NCBI GenBank assembly: GCA_950295325.1
Contig: OX485807.1
Coordinates: 40,952,440-41,016,439, forward strand
DNA from: Polytrichum commune
Lineage: Eukaryota > Streptophyta > Polytrichopsida > Polytrichales > Polytrichaceae
DNA length: 64,000 nt
Direction of reading: 5' to 3'
Position numbers and translations under genes: made by a program. This document shows, one piece after another, positions 1 to 64,000 of this stretch. The notes beneath the pieces were generated by a model. The model did not search any database and was not told the DNA's origin. It saw only the letters and a program-made list of their open reading frames with translations. Each line of letters starts with the position of its first letter. Position 1 is the first letter of the stretch.

Positions 1-261
1 GGAGTGCCATGGTCTCCCGGTTTTGTGTCAGGCTTACCTCCAAGAGGTGGTTTTTGAAAATAGTCCAAGTGACCATGAACACAATCCATTCGATGCCATG
101 TAGGAGTCCATGTAGACGTTACATCCATCTTGCATTCACATACTCTCTTGGTCCCTCAAGCGTGGTGTGAAGCGAACTTGAACCGGCTCTGCGTTTTCCA
201 CCAATGAGAGTGCTTGAAGTGTAATGGTCACGGGCTCTCAGTCTCGTGTGTGAAGTGGCCC
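1..261. mobile_element. Tourist-like MITE, family A, truncated by window edge
   Basis: The right half of a family A element. It ends CTCGTGTGTGAAGTGGCCC at 261, followed by TTA at 262-264. The interior corresponds to 29264-29522. The left end lies outside the window. Confidence 0.82.
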
Positions 262-410
262 TTAGTAGGTGCTGAGTGATCGCCTTTGCCACGTCAAAAT
301 CAATCGGCTTCACTTTTGTCTTCGAAACAACAACCAAAACTTAGAAATGCCTACAATCCCTCTTCATGCTTGTACACACATTGTATAGTATATAGTGTAT
401 ATGTATTAGA

Positions 411-633
411 CCGCTCATGGTATTTAGTATCACTTAATATTTGAAATTATGTAGTGCAAAATTTTTTTTATTGAAAATGTACGTTTTTGTTAAGTAAAGG
501 TGTTAGTATTTTATAATATGCAAACAATCATTTTGACGTTTGTCGGTAAAAAAAAAAGAGATGTTATTATAGTTATAGCACTGCATGACTTCCAATAATA
601 AGTGACAGTAGAAATCATGAATGGTGTAGTGGA
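411..633. mobile_element. Family D MITE remnant (ACTACACTAA-type)
   Basis: Shares the order of an ATTTAGTATCACTTAATAT-like end, a central TTGTCGGTAAAAA block, a TATAGTTATAGCACTG block and a terminal GGTGTAGT with the other family D copies. The ends are strongly diverged. Confidence 0.4.
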
Positions 634-1413
634 TAAGGGCATTGAAGAAAACAAAAATGTAATACCTAGATTGAATATTTCTAAATGGTGTGACTCCAAA
701 AACGACATTGAAAACCCCAAATTAGTCTAGTGGGAATCAAATATAATGAATCCGTCTTGAACACATACAAGACTTCTTTTTATTAGAACCCCTTAACCCA
801 CAATGGATGACATTACATATATGCCATGAACTCCCAAATCCTTTTATCGATACATTGATACTCGCCTAACATTGGATGTAAATTGTCCAAGGCCACATCA
901 TGTTAAAACCAATGTTGTTATGGTACATTTGTGAATGCAAGGCATCAATATTCAACATCATTAATCGATTCAAAGAACCTACCATTGTGTGTCAAAATTG
1001 TAATACCCGAGTGAGAGATTGTCAAGGTGTGGGAATCTTCAAATACAAGTACTTGAGTTATAATTTGAGTCAACACCATTCTAAACCATATTGGTACGAT
1101 GGTGGTTTCATCTAGGTACGATGATTATTGTTTGTATATATATATATATAACACAATACCATAACCAACATTGGTTAAAACCAAGTTTTGTTTTGTATGC
1201 ACCAACGAAACTAACACCATCCCAACACCATGACTAGCGATTGGTCCACACTAGTGGACGAGCTTCCATCTTTATAGGAGTTTTTGTTTTGTATGCGTTG
1301 GCAAAACTAATACCATGCCCACACTAGTGGAAGCATCTCCATCTTAATAAGAGTTTTTGTTTTGTATGCACTAGCAAAATTGCAATACAATACGTCCAAG
1401 GAGGTTACTATAA

Positions 1414-1972
1414 GGGTTGGTTTACACCATGGACCATGAGGTCAGACCATGGAAGATGGCCTTTTTCCATTGTTCGACTTGATGGTCCAACTTCCATGGT
1501 TTGATTTTTTTTTTTAAAAAAAAATTTACAAAGCCTTTGGGCCCCTCACTAGGTGTAAGCTGAATGTGGACCAAGAGGACTGACCATGCACCAAAAAGTG
1601 AATGTGTTGAATTTTTTAATATATGCCCCAAAAAGGTAGTTTTGAGAAAATAAATCAAGTATGACAATTCTTTTGTCTTTACTTCTCAATAATAAATTCA
1701 TCAAAAATTTATCAAAACACCATTTCTCTACCATGGGCCCCTGTTTTTTTCTACCAGAGCACCTCTTTTGTCTCTCCCACTACAAAACTTGTTGGACCAT
1801 GTTAGTGGATAACATAGATCTCAAAATATGTCTTCTAGGGACCTCGAACTCCATGGTCACTCTGACATTTTCCCTTGGTGCAAACCAAAGTGACCCGGGA
1901 CGAGTTCAACAACCAATCACATATTTGACAGGGGCCTGAGACGACTTCACGGTCCATGGTGTAAGCAACCCC
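1414..1972. mobile_element. MITE family B (GGTTTACACCATGGACC ends), 559 bp
   Basis: The left end is GGGTTGGTTTACACCATGG and the right end is the reverse complement of GGGGTTGCTTACACCATGG. TAA flanks it at 1411-1413 and 1973-1975, consistent with PIF/Harbinger targeting. A second copy in opposite orientation is at 27279-27871. The reading frames at 1422-1939 are inside it and are not genes. Confidence 0.8.
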
Positions 1973-1975
1973 TAA

Positions 1976-4309
1976 GTAAAATGAAGTAACGATATAAATT
2001 TCAGAAAGAGATGAACTTTTTCTATCAAGAGGACCTCCTCACGATACCAAGGAGCAACAACTGACCCTAATATGAACATAGTGTAAGTTACGTTGGCCGG
2101 CCTTAAGTGTGGGAATGCTTGATTCAATTACCAAGTCGGCCACTTTGACTTCACCAACAACAATATGAGCTCGAGGCTCGAGCATGATTGTGCTCCCCAT
2201 TTATATATATATATATTCACTTTGGTGGAAGCTTAAGTTACCGTCGGTGAAGCCCCCCCCCCCCCCCTTTGATGCAACTGCAAGCATGCTTTGAAAAGGC
2301 AAAAGGCCAAAAGAGAGGACACCTGAACTTTGAAGGTGGCAGTTAAAAGCCTTGGCCTCAGTGCGGCCTCATGGAGTCATTCAAATTTCAATTGCTCCTC
2401 CTTGGACTACTCCTTAAGGCACATGGGTCTTAAAATGGTTACATTTTCCACCTAGCCCACTTCTCCTAGGCCAATATGGAAACATGCGATTAGTCACGAG
2501 ATGGTTAGTCGATCTAATTAGGGGAACGTAGCCACTTTTCCTCGTAAACTTCAGAGCTCGTCTTATTCATTATCAAAGTGCATGTTTTCGTGCTCGTTAA
2601 ATGGTTGTATAGGTTTCCTTCCATTATGTTGGTCGTTGGGTCAAGAATGGTTAACACGTGTTGAGCATGCCATCCTGTCTCTTTGCAACACGTGTCTCTT
2701 TGGTATTTGTTATTGGAGCTAGACTTGACCACGTGGCACTCAGATATAGTTGTTTGTTTCATAAGTAACTGAGTTAGGCATGTCTACCTTGTCTTAGTTT
2801 ACACGTGCTAGCCAACACTCGTAGAAGTAGCTTCAAAGTTAACATAGGATCCTTTGGCTCCCGTATATAAGCTACATTCATATGTGCACTTAGATCGCCC
2901 TACGTTGATAATTTGACATTCCATATTCTTAATACTTATTAGCGCACTAAAAATGTATGATAATGATTGTTGAGGTTCTTTTACACATATGAAATAACAT
3001 AGGTTTACGTTTTTGTGATCAAGTTTTTAGTCAAGGTGGTTTGCATGAATAAAGAGGCAACTCGTTCCCCAAGGCAACCTTGTTGCACGTATCAATGTAA
3101 GTTACAATATGGCCCATGATAAAACTCACAATTGTTAACCGGTAACATTCGTAGCAATGAAGGCATAGTTGTTGAATGTTTTTGTTCTTTGAGTTGGCCC
3201 CCCACCAATCTTACCGAGATAAATTATACATATGAATTCACCATGAAAGTAATTGATGGGAGGGCATTTTACATAGAACTTGTGGTTTAAAAAATCATAC
3301 TAAAATATTGCAATTAGAAAGTAAGATGGGAAGAATATGTGAAGGCTTGACATATAAATTAAGCAAAAAAAACTTTAATTTCATGGAAAGTAATTGATGT
3401 AAGGAGGGCATTTTTTAATGGAATTTGTAAATGAAAAAATCATACAAAAACCATGTAAATAAAAAATTTAAAGGGAAGAAGATGTGAAAGTTTGACATGT
3501 AAAATCAAACAAAAACAAACAAAAAAAATTGATGAAAGGAGGGTATTTTGCATGAAATTTGTAGATGAAAGAAAAAATCATACCCAAAAATAGTTTCTAA
3601 AATACCTTAATTTAATATAAATCAACTATAATAATATATACATTTTAGAGCTCCCTTCTCCATCCACAAGGTTATAGTGTGCAACAATGTTATCGTGGAG
3701 CAAGCATAGTCAAAAGTGTACGCAAAAAAAAATTCCGGTATGCTCAAATCAAATTTTTTGGGTCAAATGCCTAAAAGTAGCTATAAAATGGTATTTAAGT
3801 TGGATTTTTTTCATGACAGCCACTATTGTTGTATTAGGTACTCAAATACAAAATATCAAGACGAGATTTTTAGAACTTATCATTAAAAGTGATTCTCAAA
3901 AGGTAATGACTAAATTTGGTTTTGGATGTAGATTTCATGACCTTAAATATTTTGAAGTTGGGTTTTTTTTTCCATATTCCTTGAATTCGTTATATACTTG
4001 AGGGCACCACTATAAAGGTTTGTAGGAACACATCAATTTAATATAGTTTTATCATACTTTAAACAAAATTTAGGCAAATACATGTTCGATATACCTATTT
4101 GCACACTACTTGCACCGTCTTCTAGATATATCTAAACTTTTTCTTGTCAACATAAAGATATATCTATTGCTTGGCTTTGTAGATCAATGTGTTTTTCAAA
4201 TGCTGGTGATATTTTACTTCACAAAATTCAGAGTTAGTATACAATTTTGAATCACTTTCACTTAAACCTATGCAAGGTATTTGACCATGCTTGCGCCTGT
4301 GAGGTGTAT
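1976..4309. other. Intergenic, no gene found
   Basis: AT-rich DNA with a 15 bp C run at 2253-2267. A short block (AAGTAATTGATG...AGGAGGGCATTTT) recurs three times between about 3250 and 3560. The small frames at 2514-2762 and 3687-4001 show no recognisable protein features. Confidence 0.6.
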
Positions 4310-4556
4310 GCCTATGTTACACAATGGTCTACAAGTTTCCTAAAGTGTACCTAATTTACACTAATTGATAGTAGTATGCTCGAGAATGTCTTCCCCTTGC
4401 ATACTAAAATGCAATACTATCATTTCAAGTAGCCCAACTTGGTGTGTTGAAGGTCATCATGTAGATGTTTTTTCACTTAGAAGAGTTACTTATGTTTACA
4501 AATAATATCATATTGGCTATTAGCAGATGTAATACTTTGAGACCTCTAGGCATCTA
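4310..4556. repeat. Solo arm of the 55-57 kb fold-back element
   Basis: Shares TTACACAATGGTCTACAAGTT, TAGTATGCTC, the CTTGCATACTAAAA block and the terminal TTTGAGACCTCTAGGCATCT with 56770-57081. Only one arm is present, so it is either a truncated element or a recombination product. Confidence 0.65.
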
Positions 4557-4744
4557 GTTTAGGCCCTTCACATATAGTGTATATGACATTAAATACCATT
4601 AATGGCATAATGCATGTATCGTTGGGGTTGATTTGACCATATAAAAAACTACCCTCTCACATTTGCTATGTAAGAAAATAGAAAGACCGGCATCTCATGA
4701 TATGGTGTGCCAAAAAAGAGACCATTAGGAGACCATTCACCTTA

Positions 4745-5100
4745 GGGCTGGAACCCACAAGGTCCCAAGTACTAAGTCCCAAGTCACTTGAGGTCAATCC
4801 GTGCGATGTCGACGATTGAGACCATGGAGTTAGGACTTATCACTTCACATGGGGTCCCAAGTCCTAAGTCCCAAGTATGACATGGATGCCTACATGGCAA
4901 CAACTCTTGGAGGCAAGACTTGGGACTTGTGTTGGGAGTTGGGTTGAGCAAAAAACTAGACCCAACTCTCCACATAAGTCATGAGATTCTTTGCATAAAA
5001 TAATTAAGATCCGTTCTTAATGAACGTAAACCATAATTCAATGGTTTCGTGAGGCTCAAAAGTTGGGACTTGAGACTTGGAACTCCATGTGAACCAGCCC
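4745..5100. mobile_element. Tourist-like MITE, GGGCTGG ends, 356 bp
   Basis: TTA at 4742-4744 and 5101-5103. The left end is GGGCTGGAACCCACAAGG and the right end is the reverse complement of GGGCTGGTTCACATGGAG. Copies of AAGTCCCAAGT are repeated in the subterminal regions on both sides. Confidence 0.8.
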
Positions 5101-6019
5101 TTAGTATATGTTTTGGGTGGGAGTCATGGTATAGGTGTACTGCCTACCTTGTGGTAGGTAGACTCCAAGCAATCTAGGTGCCACCTTGCATTTAATTCTT
5201 TTACATCATGCCATAGCAAAGGAGATTGGGTTGCGAGCATAGATATCATTGTGCCCATGAGGTGGAAACCTTGCTCAATTGATAGATTCACGTGTTAAAG
5301 GAGGACATCACCTCACTCATCATCTTCACCTTAAAGACAGTGGCATCGAGAGGGCCAAGAGTGCACATGCAACATATTGAAACCATTTGCCAAAAGAGAT
5401 TGCCATCCTTAAGGCCAAACTACACCTTCCACACTTATTATTGTGGATTGAATGTTAGTGTGGGTGTGAAATATCGTGGTCCGCTGCATTTTGTGTGTGG
5501 GATGAGAATTAGAGCGGTTTTTAAATATTGTACTATGGATACTCAAACACGAAATGATAAAATGTTTTACAAGGTTTTGATATTTGGAATGATGTTTAAA
5601 CTATATTGTGTATTAAGTCGTAAACATTGATTTTTAATCCAAATTTGTAACATGTTATATTATGGGCTCAAAAATGGGTCAAGAAATTTACATTGACCCA
5701 AATTATCATGGTATGTCAAGATTACAGTGGGCCACACAATTATAGATATGAAATGTGTGGTTGAAACCAACACTCAAATGGAATAGGTTCAAGCTCAATC
5801 AACAAATCGATGGCCTGCCCAATTGATAGAGTTAGGGAAATGCTTATTATATTGGAGAAGGACCCATGAATGGATGGTGGCAACCCTAAGTTCTAAGGAA
5901 AAATAGCCAAAGAGTAAAATGCTATATTCCTTGATTTCTATGGATCAAATCGTTGATAATTGGACGCGAGTCTAAGGAGTTGGTAGAGGCACAATGAGTG
6001 GAATGAGCTTGTATCTAAT

Positions 6020-6178
6020 AGCCCACCCATATTTACTGGTGCGGGCCACCAATGAATAGTTCTTATCAACAAGGGCCACTTTTAGAGTTGGTTTGGCTAG
6101 TGAGAGCCACTGGATGTAACCAATGCTGGTAGGAGTTGTTCGCATGTGGCCCGCACTAGTAAGTGTGGGTGGGCTACA
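6020..6178. mobile_element. Small inverted-repeat element, about 158 bp
   Basis: The ends TAGCCCACCCATATTTACT and, reversed, TAGCCCACCCACACTTACT extend to GTGCGGGCCAC, giving about 33 bp inverted repeats with four mismatches. No clear target duplication was found, so the superfamily is not assigned. Confidence 0.65.
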
Positions 6179-6674
6179 AGACTATGAGCACATGCAAGGG
6201 GAACAATCACATTTAGGGCAGCCCTTGTTGCCTTTATGTCCCTCAACCTCCACATGGAAGACATAATTTGAGAACGCATTGGAAGAGATTGACGAAGCAA
6301 CGGCCTCAAAGAGGTTGCAACACATTGATGACCAATACCTTGAATTTGAGTGCCAAAGTGTTTCATTACCTTCTTTTTGGTTCCCTTCTCCACTTCCTTT
6401 GGTTAAATCATTCAAAGAACACAATCATTACTAAAGCCTTTTGGGGCCTTTGAGGGTTGCTATACCATCACTTAACTCAAACTTGGGAACCTTACCAAAA
6501 TGCTCCATGCCACATAACCTCCTCCCCTCTCCTCGGGAATTTCTTCTAAACTCAACCCCCTAAAATTATTTTTCACATTATTACCCAAATTGGATGGCTT
6601 TGCTATGATGCTTATTTTGATCGAGGTATTTGGGAACTCCACGTAACTTCTATTCCCTCAAATTGTGCCTTATT

Positions 6675-6765
6675 GTCGAAAAGAAGTCTATGGGCGATGA
6701 AAGCAGCTTCTGCCTTCTCGTGAGGCCACGTTGCATGTGCTTTCACAATCGTCAGATTTGATACT
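6675..6765. repeat. Dispersed repeat shared with 41217-41305
   Basis: Both copies contain GAAGAAGTCTATG(G/A)GCGATG, AAAGCA(G/A)CTTCTG and GTGAGGCCAC(G/A)TTGC. About 85 bp, same orientation, origin unknown. Confidence 0.6.
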
Positions 6766-7554
6766 TTTTTCTTGAACCACCGATGTAAAAATTTCCATGT
6801 GGTTGGCCAATGTTGACTAATGAACTCAACAACAAGAAAGTAATATGACACTTTAAGGAATGCGTATCATCCAAATACGGGTTTTGAATTCCTCCCTTTC
6901 TCATCAAGTTCATAAGTTCTTGTAGTACGTCATATCAACGCAGGCTTTTATTGAATCAATTAGTTTTTTTGGGGGGGGGGCAGGCAGGGCAGCCCTACAG
7001 AAGCTTTCCGCTCCCTTTTTGTCCCCTCCCTGCACTGCTCGATCCTGTTCATCATCGCATGCAGCTTCATGTCATCATAGTCCTATCCATATTACTGTTT
7101 TTTTTTCCTCCTTTTTCCTAGTGGTATTTTTTGGGCCCGGGCAGCTGGGGCAGAGAGAGCTTTCAGCTGCCCTTTTCCTCCCTGTCTTCAATCTAAAGTC
7201 AGTCCTGAGACCAACAGTATGCCAACCCCCTCGTGCTTTGCCATTGGTTTCGGGCGAGGTGGGGGCAGTCACGGACGGAGTCTTTTGCAGGCAGACTTTT
7301 TGGGCAGTGCGGAAGATTTCTTTTATAAAGTGGGCAGGCGAGGGGAGGGCGGGGCAGGGCAGGCCAGGTACCGAAATTAGTTGCAGGATCCGAGAGGTCG
7401 GAGGGGGGAAAGAAGGAAAGGAATGGCACAACTTAAGTAAGGATCCTTTCTCTCAAGTTTGACATCTTTGCTGTGGCTATAGGGTACGTGGTTGGAACCC
7501 AGCATTTAATTATTCGGTCCTGCCCGTGTTTGGGTTGGTTTCACACTAGAGGTT

Positions 7555-7800
7555 GAGGGCCCGAGACGGTTGAAATCCAAAATCCCTCATTGGTTGGTAA
7601 TTGCCGAGACCGTCACCCTTCACGGTACACTAGAACTTCATGGACCAAGGGCGTTTGAATGCATGAAAAAACGTGCATGGAGTCTTGTATGGCATGCAAT
7701 AGAGATTGTGTTCACGATTTATTGGAGTTTGCGTCAAGCCTGTCTCAAAGAGTGTAGTCTAATAGCATGCCCATGCTAGAGTCAATCGTTGTGCCTTGGC
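7555..7800. mobile_element. Degraded family A MITE remnant
   Basis: An interior block related to 26475-26700. It shares the order of a CCGAGACCGTCACC-type region, a central GCATGGAGTC region and a TTTGCGTCAAGCC region, but neither terminus is recognisable. The reading frame at 7570-7779 falls inside it and is not considered a gene. Confidence 0.5.
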
Positions 7801-8557
7801 GACATGAGTAGTTCCTCTTGATAGGGACGATTCATCTCTTTCTAAAACTTATTGCTATCGAAAAGAATTTGTTCTCCTATTCATATTGACTTCATTAGAT
7901 GCAATATATTGCAATTTCACTTGTTCACTTCACTACATACAATACAAAATTCTATCAAGATGAAAACTCTCCCACTGTTATGGGCCAATCACTAGTCCTA
8001 GTGTGGGCATGCTATAAGATATCAAAAATCAAAAGACCATGACAACTCAAAATCTCACAAACGTTGATTTCTTATGTTAAGTTATTGTGTACAAGGCCCC
8101 ATATGAATAGGATGGTAACGGGATAACAATCACTTGAAAACTTGGTCACATGTGTTATCACAATACACTTGAAGGCCCATGACTACACAAATTTGAATTG
8201 AATTTTTTTCATGTATATGGATGAGTTTCAAAGGCCCTTGACCATAAATCAGAAGACCCTTGTTTGGTTATTTTCTTAGTATGACACCTATAGTTGAGTG
8301 GTGTGTGATTTAGTGTGGCTTCAAAATGTACGTAAAAATGAAACGACATGTGTCTCAAAGAGAATGGAATACATGCTCGGTAAATGATAATCATTTAAAG
8401 TCTAATAGTCAACACAACTGGGGGAACACGTATGACCAATTACTGAGCACAATAATCTTCACTCTGATAATGAATAAGATGTTCATACAACTCTGAAAAC
8501 AATGAAGAAAGTGGCTCCAACCTTGATTTTCTTGATTTGCTTACCATCTCACATTGA

Positions 8558-8927
8558 GGTGTGTGGGTGTTATTTGATTACTTCTCCTAATCAGACACCT
8601 ATATTTGATTGGTGTGTGGTTAGGTGAGGATCAAAGAACAAACACATCATAAACACACAAGTTCAAAAGAGATTGGACAACATCTTCAAATACGATTGCT
8701 TACTCCACACACATACTATTGATCAATCAATAGTGAACACAATGGAGAGGATCTATATATTCATAATGGTTTTTTCTTTTAAAAAAAGATTTGAACCAAC
8801 TACACTCTTGAGAACCATGACTGAATCAAGGTAGGTCCAATTTTTGTAGATGCTTTCTAGTTCCATTGTGTAAAACTAATCAATGGAAGTTGGAGAACAT
8901 AAAACAAATTGAATAACACCCTTATAC
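8558..8927. mobile_element. MITE family C copy, 370 bp
   Basis: Begins GGTGTGTGGGTGTTATTTGA and ends with AATAACACCCTTATAC. The interior shares TTACTTCTC, the GGTTAGG(T)GAGGAT region and AATAGTGAACACAAT with the intronic copy at 49432-49808. The target duplication is unclear. Confidence 0.7.
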
Positions 8928-9051
8928 AATAGAGGCCTCTCTACTCCACCCAAAAAATTTATATTTACCTCAAAATGTTGCCACGTGTCAATCTTACATT
9001 GATTGAGACCTCTTGAATTCCATGTGAAACTACATTTCGGCACTGCATTGA

Positions 9052-9253
9052 TTATCCTAATTAGTGCGTGATATTATTTGGAATTGTTTAGTGCTATAAC
9101 TATTTAACGAGAATGTAATTTTTACCAAGCAAAGTCATTTATGTTCTATAATGTATGAACAACCCGTCGAACTTTTGTTAGTAAAAATCAAACTCGTGAG
9201 TAAGACGATATTGAATTGCGTAACTTCAAATAGTAACACACTAATTGGGATAA
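9052..9253. mobile_element. Family D MITE copy, about 200 bp
   Basis: The ends TTATCCTAATTAGTGCGTG and, reversed, TTATCCCAATTAGTGTGTTA are inverted repeats. The interior carries the conserved TTACCAAGCAAAGTC, TTCTATAATGT and TTTGTTAGTAAAAA blocks. Confidence 0.6.
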
Positions 9254-9764
9254 TTAACATAGTAAAGATGAAATAGAGCGGCCTCTACGGTATCTTGATT
9301 GCGTGTTTTCAATCCCTAAAAGACATAACATTACTCAACTCCTTGGCTACGTTGGGACCATGTATCATGTGAGAATAAATATTCTTTAATTCCGATATTC
9401 CATGTTTATGGGGAGCACTCAAATTGTGTATTGTGTAGTTTTCAACAAGGCAGATGGTGCTAAAACCAACACCTATAAACGCTTTCAATCGCCAACATTG
9501 TATTGCCCTAAACCGTTCCCCATGGTGTAGGTGTGCCCAAGCCCACAGAGTGACAATTTTAGATACCATTAGTGGCGCCACCTCATACTAGCCTCCACTA
9601 CCTCCATGCAGGGTAGGCAACAAAGCTCCACTCTACCTCGGGTGAGTTCAAGGGGGTGTAAGGTGACTTGCCAATTCTAGCCATTCTATTCACAAGGGGG
9701 GGGGGGGATGAATTCTAGGCACAAAGGGGGTTAGTTCTAGGTGGCAAGGGGGTTGGTACATGGG

Positions 9765-10128
9765 GGATAACATTACCCAACCCAATACTCTTAACTCCGG
9801 CGCGGAGTTCGATGCGGCTCCGATGCGGCTCCGGGGAGGTTCGGATGCCAGCTCCGGCGGGTTCGGGTGGGTTGGGGCAAAAATTACCCCCTATTTTTTT
9901 GATTGGGTGGGGCCTTACTTGATCTCATAAGGGGCCTCCTAGAGTAATTTGGGGCCGTAGAACCCAAATTTAGCAAAAAAAAACCAAAAAAAGTCATCAA
10001 GGGGCCAAAACGGGGAGGGCCAGAAAAATGGACCCACCGGAGCTGGCATCCGAACCTCCCCGGAGCCGCATCGGAGCCGCATCGAACTCCGCGCCGGAGT
10101 TAAGAGTATTGGGTTGGGTAATGTTAGG
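9765..10128. mobile_element. Mutator-like MITE with 90 bp identical terminal inverted repeats
   Basis: The 90 bp at 9768-9857 and 10037-10126 are identical in inverted orientation (outer TAACATTACCCAACCC, inner GCCAGCTCCGG). A perfect 10 bp direct repeat GGTACATGGG lies at 9755-9764 and 10129-10138, so a 9-10 bp duplication fits Mutator-like transposition. The 180 bp centre is non-coding. It is much more GC-rich than its surroundings. ORFs across the arms on both strands are by-products of the palindrome. Confidence 0.85.
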
Positions 10129-10138
10129 GGTACATGGG

Positions 10139-13060
10139 ATGCAAGGGGATGATCCTACAACCGAAGTGGGCAGTCTTGTGCCGGTTATAGGCAATGAAGT
10201 TGGGGGTCCTTATCATGCACATGACCTAGGAATCGGTTTTAAGAAAGCTAGTGATTTTGACTTTGAATATTCATCAGTTGTTCAATTGACGTTCTTATCT
10301 TTTCTTTGTACCTAAGTTTAGCCCAAAGGCTAATATGCATATGCTCTTAACATCAACTACACATCCGTGTGTATGTGCAATAGCTTAGAGTGGTGGTTTA
10401 AGCTCCCTCTACCTTAAGCAACCTACAAATTCATAGTGCTTTATTTATTTATTTAAATTGCAGCCTCTTTATGTGGAAAAAAACCAATATCTAGCTGCTT
10501 AATCATGTTGTGGAAGTGGGGTAGTCAAGAAAATATAACCATTTAAGACCCATCTACATTGAAGTAAGAAAGTGGGTCTTAGGGTGGGGGGCAAGTCATC
10601 GAAGCCCGATCCGCTCATGACTCTTAAGTAATGCTCGCGTGGGCCGTGCTAGGGAGTGAGTGGGGGACCTTTATGGCGAAAGACATGTCATATATACTTT
10701 ATGTACGGTCACGGTCACAAGGATAACATATAGCATTTAGTAGGACGTACTACTTATTAATCTGAAGGCCACAATGGGGATGGTCGCCTGATGATGGTGC
10801 TTCCTTCCCCCACTTCAAGTGAAGAAGAAAGAATGATCATCGTCAGCCCTTATTATTTGCTTTTAAAAAAAGGTACTAGGTTTGGCTACGTGATGAGTTC
10901 AGAAGCAATTGTGGATGCGTTTCAGAAATTTTGTCGAGTTTAAGGTGGCTACATTTAAATGGATCGAAGGGAGTGTTTGGTGAATGCACTTAACCTATGA
11001 TCGGGGAGAACTGGTAGTTAGTTACAGATGAACCGGTTGAGTTTGAGAATTAACCGGTTGAAATTCAAGATTGCAGGAAAATCATCGATAATTTTAGAGG
11101 AATCTATAGAATATACCCCAATTTGATAAAGGAAAACCAAAGGATATCAACATGTAACCGGTTGGACTTGCAAACACTAGGATCTCAACTTATTATGCCC
11201 ACAAATCTCCCGGATCACTGCACTATTTGTCAATTCAAGTGGCAACTTCTAATTACACGTGAAAGAAATCCAAGGCGATGTTGTCAGGCTTTGATGAGGT
11301 GAAAAATGGTCCCACATATAAAATAACATGTTGTCTTGTATTTATATTCACAGTCTACAAGTGGCCACAGATGTCACAAACTAAGGAGGAAGTTGGCTAC
11401 ATATTGGAATTGGCTACATCAAATGCAATTGCACTAGCCTCTCAAACCTCTAGAGGCTTCCAACTTCACCTAGTTTGCACACATATAAGATGATTAGCAT
11501 TGAAACAATATACACTTGAAGTACCTAATGCATTTTTATACCCAAAAAACATTGGACCAACCCACTTAAGTAAAAAAAATACATCCGAAACAAATATAAT
11601 TGCTTAAAAGATGACACTTATAATCACACTTACAAGTACAAATAGGCAAGGAAGGCGGTTTGCACATTCAAGCATCACCAATGTGTTCCACTTCAAAACT
11701 TGAAATTTGGTACCCAAGATTCTTAAACTCCACTACAATCAAAAGGTGGCACCACTAATCGCCACTACATGAGTAAAGAGGCTACAAGGTACAAGTTGAG
11801 AGAGCAAGAGGGTGGCGTCCATAGGGGTGGAGGCTGGAGAAGAAAGTGGCGACACCACTCACCCCACCCAACTAAACCCTAGGTGATGTGAGCCTTTGGA
11901 TGGGAAGATGGGCTCCATCCATAACTCATAGTGGAGTTCATTGGCTACTTCCAATGACGGAACTTAGAGGTGGAGCTTGATTTTTAGGTGGCTCGACTCC
12001 ACCCATGTGATGCTTGTTGGCGCCACCTCTTATTCACAGAGAGTGAGGGTGGCACCTTATGAGCCAAAAATCTAATTTCTAAACATGCGTGTGTAAATCA
12101 ATTCTACTTCACCGTAGCAAAGTGGCTACTAGTAGCAAAAAAAAAAGGGTTGATCATCGTCAAGGGCTTTTCTCAATGGTACCAATTTGAGTATGGTGCG
12201 GCCTCTTGATTAGTCTACATTGATTTTCCCACTTAGTGAGCGTGGAAATTAAGGTCGAGGCATGCATAGTCAACTAGGTCCATTGAACCACTCACTAAGG
12301 TCATGTAATGCTGACATGGATGAGATCTATATATTTTGTGCAACGGAGTTAAGGTTTATGTGGTGCCAAGTTGTGATTGATTACCCTCGCGAGAGTTTTG
12401 ACAATTGGCGTATCCAAGCAATAGCATTTAGACAAGTGGTTATATGTTAACCTACATATCGACTGCTTTGAGATTTGTAGCAATTCCGTATTCTTGAAAA
12501 AAATTGATTTTTTTTTTGGGTGCATTCTTTTTAGAATTTGTTTCTCTTTGTGAGGAAAAAAATTAATTCCCTGCTATTACTCCCTAAAGAGATGCAAACT
12601 CTCTTATATGATCAATCATAGATGCCTCGACCTTGGTGAAGGTGGTACTAGATTTTTGTACACTATGAAATTGGTGCTACCAAAAGATCTAGGAAGCATT
12701 TTTCATCTTGCCACTATACACTGAAAATACGACACTTGGCACTACTCACTAGAAGTATTGGCACTTGGTATTATTGAGTGACTAGCATGTGTTTCCATGT
12801 AATTTCTTCACTCTACACACACCTTAGAGCGCTCACTAATTTTCTTGATATCTATGATAAATGAGCATCTATTCGTGAATTTAGTGTCACTCAATAAAAA
12901 AAATTAGCCCTCAACAACTTTGGAATTTGGCTAAGTAGTGGATGCTTCGGGAATTAGTATCACCCTCACTGATTGAGATAATCTATGTAGATTATGTGAA
13001 CTTTGGGCTTGTTATAACTTGTCAATCTCCTTAATCAGACACTTGTGTATTTGAGTGGTA
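10139..13060. other. Intergenic, no gene found
   Basis: No open frame longer than about 95 codons and no recognisable domain, element end or RNA gene. Confidence 0.55.
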
Positions 13061-13409
13061 AGGTATGCGGGTCTTATTTGGTTATTTAACTTATCAGGTA
13101 CCTATAAATGAGTGGTGTGTGGTTAGGTTAGGTTTAAGAACGGGAGTCGTTAAAGGTTAGAGTTTAGACTGCGTGCTTGGAAGTAGAAACCATTATAGAC
13201 TCAACAATCAACATAGTTGGGTTGGGGGGAAGGGGATTTGTTGGCTTAGGTGTTTAAGTTGGGAATTAACACACATGCACTTTTGATAATCACAACTACA
13301 TCAAGGGAATTTTCATTTGCTAATGTGACGCATGTTTCCTTGCGTGAATACGATTGGCAAAGGTTGGAAGACATGATAAATGAGCCATAGAACACCCATC
13401 CACACACCT
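13061..13409. mobile_element. MITE family C, diverged copy
   Basis: Begins AGGTATGCGGGTCTTATTTG and ends about AACACCCATCCACACACCT. The interior holds GGTGTGTGGTTAGG and the CACATGCACTTTTGATAA block seen in other family C copies. Boundaries are approximate. Confidence 0.5.
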
Positions 13410-14525
13410 TATATGGCAAGGCTTGGAGTTAAGAACAAACATTATAACACATGTACAACAATGAGATTGGATTGTGTGTTAGAAATGCATTCATCATTAT
13501 GCGCTCAATTGGCAACATGTTTCGAGAGGGCCTTTGTGAGTCACTTGATTAGAAAGAGAAAGAGAATCTTCAAGTCAAGTGAAGAAACTTAGAATGATTG
13601 TGGAGCTTGGACTACGTGCTCAAATACACTCAACATACATTATTTAGCCACGTGGATTGGTTCCATGACCCTGGAATATGTCAATCATATTTTGTGGGTT
13701 TTTGAACAAAGTAAAAATATTTGTTTATTATTCATACATTTAGGTTGACACTTTAAAAGTTGGGTAGAGTTATACTCCCCACACTATTCACGGTACTCAT
13801 TGTTCATCCCAACATTATTAATAAGAATCAATGTTCATCCCGGTATTATTCATTAAAAATACCATTCAAAGCAACACTATCACCGAAAATACCAATATTA
13901 TTCACAATGATCTTACTACTCAAACCGGAACTATTCATCATTCACTACGGCGTCGATTTCTACTTATTTTCTAAGTTTCTTCCCATGAAGGTAAGATAGT
14001 GGAGGCCCACGTCAAAGTCTAAATATATAATGGAACACAACCATGCAATTAAATAATGTTATGACCATTCTAGGTTCAACAAATAACATACACTGAGAGG
14101 GGTCATCTATGTGATCACTTAAAGAGGAAGGAATTTTTTTTAAATAAAAATAAATTATGACTTCTTATAACGTGCACATTGCAACTCTGATACTAAAACA
14201 TGACAATTTATGCAATTCGTGGTTGATGACAAGATGAGGCAATTTCCAATCAAATGGCATAAATGCTATGTGGAGGTGGAAGGACCCAAGATAGGGCCAT
14301 GTACCTTGGAGAGGAACCCTCATGTGGTTCGGGATATCTTCAAGTGACTACAAAACAAACCACCAAATATGTTATTTGTTCATTCATGTGTAGGATAGCT
14401 TAAAACCCAAGGCCTCAACTTGGATCCCATGGGGACCCCAAGGTTAAGCAGACTAAGGCCGAGATAAAACTCAAGTGGGTGACCTTTGTAGCGCTTGATT
14501 CATGATGCATCCTACCCCATATGAT

Positions 14526-14530
<5 letters not shown>

Positions 14531-14573
<43 letters not shown>
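14531..14573. repeat. (GA)n microsatellite
   Basis: About 21 uninterrupted GA repeats. The Ser-Leu and Arg-Glu frames crossing it are artefacts. Confidence 0.97.
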
Positions 14574-14576
<3 letters not shown>

Positions 14577-16689
14577 CCAGGGGAAGCGGTTATTTTCAAC
14601 CAACCATGTATGAAACTAGAGGCCCTTGGGGGAGATATGTGTTGGCCAACTTGTTTGTGCCCTTTCAAGGTGTTCAACTTTGAAAGGAGGCAAGTCGTCG
14701 GGCCCCTCTAATGCACTCTAACCTCCCTAATATCATATTTGTGACAACCAAAGTGCACGTGATTTTGAGGAGGCTTGCAATGTTAACATGGACGCATGAT
14801 AGCAGAGAATTAGTGTAGCATGTGATATTATGGAATAACATAAAGTCAACCTTGCAACAATGACAACATGATGCGTACAAGTGTGTGGATCGAATTCTTT
14901 GGTGGATTATTTTAATACTAAAACTTGTGGTATATGGGAGGGAATATGCTAGTCCAAAAATATCATATTACCAAAATTAGAATCATTTGAACCTCATGAT
15001 GGTATTTTGAACCCTGTATTATTTTGTCAAATGATACTCTTGTATAATTTGATCAATACTGAATAATAGCAAAATATGATTGTAGTATACGATCCTAATG
15101 AATATTGTAGCGCAAAAAGCCATTATTCATGGAAGTTTATACATGCATATGGAATATTGTAATAAACCAATCTTTATTTAGTGAAGTGATTAGAACTTAA
15201 CCTCAAAACGAGGAAGTATGATGTGGGCGGAGAGGCTCATCATTCATGCATCCTCCGTGAGAAACTCACATCCATCTATCTATCGGTATTCTTAGTCGGG
15301 TGAAAGACATTTCCGTTATTGATCAATAATATGCAATCTCAAATAGTATAGTGCAAAATTCCAAAGAGTACATATTGAGACTATATTGTATAGTGCACAG
15401 GTGTGTTCAAACTCCTTACTAGTTTAGTAGAGTATTTCTAGTGACACTACCATGGAGAACTCTCTATTCCGACAACAAATAATATATTCTCTACTCAAAG
15501 TTTGCCACGTGTCATGCACACATTCGCCAAGACCCTTCACCCCACATGGAAACTACATTCCAACACATGTAAAGATGAAATAGAGAGTCCTCTACGGCAC
15601 CAACATATCAACCCTAGACAAACATCGTGTATCAGTACAAGAAACATGTAAACATACTACTCTGATACATTTGCAAGCTTTCTAGTGACACAACATGACT
15701 CAACACCTACTATTTGTTTAATGGACCTTTGGAATATAACAGTTGGATGCTCGGACAACTGAACATGAGGCTCAGCTGTTTGAGCATCCAAGTAGTATAT
15801 TCCGAGGGCCCTTTGGACAAACAACGGATATCGAGTAAGGTTACGGATGTAAGAAATTCTCCATATCATTTTGTATGCTTGTAGTCGTTTGAGGAATAGT
15901 TTTCTTATTGTAAAAAATGTATCGAATGTGCACATAAGTTTATCTATATACATTCAATTTTTTTACTAGATTACCTTTACCAACGGTACGTGGACGGATT
16001 TCTTGCTAAATTGCCTCCATCCATGAGTCGAGACTCATCAATTGACTTAAGTTAGCATTGAATGCCGTAAAGATATTTTATTAAGCCGTTCTAGAGAGTT
16101 ATGGTGATTGGTACATGTGATGTAGTAAGGCAGCGGCAATAGCGCAGTGCATTATTGTCGTCTTCAAAGTTCAGTACCCAACTTCTTATTATTAACTTAC
16201 ATTCCCCCCCTGCCACTAGAAAAGAAAAGGCAAAAAGAAAAAGCTTATCATTGACTCCAGGACCTAACACCTTTGGCATTACTAACTTGAGGCACTGCCG
16301 CAACTACTTAACGGTGGGCTTACTATACTAATAGGCTCCAATACCAAAGACTTTCCAAAATTGAGTGATCCGATTGGTCAAGAGAAAAAAATCTCCGACC
16401 CAAGGAGTTTACACTAGGGTTTCGGTCCAAGGTATGAATATAAAAATGAAGCGGTGTTAAGTCTTAAGAGTAGTCTACCATGAAATTTTGTGTTCATGGT
16501 CTCGAAGTCATGTTGAGTAGAGCCACGTATTCTTGACCAGGACCCCGTCAAGAATCTATAGGGTGCCGTAATTTCAATCAGCTTGGGATTGGTTTTAGTA
16601 ATTTCTTTTCATGTGTGGCTAAAATAAAGTTCCATGTTTCACAGAATCCTAGGGTTAGTTTCTATGTAGGTTTCTCCCCCACTAGGTTT

Positions 16690-16765
16690 TAGTGGAAATG
16701 TAGATGCCGCCAAGTGGAATCTACATTTCCACTAGAATATGATGGGCGAAGCGGCCTACATGGAA
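16690..16765. repeat. Small hairpin repeat shared with 36550-36615
   Basis: TAGTGGAAATGTAGA and its complement form a hairpin, followed by ATGATGGGCGAAGCGGCCTA. The second copy near 36555-36612 keeps the TCTACATTTTCACTAGAAT and GGGCAAGCGGCCTACATGGA parts. Confidence 0.6.
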
Positions 16766-16829
16766 ATCACTCCTAAGTCTTCAACTTTGGTTATGATATC
16801 ACCAAGGAATTGAAAGTGCCATGACACAT

Positions 16830-17110
16830 GTCCTTGGTTTTGAGTGCTAAAGTGAGGAGGAAATTGTCTCAAAATGAGCAGATATGGTAGGCTCTACACA
16901 TTGGTAATGTGTCTGGGGCAACTTTTGGCTTGAGAAAATCACAATATTCTTGACTAAAGGAATAAAATTACCGAATGTCTTGCAATCCTCCTGATTTCTA
17001 TCTTCCTACATGGGAAAAAAATGCAACACCTTGTACTTCTCCAAATTTGGCCCATAGTCTCTTAAGTGGTCAGCTATGAGCACCTCTACTCTAGATATTG
17101 CTCATGAAAC
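16830..17110 (-). repeat. Old dispersed repeat, copy 1 (possibly once coding)
   Basis: Aligns with 37675-37960 through GACACATGTCCTTG, GTGAGGAGGAA, ATTGGTAATGTGTCTGG, the AAGGAATAA block and AGCACCTCTACTCTA. On the minus strand both copies can be read with similar residues (RVEVLIADHLRDYGP and, in the other copy, RVEASMTDHLGDFVP), but each is broken by stops or frameshifts. No protein family recognised. Confidence 0.5.
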
Positions 17111-19529
17111 ATGAACAATTGTTCTCCTCTCTCCACCCCCCCCCCCACCCCCTAGCCCAAGTTTTAGCTATTGAAATTGTTTTCCACTCCCAAAAGCTCT
17201 ATACCTCACGAAGTGCTCACATATGAAAACACATTTTGACAATTTGATCACTTTAAGATTATGTTATACTTGCAACTTTCCACCAATCTATAGTGTATGT
17301 AATTTCAACCAATCATGTCAAGTTTCTAATAATTGTAACGAGACTTGTGATTATGTTGAATTTTTTTTAACCAATCCACTTCTAGATTGAAGGATGATTG
17401 TGTGTGTGCGCGTGCACATGCATGCACACTTCTAACTATGAATACAATCTTTTGATGGTGCCTCATAACTTCTCTTTTGTAATGGTTCTCAAGAAACCCT
17501 TAGATTTGTTATTTTATAGGATGTCTTAGAGAATGCTCTATCCCTAATGTCCTTGTAGGCCTAATGTGGTGTTGCCATACAAAATTCCACCAAATCTCAA
17601 CAATTGTCACTCAAGACAATCGAGAAACCAATCTATAAGCTTGGGTCTAATATTGAGTCATGAAGTAGACCCCATTTAAGGAACTATGTTTTAAGTAAAT
17701 CTAGACTTATTCATAAGTTGCAGAGAAGACGAAATCTTATACATTCACTTCTACATGCGGATCCCATGATAGAAATGACAACAACTACTCCTAAATGTGG
17801 ACTACGTCTCTTGTTGTAGCACATGTAAGTTGTATGCACATCATGTCACTTGTGAAAAAAATACACATCTAGAGGAAATTCTCGATCACGTGTTTCTCAA
17901 AGTATGCATATTTGGGATTTTCATCGTATTTTCATGGTCTCTTCCTTCAAATAGTTTATTGTGCAATGTGTTGCTAATTTGGGACAAATATTCTATCCAT
18001 ATTTACTTAAATCCTAGTCAAGCATTTTTGGGATCCAATGCCTAATATAAACCCACCCCCAACTCACGGCATTTGACCATGTTTTGGGTACTACGTCCAA
18101 CTCCACATATAATTTCGACCATTGGACCATATCATGAAATCCCTCGTATGATTATTGAGATTTTGAATTATGTGAGTTTATATTTCAAGGCTTAGAATTA
18201 GAGTTTAGACACATACTCAAGTCTTTTTTGGGTGTCCATTTTTAACTACAAGCCATGCCAAATACCACTCGAATCTCAAGCATCCAATTAAGAGACGTGA
18301 CCACAATCAACTCAAATATCCCGATCATTTCTACACTACACACTTGGTGAGACGGAATCAATCCCTCCAACGTACCTCTCATCCATCCATCCATCCAACA
18401 TGAAAGCCATGAAATTAAATGCAACACTTATTTGAGTGACTTGGCACCATAATAAGTTTTGAGAACCTCGATCACATAACAATATTACGCAATGTGCGCT
18501 CGTTCATGTAGACCCTGGGAACGTAACCATGCGATGCCGCAGCCAATGCACATTCAAACCGAATTTGCACTAGTTGCAACATCCACGGTGATATTCTCGG
18601 GGCCCACATGAACAAACACACAGTGCTTAATAACGTTATGCAATCGAACTTAGGCCAAGTCATTTCAAATGAATCAACCACAAACCTAAAGAGAGTCCTC
18701 CTCAAGTGTTTTTTTATTTTTGTTTTTTTTAACGTTGGATGAATGAGGAGTACGCTTGTTGTACGTGACAATTCCCTCTTGCCTGCACCGGTCATCCGAA
18801 AAGTGGACTCCCTTTAAAGTCCTTTTCAAGGTAAGTTTGAATCCGGTGAGCAGATGGATGGATGTAGGTACCCTTGCCTCCGGAATTTTTATGAGCTCAG
18901 TCAGTACTTAGTTTTAGTTTTAGTTTTTTTTTTTTTTTTTTTGGTTTTGAAGGTCAGGCTGCTGCCCGAAGGTGTGATTTATTTTGGAGCTGCCCGATCC
19001 CATCGTATTTGCTATGATGAAGGGCCCAGGAAGCTTCGATGTGGCCTCTTTGTAATGCGGCTAATTTTATACGTATTTAATTAGGAGTACCACCTCACAC
19101 ATTTGGCAGGCGACTGTGGTAATAAGTTGCAAAGGGCCACGGCTATCATGGAAGTATTCTATGACTATACTTTAATTTCCAAGTTGTCATGAGCATTCCG
19201 CCCCATTTATGATTGCGGTGAGTGTGAGCGGCTATTTCGTAGAGTGAGTTGGTGGTCAATTCTTGGTGACCCACCACCTTCAAGGGGACGCCTAGTTGTC
19301 CTTAAACCTTAAATTTTATGTGTGTAAAGGTAGGGCCCGGTGAACCATGCAAACTCCACCATCATGTTTCATATATATATATATATATAGAGAGAGAGAT
19401 GTTGAGCGTAACAAATCTATATTTCTTGTCATCACACCACTTCAATCTAATTTGTTTGTGTCAACTTATAGGCTGCTCACACTTACTAATGTGGGGTAAG
19501 TAGTGAACGGGCGAACTCCATTCACTACC

Positions 19530-19754
19530 ACTACACTAAATATGATATTTAGTGTGATTTTTTATTTGGAATTACGCAATGCTATATCCATATACTGTAC
19601 ATCTCGTATTTTACCAACAAATGTTAAATTGGTAGTATGGACATTATAGAACATTGACAACTTTACTTGGTAAACATTTATTCCAATGGTAGAAAGATAT
19701 AGCACCATGTAAATCCAGATAGCAAGTCACACTAAATATCATATTTGGTGTAGT
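19530..19754. mobile_element. Family D MITE, best copy, 225 bp
   Basis: The ends ACTACACTAAATATGATATT and, reversed, ACTACACCAAATATGATATT continue to TTAGTGTGA. Each end is itself nearly palindromic. The interior has TTACCAACAAATGTT and TTACTTGGTAAACA. No target duplication is obvious. Confidence 0.75.
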
Positions 19755-21118
19755 AACTTTGAGCAGAAATCCATTTGCTAAGAGGAAACTTTTCACTGCT
19801 TGGGAAAAATCAAATTGAGGAGCACATGTTCATGGGTGAATCACACATGTACTAAAACAAAATGGCCACCTACAATAAAAATGGTTTTTCGAACATAAGA
19901 GAGAAAGTGCTCATTGTGTGCTTCAATCTACCAATGCACCAACAAATGATTGCAATGTTGGTCCATTGCATCCAAGATTGTTACTGCTAAAATTTGCTTG
20001 TTAAAGTAGCCCCATGTTGGTGGGAGGCGTCCACTGGTCCCTCCATCCAACATGTGTGGGCATGCTATTAGAGTGAGGCCATTGATTTGCATATCCAAAT
20101 CCACCATAACATTACGACGCATTAAGATGTTGCACCCCTACATAACATTTCAAAACTTTGTGATCGTGTGTTTGTGGGACCATGTATACATGAGCATAAT
20201 CCTCCTTTAATTATAGGATTCCCCATTTACAGGGAGCACTCGAGCTATGCATTGTTAATTTATTGACAAGCAACTGTAAATTATCATAGTTTTCAAATCT
20301 CAACCTCTTCCTTTGGAAAGAGACCATTGTGTAGTTGCTTAGTAATGTTATGTCGCGGTAGGAATTTTGTAAGGATCATTCCCCTCCCCCCAACCTTGGT
20401 TCATATTTGCAATATGAACAATCCTCAACCTAAGTATTGTTCACACTCCAAGGGTGAGCATCTGAGTGGGTTAGACATGGAATGTGGTTACCAAAGCACA
20501 AACATGAAGATGTGTGTGTGTGTGTGTGTGTGTGTGTACACACGTAGATGACTATTTATGACATTTTAACATTGTTGACCCTAAGTTGAGTGTTACAACC
20601 ATGCACCATGTTGTGTGCAATTTTTGTATGTTCAACTAGGCACACGAATGATTGATAATTGAAGTTTCATGCAAAATACATGTGGTTAGACATCATCTAG
20701 AGTGTTTTTATGCAAATGGTGAGAGATGGGATGCACCTCTAAATATTGGATGGTTGCTCGTGACCTTTTAAGGAGTAATTTATTCTAATATCAAGTTATG
20801 ATGTGAGATATTTCTTGAAGCCCATAAATTCTTAAGACGAGATGAGCAATCCATGACCAAGTTAGTTGTTTCCAACAAGAATTTCACCTAAGTGTTTCCA
20901 TATCATGCTAGGGGGCATGGCATGTTATAGAACCATATGCACTTACCAAAACACATTATGTACCTATGTCGTATGTGCACCATTCATAGTGTTTAGTGTC
21001 ACAAAGTGTTTAGGATTACACAATGCTACAAGTTTTGCATACAGTAAAACCATTCTTCTCCTAGTGAAAGTTGAATAGTTTGTTCGTATATGACACACAA
21101 GTATATAGATTTATGAGA
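19755..21118. other. Intergenic, no gene found
   Basis: Only the TG microsatellite and a weak family D remnant near 20990-21070 (TAGTGTTTAGTGTCAC) were seen. Confidence 0.5.
20511..20537. repeat. (TG)n microsatellite
   Basis: About 13 uninterrupted TG repeats. Confidence 0.95.
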
Positions 21119-21288
21119 GGGTTATTTATTTATTTATATATTTTTGGAACATAAGAGGCGCATAGTCAGCTAGCTAGTTTTTTCGTCAAGTAGAGAAAAA
21201 AAATTCATAGTTGAGGATCGAACCATCAACCACTTCATTTAGTTATGGGTACCTCTCCATTGTCATCCGGTAATTTAGGATCCTTTTG
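21119..21288 (-). mobile_element. tRNA-derived SINE-like element, copy 1
   Basis: On the minus strand it runs from a GGTCC head through a Pol III box-A-like region and a box-B-like GGTTCGATCC to a tail with repeated AAAT near 21120-21140. The copy at 25573-25713 has the same order: ACCGGATGA, the AGAGGTA(C/T)CCATAA block and GGTTCGAT. It is degenerate. Confidence 0.6.
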
Positions 21289-21684
21289 GACCAGAAGAAG
21301 GTTGGTCGTGGAGGGCTTTACGAATCAATCTTGGAGACATGGACCGGGTCTTCAAATTCACATGGTTTTTCCACACACAAAGGGGTGGGTGAGACCAAAC
21401 TCCTAAGCCCCCACCAACCCAAATGACCATGAAATGGACAACGGGAGTGAAGTACAAGTACTTCTCCCATGAGCGTTTGGTGTACCTACAAGTCTAGCAT
21501 TTCTAACCCGCATCACTTTCAGTATATCTTATATCCGACCGGCTTGAAGGCGAGAGAAAGTTCCGTTTCACCTTCAAGTACCTTCGATGGAGAATGTCGG
21601 TTTGACTGGGTTATTATTGAGTAAATATTTTGTGTACAATCCCATAGTACAATAATACATGAGTTGGATAGTACACGTATAGGT

Positions 21685-22130
21685 ATATGTATATGTGGAC
21701 AAATGGATCGCTAAATTGACCACAAAGATGCATCGTACAGTCACATGACATGTCAAAAGTTGATTTTTCATCGCACACATGAAGTGAGCATGATATTAGT
21801 GCTTCTTCACAATTTTTTGTATTTGAGCTTACAACTAGATTTGTTCAAATTTTGACAAGTTATGTGACTGTGTAACACATTTGTGTGGTCGTTTTAACAA
21901 TCCATTTGTCCACATATACGTATATGTGGACAAATGGATTGTTAAATCGACCACAAAGATGCATCGTGTAGTCACATGGCATGTCAAAAGTTGTTTTTTC
22001 ATCACACACATGAAGGTGAGCATGATATTAGCGATACTTTGCATTTCTTTGCTTTTGAGCGTACAACTAGATTTGTTCAATTGTTGACAAGTTATGTGAC
22101 TGTGTGACGCATCTCTGTGGTCGTTTTAAC
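21685..22130. repeat. Two tandem about 235 bp units with an exact 48 bp palindrome at the junction
   Basis: Each unit starts ATATGTGGACAAATGG and includes CACAAAGATGCATCGT, CACATGAAG...GAGCATGATATTAG and ACAACTAGATTTGTTCAA. Unit 1 ends with the complement of its own start. The palindrome at 21897-21944 (arm AACAATCCATTTGTCCACAT, centre TACGTA) joins unit 1 to unit 2, so each unit resembles an inverted-repeat element inserted head to tail. Reading frames here on both strands are palindrome by-products. Confidence 0.8.
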
Positions 22131-25100
22131 CATAGTGTAGTTGATTTATCATAAATGGTCATTGTCCATGCTCACGAGGGTTCAACTTTTTGCGTTTCGT
22201 TTACCCTTGCACTTTGACGTGTAATGTAATGGTCGCCATTTCATGGAAACTACATTGTACATAGATTTCCCATGTGCATTAAATCCCTCTTTATACATAG
22301 TAATGTAAGCGTTGAGAAAACTTGAGTGACTTTGTGTCAATGCTCATAAACTTAGGGTTTAGGACTATACCCATGGGTTCATCTACTTTACTTTACAAAT
22401 AACTAAAATATCTACATGTTTCCATCTGCATTGGTTACTCTTTCTCAAAAATCATGAAACAAAGACACCGTCCTTGACATGTTTACCGTGTTCCACTTTT
22501 CACATACCTTTAATATGATATTGGTTAACCAAGGGGACGAGACCCAACTTGATAGGGCCTCTTGTGCACTTAAGGGTTGAAGGAGATACCTATACAAGCC
22601 TCCGTAGTTGAGTGAATGTAACTTAAGAGGGAAATAAACCAACCTTGTCCTTGGTGTGGTGAGCTTGTGACAATGCGAATTGAAACGACGTCACTCAATG
22701 TAAACAAGAACAATTGTTGTACATAAAGTGATGTGTAATGATTTAGAGCTAAACATGTCAAATGTATGATGTGGTACTTAGTCCTAATAACCGTATTAAG
22801 CCCTTCAAATTACCACCTAGCATGTCCTTAGCCATGTTGTTGTAACATCCGTGCTTCCCGTAGTACAAAGTATGACTTGTCTCCTCACAAACGTTCTTTG
22901 TGTTGGGACTCAAAATGCAAGGAATGGCATCAAGATGACATGATTGTAGTAGCTTCAAGGTGAGTTTTATACCTAGGTGTTTTATGTATCTATCTATGTA
23001 TCTACTTATCTATAAAAAGTAGTTTTAATATATTCTATATTCAGACTTTCTCTTATAGTTTGATTACATCTAAAGAAAAAGACTTGTGAGTTTGGAAGTT
23101 GAATAAATTAAACTTTGATTATGTTTGCAAACCTTTCTTTCCAATAGACAAAGTCTATACTAGATATAGTGATATGTCACATGGTATTTTATGTCACTAT
23201 GGTAACTTTTTGGATGACACTTCTTACAAATAAGTGAACAAATATTGTCATGGATGATGGATGAGTTCATCCATTTGCCAAAACCCTACCTTCTCTTGTT
23301 AGCAACTCGTGATAAAATACCGTCATGGGTGATCGAGTTTTGGATGAAGAACCACTTGTTAAGTGATTGCAGTTGAAACACAATAAATCTATAATCATCC
23401 AAAAAATTTATAAGGAATGGCAAATAATATTGGGTTAACGTTTAGTGTTGGTGACACTACACCGCAGTTACAATATGTATTGAGCAAGACAATTAAAATT
23501 GGTGACACTAAATAACATATTTAGTGTAGGCACCCACCTCGCCAACATTGCCCAAGTTGAAAATGTAATCAAATATATCAAAGCTTGTATTTTTTTTCCT
23601 TTTCTAGAAGATTTGATATCGGAATTAGAATCAGTGTTTCCAAATTAGTTGAGAGGGACCCACTTGAGATGAAGTAACCGTGAATCTTTGAGGGTGATCG
23701 TTTTCACTGGACCCTCTTTTACCTTGGCATTACCATAAGGTGTTCTCTACTTCAACCCAAAAAAAATTCACCAAGTTTTGTTGCATGTCATTCCTACATT
23801 GGTTGAGACCCTCTTGAATCCCACATGGGAACTACTTTCCAACACTGATAAAGATCAAATAGAGCATCCTCTAGGGTAGTGGTGGTGGTGGTGGGGGGCT
23901 GGGCCGACTCAAATAAATGGGTGTCTAACCTTGACCCTTTCATTTATGTGATTAGTCTAGTCGTATTGGAATCTATTAAAGTGATTTAGGAGTTCTTGGT
24001 GTCATTCTAGTATTAGATTGAACTACAAGAGTAAGCCTACATATGTGTTTAGTAGGCATGGGACAATGAAATGGATGGAAAAAACGGTGAATTACATTAG
24101 AAAATATTATTTGAGTGCCCAAAAATTGAAGTAACATGATTGTGGTTGTTGGGCTATATATGGGTCATAATGGTCCATGGTGACAATATGGTACAACTGA
24201 AAGCAAGAATTCAATGGTGCCCAAAGGTGGCTAAAATTTCATGACACCTATCATGATGTGTTCTATGTTAAATTCATTTGAGCATCACTTTGAGGTCAAA
24301 CATCCCAATTTCGTATGATGGGACCCCATTGAAATGAATAAACTAATAAGTTGGCATGAACATGATCCACCCCCCCCCCCCATGGTCAAATCTACACATG
24401 TTAGTTGCACACACTTTCTAAAATGCAAGGCTTATAGAAAATAAGTACTATCCCATAACAATATTTACAATTGGTTGATTAACCCTTGTAATGCTCAACT
24501 TTTATTCGCCTTTTGGAAATGCCAAAAATCATACAACATGACTCAAATGACATAAACCAATTCACATGTTCTACATTCACATTTTGATGTTTTAATTTAT
24601 TTGCTAGACAAACAATACATTTATTTAATTGCCAAAATTCACAATACAAGGCCACTGGGGCCTGAACACGACACCAAAGCAACTCTCTCAGGTGGACCTA
24701 ATGAAACCACACCAACCCCCTTACTACATAAAAAGACCAAAGCATGATTAACTAAGCCCACATTAATTGTTTTAATATTCTAGCCATACATATAGTGTTC
24801 GTCCTATGATAGAGAAGTTGTTCTCTTTCCCTTTACTTTATCAAACTTTATGAGAGTGGCTCTATTAGCATCCTTAAGGGCTTGTTCCCACACAATTATA
24901 ATACAATCCAAGGGCCCTTTGCCAAATCATATGGTGCACCTTCCTAACATCCCATCTAGTATTATGTGCACTATCCCAATGTGTTACAATTTGTTATTGT
25001 CTAGAGTTATGAAAGCATTGGTCACAATTAGTTTAATCTACGGCATATAGTTTAAAGAGACACCCAAGTCCTCGAGGACCAATTTTGCACACACTTCGGT

Positions 25101-25572
25101 TTAATATTTGACCATATGAAGTGAAAGCAAGTTGGTATTGTGAGGTAGTAGTTACATGTACTTAGATGCCAACTCAGGTTAGGATTCGTGGTGTCTACGT
25201 AAACTCGTCCATTGAGAAGGTGAAAATACAATGAACTACAATATAACCTAAATATGACTATTTGTTTGATGAATTGAACCTTGGAATGAATAAACCCTCA
25301 ATCTATAGTGGGGAGGGGGTTGCTTTTACTAGAGCCCCTTCTCCGCGCTAGATGAGTTGACGTAAACACCACAAAGCCCAACCCGTCTACCATGATTTGA
25401 TACATGTTTTATTACTACATCTTCATAGATAAATAAATAAATAACCAACGTTGGGCAATCCAACATGAGTTTGAGCCCATTGACCCTACCTTGCTCAAGA
25501 ATCCTCTTGGTGCAAGGTGGGGTTTACTGCCTACCTTGTGGCGGGTGGGCTCTTAGCTTCCTACTTACCTAA
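22131..25572. other. Intergenic, no gene found
   Basis: AT-rich. Small frames at 22445-22958, 24479 and 24850 have no recognisable features. A GGT run lies near 23880, and a fragment with TAGTGTTGGTGACACTACAC near 23447 may be an element end. Confidence 0.5.
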
Positions 25573-25713
25573 TTAGTTTTTTATTTTTATTTTTATTTTA
25601 AAAATCAAGTAAAGAGAATATTTCACATCTGGAATCGAACCGCCGACCACTCCATTCGATTATGGATACCTCCTCACTATCATCCGGTAGTTTAGGGTCA
25701 TCTTGGGACCATT
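25573..25713 (-). mobile_element. tRNA-derived SINE-like element, copy 2
   Basis: On the minus strand a box-A-like TAGTGAGGAGG lies about 45 bp upstream of the box B GGTTCGATTCC, with a tail of repeated AAAAT at 25578-25600. The head GGTCCCAAGATGACCC is shared with copy 1. Box spacing and A-rich tail are what a tRNA-derived SINE should show. Confidence 0.65.
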
Positions 25714-26454
25714 ACCTTGTCATTGACAAAAACTTCCGAACATCAGGCAAGCTTATTCTTCATTAGCTTTCATTTTGCTTGAGATCTCCAAAAAGATTCA
25801 ACATCTACAAACTAATTTCTCTAAGCCAGATCTCACAAGCATGTGGGGTTAATGATTGATGTGTTTCACCATAACGAGAGATTAGTGGAGGCTCATCTAG
25901 CTTAGGATGGGTTTTAAAACAGTTCCAAGGCCAACAAAACTCGAGAATCGAGTTATCCTAAAGGTTGAGAGCAAAATTGTGGACCCAAGGAGTTTACATT
26001 GAGCTCAAGTTCCTAGGTATGAAAAAATGAAGTTATGTGGTCTCACTTTCTAGTCAAATATGAACAATTCTCATTCAAGAAAAACCATTTGTAGGTTGAG
26101 AAATCAATCTTCGAGCTTGGGTCCACTTTGTAGTCCAAAAGTAAGGACCATCAAGAGGTGTTTCAAACCCCTCAGATTCTTGGACTTGCACCCCTGATAT
26201 AAAACAACCCTTAAAAGAGCAAGACATCTACTTTGATACATGTAGTTAGGTTACATTTGCGAATATACCGACTCTTTACCCATGCGATTCACGTTAGGTC
26301 AAAATCTAATGACGAGTTCATTATCCGCATAGCAACCACAATTACATAAGAAAAGAAAAAATTGATCCTATTTTGATATTGTAATAACAACACATGTTTA
26401 AAATAGTGTGAAATGTCAATATATTAGCGTGGGGCAACCTAATTGCACAAATCA

Positions 26455-27034
26455 GGGCCACTTCACACACAAGATTGAAGGCCCGTGACCATTGCAACCT
26501 AAGAGCTCTCATCGGTCAAGAGGGCAGAGACCGTCCAAGTTCACTTCACACACAAAGGCGAAGGCCTAAAGGCCCAAAGAAGACTTCATGGATGAAAAGT
26601 GTACATGGAGTCCTACATGGCGGACTATGGATAAGGTTTCATGGTCTCCCAAAATTTGCGTCAGGCCCACCCCCAAGAGGTGAGCGTGACACAAATTCCG
26701 GGAGACCATGACTTTCTTAAAATATTTTTCTTAGCAGGGCAACTTGCAAGGTATATTCCATGACATATTCCAAGACAAACAAACACCACCAAACAATTCT
26801 TTTAAATCGATAGAATTTGAAACATATTACATTAAACCAAATCCTCCCCTCTGTTTCAGCCAACAAACTGTGCAATGGTCCCGCAACATGGTCCATTCTC
26901 ACTTCACACTATGCTTGAGGGCCCATGACCACATAAAGCGGCTTTCCCAACGTTTATGGTACGGCCTTTGGATGAGAGTTATGGGTCCTCACCATTACAT
27001 GGTCATGGCTCTTGGCTCATGTGTGAAGTGGCCC
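26455..27034. mobile_element. Tourist-like MITE, family A, 580 bp copy
   Basis: Begins GGGCCACTTCACACACAAG and ends CTCATGTGTGAAGTGGCCC. The flanking trinucleotides are TCA and TCC, a weakened TTA. It shares its interior with the copies at 28.7 and 43.4 kb. Confidence 0.8.
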
Positions 27035-27278
27035 TCCGTGTAGTAGGCTCTGACGCAAAAGCAGGTGCAAAAACATGTCACATAGCTGACACATCGTTGG
27101 AAGAGGATAAAATCCTAAAGACCCGATTTCATGGGACCCATGCATCCACCCCGAATTCAATGGCTTTTGGCTTGGGCTAATATATTTAGCAGCCACTAGA
27201 TTTGCTGCCTCATATGCCGTGGCACGGTACACTTGTCATAGGGCGGAAATTTGAAGGGCCGGTATTTACATTTACATA

Positions 27279-27871
27279 GGGGGCGGTTTACACCGTGGAC
27301 CATGACGTCGTCCCAAGGCCTTCTAAAATTTGTGATTGGCTGTTGAATTCGTCCCGGGACCACTTCGGTTTACACCAAGGAAAAAGATGTCAGAGCGATC
27401 ATGAAGTGTTTTAGGTTCTCAAAAGACATATTTTGACAAAAGACATATTTTGAGGGTTACATTATCCATTGACATGGTCCAACGGGTTTTGCGGTGGGAG
27501 AGGCAAAAGAGGTGCTCTAGTAGGAAAAGGCAAGGGCCCATGGCAAAGAAATGTTGTTATAATAAATTGTTGATGAATTTTTGTTTTATTTTATTTTATT
27601 TTTTGGGGGAAGAGAAGATGAAGACAAGAGAAGACAAGAGAATGGTCAAACTTGACCTTTTTCCCCCTTTCAAAGCTTCCTTTTTGGGGCATATATTAAA
27701 AAGAATCAACACATTTGTTTTTTGGTGCATGGTCAATCCTCTTGGTCCACGTTTGGTTTACACCTAGTGAGGGGCCCAAAGGCTTTGTAAATTGATTTTT
27801 AGAGAAACAAGACCATAGAAGTTGGACTATGGAAAAGGCCATCCTTCATGGTCCATGGTGTAAACCGGCTC
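27279..27871. mobile_element. MITE family B, second copy, inverted relative to the first
   Basis: The ends GGGGGCGGTTTACACCGTGG and CCATGGTGTAAACCGGCTC are inverted repeats. The interior block with GGGGCATATATTAAAAAG and GGTGCATGGTCA is the reverse complement of 1580-1640. The flank on the right is TAA. The left flank ATA is degenerate. Confidence 0.75.
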
Positions 27872-28045
27872 TAAACTTAAGTTTAATGACCTATTATTAC
27901 TAAGCAATGTGCGTTTGTTATGTGGGCCTTGAGAATTTAACCATGGGATGCACAAATCTTGCACAAGGAGACTTAGATTTAGACTGAGCTCCCAACATCT
28001 CATGTTTATATTCTTAGGGCTCACAATTGCTTAGTAATATTATGG

Positions 28046-28417
28046 AGGTACTAGCATGTGTTATTTGGTTACTTTCCTTGATCGGACTGCTACGTTTGAT
28101 TGGTCTGTGGTTTGGTGAGGATAAAAGAACATCTAGCATGTAGACACATGTGTAAAAGAGATTGGACTCGGTCTTTAAGTTGTATTAACCATTACACACT
28201 TGATAGTGAACACAATTGGGAGGACCTATGTATTCACTCAAGAACTTAACAAACATGCACTTTCAATATCCACAATAGAATAAGAGGAAGTCCAAATGTC
28301 AACCCATTTTTTTTCTTTTACTGATGCTTCATCATAGGTTTGCTAATGCAACACAAGTTTCATTGTGTATGTCTCGTTGCTAGAAGTGGAAGAACAAAAT
28401 TGAAAACTAACTGAATA

Positions 28418-28423
<6 letters not shown>
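28046..28423. mobile_element. MITE family C copy with eroded termini
   Basis: The interior is clearly collinear with 49432-49808, including ATAGTGAACACAATTGGGAG, CAAACATGCACTTTC and TTTGCTAATGCAACAC. The left end GTGTTATTTGGTTAC and right end TGAATAACACC are kept, but the outermost bases are lost. A GA microsatellite follows directly at 28423-28448. Confidence 0.7.

Positions 28424-28448
<25 letters not shown>
28423..28448. repeat. (GA)n microsatellite at the end of a family C MITE
   Basis: About 13 GA repeats that begin exactly where the MITE terminus AACACC stops. Confidence 0.9.
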
Positions 28449-28679
28449 TCACATACAATGTACCTCTCATTCATCCAAACAAAAGCCTTGAAATAGTATA
28501 TAGCACGGAGGTTGCTTCTAAACTTGATTTGACACCGGGATTACCATTAAAGACCCCAAATTAGTGTACTCGAGGTCGTTTCATATGAATAGACAACAAA
28601 CATAAAGGGGGTCGAGTTTTGACGTTGGATGGATGAGAGGTATGCCAATATACAATAATATCCTCTCCCACATACCTTA

Positions 28680-29025
28680 GGCCCCACGGCACACATGAGA
28701 TTGAAGGCCCATGACCAATACATTTTAAAATCTCACATTGATAAAAAAAAAAAGGCAAAGACCTTCCAAGTTCACTTCACACTAAAAGGCGAAGACCCAA
28801 GGGCCTAAAGAAATTATTAAGGATGAAAAGGATGCATGAATTCCCTACATGGCAGATTATAAATAATGTTTCATGGTATGCTGGAATTTGTGTCAAGCCC
28901 ACCTCCAAGAGATAGGCGCGACACAATCACGGAAAATCCAACGTACCATGTCAACGCTATGACCTTTGGATGAGAAATCAAGGGCCATCACATTTACATG
29001 GTCACGATTGTGCGTGAAATGGCCC
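28680..29025. mobile_element. Tourist-like MITE, family A, diverged short copy
   Basis: Flanked by TTA at 28677-28679 and 29026-29028. The ends are degenerate forms of the family A terminus (GGCCCCACGGCACACATGAG and TGCGTGAAATGGCCC). The interior matches the copy at 26455-27034, including AGTTCACTTCACAC and CACCTCCAAGAG-like blocks. It is shorter than the full 500-580 bp copies. Confidence 0.75.
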
Positions 29026-29028
29026 TTA

Positions 29029-29522
29029 GGGTCATTTCACACACGAGCCGAGAGCCGTGACAATGAAATTGTGAGAGCCCAAAAGAAAGTGTCCGATGCC
29101 AAGACACCTCCAAAATCATGTAATGTGGTCATGGATCCTCAAGTGTAGTGTGAAGTCATATGTGACTGGGCCCTCAACCAAATGCTATTTCAATGACCCT
29201 CTATTCATGTGGATCCTCACACAAGATAAGATAGAATAAACCAACGGCTGTGAGCATTTGGAGTGCCATTGTCACCCGGTTTTGTGTTAGGCCTACCTCC
29301 AAGAGGTGGTTTTTGAAAATAGTCCAAGTGACCATGAAACATGATCCATTCGATGCCATGTAGGAATCCATGTAGACTTTACATCCATCTTGCATTCACA
29401 TACTCCATTGATCCCTCAAGTGTAGTGTCAAGCGAACTTGGACCGGTACCACCTTTTTCCACCGATGAGAGTGCTTGGAGTGTAATGGTCACGGGCTCTC
29501 CGTCTCATGTGTGAAGTGGCCC
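29029..29522. mobile_element. Tourist-like MITE, family A (GGGCCACTTCACACAC ends)
   Basis: The left end is GGGTCATTTCACACACGAGC and the right end is the reverse complement of GGGCCACTTCACACATGAG. TTA flanks both sides (29026-29028 and 29523-29525). The interior matches the copies at 1-261 and 43433-43933, the latter in opposite orientation. It abuts another family A copy on the left and the palindromic MITE on the right with no extra bases except TTA. Confidence 0.87.
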
Positions 29523-29525
29523 TTA

Positions 29526-30042
29526 GGGCATCTGTAGTGGATCTAGGTAAAGCTCACTGCAAACCAAAACCTATCTTTTGACTGACCTAAAATTAGAAAC
29601 TGAAATTACCATCATTAGAAGCACACCTAAATAAACGTGAGATATTTCTCAAGAAAAAAGAATTGTAAAAATTTGACGTAGGTGAAATCCCTCATTGAAA
29701 ACACCACATTTTCAAAATTTAGAGGGAGTACACCAAATCTTGCTTTAAAATGGAAAGATCCTCCCACACTCCCTCCAAATTTTTGACATTTAGAGGGAGT
29801 GTGGGAGGATCTTTCCATTTTTAAGCAAGATTTGGTGCACTCCCTCTAAATTTTGAAAATGTGGTGTTTTCAATGAGGGATTTCACCTACGTCAAATTTT
29901 TACAATTCTTTTTTCTTGAGAAATATCTCACGTTTATTTAGGTGTGCTTCTAATGATGGTAATTTCAGTTTCTAATTTTAGGTCAGTCAAAAGATAGGTT
30001 TTGGTTTGCAGTGAGCTTTACCTAGATCCACTACAGATGCCC
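29526..30042. mobile_element. 517 bp near-perfect palindromic Tourist-like MITE
   Basis: The element begins GGGCATCTGTAGTGGATC and ends with its reverse complement. TTA is present at 29523-29525 and 30043-30045. The two arms of about 258 bp, centred near 29784, match almost base for base, with only a few mismatches seen. The outer bases GGGCATCTG are shared with the autonomous Harbinger element that starts 140 bp downstream. It has no coding capacity, and its transcripts would fold into one long hairpin. Confidence 0.9.
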
Positions 30043-30591
30043 TTAGTAGTAACTTCTTACTTTGGGAGCTTGTTGTAATTTAGAATACAAGGGGGCCCCA
30101 TGTGTAATAATGAGGGAAATCGGGTGGGCAATGGGCCTTCTTAGGTGGATTGGCAAACATAGTGGGACAAGCAAATCCCTTAGGGCATCTGCAGTCGGCT
30201 CACGGCAAAGGGTCCCAGCAACGGGCATTGACGCGGGCACTTAATTTGGAGGGAGGGCCGTGCCGGGAGGGCCGCCCAGTCGGCGCCCTGCAAGGGCCCC
30301 CTGTATGCGCGCGGGAAGGGTATTGGGTGGGGCCACCGCGGTGGGTGGCAAGCCTGCGTGGCCTGCCAGTTGGCCATAGTTTTGTGTGAGCTTGTTATCC
30401 TGAAACCGGAGCACTCCAGTAGCTGATCACCCGAAACCAGAGTTGAAAGGGCCAGAGCTGCAAGCTTTTTCGAAGCTGTTGAATTATCGTTTGAGATTGT
30501 AGGGCATGTGTGGCGATTTGTTATTGAGGGGAGTGTATTTTGTGTGGTTTTAGGGTTAGGACTTGTAAATCTTTCTTGTTGGGAAGGTGTC

Positions 30592-31896
30592 ATGGATAGT
30601 TGGGAGGATGAGCTTGAGAGAAACTTATGTTTTGATTTAGGGTTTGAAGAAGACATGGAGGATGAATTTGAGAATGAGCTATTCATGCAGATGGTTGATG
30701 TTGTGTCATCTGAAATTTTGGGGCAATGTAGTTCTACTCCCGTGGTTCGTGGGAGTGTACCTGGAAGGAAGAATGTGTTTTGTGATAGGGAAACCTATCA
30801 TAATTTGTTGGTGACTGATTATTTTTCGGACAACCCGACTTATGGACCTAGCGTGTTTAGGAGACGGTTTAGGATGCGGAGGGAGGTGTTCTTGAGGATT
30901 GTGGATGCGGTTGGCAATTTTGATCCATGGTTTTTGCAAAAACTGGATGCTTGTGGACGCTTGAGCTTATCACCGTTGCAAAAGTGTACTGCTGCACTTC
31001 GCATGCTTGCATACGGTTCGGGTGCAGATGCAACCGATGAATATTGTAGGTTGGGTGAGTCCACTGCCCAAGAGTGTATGAGGAGGTTTTGTGTGGCTAT
31101 AAGGGGTTGTTTTGAGTCTACATACTTGAGAGAACCATCTAGGGACGATTTGGTTTTGCAAATGAGTATCAATGAGAACCGGGGGTTTCCAGGGATGTTT
31201 GGTAGTTTAGATTGCATGCACTGGAATTGGAAGAATTGCCCCGTTGCATGGCAAGGGCAATTCCAAGACAAGGACAAGAACAGGAGCATTATATTGGAGG
31301 CAGTCGCTGACCAGAGTCTATGGATTTGGCATGCCTTCTTTGGGTTGCCAGGGGGAAACAACGACATTAATGTGTTAGACCGTTCCCCTTTTTTGTTGAA
31401 GATGTTGCGGGGTCCTGGGCAAGACCTCACATTCGAGGTAAACGGCCATGTCTACTCCCGGTATTACGTGCTCACTGATGGGATTTATCCACCTTGGTCT
31501 TGTTTTGTGCACCCAATTCATGAGCCTCAAGGTGAGATGAAGCAGCATTTTACAAAGTGCCAGGAGGGTGCTAGGAAGGATGTTGAGCGGGCATTTGGCG
31601 TTTTACAGTCTCGATGGGACATCATCAAAAATCCAGTGCGGCATTGGGATCTAGGTGTCATCACGAACATCATGATCGCTTGCATCATTATGCATAACAT
31701 GATTATAGAGGATGAGCGTGATTTAGGCCTAGAGCCTCTTGTTGATCTTGGAGCTCCAGTGGCAATTACCCCTTCCCCCTTCACATTCTATGATTTGCAA
31801 AGTGGGACTAGAGAGATAGAGAATGTACAGTCCCATTTTGCATTGAGAAATGATTTGATTGACCACCTTTGGATGTTGAGAGGACGTGCTAGGTGA
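30592..31896 (+). CDS. PIF/Harbinger DDE transposase (HARBI1-like nuclease, plant transposon protein family)
   Basis: Single-exon reading frame of 434 aa that acts as the nuclease for cut-and-paste transposition at TTA sites. An acidic N-terminus is followed by an FRRRFRM...VFLRIVDAV segment typical of the family. The catalytic triad is visible: Asp207 in GSLDCMHW, Asp296 in LTDGIYP and Glu332 in DVERAFGVLQ. FGLPGGNNDINVL and the C-terminal IIMHNMIIEDE block also match the family. An in-frame ATG lies upstream at 30508 and would add 28 hydrophobic residues. The start at 30592 is preferred because the acidic MDSWEDELE sequence resembles other family N-termini. It lies about 400 bp inside the left terminus and is transcribed toward the accessory gene. 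There are no internal stops and all catalytic residues are present, so it may be recent or active. Confidence 0.93.
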   Translation: MDSWEDELERNLCFDLGFEEDMEDEFENELFMQMVDVVSSEILGQCSSTPVVRGSVPGRKNVFCDRETYHNLLVTDYFSDNPTYGPSVFRRRFRMRREVFLRIVDAVGNFDPWFLQKLDACGRLSLSPLQKCTAALRMLAYGSGADATDEYCRLGESTAQECMRRFCVAIRGCFESTYLREPSRDDLVLQMSINENRGFPGMFGSLDCMHWNWKNCPVAWQGQFQDKDKNRSIILEAVADQSLWIWHAFFGLPGGNNDINVLDRSPFLLKMLRGPGQDLTFEVNGHVYSRYYVLTDGIYPPWSCFVHPIHEPQGEMKQHFTKCQEGARKDVERAFGVLQSRWDIIKNPVRHWDLGVITNIMIACIIMHNMIIEDERDLGLEPLVDLGAPVAITPSPFTFYDLQSGTREIENVQSHFALRNDLIDHLWMLRGRAR

Positions 31897-32276
31897 ACTT
31901 AATTTGTAATGCAATATAGGATTGGATATAATGAAGCTATAGAGTTGGCTTAGCAAAGACCCTCAAGAAATGATTGCAAATCAGAGAGCTTCATGATGTG
32001 AATCTGTGCAGTCTCTTCTTGTGTATAATCTTATTCTAGCAAAGAAAACACTTGCCCATGTACTTCCAATATGTTGGACTTCATGGGTTTGAACAATATT
32101 GATCGAGTGGAAGAATTCCGTAGCTGTGACCTTTGTCATGAAAGAGAGTAAAGGCTCAACGGTAATCTTAGTGACCAACATGATGAACTGCTCACATGTC
32201 GATTTTAGATTCTTTTCGAGTTTCTTCTTTCCATCAATGTGATAGCCAATCACACTGTTTGTTCATTTTTATGCGT

Positions 32277-32466
32277 GAAATCAAGTTCTTTGTGTGTCAC
32301 TGATAAGATTATATGAAATCAAGTTCTTTGTGTGTCACTGATAAGATTATATGAAATCAAGTTCTTTGTGTGTCACTGATAAGATTATATGAAATCAAGT
32401 TCTTTGTGTGTCACTGATAAGATTATATGAAATCAAGTTCTTTGTGTGTCATTCATAAGTCTATAT
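32277..32466. repeat. 38 bp tandem repeat, 5 copies, inside the Harbinger element
   Basis: The unit begins GAAATCAAGTTCTTTGTGTG and repeats at 32277, 32315, 32353, 32391 and 32429. The first four copies are essentially identical, and the fifth differs near its end (ATTCATAAGTC for ACTGATAAGAT). A truncated sixth start follows at 32467. It lies between the 3' ends of the two transposon genes. Confidence 0.95.
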
Positions 32467-32499
32467 GAAATCAAGCAAATGAAACAAATAGAGTGCAGT

Positions 32500-32840
32500 A
32501 AAGATTTCAGGCTACAAAAAGTCTATCAAACATTTCAGTACATTTCACAGTCTAGCAAAGGTTACAGGCTACACCATTCGGCTGCAGATTGCAGAGTCTA
32601 AAAACATTCGGGTGCACATTTCAGAGTCTATAATGATTTCAGCAGATTTCAGAGTGTAGCCATACAGGCTACATATCAACAGATTTCATAGTCTATCAGA
32701 TTTCACAGGCTACATGATATCACCAGATTTCAGACCCTAGCACAGTTCGCAGTCTACTACATTTGAACAAATTTCAGACTCTACCAGCTTTCACAGGCCA
32801 CAACAATACAGCAGATTGCAGAAATTCAGAGGCTAGTGAA
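32500..32840. repeat. Degenerate array of TTTCAGAGTCTA-like motifs in the Harbinger element
   Basis: A short motif of the form TTTCA(C/G)AG(T/G)CTA, alternating with a variant ACAGGCTAC, recurs about every 20-40 bp through this stretch, for example near 32543, 32594, 32628 and 32688. It lies just beyond the stop codon of the accessory gene. It could be decayed tandem DNA or a cluster of protein-binding sites. Confidence 0.65.
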
Positions 32841-32870
32841 GAATGCAGAAAGTTGAGATAAAATACACTG

Positions 32871-34354
32871 TCATTGAGAGTAGAAATGGGCATTTAGGTT
32901 TAGACCTTGTCCAAAGTTTCTGTACACATATTCTTGACCTCCTAGAATCACATTGGGATTTCCATCCACTGCACTTGAGTTTTCTACACTATACAATCCT
33001 TGAGGGTGAGAGCTGGCTACACTTCTATGTGTTTGGTAATTAGATTGAATGCTTGGTGCTTGAGATTGGTGTTGGGTGTTTGGGATGATCCCTGAATCCT
33101 CCCAGTAGTCACCTTGGGAATCATCTGCAAAAGAGCACAGCCGAATAAGAAATCCAAAAAAAAAACAAAACAAAACCAGCAGAAAAGAATTCTGCTGGTC
33201 TCCCGAGCGGCCAGTACCTCAAGAATGCAGAAATCCCTGAAGCCTGTAAACCCCTAAAGATTGCAAAAATCCTTACCTGGCAATGAAGGAGGTGCCACCG
33301 GAGGAGGACTCGGAATTCTCGGCGAGGGAGCTGTCGATTCGGGCACAGGAGCAGGAATTCTCGGCGAGGGAGCTGTCTGTGCGGTTACAGGAGCGGCGTT
33401 CGTCGGTGCAGTCCTCGGTCGTTTCCCCCGAAGCCCATCTGCCTCCTGCTCCAGCATGAGCCTATCATGCTCCACCCTCTCCTGGTCGGCCACCCTCTTC
33501 TCCGCATCAATTCGGCGCCTTATCCTCTCCAATTCTTCGGAGCGTCGAAGCTCGAAGTATTCTCTGGCGCCTTGGTCCAACTCATCCAGGTTCATTTTGA
33601 ACAATGCCATCGCCGAGTGGTCCTGCATTGCCTCCGCCTTCCGCATGTTGGCGGCGGCCATTTGTTCAGTAGCCCTTGCCTGAGACTTCAAGATTGAGTC
33701 TCGGCGCCCAACCTCCACCAGGTCTTGCTTCGATGCCTTCTGGCCCCTGGGCCTCACCAACTCCCGGGCTGCGCTCTCTACACTACCAAAACCCTCCCCT
33801 TCGGCGCTGGCACCCTCCACAGCATCCCCCTCGACAACAGCAGCAGGCTGCGTGTGCACAACCGCTCTCCGGGCTGCCATAGCCACACCTCCCGGACTCC
33901 CCTCTCCACCGTGATTTCTCTTCTGGACGTCCAGAGGAGATTCCCACCACCTGGGCACCTCTTTCAACAAAGCCCAACAATGCAGGAAGGTGAATCCTTG
34001 TTGCTTGGGGTGTCTGTCTCTATAGTATTCCAATGCACGATCTAGCACATCCTCTAGTGAAGTGCCCGACTCTCTACAATCCAAAACCTGCTTGTACGCA
34101 CCACAAAACTTCGAGACATCATGCTTGATGCTCCCCCACTTGGTCTCTAGAGACCTTGAAGGTCGCAACGGACTCCCCCTTGCCTTCACGCGATTGAAGA
34201 GAGCAGTGATGCGCTCCCAGAATGCGGTGTTGCGTTGCCCATTTCCGCACACTGGATCCTGCGACACTGCCAAAAAACTCCTACACAAGCATGTCTCCTC
34301 CTCTGCTGTAAAGTTCTTCCCTTTCCTCACCCTTCCCGCTTCCAACCCTGCCAT
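32871..34354 (-). CDS. PIF/Harbinger Myb/trihelix-like accessory (DNA-binding) protein, one predicted intron
   Basis: Second protein of the element. In Harbinger systems this partner binds the element and helps bring in the transposase. Exon 1 is 34354-33277 and exon 2 is 33124-32871. The 152 bp intron has donor CCAG|GTAAGG and acceptor TTTTGCAG|AT, joins phase 1 in frame and gives 443 aa. Without splicing the protein would stop at 33254, just past the donor. Residues about 11-90 form a Myb/SANT-trihelix-like domain (KNFTAEEE, FWERITALFNRV, TKWGSIKHDV), followed by QGFTFLHCWALL, a NAM-associated C-terminal-like region, a charged coiled-coil stretch rich in Arg/Glu and a Pro-rich tail. The ORF also has Met codons at 34504, inside the terminal repeat, and at 34603, outside the element. 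The start at 34354 is chosen because it directly precedes the conserved domain, but 34504 cannot be excluded. Confidence 0.82.
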
Positions 34355-34550
34355 GCTGGCGTTGACTGAGTTTGAAGGGAGGAAAACTTCTCCCTCCACA
34401 GGTGCAAAATTTGGAGAGACCGGGAGCTCAATGGCGTCCCTCGGCAGTTTGGAGGGAGCTGTGCAGTGTCCGTTGGGAGGCCGTTTTCGCACCGGGCCCG
34501 CCATGCGCCGTTGGCGGGAGCCGTTGGCGAGCCGGCTGCAGATGCCCTTA

Positions 34551-37500
34551 TGGCTTGCACTCCAGCTCGGATTTCGCAATAAGGGGAAGAAGGGCCCAGC
34601 CATTGAAAGTCCCGGCTATTATTAACTACACATTGTCATATGTGGCCCACTACTATCTATAACGTGACCCACTTCTCCTATATACGAGGGTCAAATAGCA
34701 TGAGGGGGTGATGGAGGCCCAATGAATCCTCACATGGCATGATGGAAGTTGTTTATGTATATGTGAGCATATCGGGAGTAAAAGCGATGCAATTAAGGTA
34801 CACAATGACGGACCCTTATTTAGGGGCAAATAAGGAATCTCCGGGCATATATTCACCTCTTCCCGAGGTAGTTCTTATGAAAATTCGTCCAATTTGTCGT
34901 ATGATGGGCCATTGGTAGGCCGGGGCTAGCTAGACACCCCACCCTTTTTGATCTAGGCCCCACCAACATGATTCAAGGTGGAAAACGCAGTCAATTATAT
35001 TGTGTCTTGGATTTTGTGTCTTTACAAGTAATTGATTCTAGAATCAACATAAGAGACCCCAAAGTATTCTACATGAACTCATGTGGAGTAACGTTGTTCG
35101 AGGCCCGACTCGAAGAGGTGGGTGTATAGCCATGGCTGCACGTGGCATGATGAAAATTGTGTCTATGAGAGAAGTGTTCATGGAGTTGCCATACAAAACT
35201 TGTGCCTAAGATGGTGGGGGATTATCAAAGGTTAGCCACCGCTTCTCTTTGAATTGATTTTCATGTCCAACCCAAACTTGACCTTGTAGATATTTCATAG
35301 AGACCTTCATACATGTGTTAGCTGTCGAATCTAGAATGAAATATAATTAGAGCATGTAGTCCAATCTCATCGTAACAAATGTAGTATTTAATGCCATTCC
35401 TAACTACAACCCTTGCCACATACCGCTCAAATAAACTTTCAACTAAGAAGAGTGGCTTTGTAAGGTCCACAAACTTTAAGCACATATTCTCTGAGATTTT
35501 AAACCATATCCTACTTTGAGATGGCAAAAAACCGACATAGGAATTGGCAAGCGATCTATCACTACACTGATTATCCCAATAAGTGTGTGTTGCTATTATG
35601 AATTACATAGTGCAATAATGTCTTCCTCACAAGTTCGATTTTTACTAACAAAAGTTCAATAGGTTGTTTGGACGTCGTAGAGTATAAATGACTTTGCTTG
35701 GTAGAATATTACATTCTCATCAAATAGTTATAGCATTGAATAACTCTGCATAGTAACACACACTAATTGGGTGCTTTTCATAATTTGATTTGGAACACTT
35801 TCAAACATAACATGACAAAAGAGATGGAACAAGAAGATAATTATACTCATGGGTCTCCACTTGAGTAACTCAATGCTATAACTATTTGAGTAACTCTGTT
35901 AGATAGTTATAGCATTAAAAAATAACTCAAATAACATTAAAAAATAAGGTCTAACATATTCATTGTAGATAAATTCTCCAAAAAAGTTCATATAATATAG
36001 GGGGTTCTAAAATAATGAAACATCTTTACATGTAAAATACCATCACATATAATGGCCTCATTTATCTAGTCAGTATATGTAAAATAGAGAGGAAACAATT
36101 ACTAGGGGTAGTGGGTCTAGGATAGGGTATGTGCCAGTGGATGAGAGGAGGATTTTTTAATTTTTTAATTTATTTTTTGGTAAGAAGAGAAATGTCCTTC
36201 ATGAAAAAAAATGTCACTTACATAACCCAAAAAAAAGGTGTAAGAGACAAAATGCAATGTAAGAAAAAAATTAACAATAGTTGGGCTCCGAGAAAGAAAA
36301 AAATGGGGTATAGTGAAACAAAATTGTTTGCTTGGGGTATAATGAAAAAAGGAAATATAAGTAAAATAGGGTATTTTTAAATGATTCCCAAAATTATAAT
36401 TATTGACATGGTGTATTAAAATACAAGCATTTACCTTTATTTTGAAAAATATCATATCTTGTAATCTTTTCTACAAGGTAAATAGCCCCCCAATAAATAA
36501 GTCATGAGCGCACATGTATGCAAAATATAAGAGGGAGTGAACCCCCCGAGAGATTCCACCTGGTGAAATCTACATTTTCACTAGAATTTGATGGGCAAGC
36601 GGCCTACATGGAACCCGATCCTTATCTAGTTGTTTTTTCTTTTCTTTGACATGTTGTTCAACTTCTACCCATGAGGTTTACATAACAAAGCTTGTGTGTT
36701 GGATTGGCAAATCTATGATAAAACATCATCAATTCTCATATTTAAAATTGGACCTATCTTGATTTAATTATGGTTATCGGAAGTGCATGTTTGTTGATTT
36801 TTTAGGTGAGTACATGGTTCCTCTAAATTATGTTCAATATTGAATGTGCAGTAGTTAATAATATTTGAAGACATATGCCAGTCTCTTTAAACACATGTCT
36901 TTATGGTGTTTGTTCTTGAATCTTCACCTAACAACAAACTAATCAAACACAGGTGTCCACTCCTGAAAATCAATCAAAAAAACATCCGTATACCTCAAAT
37001 TAAGTTGCGAGGAACATTTTTGGATGCTTACAACTTTCCTCCACACAAGTTTAGTACATATGCCATGAACAATTGCCCAAGGATGGTTTTAGGGTCGCTT
37101 TACACATGGGCTAGGATTCGTGACCATGAAAGTTTAAGAGCCTTTGAAAACGATCCAAAGGTTGTAACATAGTATTTGTATTCCTACTTCTCGACCAATC
37201 ACATAGAGTACACAAACCTATTTCTGTTAACTTAAGCGATTTCACATAAGCGTAGTACATGTGTGATATGTGGGTGACTTTCCATAGGTTTGCAAATTGA
37301 TATCACAAAATTTAAGAAAAAAAACACAATTTCTCTCCAGGTTTAAAATTGTTTAAAATTTCAAATGCAAGATTCTCTCCCACCCATAATCGCAACATAG
37401 GTCAACCTATTTCCGACAACTGGGAGATGAAAACTTGAGTACAATTAGTGCCCTTTTCAAGGAACCTAAATCCATGCTCTTTTAACTCACGTTTTCCGTC

Positions 37501-37674
37501 ACGCCAAATGTGATAGCTACATGTGTGATTCTCCACGATTTTCCCCATCATGCCCGAAAACGATGGCCATAGTAGAGGCGCCTATGCTTGCTCAAGACCC
37601 CATTAGCAACCTAAGGGTGTCGAAATTTCGATCAAACCGGGACCGGATTTTAACTAGGCCGGGACCAACCAACA
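34551..37674. other. Intergenic, no gene found beyond MITE copies
   Basis: Includes an A/T-rich low-complexity stretch at 36150-36460. Frames at 36129-36455 exist on both strands and reflect composition. Confidence 0.5.
35561..35775. mobile_element. Family D MITE copy
   Basis: Left end ACTACACTGATTATCCCAAT, right end CACACTAATTGGG. The interior TTTTTACTAACAAAAGTTC and GACTTTGCTTGGTAGAA match other copies in inverse order. Confidence 0.6.
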
Positions 37675-37960
37675 GTGCCACGACACATATCCTCGTTTCG
37701 AGTCGCCAATGTGAGGAGGAACGAGCGGTTATGACAGACTCCAGACACTGGTAACATATATGTCCGGACCAACTTCTGACTTCGAAATTTCACAGGTATT
37801 TCGGTCGAAGGAATAACAACATCACCGAAAACCTTACAGTCCTCCACATTCTCATCTTCATACACGGGACACACACATTCGCACCGCCTTACACTCCTCA
37901 AGATCTGGCACAAAATCTCCCAAGTGATCGGTCATGGACGCCTCTACTCTACATGTGTGG
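37675..37960 (-). repeat. Old dispersed repeat, copy 2 (possibly once coding)
   Basis: Counterpart of 16830-17110. The minus-strand 87-codon frame at 37650-37913 covers part of it and contains ENVEDCKVFGDVVIP, which corresponds to NQEDCKTFGNFIP in copy 1. No start, domain or family could be assigned. Confidence 0.45.
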
Positions 37961-39006
37961 AACTTCACGACTTTAGAGGACTCTCTATATATGCATGCAT
38001 GAAGATCGGGGGGTGATCGGAAATGGGTGTGTCTACCCTAATTTGTAAGTCTCGGGTCAAGGGCCCTCAAGCTCGAGTGTCAAAGTGGTCCTTCGTGTAA
38101 GTGAGCATCGGGATCCTATGACCGCTTATGGCTAGAGATTTTGAAAGACCGGAAGCTTAGCTTAGCTTAGTACGTGGAGCCACAATTTGGGTTTGAAACT
38201 GCCACAAAAGATTTGGGTGGCAGTGGAGCTTGGACTCCGTGTGGCCCATGACAGTTTGAAAGTGCTTGAGCCACCGATCGAGCCAAGCATCTTCAGAAGC
38301 CCTTGTAATCTAGCTAAGCTAGGGCATTTGTCGTGTCTATGTGAAACTTATCCATTTGCGAAGGTGGAAAACGCAGTGATTTTATATTACATTATAACAT
38401 GTGAAATGCCTATTTTAAGACACTAGAGTCGGAGAGCCCGAATTAGAATAGCATTCTTCGAATTGACATGAATAGGCTCTTAAATTTGTAGGGGGGTTGG
38501 TTTTTATTGGAGCCCCTTCATCCATGATGGATGAGTTTACGAAGATGCCATGAATCTCAAGCTGTTTGGACTGTTATCGTATTTCCTTGATAACATTCAG
38601 GTATCTACAACGAGGATCTTTGTTTTCCTTTCCTTCCAAATTCTAAATACCACCAAAATATGCATATTTGATATTTTGTTGTTTTGAAAGCATTCAGGTA
38701 TCTATAATGAGGGCTTCTAGATTTTTTGGACACCAACAGAGTATGTTGATGATTTTTGTGTTTTTATAGCCATTTAGGTCTATATGCCATGAAAGAACTT
38801 TTGTAACCATGTTGTATCAGTATGGTGTAGAATGGTGTTGACGCAAATGATAACCGAGGTATACAAAATTTCTCTCTCCTTGACATACTCATCAAACTAT
38901 CAATATTTGATTGTTGTTAAAGTGTAATATCTATGTGTAGGTTTTATGAGACCATTATTGATGTGTATTTACTGATACCATGCATTCACCTATGTTCCAT
39001 ACCAAC

Positions 39007-39334
39007 ACTACACTAATAGTCCCATTAGTGAGAGTAGGAGATTAGCATGGAAATAATTAGAATGGGCCACATTACTTTTCTAGTCAAGGTGGAATTAACA
39101 TGGGTTCAAGACCCCAAGTCTTCCCCTATGTCTTCATGAAGGCTTCCGCCCAACACATTGAACAATAGTTATAGGACAAAAGTAGCACAAAATATAGTTT
39201 TCACCCACATTACTTTTCCAGAGTGCAATTTAATGTGGTCCACACTAATTTCTACAAATTTAACATGGGTTGAAAATTAATATGGGCTCAAGAAAATTAC
39301 TGTAGCACATAGTTGCAGGGCTACTTAGTGTAGT
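39007..39334. mobile_element. Inverted-repeat element with ACTACACTAA ends, 328 bp
   Basis: The left end ACTACACTAATAGTCCC and reversed right end ACTACACTAAGTAGCCC match. The interior differs from short family D copies and contains two related TTAACATGGGTT(C/G) blocks. It may be a longer relative. Confidence 0.55.
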
Positions 39335-39637
39335 TTGAACCTCCTATATGTAGGAAGCATTATTTGGGGTTTTCTTTTGTACTATAAGCATTTTAAGACA
39401 ATAAATTCCAAGAAGTTTTACAAATGTTGTAAAAAGTGAAAAGACATTCCTAAAAGGGTATACGTGGTGATTCTCGCTTAAGAAAATTTGGTACTAATTT
39501 ACTTTAAAAAACACGACATTACTCACCGTTCGAATCTCGTTATGTGGGCCCTCAAAATACAATAGTTGGGTGTTTGAAAAGCTGTGCATGGAAACTCCAA
39601 TTTAGACTAAGCTCCCAACATCCCACTAATATATTAC

Positions 39638-40047
39638 CACGGGGAGGTCACTTCATTGTCAAGTTGACACCACGTGCGGACAAAGTTTGCTACCCCTATA
39701 TTACATGCCATATATAATTTTAAAATTTATGATATTTTTTCTACATATACATAACCATTGATAGTGTCTTTTGAATATATTTTTTGAAATTTTTAGTCAT
39801 CTTTATATTTTTAGTAAATTTTTTAGTTCAATTCTGTGTCATTCTAGTTAGAAACGGTATGTTTTATGAAAAAAACAAATCATCAAATTTAGTTACCACT
39901 TTTAACTATGTCATAGGTACTGTGTATATCTACTCATGAAAAACATTTGATAAAATTTTGACCCATTTTGGTGGTGCAAATTACCAAAAGAAGATTTTTT
40001 TTGGTCACACGTGGTGTTCAACTTGACAATGGAGTGACCTCCCCGTG
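39638..40047. mobile_element. hAT-type MITE with perfect 8 bp target duplication
   Basis: TATATTAC is repeated at 39630-39637 and 40048-40055. The ends begin CACGGGGAGGTCACT and remain complementary for about 38 bp (through TTGTCAAGTTG and ACACCACGTG). An 8 bp duplication with ends starting CA fits the hAT superfamily. The 410 bp interior is AT-rich and non-coding. Confidence 0.87.
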
Positions 40048-40365
40048 TATATTACGAGTGCCCACGTTGCTGAGAAATGTTATGAACAACATTCAAATGG
40101 TGTAAACCTTTCTAAAGCAAACACAGATGACCTCTCAACGGATTCTTCACAATGCACGGTTTTCAAGGATGTTTCAAGGAGATTTTTGGGCGTAATCAGT
40201 CCAAATCCTCGTGTTTCCAAGTCCAACTAGTTACATGTTGTGATCCTTCAATCTCACTTTATTAAATTGAAGTATAATCCCCATATTCTTCTAAAATGAT
40301 TGGTGATTTTCCTAAAGTCTTGAACTTCAATAGGTCATTTCTCAAACTCGGCTGGTTCATCTACA

Positions 40366-40592
40366 ACTACACTATTTTGCCTAAATAATGTAGGTTACCA
40401 TTTGGAGTTAAGTGGTTGTTGTATTTTCTTTACTAAGAGTATCTTTTCCTTACCCAGATAACAGAAATAGTTAGTATGCACACTGAAAAACATGACAGAA
40501 TTTAGTTGACAAAAAAGATAATGTTGGTAAAAAGTTATAGCAACACATAACTCCAAATGGTAACCCACACTAATTAGACCAAACTGTGTTAT
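40366..40592. mobile_element. Family D MITE copy
   Basis: The left arm ACTACACTATTTTGCC continues to GGTTACCATTTGGAGTTA. The right arm carries the reverse complement, CCAAATGGTAACCCACAC. The 15 bp inner repeat is identical between the arms. Confidence 0.65.
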
Positions 40593-43429
40593 CAGTCGGT
40601 TCTCCCTGTTCTTCCCATTGTTCTGAAATAACAAATCAACAATTCTTTAGCAGCAATACTAGAAAGGATGTAATAACACTTTTTTTTAAAAGGGACGAGT
40701 TGCCACCTCAGGACTGGAGACAAGGAAATGGGATGTGCTTTGAGTGGAAGGCCTAGCTTATTGAATGAGGAGTTGGTTCTTTCCTGCATTTTCCAAAGCC
40801 AAGATTGAGGCATGCACGAAGTTGAGAAAAATTGTGGGAAAAACCCTCATTTGTTCAAAGGAGTAGAGTCATCTAGAAAGTCTCTCAAAGAGGGATGATA
40901 CATGTGGGTTTCATCCTGCTTTGAGAAAACGTCTAATTAAGAGCTCCTACATCCGAGATGATCCTAAATTTTGAGAGAATTTAAAGGTTTAGAATAAGGT
41001 TTGCACATGGGACCTGCTATATGATTTCCCGGATCGGCTTATATTAGGCTAGCCTGGCCCACCCATCTTAATAGGAATAAGCTAAAAAGCCGTTTTTGAA
41101 TAGTATGACATCACTCTATATGTATGATAGTTTTCGTATGAAGAAAATTTTGAGCGATTTTGTGTTAATTCTCATAAACTTAGAGTTTAGGACTAAACCC
41201 ATGGTTTCATGTGCTTTGTCGAGAAGAAGTCTATGAGCGATGAAAGCAACTTCTGGCTTCTGGTGAGGCCACATTGCTTGTGCTTTCTCGACCGTCGGAT
41301 TTGACCGATGTAACCCTCCTCCCCTAATCTCCTCCGTTCCTGCCACCACCACTGCGTGTGCAGACAAACAGACAGAGAAGACATACACCCACTCTCTTCA
41401 CCTTCCCGATTACGATTTCTTTGCCGATTCTCTTCTTTGTTTTCCCTCTTCTTTGTTGCTGCTGCGTTTCTGCGATCAATTGACGATGAACTTTGATACA
41501 TTTCTGATTACCCTGCAGGCTCCTTGTGTTCTTCGCATGACCTGCGGACTGAATATAAATGTACCAGGAGCAGAGGAAATAAACTGGAAAGAGATAGTGC
41601 GTTGATTTGAAATTCCCTCATCGTTGTGGAATGAAGTAAATTAGGGTTATGGGCCTATTGTCTCTTGATCCCACGACAAAAAAAATGCACATTGCTACAA
41701 TTCTTGTATGAGTAACTCTAGTGTTTGGTAGGTTTTGAGCAAAGCGGTCGAGATCTTAGTGTTTCCAAGTCCAACTAGTTCTGTGTTGTGATCTTTTTGG
41801 TTTTTCTTTAGTAATTTGACATATATTCCATAGATTCCTCTAACATGATCTGTAATTTTCTTGAAGTCTTCAACATGTCACTTCTCAAACTCAATTGGTT
41901 CACTTGTAACTAGTGGCCGGTTCTCCCCATTCATTGGCTCAAAGGGCACTTTTATTTTCTAGTCACACAGGAGTATGGTAGTTGTGCCTAATTCAATGTT
42001 TGATCTTCAACAAACACTTATATTCGAGTGGTGTATGGTTGTGTGAATCTAACGAACATAAAAAGAATACGTGTCTGATGAACCGCATTTGGAATATTTG
42101 GATTGAGCGGAATGATTGGTTATCAATCAAGAACAATGGCATGTTCATGAAATCAAGACCTTAATATGGGAGAAGTGCAATATGTACGGTAAGATAGCAT
42201 GGACGAAAGCTCCCAAAAAGATTGCGAAGTGCCCACCGGTGAAAAGCCTCAACCAACAACAACTTTGGCCGTTCATGTGGCACTAGAGGGTTTCTTTGCA
42301 CGAGGCATGGTCTTATGGTTTCTTGGAACTAGACTTTTAAACAAAGTTAGTCTTGACTAGGAGGGTTGGTAACGTGAGGGTGATTTGGGGGTTTGTCTTT
42401 GGTTTGGTCTCAGGGGCTTGGTTTTTTTTCCATTTTCAGTTCTTTGTTAATCTTTAGGTGGCCTTGTGGCAAACTTGAGGGGTCCGCCTCCCCTCCAAGT
42501 GGGGTTTGTCTTCTTATTCTTTGATTCATTGGCGTTGGCATGTTGGCCTTATGTCTAAATTTGTTTTTTTTAATATTGAAAAGACCGTGAAGCACATGCC
42601 CTAATATTGTTGACTATTCTCGATGCAATGGAGTTACCTCCAAAGTCTCTCAACAACTCATGTTGTGAAAGTTCATTTTGTCCCATTTTTGAAATTTTAT
42701 AATGCTTAAAGAGTGTTCAAGTAGTACTGGAACTACCAATTTTGGAGAAACGAAGGGGAGGCGTTTGACTTTGGGCAAGACACGTTTAGAAGAACATGAG
42801 CTTCTTGTCAAACTTTGGAGAGCATCATTTTAGGTACTTCCAAGAATTTGCCATATAGTTCATTTTATACAACCATCTTTTGGCCAAAGTCAAACCCTCC
42901 CCTACATTTCACCATATTTGGGGGGCTAGACACCACTTGAACACTCCTCAACATCATGAAACGTCAAAATTGGGACGAAACTCCCTACCAAACCCCAAGT
43001 TTTTTAGAAGCTTTAAGAACAACTCGAACCATCAACATAATTGGGGAGGACTTCCACGATCATTCAATGAATAACTCAGAGATTCGTCACTTTGACAATG
43101 AAAAAGATATGCGTACAAACTCCAAATATTACGAGGAAAACGGCTCACATGCATGATTTGGATTTGCTAATCCTCTCGAACTAAGTGCATGTATCACATC
43201 CTACAAGAAGCCGGTGCATAAAGAGGAAGCCTCCATATAAAATCCGCTTACCTTCCTAAGAGTTGCCTGTGAGTGTAAAATGAGAAGCCCAAGCATGAAA
43301 CAATGTGCATGACTAAGTCTAGTATATACATGCTCTCTTCACCAGATGCTGTATACTGATTCAAGGTACATTCCACATATTCCTCCCAAATGATCGGTAC
43401 TTTTGCCTGAAGCCTTGAACTTTGACTGC
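40593..43429. other. Intergenic, no gene found
   Basis: Contains the CT-rich stretch at 41.3 kb, a family C fragment near 41965-42060, and a short inverted repeat of AGTCAAAC(G)CCTCCCCT at about 42755 and 42885. Confidence 0.45.
41305..41525 (+). other. CT-rich stretch resembling a plant 5' leader
   Basis: The pyrimidine-rich plus strand (CTCTTCACCTTCCCGATT, TTCTTCTTTG) is unlike the AT-rich surroundings and resembles a transcribed leader or a captured gene fragment. It is preceded by the dispersed repeat at 41217. No convincing coding exon follows. The 102-codon minus-strand frame is a compositional artefact. Confidence 0.3.
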
Positions 43430-43432
43430 TTA

Positions 43433-43933
43433 GGGCCACTTCACACACAAGACTGAGAGCCCGTGACCATTACACTTCAAGCACTCTCATTGGTGGAAAA
43501 GGCGGAGCCGGTCCAATTTCACTTCACACTACACTTGAGGGACCAACGGAGTATGTGAATGCAAGATGGATGTACAGTCTACATGGGTTCCTACATGGCA
43601 TCAAATGGATCATGTTTCATGGTCACTTGGTCTATTTTCAAAAACCATCTCTTGGAGGCAGGCCTAACACAAAACTGGGGAGACCATGGCACTCCGAACG
43701 CTCACAACCGTTGATTTATTCTATTTTATCATGCGTAAGACACGCATGAACAGAAATTCATTGAAATAGCATTTGGTTGAGAGCGCGGTCACATATGACT
43801 TCACACTACACTTGAAGATCCGTGACCACACTACATGATTTTGGAGGTGTGTCTCGGGACGCCCTTTGCACACTTTCTTTTGGGCTCTCACAATCTCATG
43901 GTCACGGCTCTTGGCTCGTGTGTGAAGTGGCCC
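43433..43933. mobile_element. Tourist-like MITE, family A, 501 bp copy with perfect TTA duplication
   Basis: TTA is present at 43430-43432 and 43934-43936. The ends GGGCCACTTCACACACAAG and CTCGTGTGTGAAGTGGCCC are inverted repeats of about 35 bp. This is the best-preserved full copy of the family here. Short ORFs inside it are chance. Confidence 0.9.
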
Positions 43934-43936
43934 TTA

Positions 43937-45699
43937 TTCCTCAACAAACTCAACCACTGCACATATTTGTACCTTCGAATATTCGATGCAAATCTCACGA
44001 CCTTGTGTCTCTGACATCTGTGAAGATCTCCAATCCTCGAGCGCATTCACCTCCCACCCAGGAGGAGTTTTAATTGTGAGATAGAGAGAGATGAGTGATT
44101 CCTCCCGTGTGTTGGAGAGATTGCCTCTTCCTCCTCTCAATGTCTATAAGCGTAGATGATCTTAAACGGTTACTTGTTTCTTCTTCGATTTGCTCGATTC
44201 TCCGAGGATATGTTGACTGTTGAGCTTAGAATGGTTAGCAAAATTTGAGCTAGTAGTCCATCTCTTTCTAATACATATCTTTTGGGTGTCCAGTTTCTTT
44301 TAGATCCAATCTTAATTACACACCACTCAAATGTAGGTAACCTTAGCTCCTTCCATGCTTCTCACTCTAATAAACGACTAGATCCAAAGAAGGGGTTTAG
44401 TTTGTTCACACTTGCTTCAAAACCCATCTAAGTGAATAGCCAAGTCTTGTGGACTCACACTTAACAAAACCTCTACCCTCACATCTTAAAAATCATACAT
44501 GCACAAGAAGTTCAAAATCACTTACCAATGTTGTACACCAAGGTTCATAACCAAGCATGTTTTGTTGCAAATTATATGTGAACCTTTGGAGGCAATCTTA
44601 AGAGTTTGTGCCCTCGATGGAGCTTCACTATCCCTACCCTTACAAGCAAAAGATTATACATGAACAAAAAAACTAAGAACTACATGGAACATTTGATTTA
44701 GTGTGGCATTAAAATAAATTTGCCACATATTCATAAGGACCACAAAATTGATGTGTTGTCTTCACATATGTCAAATTACTAAAGACTCTTATCTTTGTAG
44801 CACCTACCATTTCCTCTATACCGCTTGTCATAATAATCCGACTCCCATTAATCTATATTCATGATAGATCATGTGGTCCACGATATATATATATAAACAT
44901 CGACGAGAAAATATATCACTAAGAACAACAACTTAGCCTACTATACTTAGTCTCATGTTCATTGTTGTGGGTTGATGACAAATAGTGTGGCCCACACAAA
45001 AATAGATACTTAATGTCGTTACTAGTGTAATTCACACCAAGGTATAGATGTGAAACCTTCACATGGATTGCAATCAGATGCACTGCTAGGAGCTTGACTT
45101 GCAAAGCCTTGATTGCTAATCACCGAAGGAACTCTACGCTTTTTTTGGGTTAAAGAATTTGGTGCAAGGAGATGCTCTTAGAGGTAATCTCCGTGCTTAC
45201 AAGTCACTAATTTATATCATTGGGAGACCAAAGGTGCATTTCGGAGAACAACAACAAATCAGATTTTTCCAAGATGAAGTAAATGAATTATTGTGTATTC
45301 TAGAACGTTTCTATTAGAAATTTAGTGTGGGTTGAAAATAGTGTGACCCACAGTAGTAGGACTATTTAGTGTAAACTTATAACACCGTGGATAGATTGAC
45401 TTTATTTTGAGAGTATATTACTCCTTTGGTAAGATGACTTCACAAAAGCGCAAACTCAATTTCATGAAGGCTCCAAGCTAGTTCATGAACCTTCCAACCA
45501 ATGTTAATAGAGTATTCTAGTTAGATAGAAAAGATAGATAGATAGAAACTCCGGTCCCTTTTTTAGCAAGGGGCCGGCGTGAATAAAGTGTCCGTTCGTA
45601 ATGCCAATGACCCGATGCCCACTGGACAAGGGGACATTGGGACAATACTACTCTCCCCTTTCGAGGATGGACACTATAGTGACACACTATACTAGTTCC
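43937..45699. other. Intergenic, no gene found
   Basis: Only weak fragments resembling ACTACACTAA-type elements near 44935 and 45330-45370. Confidence 0.45.
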
Positions 45700-45910
45700 T
45701 AGCTAGCCACTAGTGCCTTGAAGATACCGGACATGGTATCCCCCCAAAGGGCTTTGAGGTACCCATACAACAAGGTCCAAGGACCCCCCACCATAGTTGG
45801 GTGGACTAAGGTGGTTCGCACCACGCCGGCATGGGGAATAGAACCCACAACCTCCTCATTGGGGGCCATGAGCCCTAACCACCAAGCCAAGGCCCGTGGT
45901 GCCTTAGAGT
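45700..45910 (-). mobile_element. SINE-like element with tRNA-related head
   Basis: On the minus strand the head GGCCTTGGCTTGGTGGTTAG resembles a tRNA 5' half with box A. About 40 bp later GGTTCTATTCC resembles box B. A possible flanking repeat GTGCCTTGAAG/GTGCCTTAGAG is seen at about 45713 and 45899. The overlapping frames on both strands are not genes. Confidence 0.55.
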
Positions 45911-47989
45911 ATTCTACCAATTTCACGAACCTTCTAAATTAGTTCATGGTTCTTCTTAACCGACTTGACATGTGGTACGCCTCAAATTCGTTATAGTGGA
46001 CCTTTACCTCTAGGAACTTCATGAATCTTCCAAACCAATTTCAGAATATCTTTTTGCACCATGTGGTTTTTGTATTCTCAACTTCTCAACTTCTCGCCTC
46101 CTCGTTTCACATTCTTTGCCTTCTCGTTGTTCACTTGTTCCCTTTGTTATGTGTTCTCTTGGAAGCCTCTAGCCTTGACATCAAATTTTCTTTGGTCTTT
46201 CCTTATAGTACGTTAAAGCCAGAAGGTAGCAGTGCCGGTTCTTCTTGGAGTGCGTTGGAGACATGGTCCAAGGTTGGACAAGAAGTCAATCAAAATTTTG
46301 ATAGAGCTAGTTGTGGGGAACAATTAGGAGAATCTTATACATGATGTACCGTTCTTTGTGAAATAAAGTTATATAATTAATAAAATTGATTATGTGAAGT
46401 TATGAATATGGGTACCAAATCATGTAATCGTTCACAACATGTAGTGAAATTGGTTGAAAGTTCAAGTTAAATTGGTTGTCTACATAATGAACTTGCTTCA
46501 CAATTCCAATGAAATTGGTAGAACCAAATTGGTTTGCAAAATCATGAAATTGAGTTTACACTTCTATGAATTCATCTTACCAAAGGAGCATTTACCTGTG
46601 ATGAATTCATTGGTTATGAAGCACGATTGATTGACAAGTGTTTCTGAATGCTACAAAGTTAATCACAGTCTAGCAATGGTAACAAGAACCAGTGGCATGA
46701 TGGTCGAATCTCATGGAAGACCAACCATATCCAAACAACTCTACACAATGGTCCAAAACTTGGCACATTTCATTCCATCAGAAAAAAAATGTATGATCAA
46801 CAAAACTGCTAGATTCCTCTTAGTTGCTGCTTCCTCCTGCTCAGTCATGTACAGGCCAAAGCGTTTTTCAGCTGGCGTGTTTATTCTTCATGGGATATGA
46901 AATTCTCAGTCCAAATTGGTGACCTTGCCATGGCATGACCAGTATGTCCAGTCTTCGAAACATGTCGCCTTGCGAGGAACTGTGGTAGGAATCCCAGTAC
47001 CTATCACACTGCTACTGCAACTCAGCAAGTTAGATGCCTACTAGTAACTAAAGCCCATGTTACGGCATCATCCTCACATCCATTATCGAGTTCATATGAT
47101 CTAGGGGACATGTGTAACTGTAGTGTCATCCTTCAATCCAACCTCCTCTGGGTAGGTGAGGAAATTTTCAGTGGGGCACACCTCTCATTTATCCAACACA
47201 AAGCCCTAAAATAGTATGTAGCCCAGAGGTTACATTTTCTTTGGTGATTTGACAGTGGAATTTGTTTTGAAGACCCTGAATTAAGTTAGTCTAGTCCAAG
47301 TCATTTGAGACGAATCAGCAATAAGGGTCAAATTTTTATGTAGGATGGATGAAAGGTGTGCTCGTATGCAATAATTCCCTCTCCCTCTGCGTTATGGTGT
47401 TTGCATCGTCCGTACCAGGAGCCTGAGAATTTGGTCATCAATGTTTCCAGCTGGGATATTTCCATCTGCGATTCCTCAAGAAAAAATCTCAAAGCATGCA
47501 CTAGAAATTGGGGAAAAACCCCCATTTTTTTCAAAAGAACATGTTCAGTGTACAGGCAGTGGAGACAACTACGAGTTGCCACTGAATTTCCTTCCGGTCA
47601 GAATGATCAGGACCTTGTGTCTTTGACATCTGATCTACCCTCACTGTAAAATATCATACATGAACAAGAAGCTAGCAACCACAGTATTAAGCGGTGTAAT
47701 CTACACTAAGGTACAGAAAACCCTTCATATGAATAACAATCAAATGAACAAATCCATAAATGAACCTTGGAGGTCAGGGCTATTGATCACAGAAGTTGTT
47801 CTTCTCAATGAAAAACTCGGCACATCCCACTCCATCAAGAAATATATATTCAGCAGTTTTGCTAGATTCATCTTTAGTTTCTGACCTCCCCTCATAGCAT
47901 GTGACTGAAACATGCGACTTTGATGTCATTCTCCAATCCAACCTCCTGCAAATTAATTCATCTGGGTACGATAATTTACGTTGATCATA
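45911..47989. other. Intergenic, decayed duplicated blocks
   Basis: Segments near 46640-46915, 47100-47150 and 47815-47960 share fragments (TGCTAGATTC, CAATCCAACCTCCT) and look like old duplications. The fragment at 47400-47440 resembles 48795-48840. No frame is convincing. Confidence 0.45.
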
Positions 47990-48800
47990 GCGGGTCCATC
48001 ATCTAAGTGAACAACACTTCCAACAGCGCATCCCTTGAGCTTTTATTATATCCACGCTGAAACATTTCCTCAATAACCTTCAAACTCTGTCCATGAGCAG
48101 ACCGGGTAGGTTATGCCCACATTAAACGGCTCGAGTAGAAAAAATGTCTCACTGCTACCACCGAAGCACGTCAATCACTCTCCCCTTGCCGGTTACATGT
48201 TTAGTCCATAATTGGTCATTCATCAAGTGGAGAGAACTTCCAACAGGCCCCATGTGCTTTGCTATCCACGTAGAGAGAATTTCATGCAAAGCATATAGTG
48301 TTTGTCCATGAGCAGACCGCTGATGCCCCATAAACAACTCCAGTAAGCAGATGTATTGTTGCTACCACCAAAGCATGTCAACCACTCTCCTCTTGTTGGT
48401 TGTGATATCCAAGTGGAGAGAGAATGCTTCCAACAACTCTCTTAGTGCCTTTTTTTTGAAATCCACGTAGAGAACATTTCATCCACAACCTTCAATTACT
48501 ATTCATGAGTAAAAAGGTTATGCCCATAAACAACTGGAGTTGGAGTAGGTGGATATCTCGCTGCTACCATCAAAGCATGGTCTCCTCTTGCCAGTTATCT
48601 TGTCCAAGTGGAGGGCACTTCCAACAACTCTCGTGTACTTTTTTAACTTTTCAACCACGGAAAAAACATTTCACCCACAACCTTCAATTTTCGTCCATGA
48701 CCAGACTGATTATGTCCCATAAACGGCTTGAGTTCGAGTAGGTGAATGTCTCACTGCTACCACCAAAACAAGTCATCCACTCTCCTCTGGCTGGTTGTAT
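47990..48800. repeat. About 200 bp tandem repeat array downstream of the receptor kinase gene
   Basis: Four degenerate copies contain AAGTGGAG...CTTCCAACA, a CCACG(T)(A)GA...CATTTC block, a CATGAGCAGAC-like block and CTGCTACCACC. The TGCTACCA core recurs near 48154, 48361, 48563 and 48756. The last copy ends about 240 bp from the receptor kinase stop codon. A related fragment is at 47400-47440. Confidence 0.75.
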
Positions 48801-49039
48801 ACGTAACCCGTATCAGCAGCCTGAGGATTTCGTCATCAATGTTGTTGCTGCTGCTTTACCCAATCAGCAATTTGAGGTTCCCAACCCGCTACAATTTGTT
48901 GGGCATGGCCCGAGTCACAGCCTGTCATGGGCATGGATATTTCCCCTGCTCCTCCGTCGCATGCGATTTCCATCAGACTGTGCGTAGATATTTGGATGTA
49001 ATTCTTATCAAGAAAATCGAGTTCATTTCTCATAACCAA

Positions 49040-52000
49040 TTAATCCTCCAGCTTATCAGATGAGATCGAAATTCCCGTTGGAGTCCACTTTTCGGAGGAA
49101 TTGGATTGCGCCGTCGTGTCCGAGGGAGACACAGATTGCTCGCTAACCAAAGGTTGCGGATGAAACCCCGAGCGGACAGCCGAGAGCACATCCTCTGAAC
49201 CAAAATAGGCCGTGTTCGGAAGACTCGGCAATGCTGTTGTGTCCCCCGAAATGAATACCTGGTTAATGAGCCGCATTGTGGGCCTGGACATTGGATTCGG
49301 AAGGCAACACAAGAGGCCCATTTTGAGCACCATGGTCTTTTGCTCGTTCTCGCTCAAAATCTCCTCCTCGATACGCCGACTGAGTGCCAGCGTGTAGTCC
49401 AATTCCTCCTGGTCTTTCGGCAAGCTCCTGAAGGTATGTGGGTGTTATTCGGTTACTTCTCTTAATTGGACCCTCTAAATATTGATTGGTTTGCGATTCG
49501 GCGAGGATTAAAAAACAGACGCCATGTAGACAATTGCTTAAGAGGATAGGATGACTTCTTCAAATGTTATCAACTACTCCACACTCAATAGTGAACACAA
49601 TTTGGGAGGACATATGTATTCAGTTAAGAAATCAACAAACATGCACTTCTGATAACCATAACTACATTAGGAAAAGTCCAAATTTCAATCCGAATGTTTG
49701 TTGATGCCTCATTGTAAATTTGCTAATGTAACACACGTTTCATTGCGTAAATCTAATCGGAAAAAGTTTGAGAACATAAAAAAACAAACCGCATAACACC
49801 CACATACCTGATACTTTGGCTACCCGATGGAGATTTCCCGAAACGTAGTTTCTGCACATTTCCAGCTTCAAGCGCCGGGTCGACGACTCTCAACAATTCG
49901 CCGGCTTCGTAAGCACGCCATACTCTGTTCAACAACACCACATCATCCGGCTCGATGTCGCCGATTGATTGCACCGGTTGTCTCCCAGACACCACTTCCA
50001 ACATCAAGACGCCAAAACTGTACACGTCGGATTCCTTTGTGGCTTTTCCTGTGTAAGGCATCTCAGGTGCCATGTACCCAAGCGTGCCGGCCATCAATGT
50101 GGTCTTGTCCACCTGCCAAGAAACTCTTATTTATAATAAGCAAGGGCGTGCAAATCATCATCATAAATGCCTTGCGGTAAATATTTCTAATAACACCGCA
50201 TCCATGTCATTGTTTATTCACCATTGCTTATCTTTGTACTCATGATACCGGGTCAACTCCATTAGAGCTCATTTTGTTAACGATCTTTTATTAGTTCATG
50301 TGTTTCACATCTAACGTTCAGGTTATCCATACTCTCAAACTTGTACATGGAAGAACTTTTTGAACATTCTGTGTGCTGGGGCTCTCCGAGTAACTCTTGA
50401 TTGCAAGCCCAATTCAATATTCTTGCTTTTATTTTTTGAAGGGAAATGAACATGGATTTGTTGAGGTTTTGGTCTAAATATCGCTGGAAGAATATAGGGG
50501 AGATTAAGTCATCCTGGTTATCATTCATCCCTCCAAATGCAATTAAAAAAAAAACCTTATTGCAGCTGTATGATGCACATATGCGTTCTGTGATCCATTT
50601 ATTTTTAATCTATCTAGTACATTCCATTGCCCAGCCACATAATATCCTTCTCAACGCTCATCTAAATGTCGTGAGAAATAAGATAGCATTGGATTTACAT
50701 TTCTCATGTAGTCTCACACTACACAAATTAAATCTTAAGGACGTAAGGCACCTTCACTCACATTAATCGAGTTTAGAAAGAAAAATTAGAATTATACAAA
50801 ATTTGCCACCCACCTTCTGGTGGTCGATCAGCCTCGCGAGCCCAAAATCGCCCAAATGCGCATTGAACTCCGCGTCGAGCATGACGTTGCTGGATTTGAT
50901 GTCTCGGTGGAGCACGCATTGCTGCCACTCGTCGTGCAAGTATGCGAGTGCGGCCGCGACGCCCTGCAGGATGGAGAATCGAAGTTCCCACGAAAGCGGT
51001 TCTCGGGGCATGGACCGGGCCATACTCCGTTTCAACGATTTTGATGACCCTCCGAGGCTCGAGGATTTCCCGTGGAGCCACTGGTCGAGGCTTCCATTGG
51101 GCATGAAATCGTAGACGAGCAGCAGTTTCCCGTCCTCGTGGCACCAACCCTGCAGCTGGATCAAGTTGCGGTGCCGGATCTGGCTTATGCTCGTTGCCTC
51201 CGCGACGAACCCTTCCTCCCCGTCCGCCGACTCGTGCCGAATCCGTTTCACCGCAATTAGGTCGCCCGACGGCCGCAAAACCCCTTTATATACCGACCCC
51301 ATCCCGCCAGTTCCCACTCGCTCGCTCTCGGCAAAGTTTTTCGTCGCGACGCTGAGCTCCCGGAACGTGAACCTGCGTGGCCCAAGGAGATGGTGGTTGA
51401 TGAAACTCGATCTACCTTGCCGCCTCCGACGCCTCCTCCAGTAGCCAGAAACAATTAATCCCAAAACAACTAAAACAACTACACCCAACGCTCCACATAT
51501 ACCCGCAACAAGAGTGACATTCGTCCCACTCGCAGCCGACCCGGATAACGGCGACTTTAAGACCTTCAAGTAGGCGGTTCGGTTTCCAACTTGTTGAGGG
51601 TAACCCCCATTGAATAGCGGCGAGGATTTGATGAAACACGTATACCCACGTCGCCAGTAAGTCACTCCTGCGCACCCGCACTCGTCTAAACACCGTTGAG
51701 TGCACGAGGTCTCGTCGGTCAAGTATCCCGGGTACATGCGGTCGGCGAACGGGTAGTCGATGTCGCCCACCTTCACCATCTGAAATAAGCTCTTGTTCAC
51801 GCTGCATTGATTTGCGGGGATTTCATTCACCTGCTTGCATCCCTTCATCATATTGGTTTCGTCGATTGCGGTGAACTGCGGGGGACATGTGCAGGAGGCG
51901 CTCGCGGCTGGCGCGAATGGATTGTAACTACACACACCAAAAGGGCCGCACTCCGCGAGGATATTACACGAGTTCGTATCGTTGATCCAAATCCCTTCGT

Positions 52001-53105
52001 CGTTCCAAGCACTCGCTCCCGAACCTGCAGCCCAACTGTACATTCTTAGCCCGCCATCCCAGTCCAGGGTTACGCGCCGGAACACGCCGGATGCTTGGAT
52101 TGACGTGTTGGTGATCACGATATTGTTGGTGCTTCCTAAGTAGAAGCTGCCCAAGTTCGCATCAAGAATCGCATAAGTCGCACCCGTGGTGTCGTTCTGG
52201 TAAGGATAGAGTGTGATGCCTCCTTGCGTAACGACTTCGCTGCTCCATGAGGATCGGTTCCAGTTCGAGATGCTGTCGCCGGTCCAACTCAGCGTGAAAT
52301 TGTTTTGGCCATTCACGTTCACCCAGCCTGCGCGGTAGTAGCCCTCGGACCAGTCATTCGTGGTTTTCCACGAGACGAGCGAGACGCCCGTGTTGTTGAC
52401 GGAAAACTTCTGGTCAGGCAACAAGGTGTCCGTCGGCGTGTCGAAGCTCTGCCAGACGATGGTGGTGTTTGTCGCGTCCATGAGCACCAAATTCCCCGTG
52501 TCTCGTAACTCCAAACTCGTGGCATTAATCTAATGATATACACATAAAGAAAGTAAAACCCGAGCTCAGAAAATTAATGGAAGCACCTTGGGTACACCTA
52601 ATTAATGCTCACGACGGAAGTGAATAAACGAACTCACTCCCCTTGCGCAGGAATAATGCATGAAGATAGTTAAGTTACTCACTCCGTTGTAATTGACAGA
52701 TTGCCACACCAGTTTTTGAGTAGAAACTGCAGGGTCGAAGAGCTGGAGGACGCCACCCTGGGAATTAAGTTGCAAGTAAGCCGAGCTGCTCAATGTGGTA
52801 TTCCGGCCAGCCAATATCCACACAATCGTTCGGACGGAGCTCGGCAACTGTGCGTACCATATCGCGACCCCGTAACGATCGGACGAGCCGGGCGCAAGGT
52901 AGAAACCGAATTCGAAGATACCGCCGGGGGAGGTTAGGTTAGGCCCGCCACTCGTTTGGATCACACCCGACAAGCCCAGGGTACTCGCACCTTCAACAAC
53001 TAGTAGTGTTCCACGTTGCGCGGCCAGATACAGTACGGCTAGGAGAACTAGAATTCGCAATTGCGCAACTACCCTCGGTGCAACACCAAACCTGGCGATC
53101 CTCAT
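49040..53105 (-). CDS. G-type (S-domain, bulb-lectin) receptor-like serine/threonine kinase, 4 exons
   Basis: Predicted exons on the minus strand are 53105-52683, 52529-50814, 50112-49808 and 49427-49040. All introns are GT-AG, the frame is kept throughout, and the product is 943 aa. Residues 1-39 form a signal peptide. An S-locus-type bulb lectin domain follows at about 40-165 (LELRDTGNLVL, WQSFDTPTDT), then an SLG region with an EGF-like Cys cluster at about 327-360 and a PAN-like Cys-rich segment at about 383-440. One membrane span lies at about 479-505, followed by an Arg-rich stop-transfer stretch. The kinase domain starts near 540: glycine loop GTGGMG at 547-552, Lys569 in AVKRI, helix-C Glu585, HRD 682-684, DFG 702-704 and an APE motif in exon 3. 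It is therefore an RD kinase with all key residues, predicted at the plasma membrane with the lectin side outside. Ligand and pathway cannot be told from sequence. The start chosen is the only Met that precedes the signal peptide. Intron 3 is a MITE copy (separate entry). Family confidence is high. The position of intron 3 is inferred from frame and splice signals. Confidence 0.9.
49432..49808 (-). mobile_element. MITE (family C) forming intron 3 of the receptor kinase gene
   Basis: The predicted intron (49428-49807) coincides with an inverted-repeat element. The ends are AGGTATGTGGGTGTTAT at 49432 and its exact reverse complement ending at 49809. The interior aligns by eye with copies at 8558-8927, 28046-28423 and 13061-13409 through shared stretches such as AATAGTGAACACAAT and GAACATAAA. 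A direct repeat CCTGA lies at 49427-49431 and 49807-49811, and the shorter reading TGA is also possible. In gene sense the donor (AG|GTATGT) falls at one end of the element, and the acceptor (TTCAG|G) uses the duplicated target bases. Confidence 0.75.
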
Positions 53106-54488
53106 CGCATGTTAATCAATACCTGTCGAACTGCATTCATAGTGCTCTCAAACATATCTGCGCGTGCTACTTACCCCGCAGGCAAGCCCTAAACTTCAAA
53201 CACTCGAACTCCATCGACCACCATAGCCGTGATCTCACTACAACAAAGTTTGCTCGATCCTTCTCCAAGTCAGCCCATCACCATGCCCTGCTCAGGTCCT
53301 TCCACTGATCCTGGGGCAGTAGTACTCCATCTGACACCTGCACCATCATAATGAACGCAAACTAACCTCACAGGGGGCGCGAGTATCGATCGACGTCCCG
53401 CTTAATAATTAATGGACCTGCGCTGTACAAGGTTTGGAGGGAATCACAGACGTCGTGATGGCCATGATCCCTCCTTGCATGGCGAGCAAAGTTACAACAA
53501 CAAAACGTCAAGTTGCATAAGTTAGAGTCCTCGGAGGATCCGAAGACCTCTGGAAGCCGCTTGCAAGCTCCGAAATTGCCTGCTTTTCTTGTGCCCCACT
53601 GCAGGCTGTTGATCTGGAGTCCACCTGGCTATGGGGGCTGGGATTAAGCGACTGGCCCAACCCTCTAATCTCGTGACTATACCTCGAACTTGTGCAACAT
53701 CACCTGTTGCACCTCCCTCGTTGCTGCGTATGAAGGAATACATATATTGTACCATGGATCTATTCACCAAATTTAGCAGGAGTCAGCGACACCAACAGCA
53801 GCTCATGAGTAAACACTTTTTATTGTTTGCTTGTTGTAGCAGAAATGACGGAGACCTTCCGCAGCACCTACCAAGCAGTGAACGGGGAGTGCCGGCAGTT
53901 AGTTACAAGCTACTGTAGCAGGTTGTTTTGGAAAATTTCTGAATGAAATAGAATGTTTAGGAAGGGGTTCCGGAAGAAACATCTAGGTTTTCGGAAATGG
54001 GCCTATTAGGGGGAAAAAAAATGCTGGCATTTAGGCAAGCTGTCCCGGAATAACCACGGTCAATTATCGATTGAAAGGCGTTTTTCACAGCAGGCAGTCG
54101 ACCATACATATGTTTTTTAGGATTTTTTTTTTTTTTTTTTTTTTTGTAATACTATGCATAGTTGGAGTTATTGTTGCCTTGATGGCTTGTGCTTTAGGGT
54201 GGAGCAAATCGGCATACTCACGCAGTGGTGTAGCTGCCGCAACTTGCATTCTGAGTTTACTAATATGCCTTCAGGGCAAGTGGGTTCACCGAATTGGTAT
54301 ATCTTTGAATTGGATACTTTGTTGGGCCATTATGGGTTAGATTACTCACATGGAAGCTTCAAACTCCCTCCTCTTGTGGACCAGACAACATGTAAGTGTG
54401 ATTTTTTAGCCTTTAAACTTCAATGCACTACGGAATGGGGGATAAGAATTTCAGGGATTTGTGGGGCATGATAACTTGGAATCATGTT
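53106..54488. other. Upstream flank of the receptor kinase gene
   Basis: Should contain the promoter and leader of the minus-strand gene. No TATA box could be placed with confidence. A poly-T run lies at 54123-54145. Short frames at 53522-53918 occur on both strands and are not supported. Confidence 0.4.
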
Positions 54489-54742
54489 TTGCAAGCATAG
54501 TACCTCAGCCAACTCATTCTTGCAGAGTTAGCTCATGTGCAATGTGTTTCTACAACGACATGTGAGTGTGCTTTTAGTGTGCAAAATTTGATCAAGACTA
54601 AAGTTATAAATAGGTTGGGTAGTAAGAATCTCGAGGCAATGTTGTGAGTTGCCTTGGAAATGACAGATGAGGGGGTAGATGACATTATCAGTGACGTTGT
54701 CCCACTTTAGAAGAATGTCGGTAAATATCGGTTTTTTGTATG
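54489..54742 (+). pseudogene. hAT transposase C-terminal dimerisation region, decayed
   Basis: The frame starting with the codons for LAELAHVQ at about 54519 reads through CECAFSVQNLIKTK and the NRLGSKNLEAML block. This pattern is typical of the dimerisation end of hAT-type transposases (ZNF862-like group). In-frame stops follow at about 54645 and 54702, but the frame continues with EMTDEGVDDIISDVV between them. Nothing upstream of about 54490 is clearly coding. It is a dead fragment unrelated to the neighbouring receptor kinase. Confidence 0.7.
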
Positions 54743-55194
54743 CTAGCCTCCTTCTTATTTGAATTCTCCTAATACACCGAGTGTGAGTGATGTGTCTTGT
54801 TCGTTTGTTGATAGTGAAGTTCCCAAGTAGTTCCCAAGTGAAAATGGATGTATTTTAGATGTACATACCATAGATGAAAGGAATTTTAGCATTAACTACC
54901 TCTTTAATATGACGAAACGGAGATTCTAAATGTTGCATTATCAAGTGTCGTAGTTGTGTAAAAAAGGGAGTTTGGTCTCGCAAAAATGTGTCGTAATATC
55001 GAGGGTGTCGTATAAACGAGTGTTGTTTAACGAGATTAGACTGTAATTGTTAACCTATAAGTATTTGTCATTCCTTGTCAAAACATTTGGGTGTTACAGA
55101 TTTAAAGTGTTGCAAGTAATGTTATTTACTAAGTATTTTTTCATCCAAATTTCAATCATCCATGACAAATTTTCATCACATATTTGTTAGGTGT

Positions 55195-57081
55195 AGATGC
55201 CTAGAGGTCTCAAACTGTCATGCCTGCTAATTGCCAGTATGATTCCATCCATCAACGTAAGTAACTTTAAGTGAAAAATATCTACACTATGACATTTAGA
55301 GTAACACATTGGAATACGTTAGATGATAGTCTTGTGTTTTAATATGCAAGGGGGAGACTTCTACTAGCATACTAATGGCAAGTGTCACGTGTTTACATTT
55401 TAGTGTGGAAGAGGAAGATAAAATTCTTTAGCATACTAATGTCAAGTGTCATTTGTGTACACTTTAGTCAACTTGTAGACTATTGTGTAACATAGGCATG
55501 CACCTCATAACATTGTTGAACATACTCGTGTCAAGATATTAGTAAGCGCACTTGAACGCCAAGTGTCATGAGGTGATCAATGATCGGGGAGATCCGGCAG
55601 CTAGTTGTAAGTTAGCCGAGTGAAATTGCAAAATTACCGATTTTTTTGGGGAGATTTCGGCCGTATAACCGAGTTAAATATGAAGAGTATAGGAAATCAA
55701 CCAACCCATATGAGATAATGTAGGAAATTTAACCCCTCAGGCTCAGAAAATGACGGAAATGAGTTGGGTCTCTTGAGGGTATGGGCGGATATTGAATGAG
55801 GGAGGTTCTCAGCCGTGTAGGTCACATGAAACTTAACGATGCTTTTGCTTCATTATTGCATTTCATTGTTGACGGCTAGCGTTTAGAATGTATTATGAGT
55901 GGGTCTATGGAAGATCTTTGTGGTGATCTTGATAATGTACTACTGGAAGCCATAGCTTTATGAAGGAACTCTACAAAGTTTAGATGGTTGTTTTCACATC
56001 CACAAAGATACCTTTCAGGGCGTTTTCCTCTTGAAGGTGAAGATGATATTGTTGATTTTGACTCTAACAGTTGGTGAATTTCATTTTTGTATATAGTATG
56101 GTATGTTAGGTTACTCTTTTATCATGTTGTGGCCTCAAATCTAATACGAGGTTTTAAGACCTAGGTATAATGATAGAAGAGTTTATCCATGGCCATCAAC
56201 CGGTTGATGGCTTATTTTAGGTTCAACTCCTGCTACGGATACATTGTTGATCATTCTTGTTGGATGTTGATATCATTACATATTATTGTTGTATGTTGAT
56301 ATGTTCTTTGGACATTGTTGTTGAATGGTGTATGTTGTTTGTAGATATAATTGGAAAACCAACTTACTTATCAATGCCCGAGTTTTTGGCCGGTTGTCAT
56401 TACAATGAAGAGGAAATTAACCGGCACTTGAAAGAAAATATAGGATATTGGCTGATCCAAATTAATGACAACAAGTTTGCAACCGATCAAATCCTAAAAA
56501 AACCGGTAGAAATTATGAAGAGACGGATTTTAGCTGATTGAGCTCAAAAATCTCCCGAACCCTGGAGGTGATACTTATGGTGAAGGTGTACATCGTTTAT
56601 GGTATTTAGTGTCACATGTGTCATAGTGTCACTTACCCTATTTTGAGGCATATGCTAGGCTATATTGATGATCAACAACATCATCATAAGTATTGCCTCA
56701 TGACACTTGGCGTTCAATCAATGCGCTTACTAATATCTTGGCATGAGTATGTCAATAATGTTATGAGGTGCATGCCGATGTTACACAATGGTCTACAAGT
56801 TGACTAAAGTGTACACAAATGACACTTGACATTAGTATGCTAAAGAAACCTATCTTCCTCTTCCACACTAAAATGTAAGTTCATACGATACTTGCCATTA
56901 GTATGCTCAATAATATCTCCTCCTTGCATATTAAAACGCAAAAGTATCTTCTCAAGTATCCCAATGTGGTTCGCTAAATGAAATAATGTAAATAAAATTT
57001 CACTCAATATTTTTACTATGTTAACAAATCGTATCATATTGGCAATTAGCAGATGTGACACTTTGAGACCTCTAGGCATCT
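55195..57081. mobile_element. Fold-back element with about 385 bp terminal inverted repeats
   Basis: 55195-55573 and 56696-57081 are inverted copies, with outer ends AGATGCCTAGAGGTCTCAAA and its complement. They share long blocks such as TTTAGCATACTAATGTCAAG and TGTGTACACTTTAGTCAACT. The 1.1 kb spacer is unrelated to either arm. It holds a 94-codon open frame at 56257-56541 that I do not recognise. A diverged single arm occurs at 4310-4556. No target duplication was identified. Confidence 0.75.
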
Positions 57082-57574
57082 AGTTTAGGCCCTTCGCAAA
57101 TAATGTGCGTGACATTAAATACCATAAATATCTATTATCCAATATTTAGTGTCACGTACACTATTCATGAACAATCTAAACTAGATAGCTATGGCTTGGG
57201 GTTTGTGGTATCTTAATACCCAACCATCATGGATGGAGAAGCTTTAGTAAGAAAAAGCCCCCTACAATGTTAAGGGCTGATTCATTCCAACTTCTCTCCA
57301 CTCAACTAATTCGGGATTGATGATGCTATTTCCAGAGTCAAATGCTCTAAAATAGATTATTTACTTGCTACAAAATAATGCACTATGTTTTCACCTTCAA
57401 AATGGATGAGTTAATGTGGACACCGTGAAATCCCTAGGTTGAAGATTTTAGTAAGTGATGCTATTATACAAGTGACACTAGACACCATAAGCGATGTAGA
57501 ATAATTTAGATCTTTGGCCTCAATTTTATGGTCAACTTTGCAAAAACTAAAAATCCCTCGGGGCTCTGCAAAGT

Positions 57575-57803
57575 ACACTATACCATTAGTGATATTTAGT
57601 GTCATTTACTATTCGGAGTTACGCATTGGAACAACATTTTATTGTTAACTTAATTTTCTTACCAAGTAAAGATGTTAACGTTACATAGTGTTCAAAACAT
57701 CCAGCTTGACCTTTGTTGGTAAAAAATGAGATCTACAATAAAAAGTTAGAGTACGATATAACTCCAAGTATTAAGTGACATTGAATACCATAAACAATGC
57801 AGT
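57575..57803. mobile_element. Family D MITE copy
   Basis: Contains GATATTTAGTGTCATTTACT and GGAGTTACGCATTGG at the left and the complementary AACTCCAAGTATTAAGTGACA at the right. The central TTACCAAGTAAAGATGTT and TTTGTTGGTAAAAAA are family hallmarks. Confidence 0.6.
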
Positions 57804-57854
57804 CAGTCTGCAAGTTCACCCTTTCCTTTCGGGCTGGGGCATACCAACCCGTGC

Positions 57855-58183
57855 ACTACACAAAATATGATATTTAGTGTTTGATTATATTTGTGTTGTT
57901 ACCACCCTACCATGCTCAACACTAATTTTCAATTCTTTGACAATTTGGGTTAGACATAAATGTGCCGCTACCTTCCTTACTGCCACCTCCCTTATTATAT
58001 ATATATATTTTTTCATATCTTGACTAACACTAAATTCAAACATGTAACTTCCACATATTACCATAGTTGATATTTAGTGTTTGAGTTTACATGTAGTGTT
58101 ACTTACTTTCATAGGGTTATTGATATTTAGTGTATGCGTTCGTATTCAGTGTATCAAACACTAAATATCATATTTTTTGTAGT
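57855..58183. mobile_element. Inverted-repeat element related to family D, 329 bp
   Basis: The ends ACTACACAAAATATGATATT and, reversed, ACTACAAAAAATATGATATT extend to TTAGTGTTTGAT. The ends are the same type as 19530-19754 but the interior is different and longer. Confidence 0.65.
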
Positions 58184-58364
58184 TCCTTGGAGACAAGGGT
58201 TTAGGCATCCAACAAGGAACAAGTGTATGGGTTGGTTCGCCCAAATCTCCCTTTCGCATGTGCTTTATGAAACATCACCGGCACCTCAGGCACATATACC
58301 TAAAACCAACTCTATGTACCACAGGGATAGATTTGAAACCCCACGTCTTTACCAGAGTTACATA

Positions 58365-58731
58365 AGGTAGGGGTGGCAATTTCCGTGCGGGTCCTAAAGT
58401 CGACCCCTATGTTGGAAGCACCTTTTAGGTGCTTTTACTTGGGTTTACAAAAGCACCTATCAAGGTGCTTTTATCGTTCACAGCGCTGCCAGCGGTCGGT
58501 TTAGAAATCCACCCTTTGGATATACCATGTACCCTATGTGCGAGTGTTGGTCACTCTACAAGGTTTCCTTTAAAAATTTGTAGGAAATCGTAAACATGCT
58601 GAATTTTTTTGATTTTTTCATAGTTGCTCTTGCATCAGCTTTGCGGAGCGCTCAAAATTTATTAAAAAAAATAGTTTCAGCATCCCAACTAGGCACATCT
58701 GAAATTTGGACGGAAATAGCCACCCCTACCT
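58365..58731. mobile_element. Inverted-repeat element with AGGTAGGGGTGGC ends, 367 bp
   Basis: The left end AGGTAGGGGTGGCAATTTCC and reversed right end AGGTAGGGGTGGCTATTTCC match over about 23 bp, and TA flanks both sides. Internally the motif AGCACCTTT...AGGTGCTTTT occurs twice near 58420-58475 and would form strong hairpins. A TA duplication suggests a Tc1/mariner-like origin, but this is tentative. The 129 aa frame at 58596-58985 starts inside it and is not accepted as a gene. Confidence 0.65.
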
Positions 58732-59339
58732 TAGTGCAGTGTTGGGTATATGTATGTGTAGCCGCAACTTGTGAGTTGGCGTCACAAGGCATTCCCGCGA
58801 ATGTTGCAGGGATTTACAATCAATTTGCAAACAAAAGAAAGCAATTCCTACAGCCCTGTCATTCCATGTTTTGGACTACATTGCCTCCACAAGTGCTTAT
58901 TAACTTGGGCTGCCTTTTTGGGGCCTTTAAGAGAAGAGAAGGGGGGGGGGGGGGGGGAGCTAATAAAATGTTGATTCTTCATTGAACTAGGAATCTAGGA
59001 ACGGAGGGTTTGCTTTCCCACCATATTGCCGGCTCTTGAAAAACAGTGGAGGCAAAACACGGCCCATAATTTTGGGAGCCAATAAGAATGGACCATGAGG
59101 TCTTAGATGTTTGAAATTAATGTTTTTTTTTAATATTTTTGTGAAGTAGTCATCTTTGAGGCGGGGTGTTTGGAGAAGCAACTCAAAATCGAGGGGACTC
59201 AAGACTGAGTCAAATCCATTTGGAACATCCTCATGGGCAACATCCGGAGATTTTTCAAGTCATGAAGAGTATGTTGCCACGCCAATCTCTTGTAATCAAG
59301 TAAAGAGTCCCATATCACTTGGTGTGTTTTTTTTTCCAA

Positions 59340-59870
59340 AGGCCACTAACTAGCATTGGAATCCAAATCATTACGTTGGTGCCAAATGATCCACACGAGG
59401 CCGCTTCTCAAGAGGAATCAAATTCTACTAAAAAATAATCAGAGATTTGTTGAGTGATTGATCAAAGAGACGTTGCATCATCGAGAGAGACTTCCGAGGG
59501 CCAAGGATACCTCTTTTCGCAAAAAATTACCAAACGATGTTAGTTGCATAGCGCCACGCTTGTTGAGCTAACTGACAACTGAAGAACATGTGCTCCACTG
59601 GTTCCATGGCTCCTAAACCACAATGGGGACAACTTTTGTCAACCTCCGTTGAGATCTTCCCACGACATGCGTTCAATGCCACTACCTTGTGAAATACTGA
59701 CCAAAGGAAATCCGCTTCCTTATGTGCCTTATGTTTATGCCAAATGATGTTTCATCTAAGGGAAGTGGAGGGAGGTATTTCATTCCGCCACTTATATGGG
59801 ATTGATTTCCTAAGTGCCACTAGGGAAATGATCCAAATCCTGCCAAACTTGGTTGAGTACACCAAAAAAG
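59340..59870 (-). pseudogene. LINE (non-LTR retrotransposon) fragment with reverse-transcriptase zinc-binding domain
   Basis: On the minus strand, one frame from about 59860 reads LRKSIPYKWRNE, then after a stop IIWHKHKAHKEADFLWSVF and HKVVALNACRG, followed by the Cys-His cluster CPHCG...VEHMFFSCQLAQQAW. This matches the zf-RVT region at the 3' end of plant LINE ORF2 proteins. Several in-frame stops lie before and after the zinc cluster. No reverse transcriptase core or poly(A) tail was found, so it is a small dead fragment. Confidence 0.72.
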
Positions 59871-60169
59871 GTGTAACTTTGGGGCACCACCATCATGCCG
59901 GGTCAAAGAAAAGTTGATCCGATTTTCCAAAGAACAAGTTGAATCGAGTCTACGCACTTCCACGAGAGAGTCAATCCACCCTAACCTTGGACATCCAACT
60001 TGAGAAAACCATAGGAGGTACAACATTCCTTACATAAGGTTGCACCTCAATAAGGGGGCTGCCTAAATACCCCCGACGAGCGTTGCAGCTGTCAGGGCGG
60101 CGGGCAAGGGCAGCCCCAAAAAAGCCAGAGGTTCGGACACCCGACCCTGGCCTGGCCCGACCCTGGCCT

Positions 60170-60330
60170 AATCCCCCGACCCTGTCCACCCGGTGTCCAG
60201 CCCGGCCTCCAGCATGGATTCCCGCCCGGCCTCCAGCCTGGACAGATGCCTGGTTTTCCGGCCGGCTTCCAGCCTGGCTGCCCGCCCCGCCCTCCACCTG
60301 GCCACCCTCCACCTAGCACCTAGCCACCCT
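60170..60330. repeat. GC-rich minisatellite
   Basis: Degenerate copies of a unit like CCGGCCTCCAGCCTGGA, then CCACCCTCCACCT near the right end. It produces long open frames on both strands that are not genes. Confidence 0.65.
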
Positions 60331-60529
60331 CCACCTTTACTAGTGCACCCGCCTTTCATTTGAATTTTTTTGGTTTTGCTTTGCTCATGGTTGTTGCAAT
60401 GATGTGAGGAGCTTTGGTGTGGTTGTCAAGAACATGGCGGCGGCCATGCATATGCACTAGATCTTGGTTCTGAGGTTGTAGGACAGGGCGCTGCTCCAAA
60501 AAATGGAATGGATCCATGAGAGGGACACA

Positions 60530-63500
60530 ATTTCATGGCATCCGGCCAAACACATGAACCACATCTTGGATCTGAGGGCGATGGACATGGCGTTTTTTTG
60601 TTTAGGGTTGCAATGGATCTAAGAGAGGGAGACAATTTCATGGTGGCAGCGAAGCCCATGGACTGGATCTTGGATCTGAGGGCGATGGACAAGGCATTTT
60701 TGGTTTAGGGTTGCAATGGATCCAAGAGAGGGGAACATTTTCATGGCAGTGGCGGAGCACATGAATTGGATTTTGGATCTGAGGGCGATGGACAAGGCGT
60801 TTAGGGTTTAGGGTTGCAATGGATCAAAGAGAGGGACACGGTTTCATAGCATGTGGCCAAACATTTGGACCAAATCTTAGATTTTAGGGTGTAGGACAGG
60901 GCGCTGATGCAATGAATCCAATGGATCCCAAGAGAGGGAAACAATCTTATAACATGCGGCCAAGCATATGCACCAAATCTTGTATTTTAGGGCGTAGGAC
61001 ATGGCGTTGGTCCACTTAATGCAATGCGCACAGCGAGTGTGAGTGCTTGCCAGGACAGGTTCTGCTCTTGGATACAAGCCGGGGGTTTTGACGACCTTAA
61101 TAACCTCAAGGCATCCCAAGTTCGATGCATGTTTGATCCACCAAACGTAAAGTGTACGGGTGGCCAGCTTGCAGGGTCAGCTGCTGAAGTTGTGCAAGTC
61201 AGTGCAGGACAGGCCGTGGAGGATGAATCACATTGCGAGGAGGGTTTAGAATAAGAGGATCATTTTGATGTGAGAGTGGTGGACGCATTTTTACCATGCT
61301 AGTGATAGTTTTTATATATGTTTGAACTACGATTATAACAAATTGTAAGGTTTATGACAGGTATATAGTTTTGTGCAATCATATGTAGTAAATCTTGTAT
61401 TATCACGGTATGCCATGGAATCCAGTGATATCATGCCCTATTCTATCCTATGTTGTCATAGCCTGCCTTAACATGTCATGTTATGTCCTATTATGTCTAG
61501 GCATGTTTTAACTTGTTTTTTTTCTATATTCACCGGTCTGACAACAATGAACACAATGTTTCTACAATCTTGGTTTCCTAGTCCGGATGTTAGTCTTTTT
61601 CCAACTTGTGTCTATACAACTTTCGAATCTCCGCAAATTCCTAGGACCAGGACCAATTTCGAATGACAGGGGAAAAAGAAATGACGCTTCTGGCCTAGGC
61701 ACCATCATTTGAAGTTGCCACTCCGTTGAATGGCCACGCATAAGGGGTCATCTTCAAGCGGGGGTGGATCATTCAATTCCAAATTACCATATTCTTAGTA
61801 ATGATAGAAACAATCTGGATTTTCGTTTGCCCACATCCTCACACTCATGGCATCCCGTGGATGTTTGTCCCAAAGCTCTTTGGCAAGCTTATTGGCTATG
61901 TTGCACACATCAGCTGGCATAATAAAAGTGTCCTTAGTCGCGGGCAAGTTATTTAGGGCACATTGCATGACCACAGACTTGTGCTCTGCCATAACATGAG
62001 CAGACGATTTCCGAGATCTAAGTGTATCAGCTATCCATTGTTTTGTTGTCGTGGACAAACGACCCGATAAGCCAGCCCGCTGCCTTCCAAACTCAGTGCC
62101 ATGATAGGGTTTTCGTCCTTATTAGTATGTGTCATGCAATGAAAATGAATTGTGCAAAGAGATTCATCTAGAAGTAATTGTTTGACAACAAAATTACATT
62201 GACATCCTCTCTTGATGGACATTCCAGCCTGAATCTTACCAACCCTAGTTTTCCTCTTAGGCTTCGTAGATGCCTAGATGAGGGTTTGTGCCTGAAGGAG
62301 CTTGGCCTGTGCATCTTGCACCTTGGCTTGATCCTAGAGATCCTCATCAGGATCGTCCTCATTGAGATCTGGAACAGCCTCTGTCCTTCCTTTCTTCCAA
62401 CATTGTGGTTTTGATGTTGCGTCCTTTTGAGCTTTTTCTACAAGTTTTTACGCCCTTTGTAATGCTTGTCGATGAGATGTTGATTTTTTTTTCTCCAATA
62501 GCACATGTGCAAACACCTTCTGGACCTCTACCTCATATTGTCTAGTGTAGTCCATTGGCCCATACTGGCACCAATAACTACATTGGAGGACACGTCTCAT
62601 GGTTAGTTCAAGCTCTCACGACGTGATAGACCACATGTTCACAATATGGACTAGGTCATGCAGAGGACGCGTGTATGACATGCTTCAATGCTATCTAAAA
62701 ACCAAAATTCGAAGGGGATAAATACAAATTCCATTACATGTTTAAACCCTAAATCCAAAACACCTAAAAAAAACGCAAGAATCGTTACCTGATCTCTTGA
62801 ATTGCAAATTCGGCACGTACTTGCTTCATGTCTTGTTTCTTTATGCATTGCCTAGATTCCTCATGAAAGGTGCAAGGGAACTGCCGGGTTGACATTTCTC
62901 CTTCCAAAAAATCATCTAGCCGAGCCCAATGAATTGTAGCCTTCTGGGTATCCTTTATGTTACCATTGCCGTGATTGGACTTGGCCTCCCACTTTAAATC
63001 TGTCATGTCAAAAGGGCCAGGGGGTGGTACTTGGACAGATGCCAGGACTCTCTGGTACAAATTCCTCCATGACGGACGGATCTTCTTCTCTTGGACTAAA
63101 GTTTGTACTTCCATCACATAAACAAACTCTGGCGTATTCAAATCTGCATCATTCGTATTCAGGTGAGATGCATGGCTTTCATGGTTGACGTTGTGATCTA
63201 CTAAATGTCCTCCATGTGGTCATTGTCCAAGTCTGTGAATAGCCATGAATTCAAATTCCGAAGTGTTTGCATCATTTCCTGTCCCAAGATCCACTACATA
63301 TGCATTGTAGCCACTGTGTCCATGGACTGTAGATCGCTCCTGTGCAAGTTTAGGGTCACCTCTAAAATTTCATATTCTTAAAGGGTTTCCCTCATTTCCG
63401 TCCATTGCATTCAGTGGATCATCGCCTTGTCCTACACCCTGAAACACAAGATCTGGTCCATATGCTTGGCCGCATGTTATGAGATTGTTTGCCTCTCTTG

Positions 63501-64000
63501 GATCCATTGCATTTAGTGGATCAGCGCCCTGTCCTACGCCCTGAAACACAAGATCCGGTCCATGAGCTTGGCCGCATGCCATGAAACTGTGTCCCTCTCT
63601 CTGATCCATTGCAACCTCAAATCCTAAACGCCCTGTCCATCGCCCTCAGATCCAAGATTCAGTCCACGTGCTTGGTCGCATGTCATGAAATTGTATCCTT
63701 CTCTTAGATCCATTGCAACCCTAAACTAGCAACGCCCTGTCCATCGCTTCAAATCCAAAATCCAATTCATGTGCTCCGCCACTGCCATGAAAATGTTCCC
63801 CTCTCTTGGATCCATTGCAACCCTAAACCAAAAATGCCTTGTCCATCGCCCTCAGATCCAAGATCCAGTCCATGGGCTTCGCTGCCACCATGAAATTGTC
63901 TCCCTCTCTTGGATCCATTGCAACCCTAAACAAAAAACGCCATGTCCATCACCCTCAGATCCAAGATGTGGTTCATGTGTTTGGCCGGATGCCATGAAAT
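60530..64000. mobile_element. Large element with long, tandem-repeat-bearing terminal inverted repeats (right end beyond window)
   Basis: 60530-61027 on + matches the reverse complement of 63400-64000 nearly base for base in many blocks, for example CATCCGGCCAAACACATGAA and GTGGCAGCGAAGCCCATGG. Each arm is made of about 105 bp units starting CAATGGATC(C/T)AAGAGAGG and containing GGATCTGAGGGCGATGGACA. In the left arm they start near 60507, 60609, 60714, 60820 and 60920. The right arm has at least one extra unit and continues past 64000. The arms also extend outward from 60530. The space between holds a decayed transposase-like gene. The superfamily is probably Mutator-like. Confidence 0.72.
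61799..63330 (-). pseudogene. Decayed transposase-like gene (possibly Mutator-like) inside the tandem-TIR element
   Basis: Read on the minus strand. The 5' part at 63330-62788 is open apart from one stop near 63227, and its best stretch encodes PEFVYVMEVQTLVQEKKIRP and a WEAKSNHG region. It ends at a possible splice donor AG|GTAACG. The 3' part at about 62640-61799 reads CQYGPMDYTRQYEVEVQKVF, then KRGCQCNFVVKQ with a Cys/His cluster (CxC...HFHC...H), and ends ELWDKHPRDAMSVRMWANEN. At least three in-frame stops and a frameshift near 62105 interrupt it. Cys/His clusters of this kind are found in the N-terminal DNA-binding part of Mutator-like transposases, but no DDE core was seen. The family call is tentative. 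Confidence 0.5.

Follow-up and report, generated by a model that had tools for sequence, protein, structure and literature searches.

Can a transposon that enters the coding sequence of a gene become an intron whose removal leaves the message as it was? The question is raised by a G-type lectin receptor-like kinase gene on the minus strand of a 64,000-nucleotide stretch of Polytrichum commune contig OX485807.1 (the window, meaning the whole stretch analysed), where a MITE coincides with the third predicted intron. The reading that we consider highly probable is that the MITE inserted into uninterrupted kinase coding sequence and became a scarlessly spliced intron.

The kinase gene and its predicted introns

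Pfam analysis of the kinase gene revealed B_lectin, S_locus_glycop, and kinase domains that passed the cut-offs, and PAN_1 and PAN_2 fell slightly short; the transmembrane stretch is our own reading. Exon 1, counted from the first ATG, lies at 52690..53105 (lower limit approximate) and is followed by exon 2 at 50814..52529 (upper limit approximate), which covers the lectin part, the putative transmembrane stretch, the N-lobe, and the catalytic loop. Exon 3 (49808..50112) runs from the kinase activation segment into a variable linker, and exon 4 (49040..49427), with a reading frame open through 129 codons, encodes the last kinase subdomain and the C-terminal tail, including the stop. Intron 2 occupies 50113..50813, with boundaries taken from the sequence, and intron 3 is predicted at 49428..49807 (GT-AG, 380 bp, phase 2). 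Introns 1 and 2 were rejected as additional MITE introns: intron 1 had no other match, and intron 2 contained one stretch with two partial genome matches at 69–71% identity, perhaps an old repeat.

Anatomy of the MITE and its family

The MITE copy spans 378 bp (49432..49809) and carries at both ends an exact 17-bp terminal inverted repeat, AGGTATGTGGGTGTTAT (17/17). It is short, has terminal inverted repeats, and belongs to a family with many dispersed copies, all features by which MITEs are recognized. The perfect ends were dropped as a signal of selection, since the counting motif had been derived from the kinase copy itself and since, in one of the two ends, position 8 is C in the consensus of 26 other family copies. 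A genome search gave 4523 first-look candidates, a number that suggests a large MITE family; 40 places were scored, including the kinase copy, and the other 39 showed 77–81% identity. Within the window, relatives at approximately 8.6, 13.1, and 28.0 kb matched the interior at 69–87% identity by piece. The exact 17-bp termini, the interior matches, and the end-to-end correspondence of intron and MITE reported in the preliminary description all held. A fourth window relative of the same family, absent from that description, lies on the minus strand at 36651-36946 (74% identity over approximately 300 bp). Elsewhere in the genome, loci L128 and L136-L139 (C5 43.96 Mb, C6 5.87-6.17 Mb) share a common CTTAAGAGGAAG behind a family-like 3' end and have no recognizable left end, as if the 3' end sat inside a larger repeat.

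Geometry of the predicted splice

Directly outside the MITE ends lie two copies of the dinucleotide GA (TC in gene sense), the left one on the acceptor side (49430..49431) and the right one on the exon 3 side (49810..49811). The present sequence in gene sense is GTATC|AGGTATGTGGG...CCCACATACCT|TCAGGAGC, and the junctions read GTATCAG|GTATGTGG and CCTTCAG|GAGC. The predicted intron, 49428-49807, thus runs GTATGT...CCTTCAG, and its 380 bp equal the 378 bp of the MITE plus one 2-bp duplication copy; its boundaries coincide with element and duplication, as expected of a transposon-derived spliceosomal intron. The donor AG|GTATGT, a near-consensus 5' splice site, lies wholly inside the MITE end, whereas the acceptor is composed of CCT from the element, the duplicated TC, and AG from unduplicated target beside the duplication. 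The earlier statement that the donor is supplied at the element's end was therefore correct, and the one that the acceptor AG comes from the duplicated target was not.

Before insertion, the target would have read GTA-TC-AGGAGC in gene sense. Removal of GT...AG yields GTATCAGGAGC, identical to what is obtained by deleting the element and one duplication copy, and the codons across the predicted junction are ATC AGG AGC, in frame. Because the intron equals the element plus one duplication copy, splicing would restore the old mRNA exactly and mask the insertion. We infer that transcripts are spliced at 49808/49427; the preliminary description placed the junction at these positions, where the sequence indeed offers a GT-AG, phase 2 intron, and its claim that the joined exons rebuild the presumed uninterrupted sequence and the kinase frame agrees with this geometry, provided that the predicted splicing occurs. 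Read-through ends in ...SQSIRYVGVMRFVFLCSQTFSD-stop within approximately 20 codons, as had also been reported. Pfam was dropped as a means of telling the two products apart, as their scores were alike (2.4e-43 spliced, 4.1e-43 read-through). The acceptor itself, CAGGAG (49424-49429, minus strand), is a NAGNAG-like tandem, in which use of the second AG would remove one residue in frame.

Target site duplication

Flanks were read at 27 of the 40 scored places, the kinase copy included: TA was present on both sides in 18 and on one side in eight, and the kinase copy had GA/GA. A second set comprised 42 loci with a left end matching at least 12/17, of which 18 had TA/TA, 17 had one TA, and six had differing non-TA pairs, leaving the kinase copy as the sole matching non-TA pair. 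From the matching pairs directly outside the MITE ends, the duplication was set at a fixed length of 2 bp, with TA as the family norm and GA in the kinase copy. The direct repeat CCTGA previously given as the duplication is present on both sides (49427-49431 and 49807-49811), but its true duplicated part is 2 bp (GA/TC), the CCT of the right-hand repeat being the MITE's own end and that of the left-hand repeat being target. For a Tc1/mariner-type assignment of the MITE, the TA duplication gives no more than a hint.

The non-TA duplication departs from the family norm and in this respect speaks against the main reading. Either a rare target choice or two changes could account for it; along the latter route, ATA in the exon would have become ATC, a synonymous change, and TAAG would have become TCAG, a better acceptor. 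The empty site may accordingly read GTATCAGGAGC (with TC) or GTATAAGGAGC (with TA). In an improbable variant of the same origin, the element was either inserted during repair of a break or was a trimmed one flanked by the 5-bp duplication TCAGG. Read in gene sense, TCAGG does flank the core on either side, and a matching non-TA pair was found in none of the other copies (0/26 in the first set, 0/41 in the second); however, both ends of the MITE are complete (17/17), with a repeat of the usual 2-bp length outside them. Sequence alone does not fully separate such an event from ordinary transposition.

Paralogues without the intron

A protein search yielded 12 loci that were cut out, two of which were the kinase gene itself; of the other ten, eight were examined (L019 and L020 were left out). 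None of the eight has an intron at this place, and each can be aligned across it in a single frame; one of them (L018) has no linker, and in another (L014) a stop occurs only close to the end. The tandem paralogue L021 (C5:41062700-41067300, approximately 60 kb away) has intron 2 at the codon where the kinase gene has it, but no intron at the MITE place. It also has one extra long intron, between the transmembrane stretch and the kinase, that is absent from the window gene.

These comparisons bear on whether an older intron at this position was replaced or invaded by the MITE. The kinase gene does have other introns, but the 380 bp (378 + 2) contain no leftover of another one, the duplication adjoins the element, and, because all eight paralogues examined are uninterrupted here, replacement or invasion of an old intron is very unlikely. 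An unrelated intron at the same position, which the preliminary description held would indicate such an invasion, was not found in any of these eight genes, all of them paralogues. The paralogues support insertion of the MITE into coding sequence. Little constraint is visible over the final 18 codons of exon 3 (dN/dS 0.97), and both the length and the sequence of the linker are variable; the empty site is therefore not alignable base by base, and its exact ancestral form is a reconstruction.

Age of the insertion and constraint on exon 4

Compared with the consensus of the 26 other copies, the kinase copy showed 53 substitutions (14.2%) and five indel events. All 27 copies lay 7.8–16.5% from the consensus, with the other 26 slightly favoured, being part of it. 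The dS between the tandem paralogues was 0.80 for exon 3 and 1.81, near saturation, for the conserved part of exon 4. Set against these values, a copy divergence of 14.2% makes the insertion look younger than the tandem gene duplication, on the assumption that all copies stem from a single source and have accumulated their differences since insertion at a neutral rate.

We then considered whether the MITE instead broke the gene, such that the insertion is spliced poorly or not at all, transcripts run only to the internal stop, and exon 4 is an undecayed remnant. In the conserved part of exon 4, dN/dS was 0.09, compared with 0.18 for exon 3, and comparison with six outgroups revealed no excess of unique residues (2–5 in the kinase gene, 2–4 in the paralogue). 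When exon 4 was simulated as non-coding since the insertion, at the element's own rates, it remained unbroken in 0.1% (whole exon) and 2.4% (first 71 codons) of cases. At about half the rates or age, the first 71 codons remained unbroken in 15%, so a young insertion could leave exon 4 intact by chance. A rough Poisson test for relaxed constraint behaved similarly, with P values of 0.0015–0.01 at full age and 0.08–0.25 at half age. The strength of the exon 4 evidence is thus tied to the dating, and half the age weakens it. Gene breakage also gains from the fact that splicing is here deduced from sequence only. Against it stand the divergence of the kinase copy, which is as great as that of the family, the open and conserved exon 4, and the canonical GT-AG falling exactly on element and target, and we regard it as unlikely. 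An exon 4 that is open and conserved despite a 14% diverged MITE favours long-standing splicing.

The history that we propose would begin with a non-autonomous DNA transposon, the 378-bp MITE of a TA-duplicating family, entering the kinase domain at its variable linker once the gene had split from its tandem paralogue. Its inverted-repeat end AG|GTATGT would have set a near-consensus 5' splice site at the MITE edge, and the 3' splice site would have been assembled from three pieces: ...ACATACCT at the far end, TC from the duplication, and AG from the adjoining target. Splicing would then remove the element with one duplication copy, giving an mRNA as before the insertion.

Search for further introns of the family

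The pattern AACACCCACATACCTNNAG gave 141 genome matches (54 and 87). Besides the kinase copy, 99 loci were fetched with approximately 200 bp of flank among the matches listed (100 of 141), and with two TTCAG places and five YAG|G places these made 106 loci, or 107 with the kinase copy, having AG in the scarless place. Outside this set are copies with a damaged 3' end, diverged copies, scar-leaving introns, other geometries, and 41 of the 141 AACACCCACATACCTNNAG matches, save those reached by other patterns.

A left end of at least 12/17 was present in 42 of the 107, 34 of which had GT at the donor place. In six of the 107 (the kinase copy, L070, L137-L139, and L143), the spliced frame stayed open for 100 bp or more to each side, and in the kinase copy only it did so for the full 200 bp (200/200). 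Among the 34 loci with left end and GT, only the kinase copy and L143 reached 100 bp to each side. L070 and L137-L139 were rejected as intron cases, with an unrecognizable left end (8/17 and 11/17) and AT at the donor place. L143 (C7:543974-544754) has GT at the donor place and TTTAG|G at its end, and its spliced frame is open for 155/200 nt; its left part contains a CT microsatellite, and its right side lies within a 205-aa open frame. The next in line, L072, is open for 87/183 nt. No relatives of L143 or L072 were found elsewhere in the genome, and we leave both undecided as second intron cases. L119 was rejected because its right side is a high-copy repeat (at least 150 scored matches), and at the four other exact CACCCACATACCTTCAG places (L078, L124, L140, and L141) no frame stayed open for 100 bp to each side. 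A Pfam scan of ten joint frames of other loci was uninformative, because the kinase control also gave no match.

The search for family copies as introns, which the preliminary description had called for genome-wide, gave one clear case, the kinase copy, and no second clear case among the 107 loci. Recurrence of one family as many introns, typical of introners, was not seen among the loci tested, and in this part of the family the MITE does not behave as an introner. It is rather unlikely that the family's inverted-repeat end AG|GTATGT acts in both orientations as a preloaded donor, making the MITE a latent land-plant intron maker with further introns among diverged copies that exact-end patterns could not list. 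If so, any exonic insertion right before AG could be masked as an intron.

Comparison with known systems

In maize, Giroux et al. reportedly described in 1994 an intron that arose de novo from Dissociation (Ds). Ds belongs to the hAT elements, whose duplication is 8 bp long. As in that case, a plant DNA transposon in an exon would have become an intron (spliced in Ds, predicted here); unlike Ds, the kinase MITE is of TA type and older, its paralogues are intron-less, and its predicted product is scarless.

Introners, as described in PMC9860276, bring their own 5' splice site, recruit the 3' site, and form families of 5 to over 2,000 copies. The kinase MITE resembles them as a non-autonomous transposon that brings the 5' site, takes the 3' site from the target, and would leave mRNA length unchanged, but introners make many introns per genome, whereas the MITE gives one clear case. 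The introner likeness drawn earlier therefore stands for the origin of the two splice sites and not, in the part tested, for recurrence across genes. That survey of 3,325 genomes found introners in no land plant; of the animal and land-plant groups, just two had them, and both were animals. The part of PMC12595863 considered here does not describe the formation of new introns. The AGGT proto-splice-site model (PMC3443670, section 7) likewise has a donor AG|GT, an acceptor AG|G, and an unchanged coding sequence; there, however, AGGT is the duplicated target, whereas here it is the element end and only the acceptor AG|G is target.

A table in the review PMC3443670 gives 35 introns that arose by transposon insertion, in Oryza, Drosophila, Oikopleura, and Zea, and the title of the maize Ds paper appears among its references. 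The case remains a land-plant example, but the notability claimed for it on that ground is weakened by the Zea and Oryza entries. Plant intron gain is poorly documented, and here the element, its ends, the duplication, an intron-less tandem paralogue, and a relative age can be read at one locus, where a TA-type MITE end presents a ready 5' splice site. The locus would exemplify an insertion neutralized by predicted splicing and kept, a natural case of how an intron may be born. By every feature testable in the sequence, the predicted kinase intron belongs with the single transposon-made introns.
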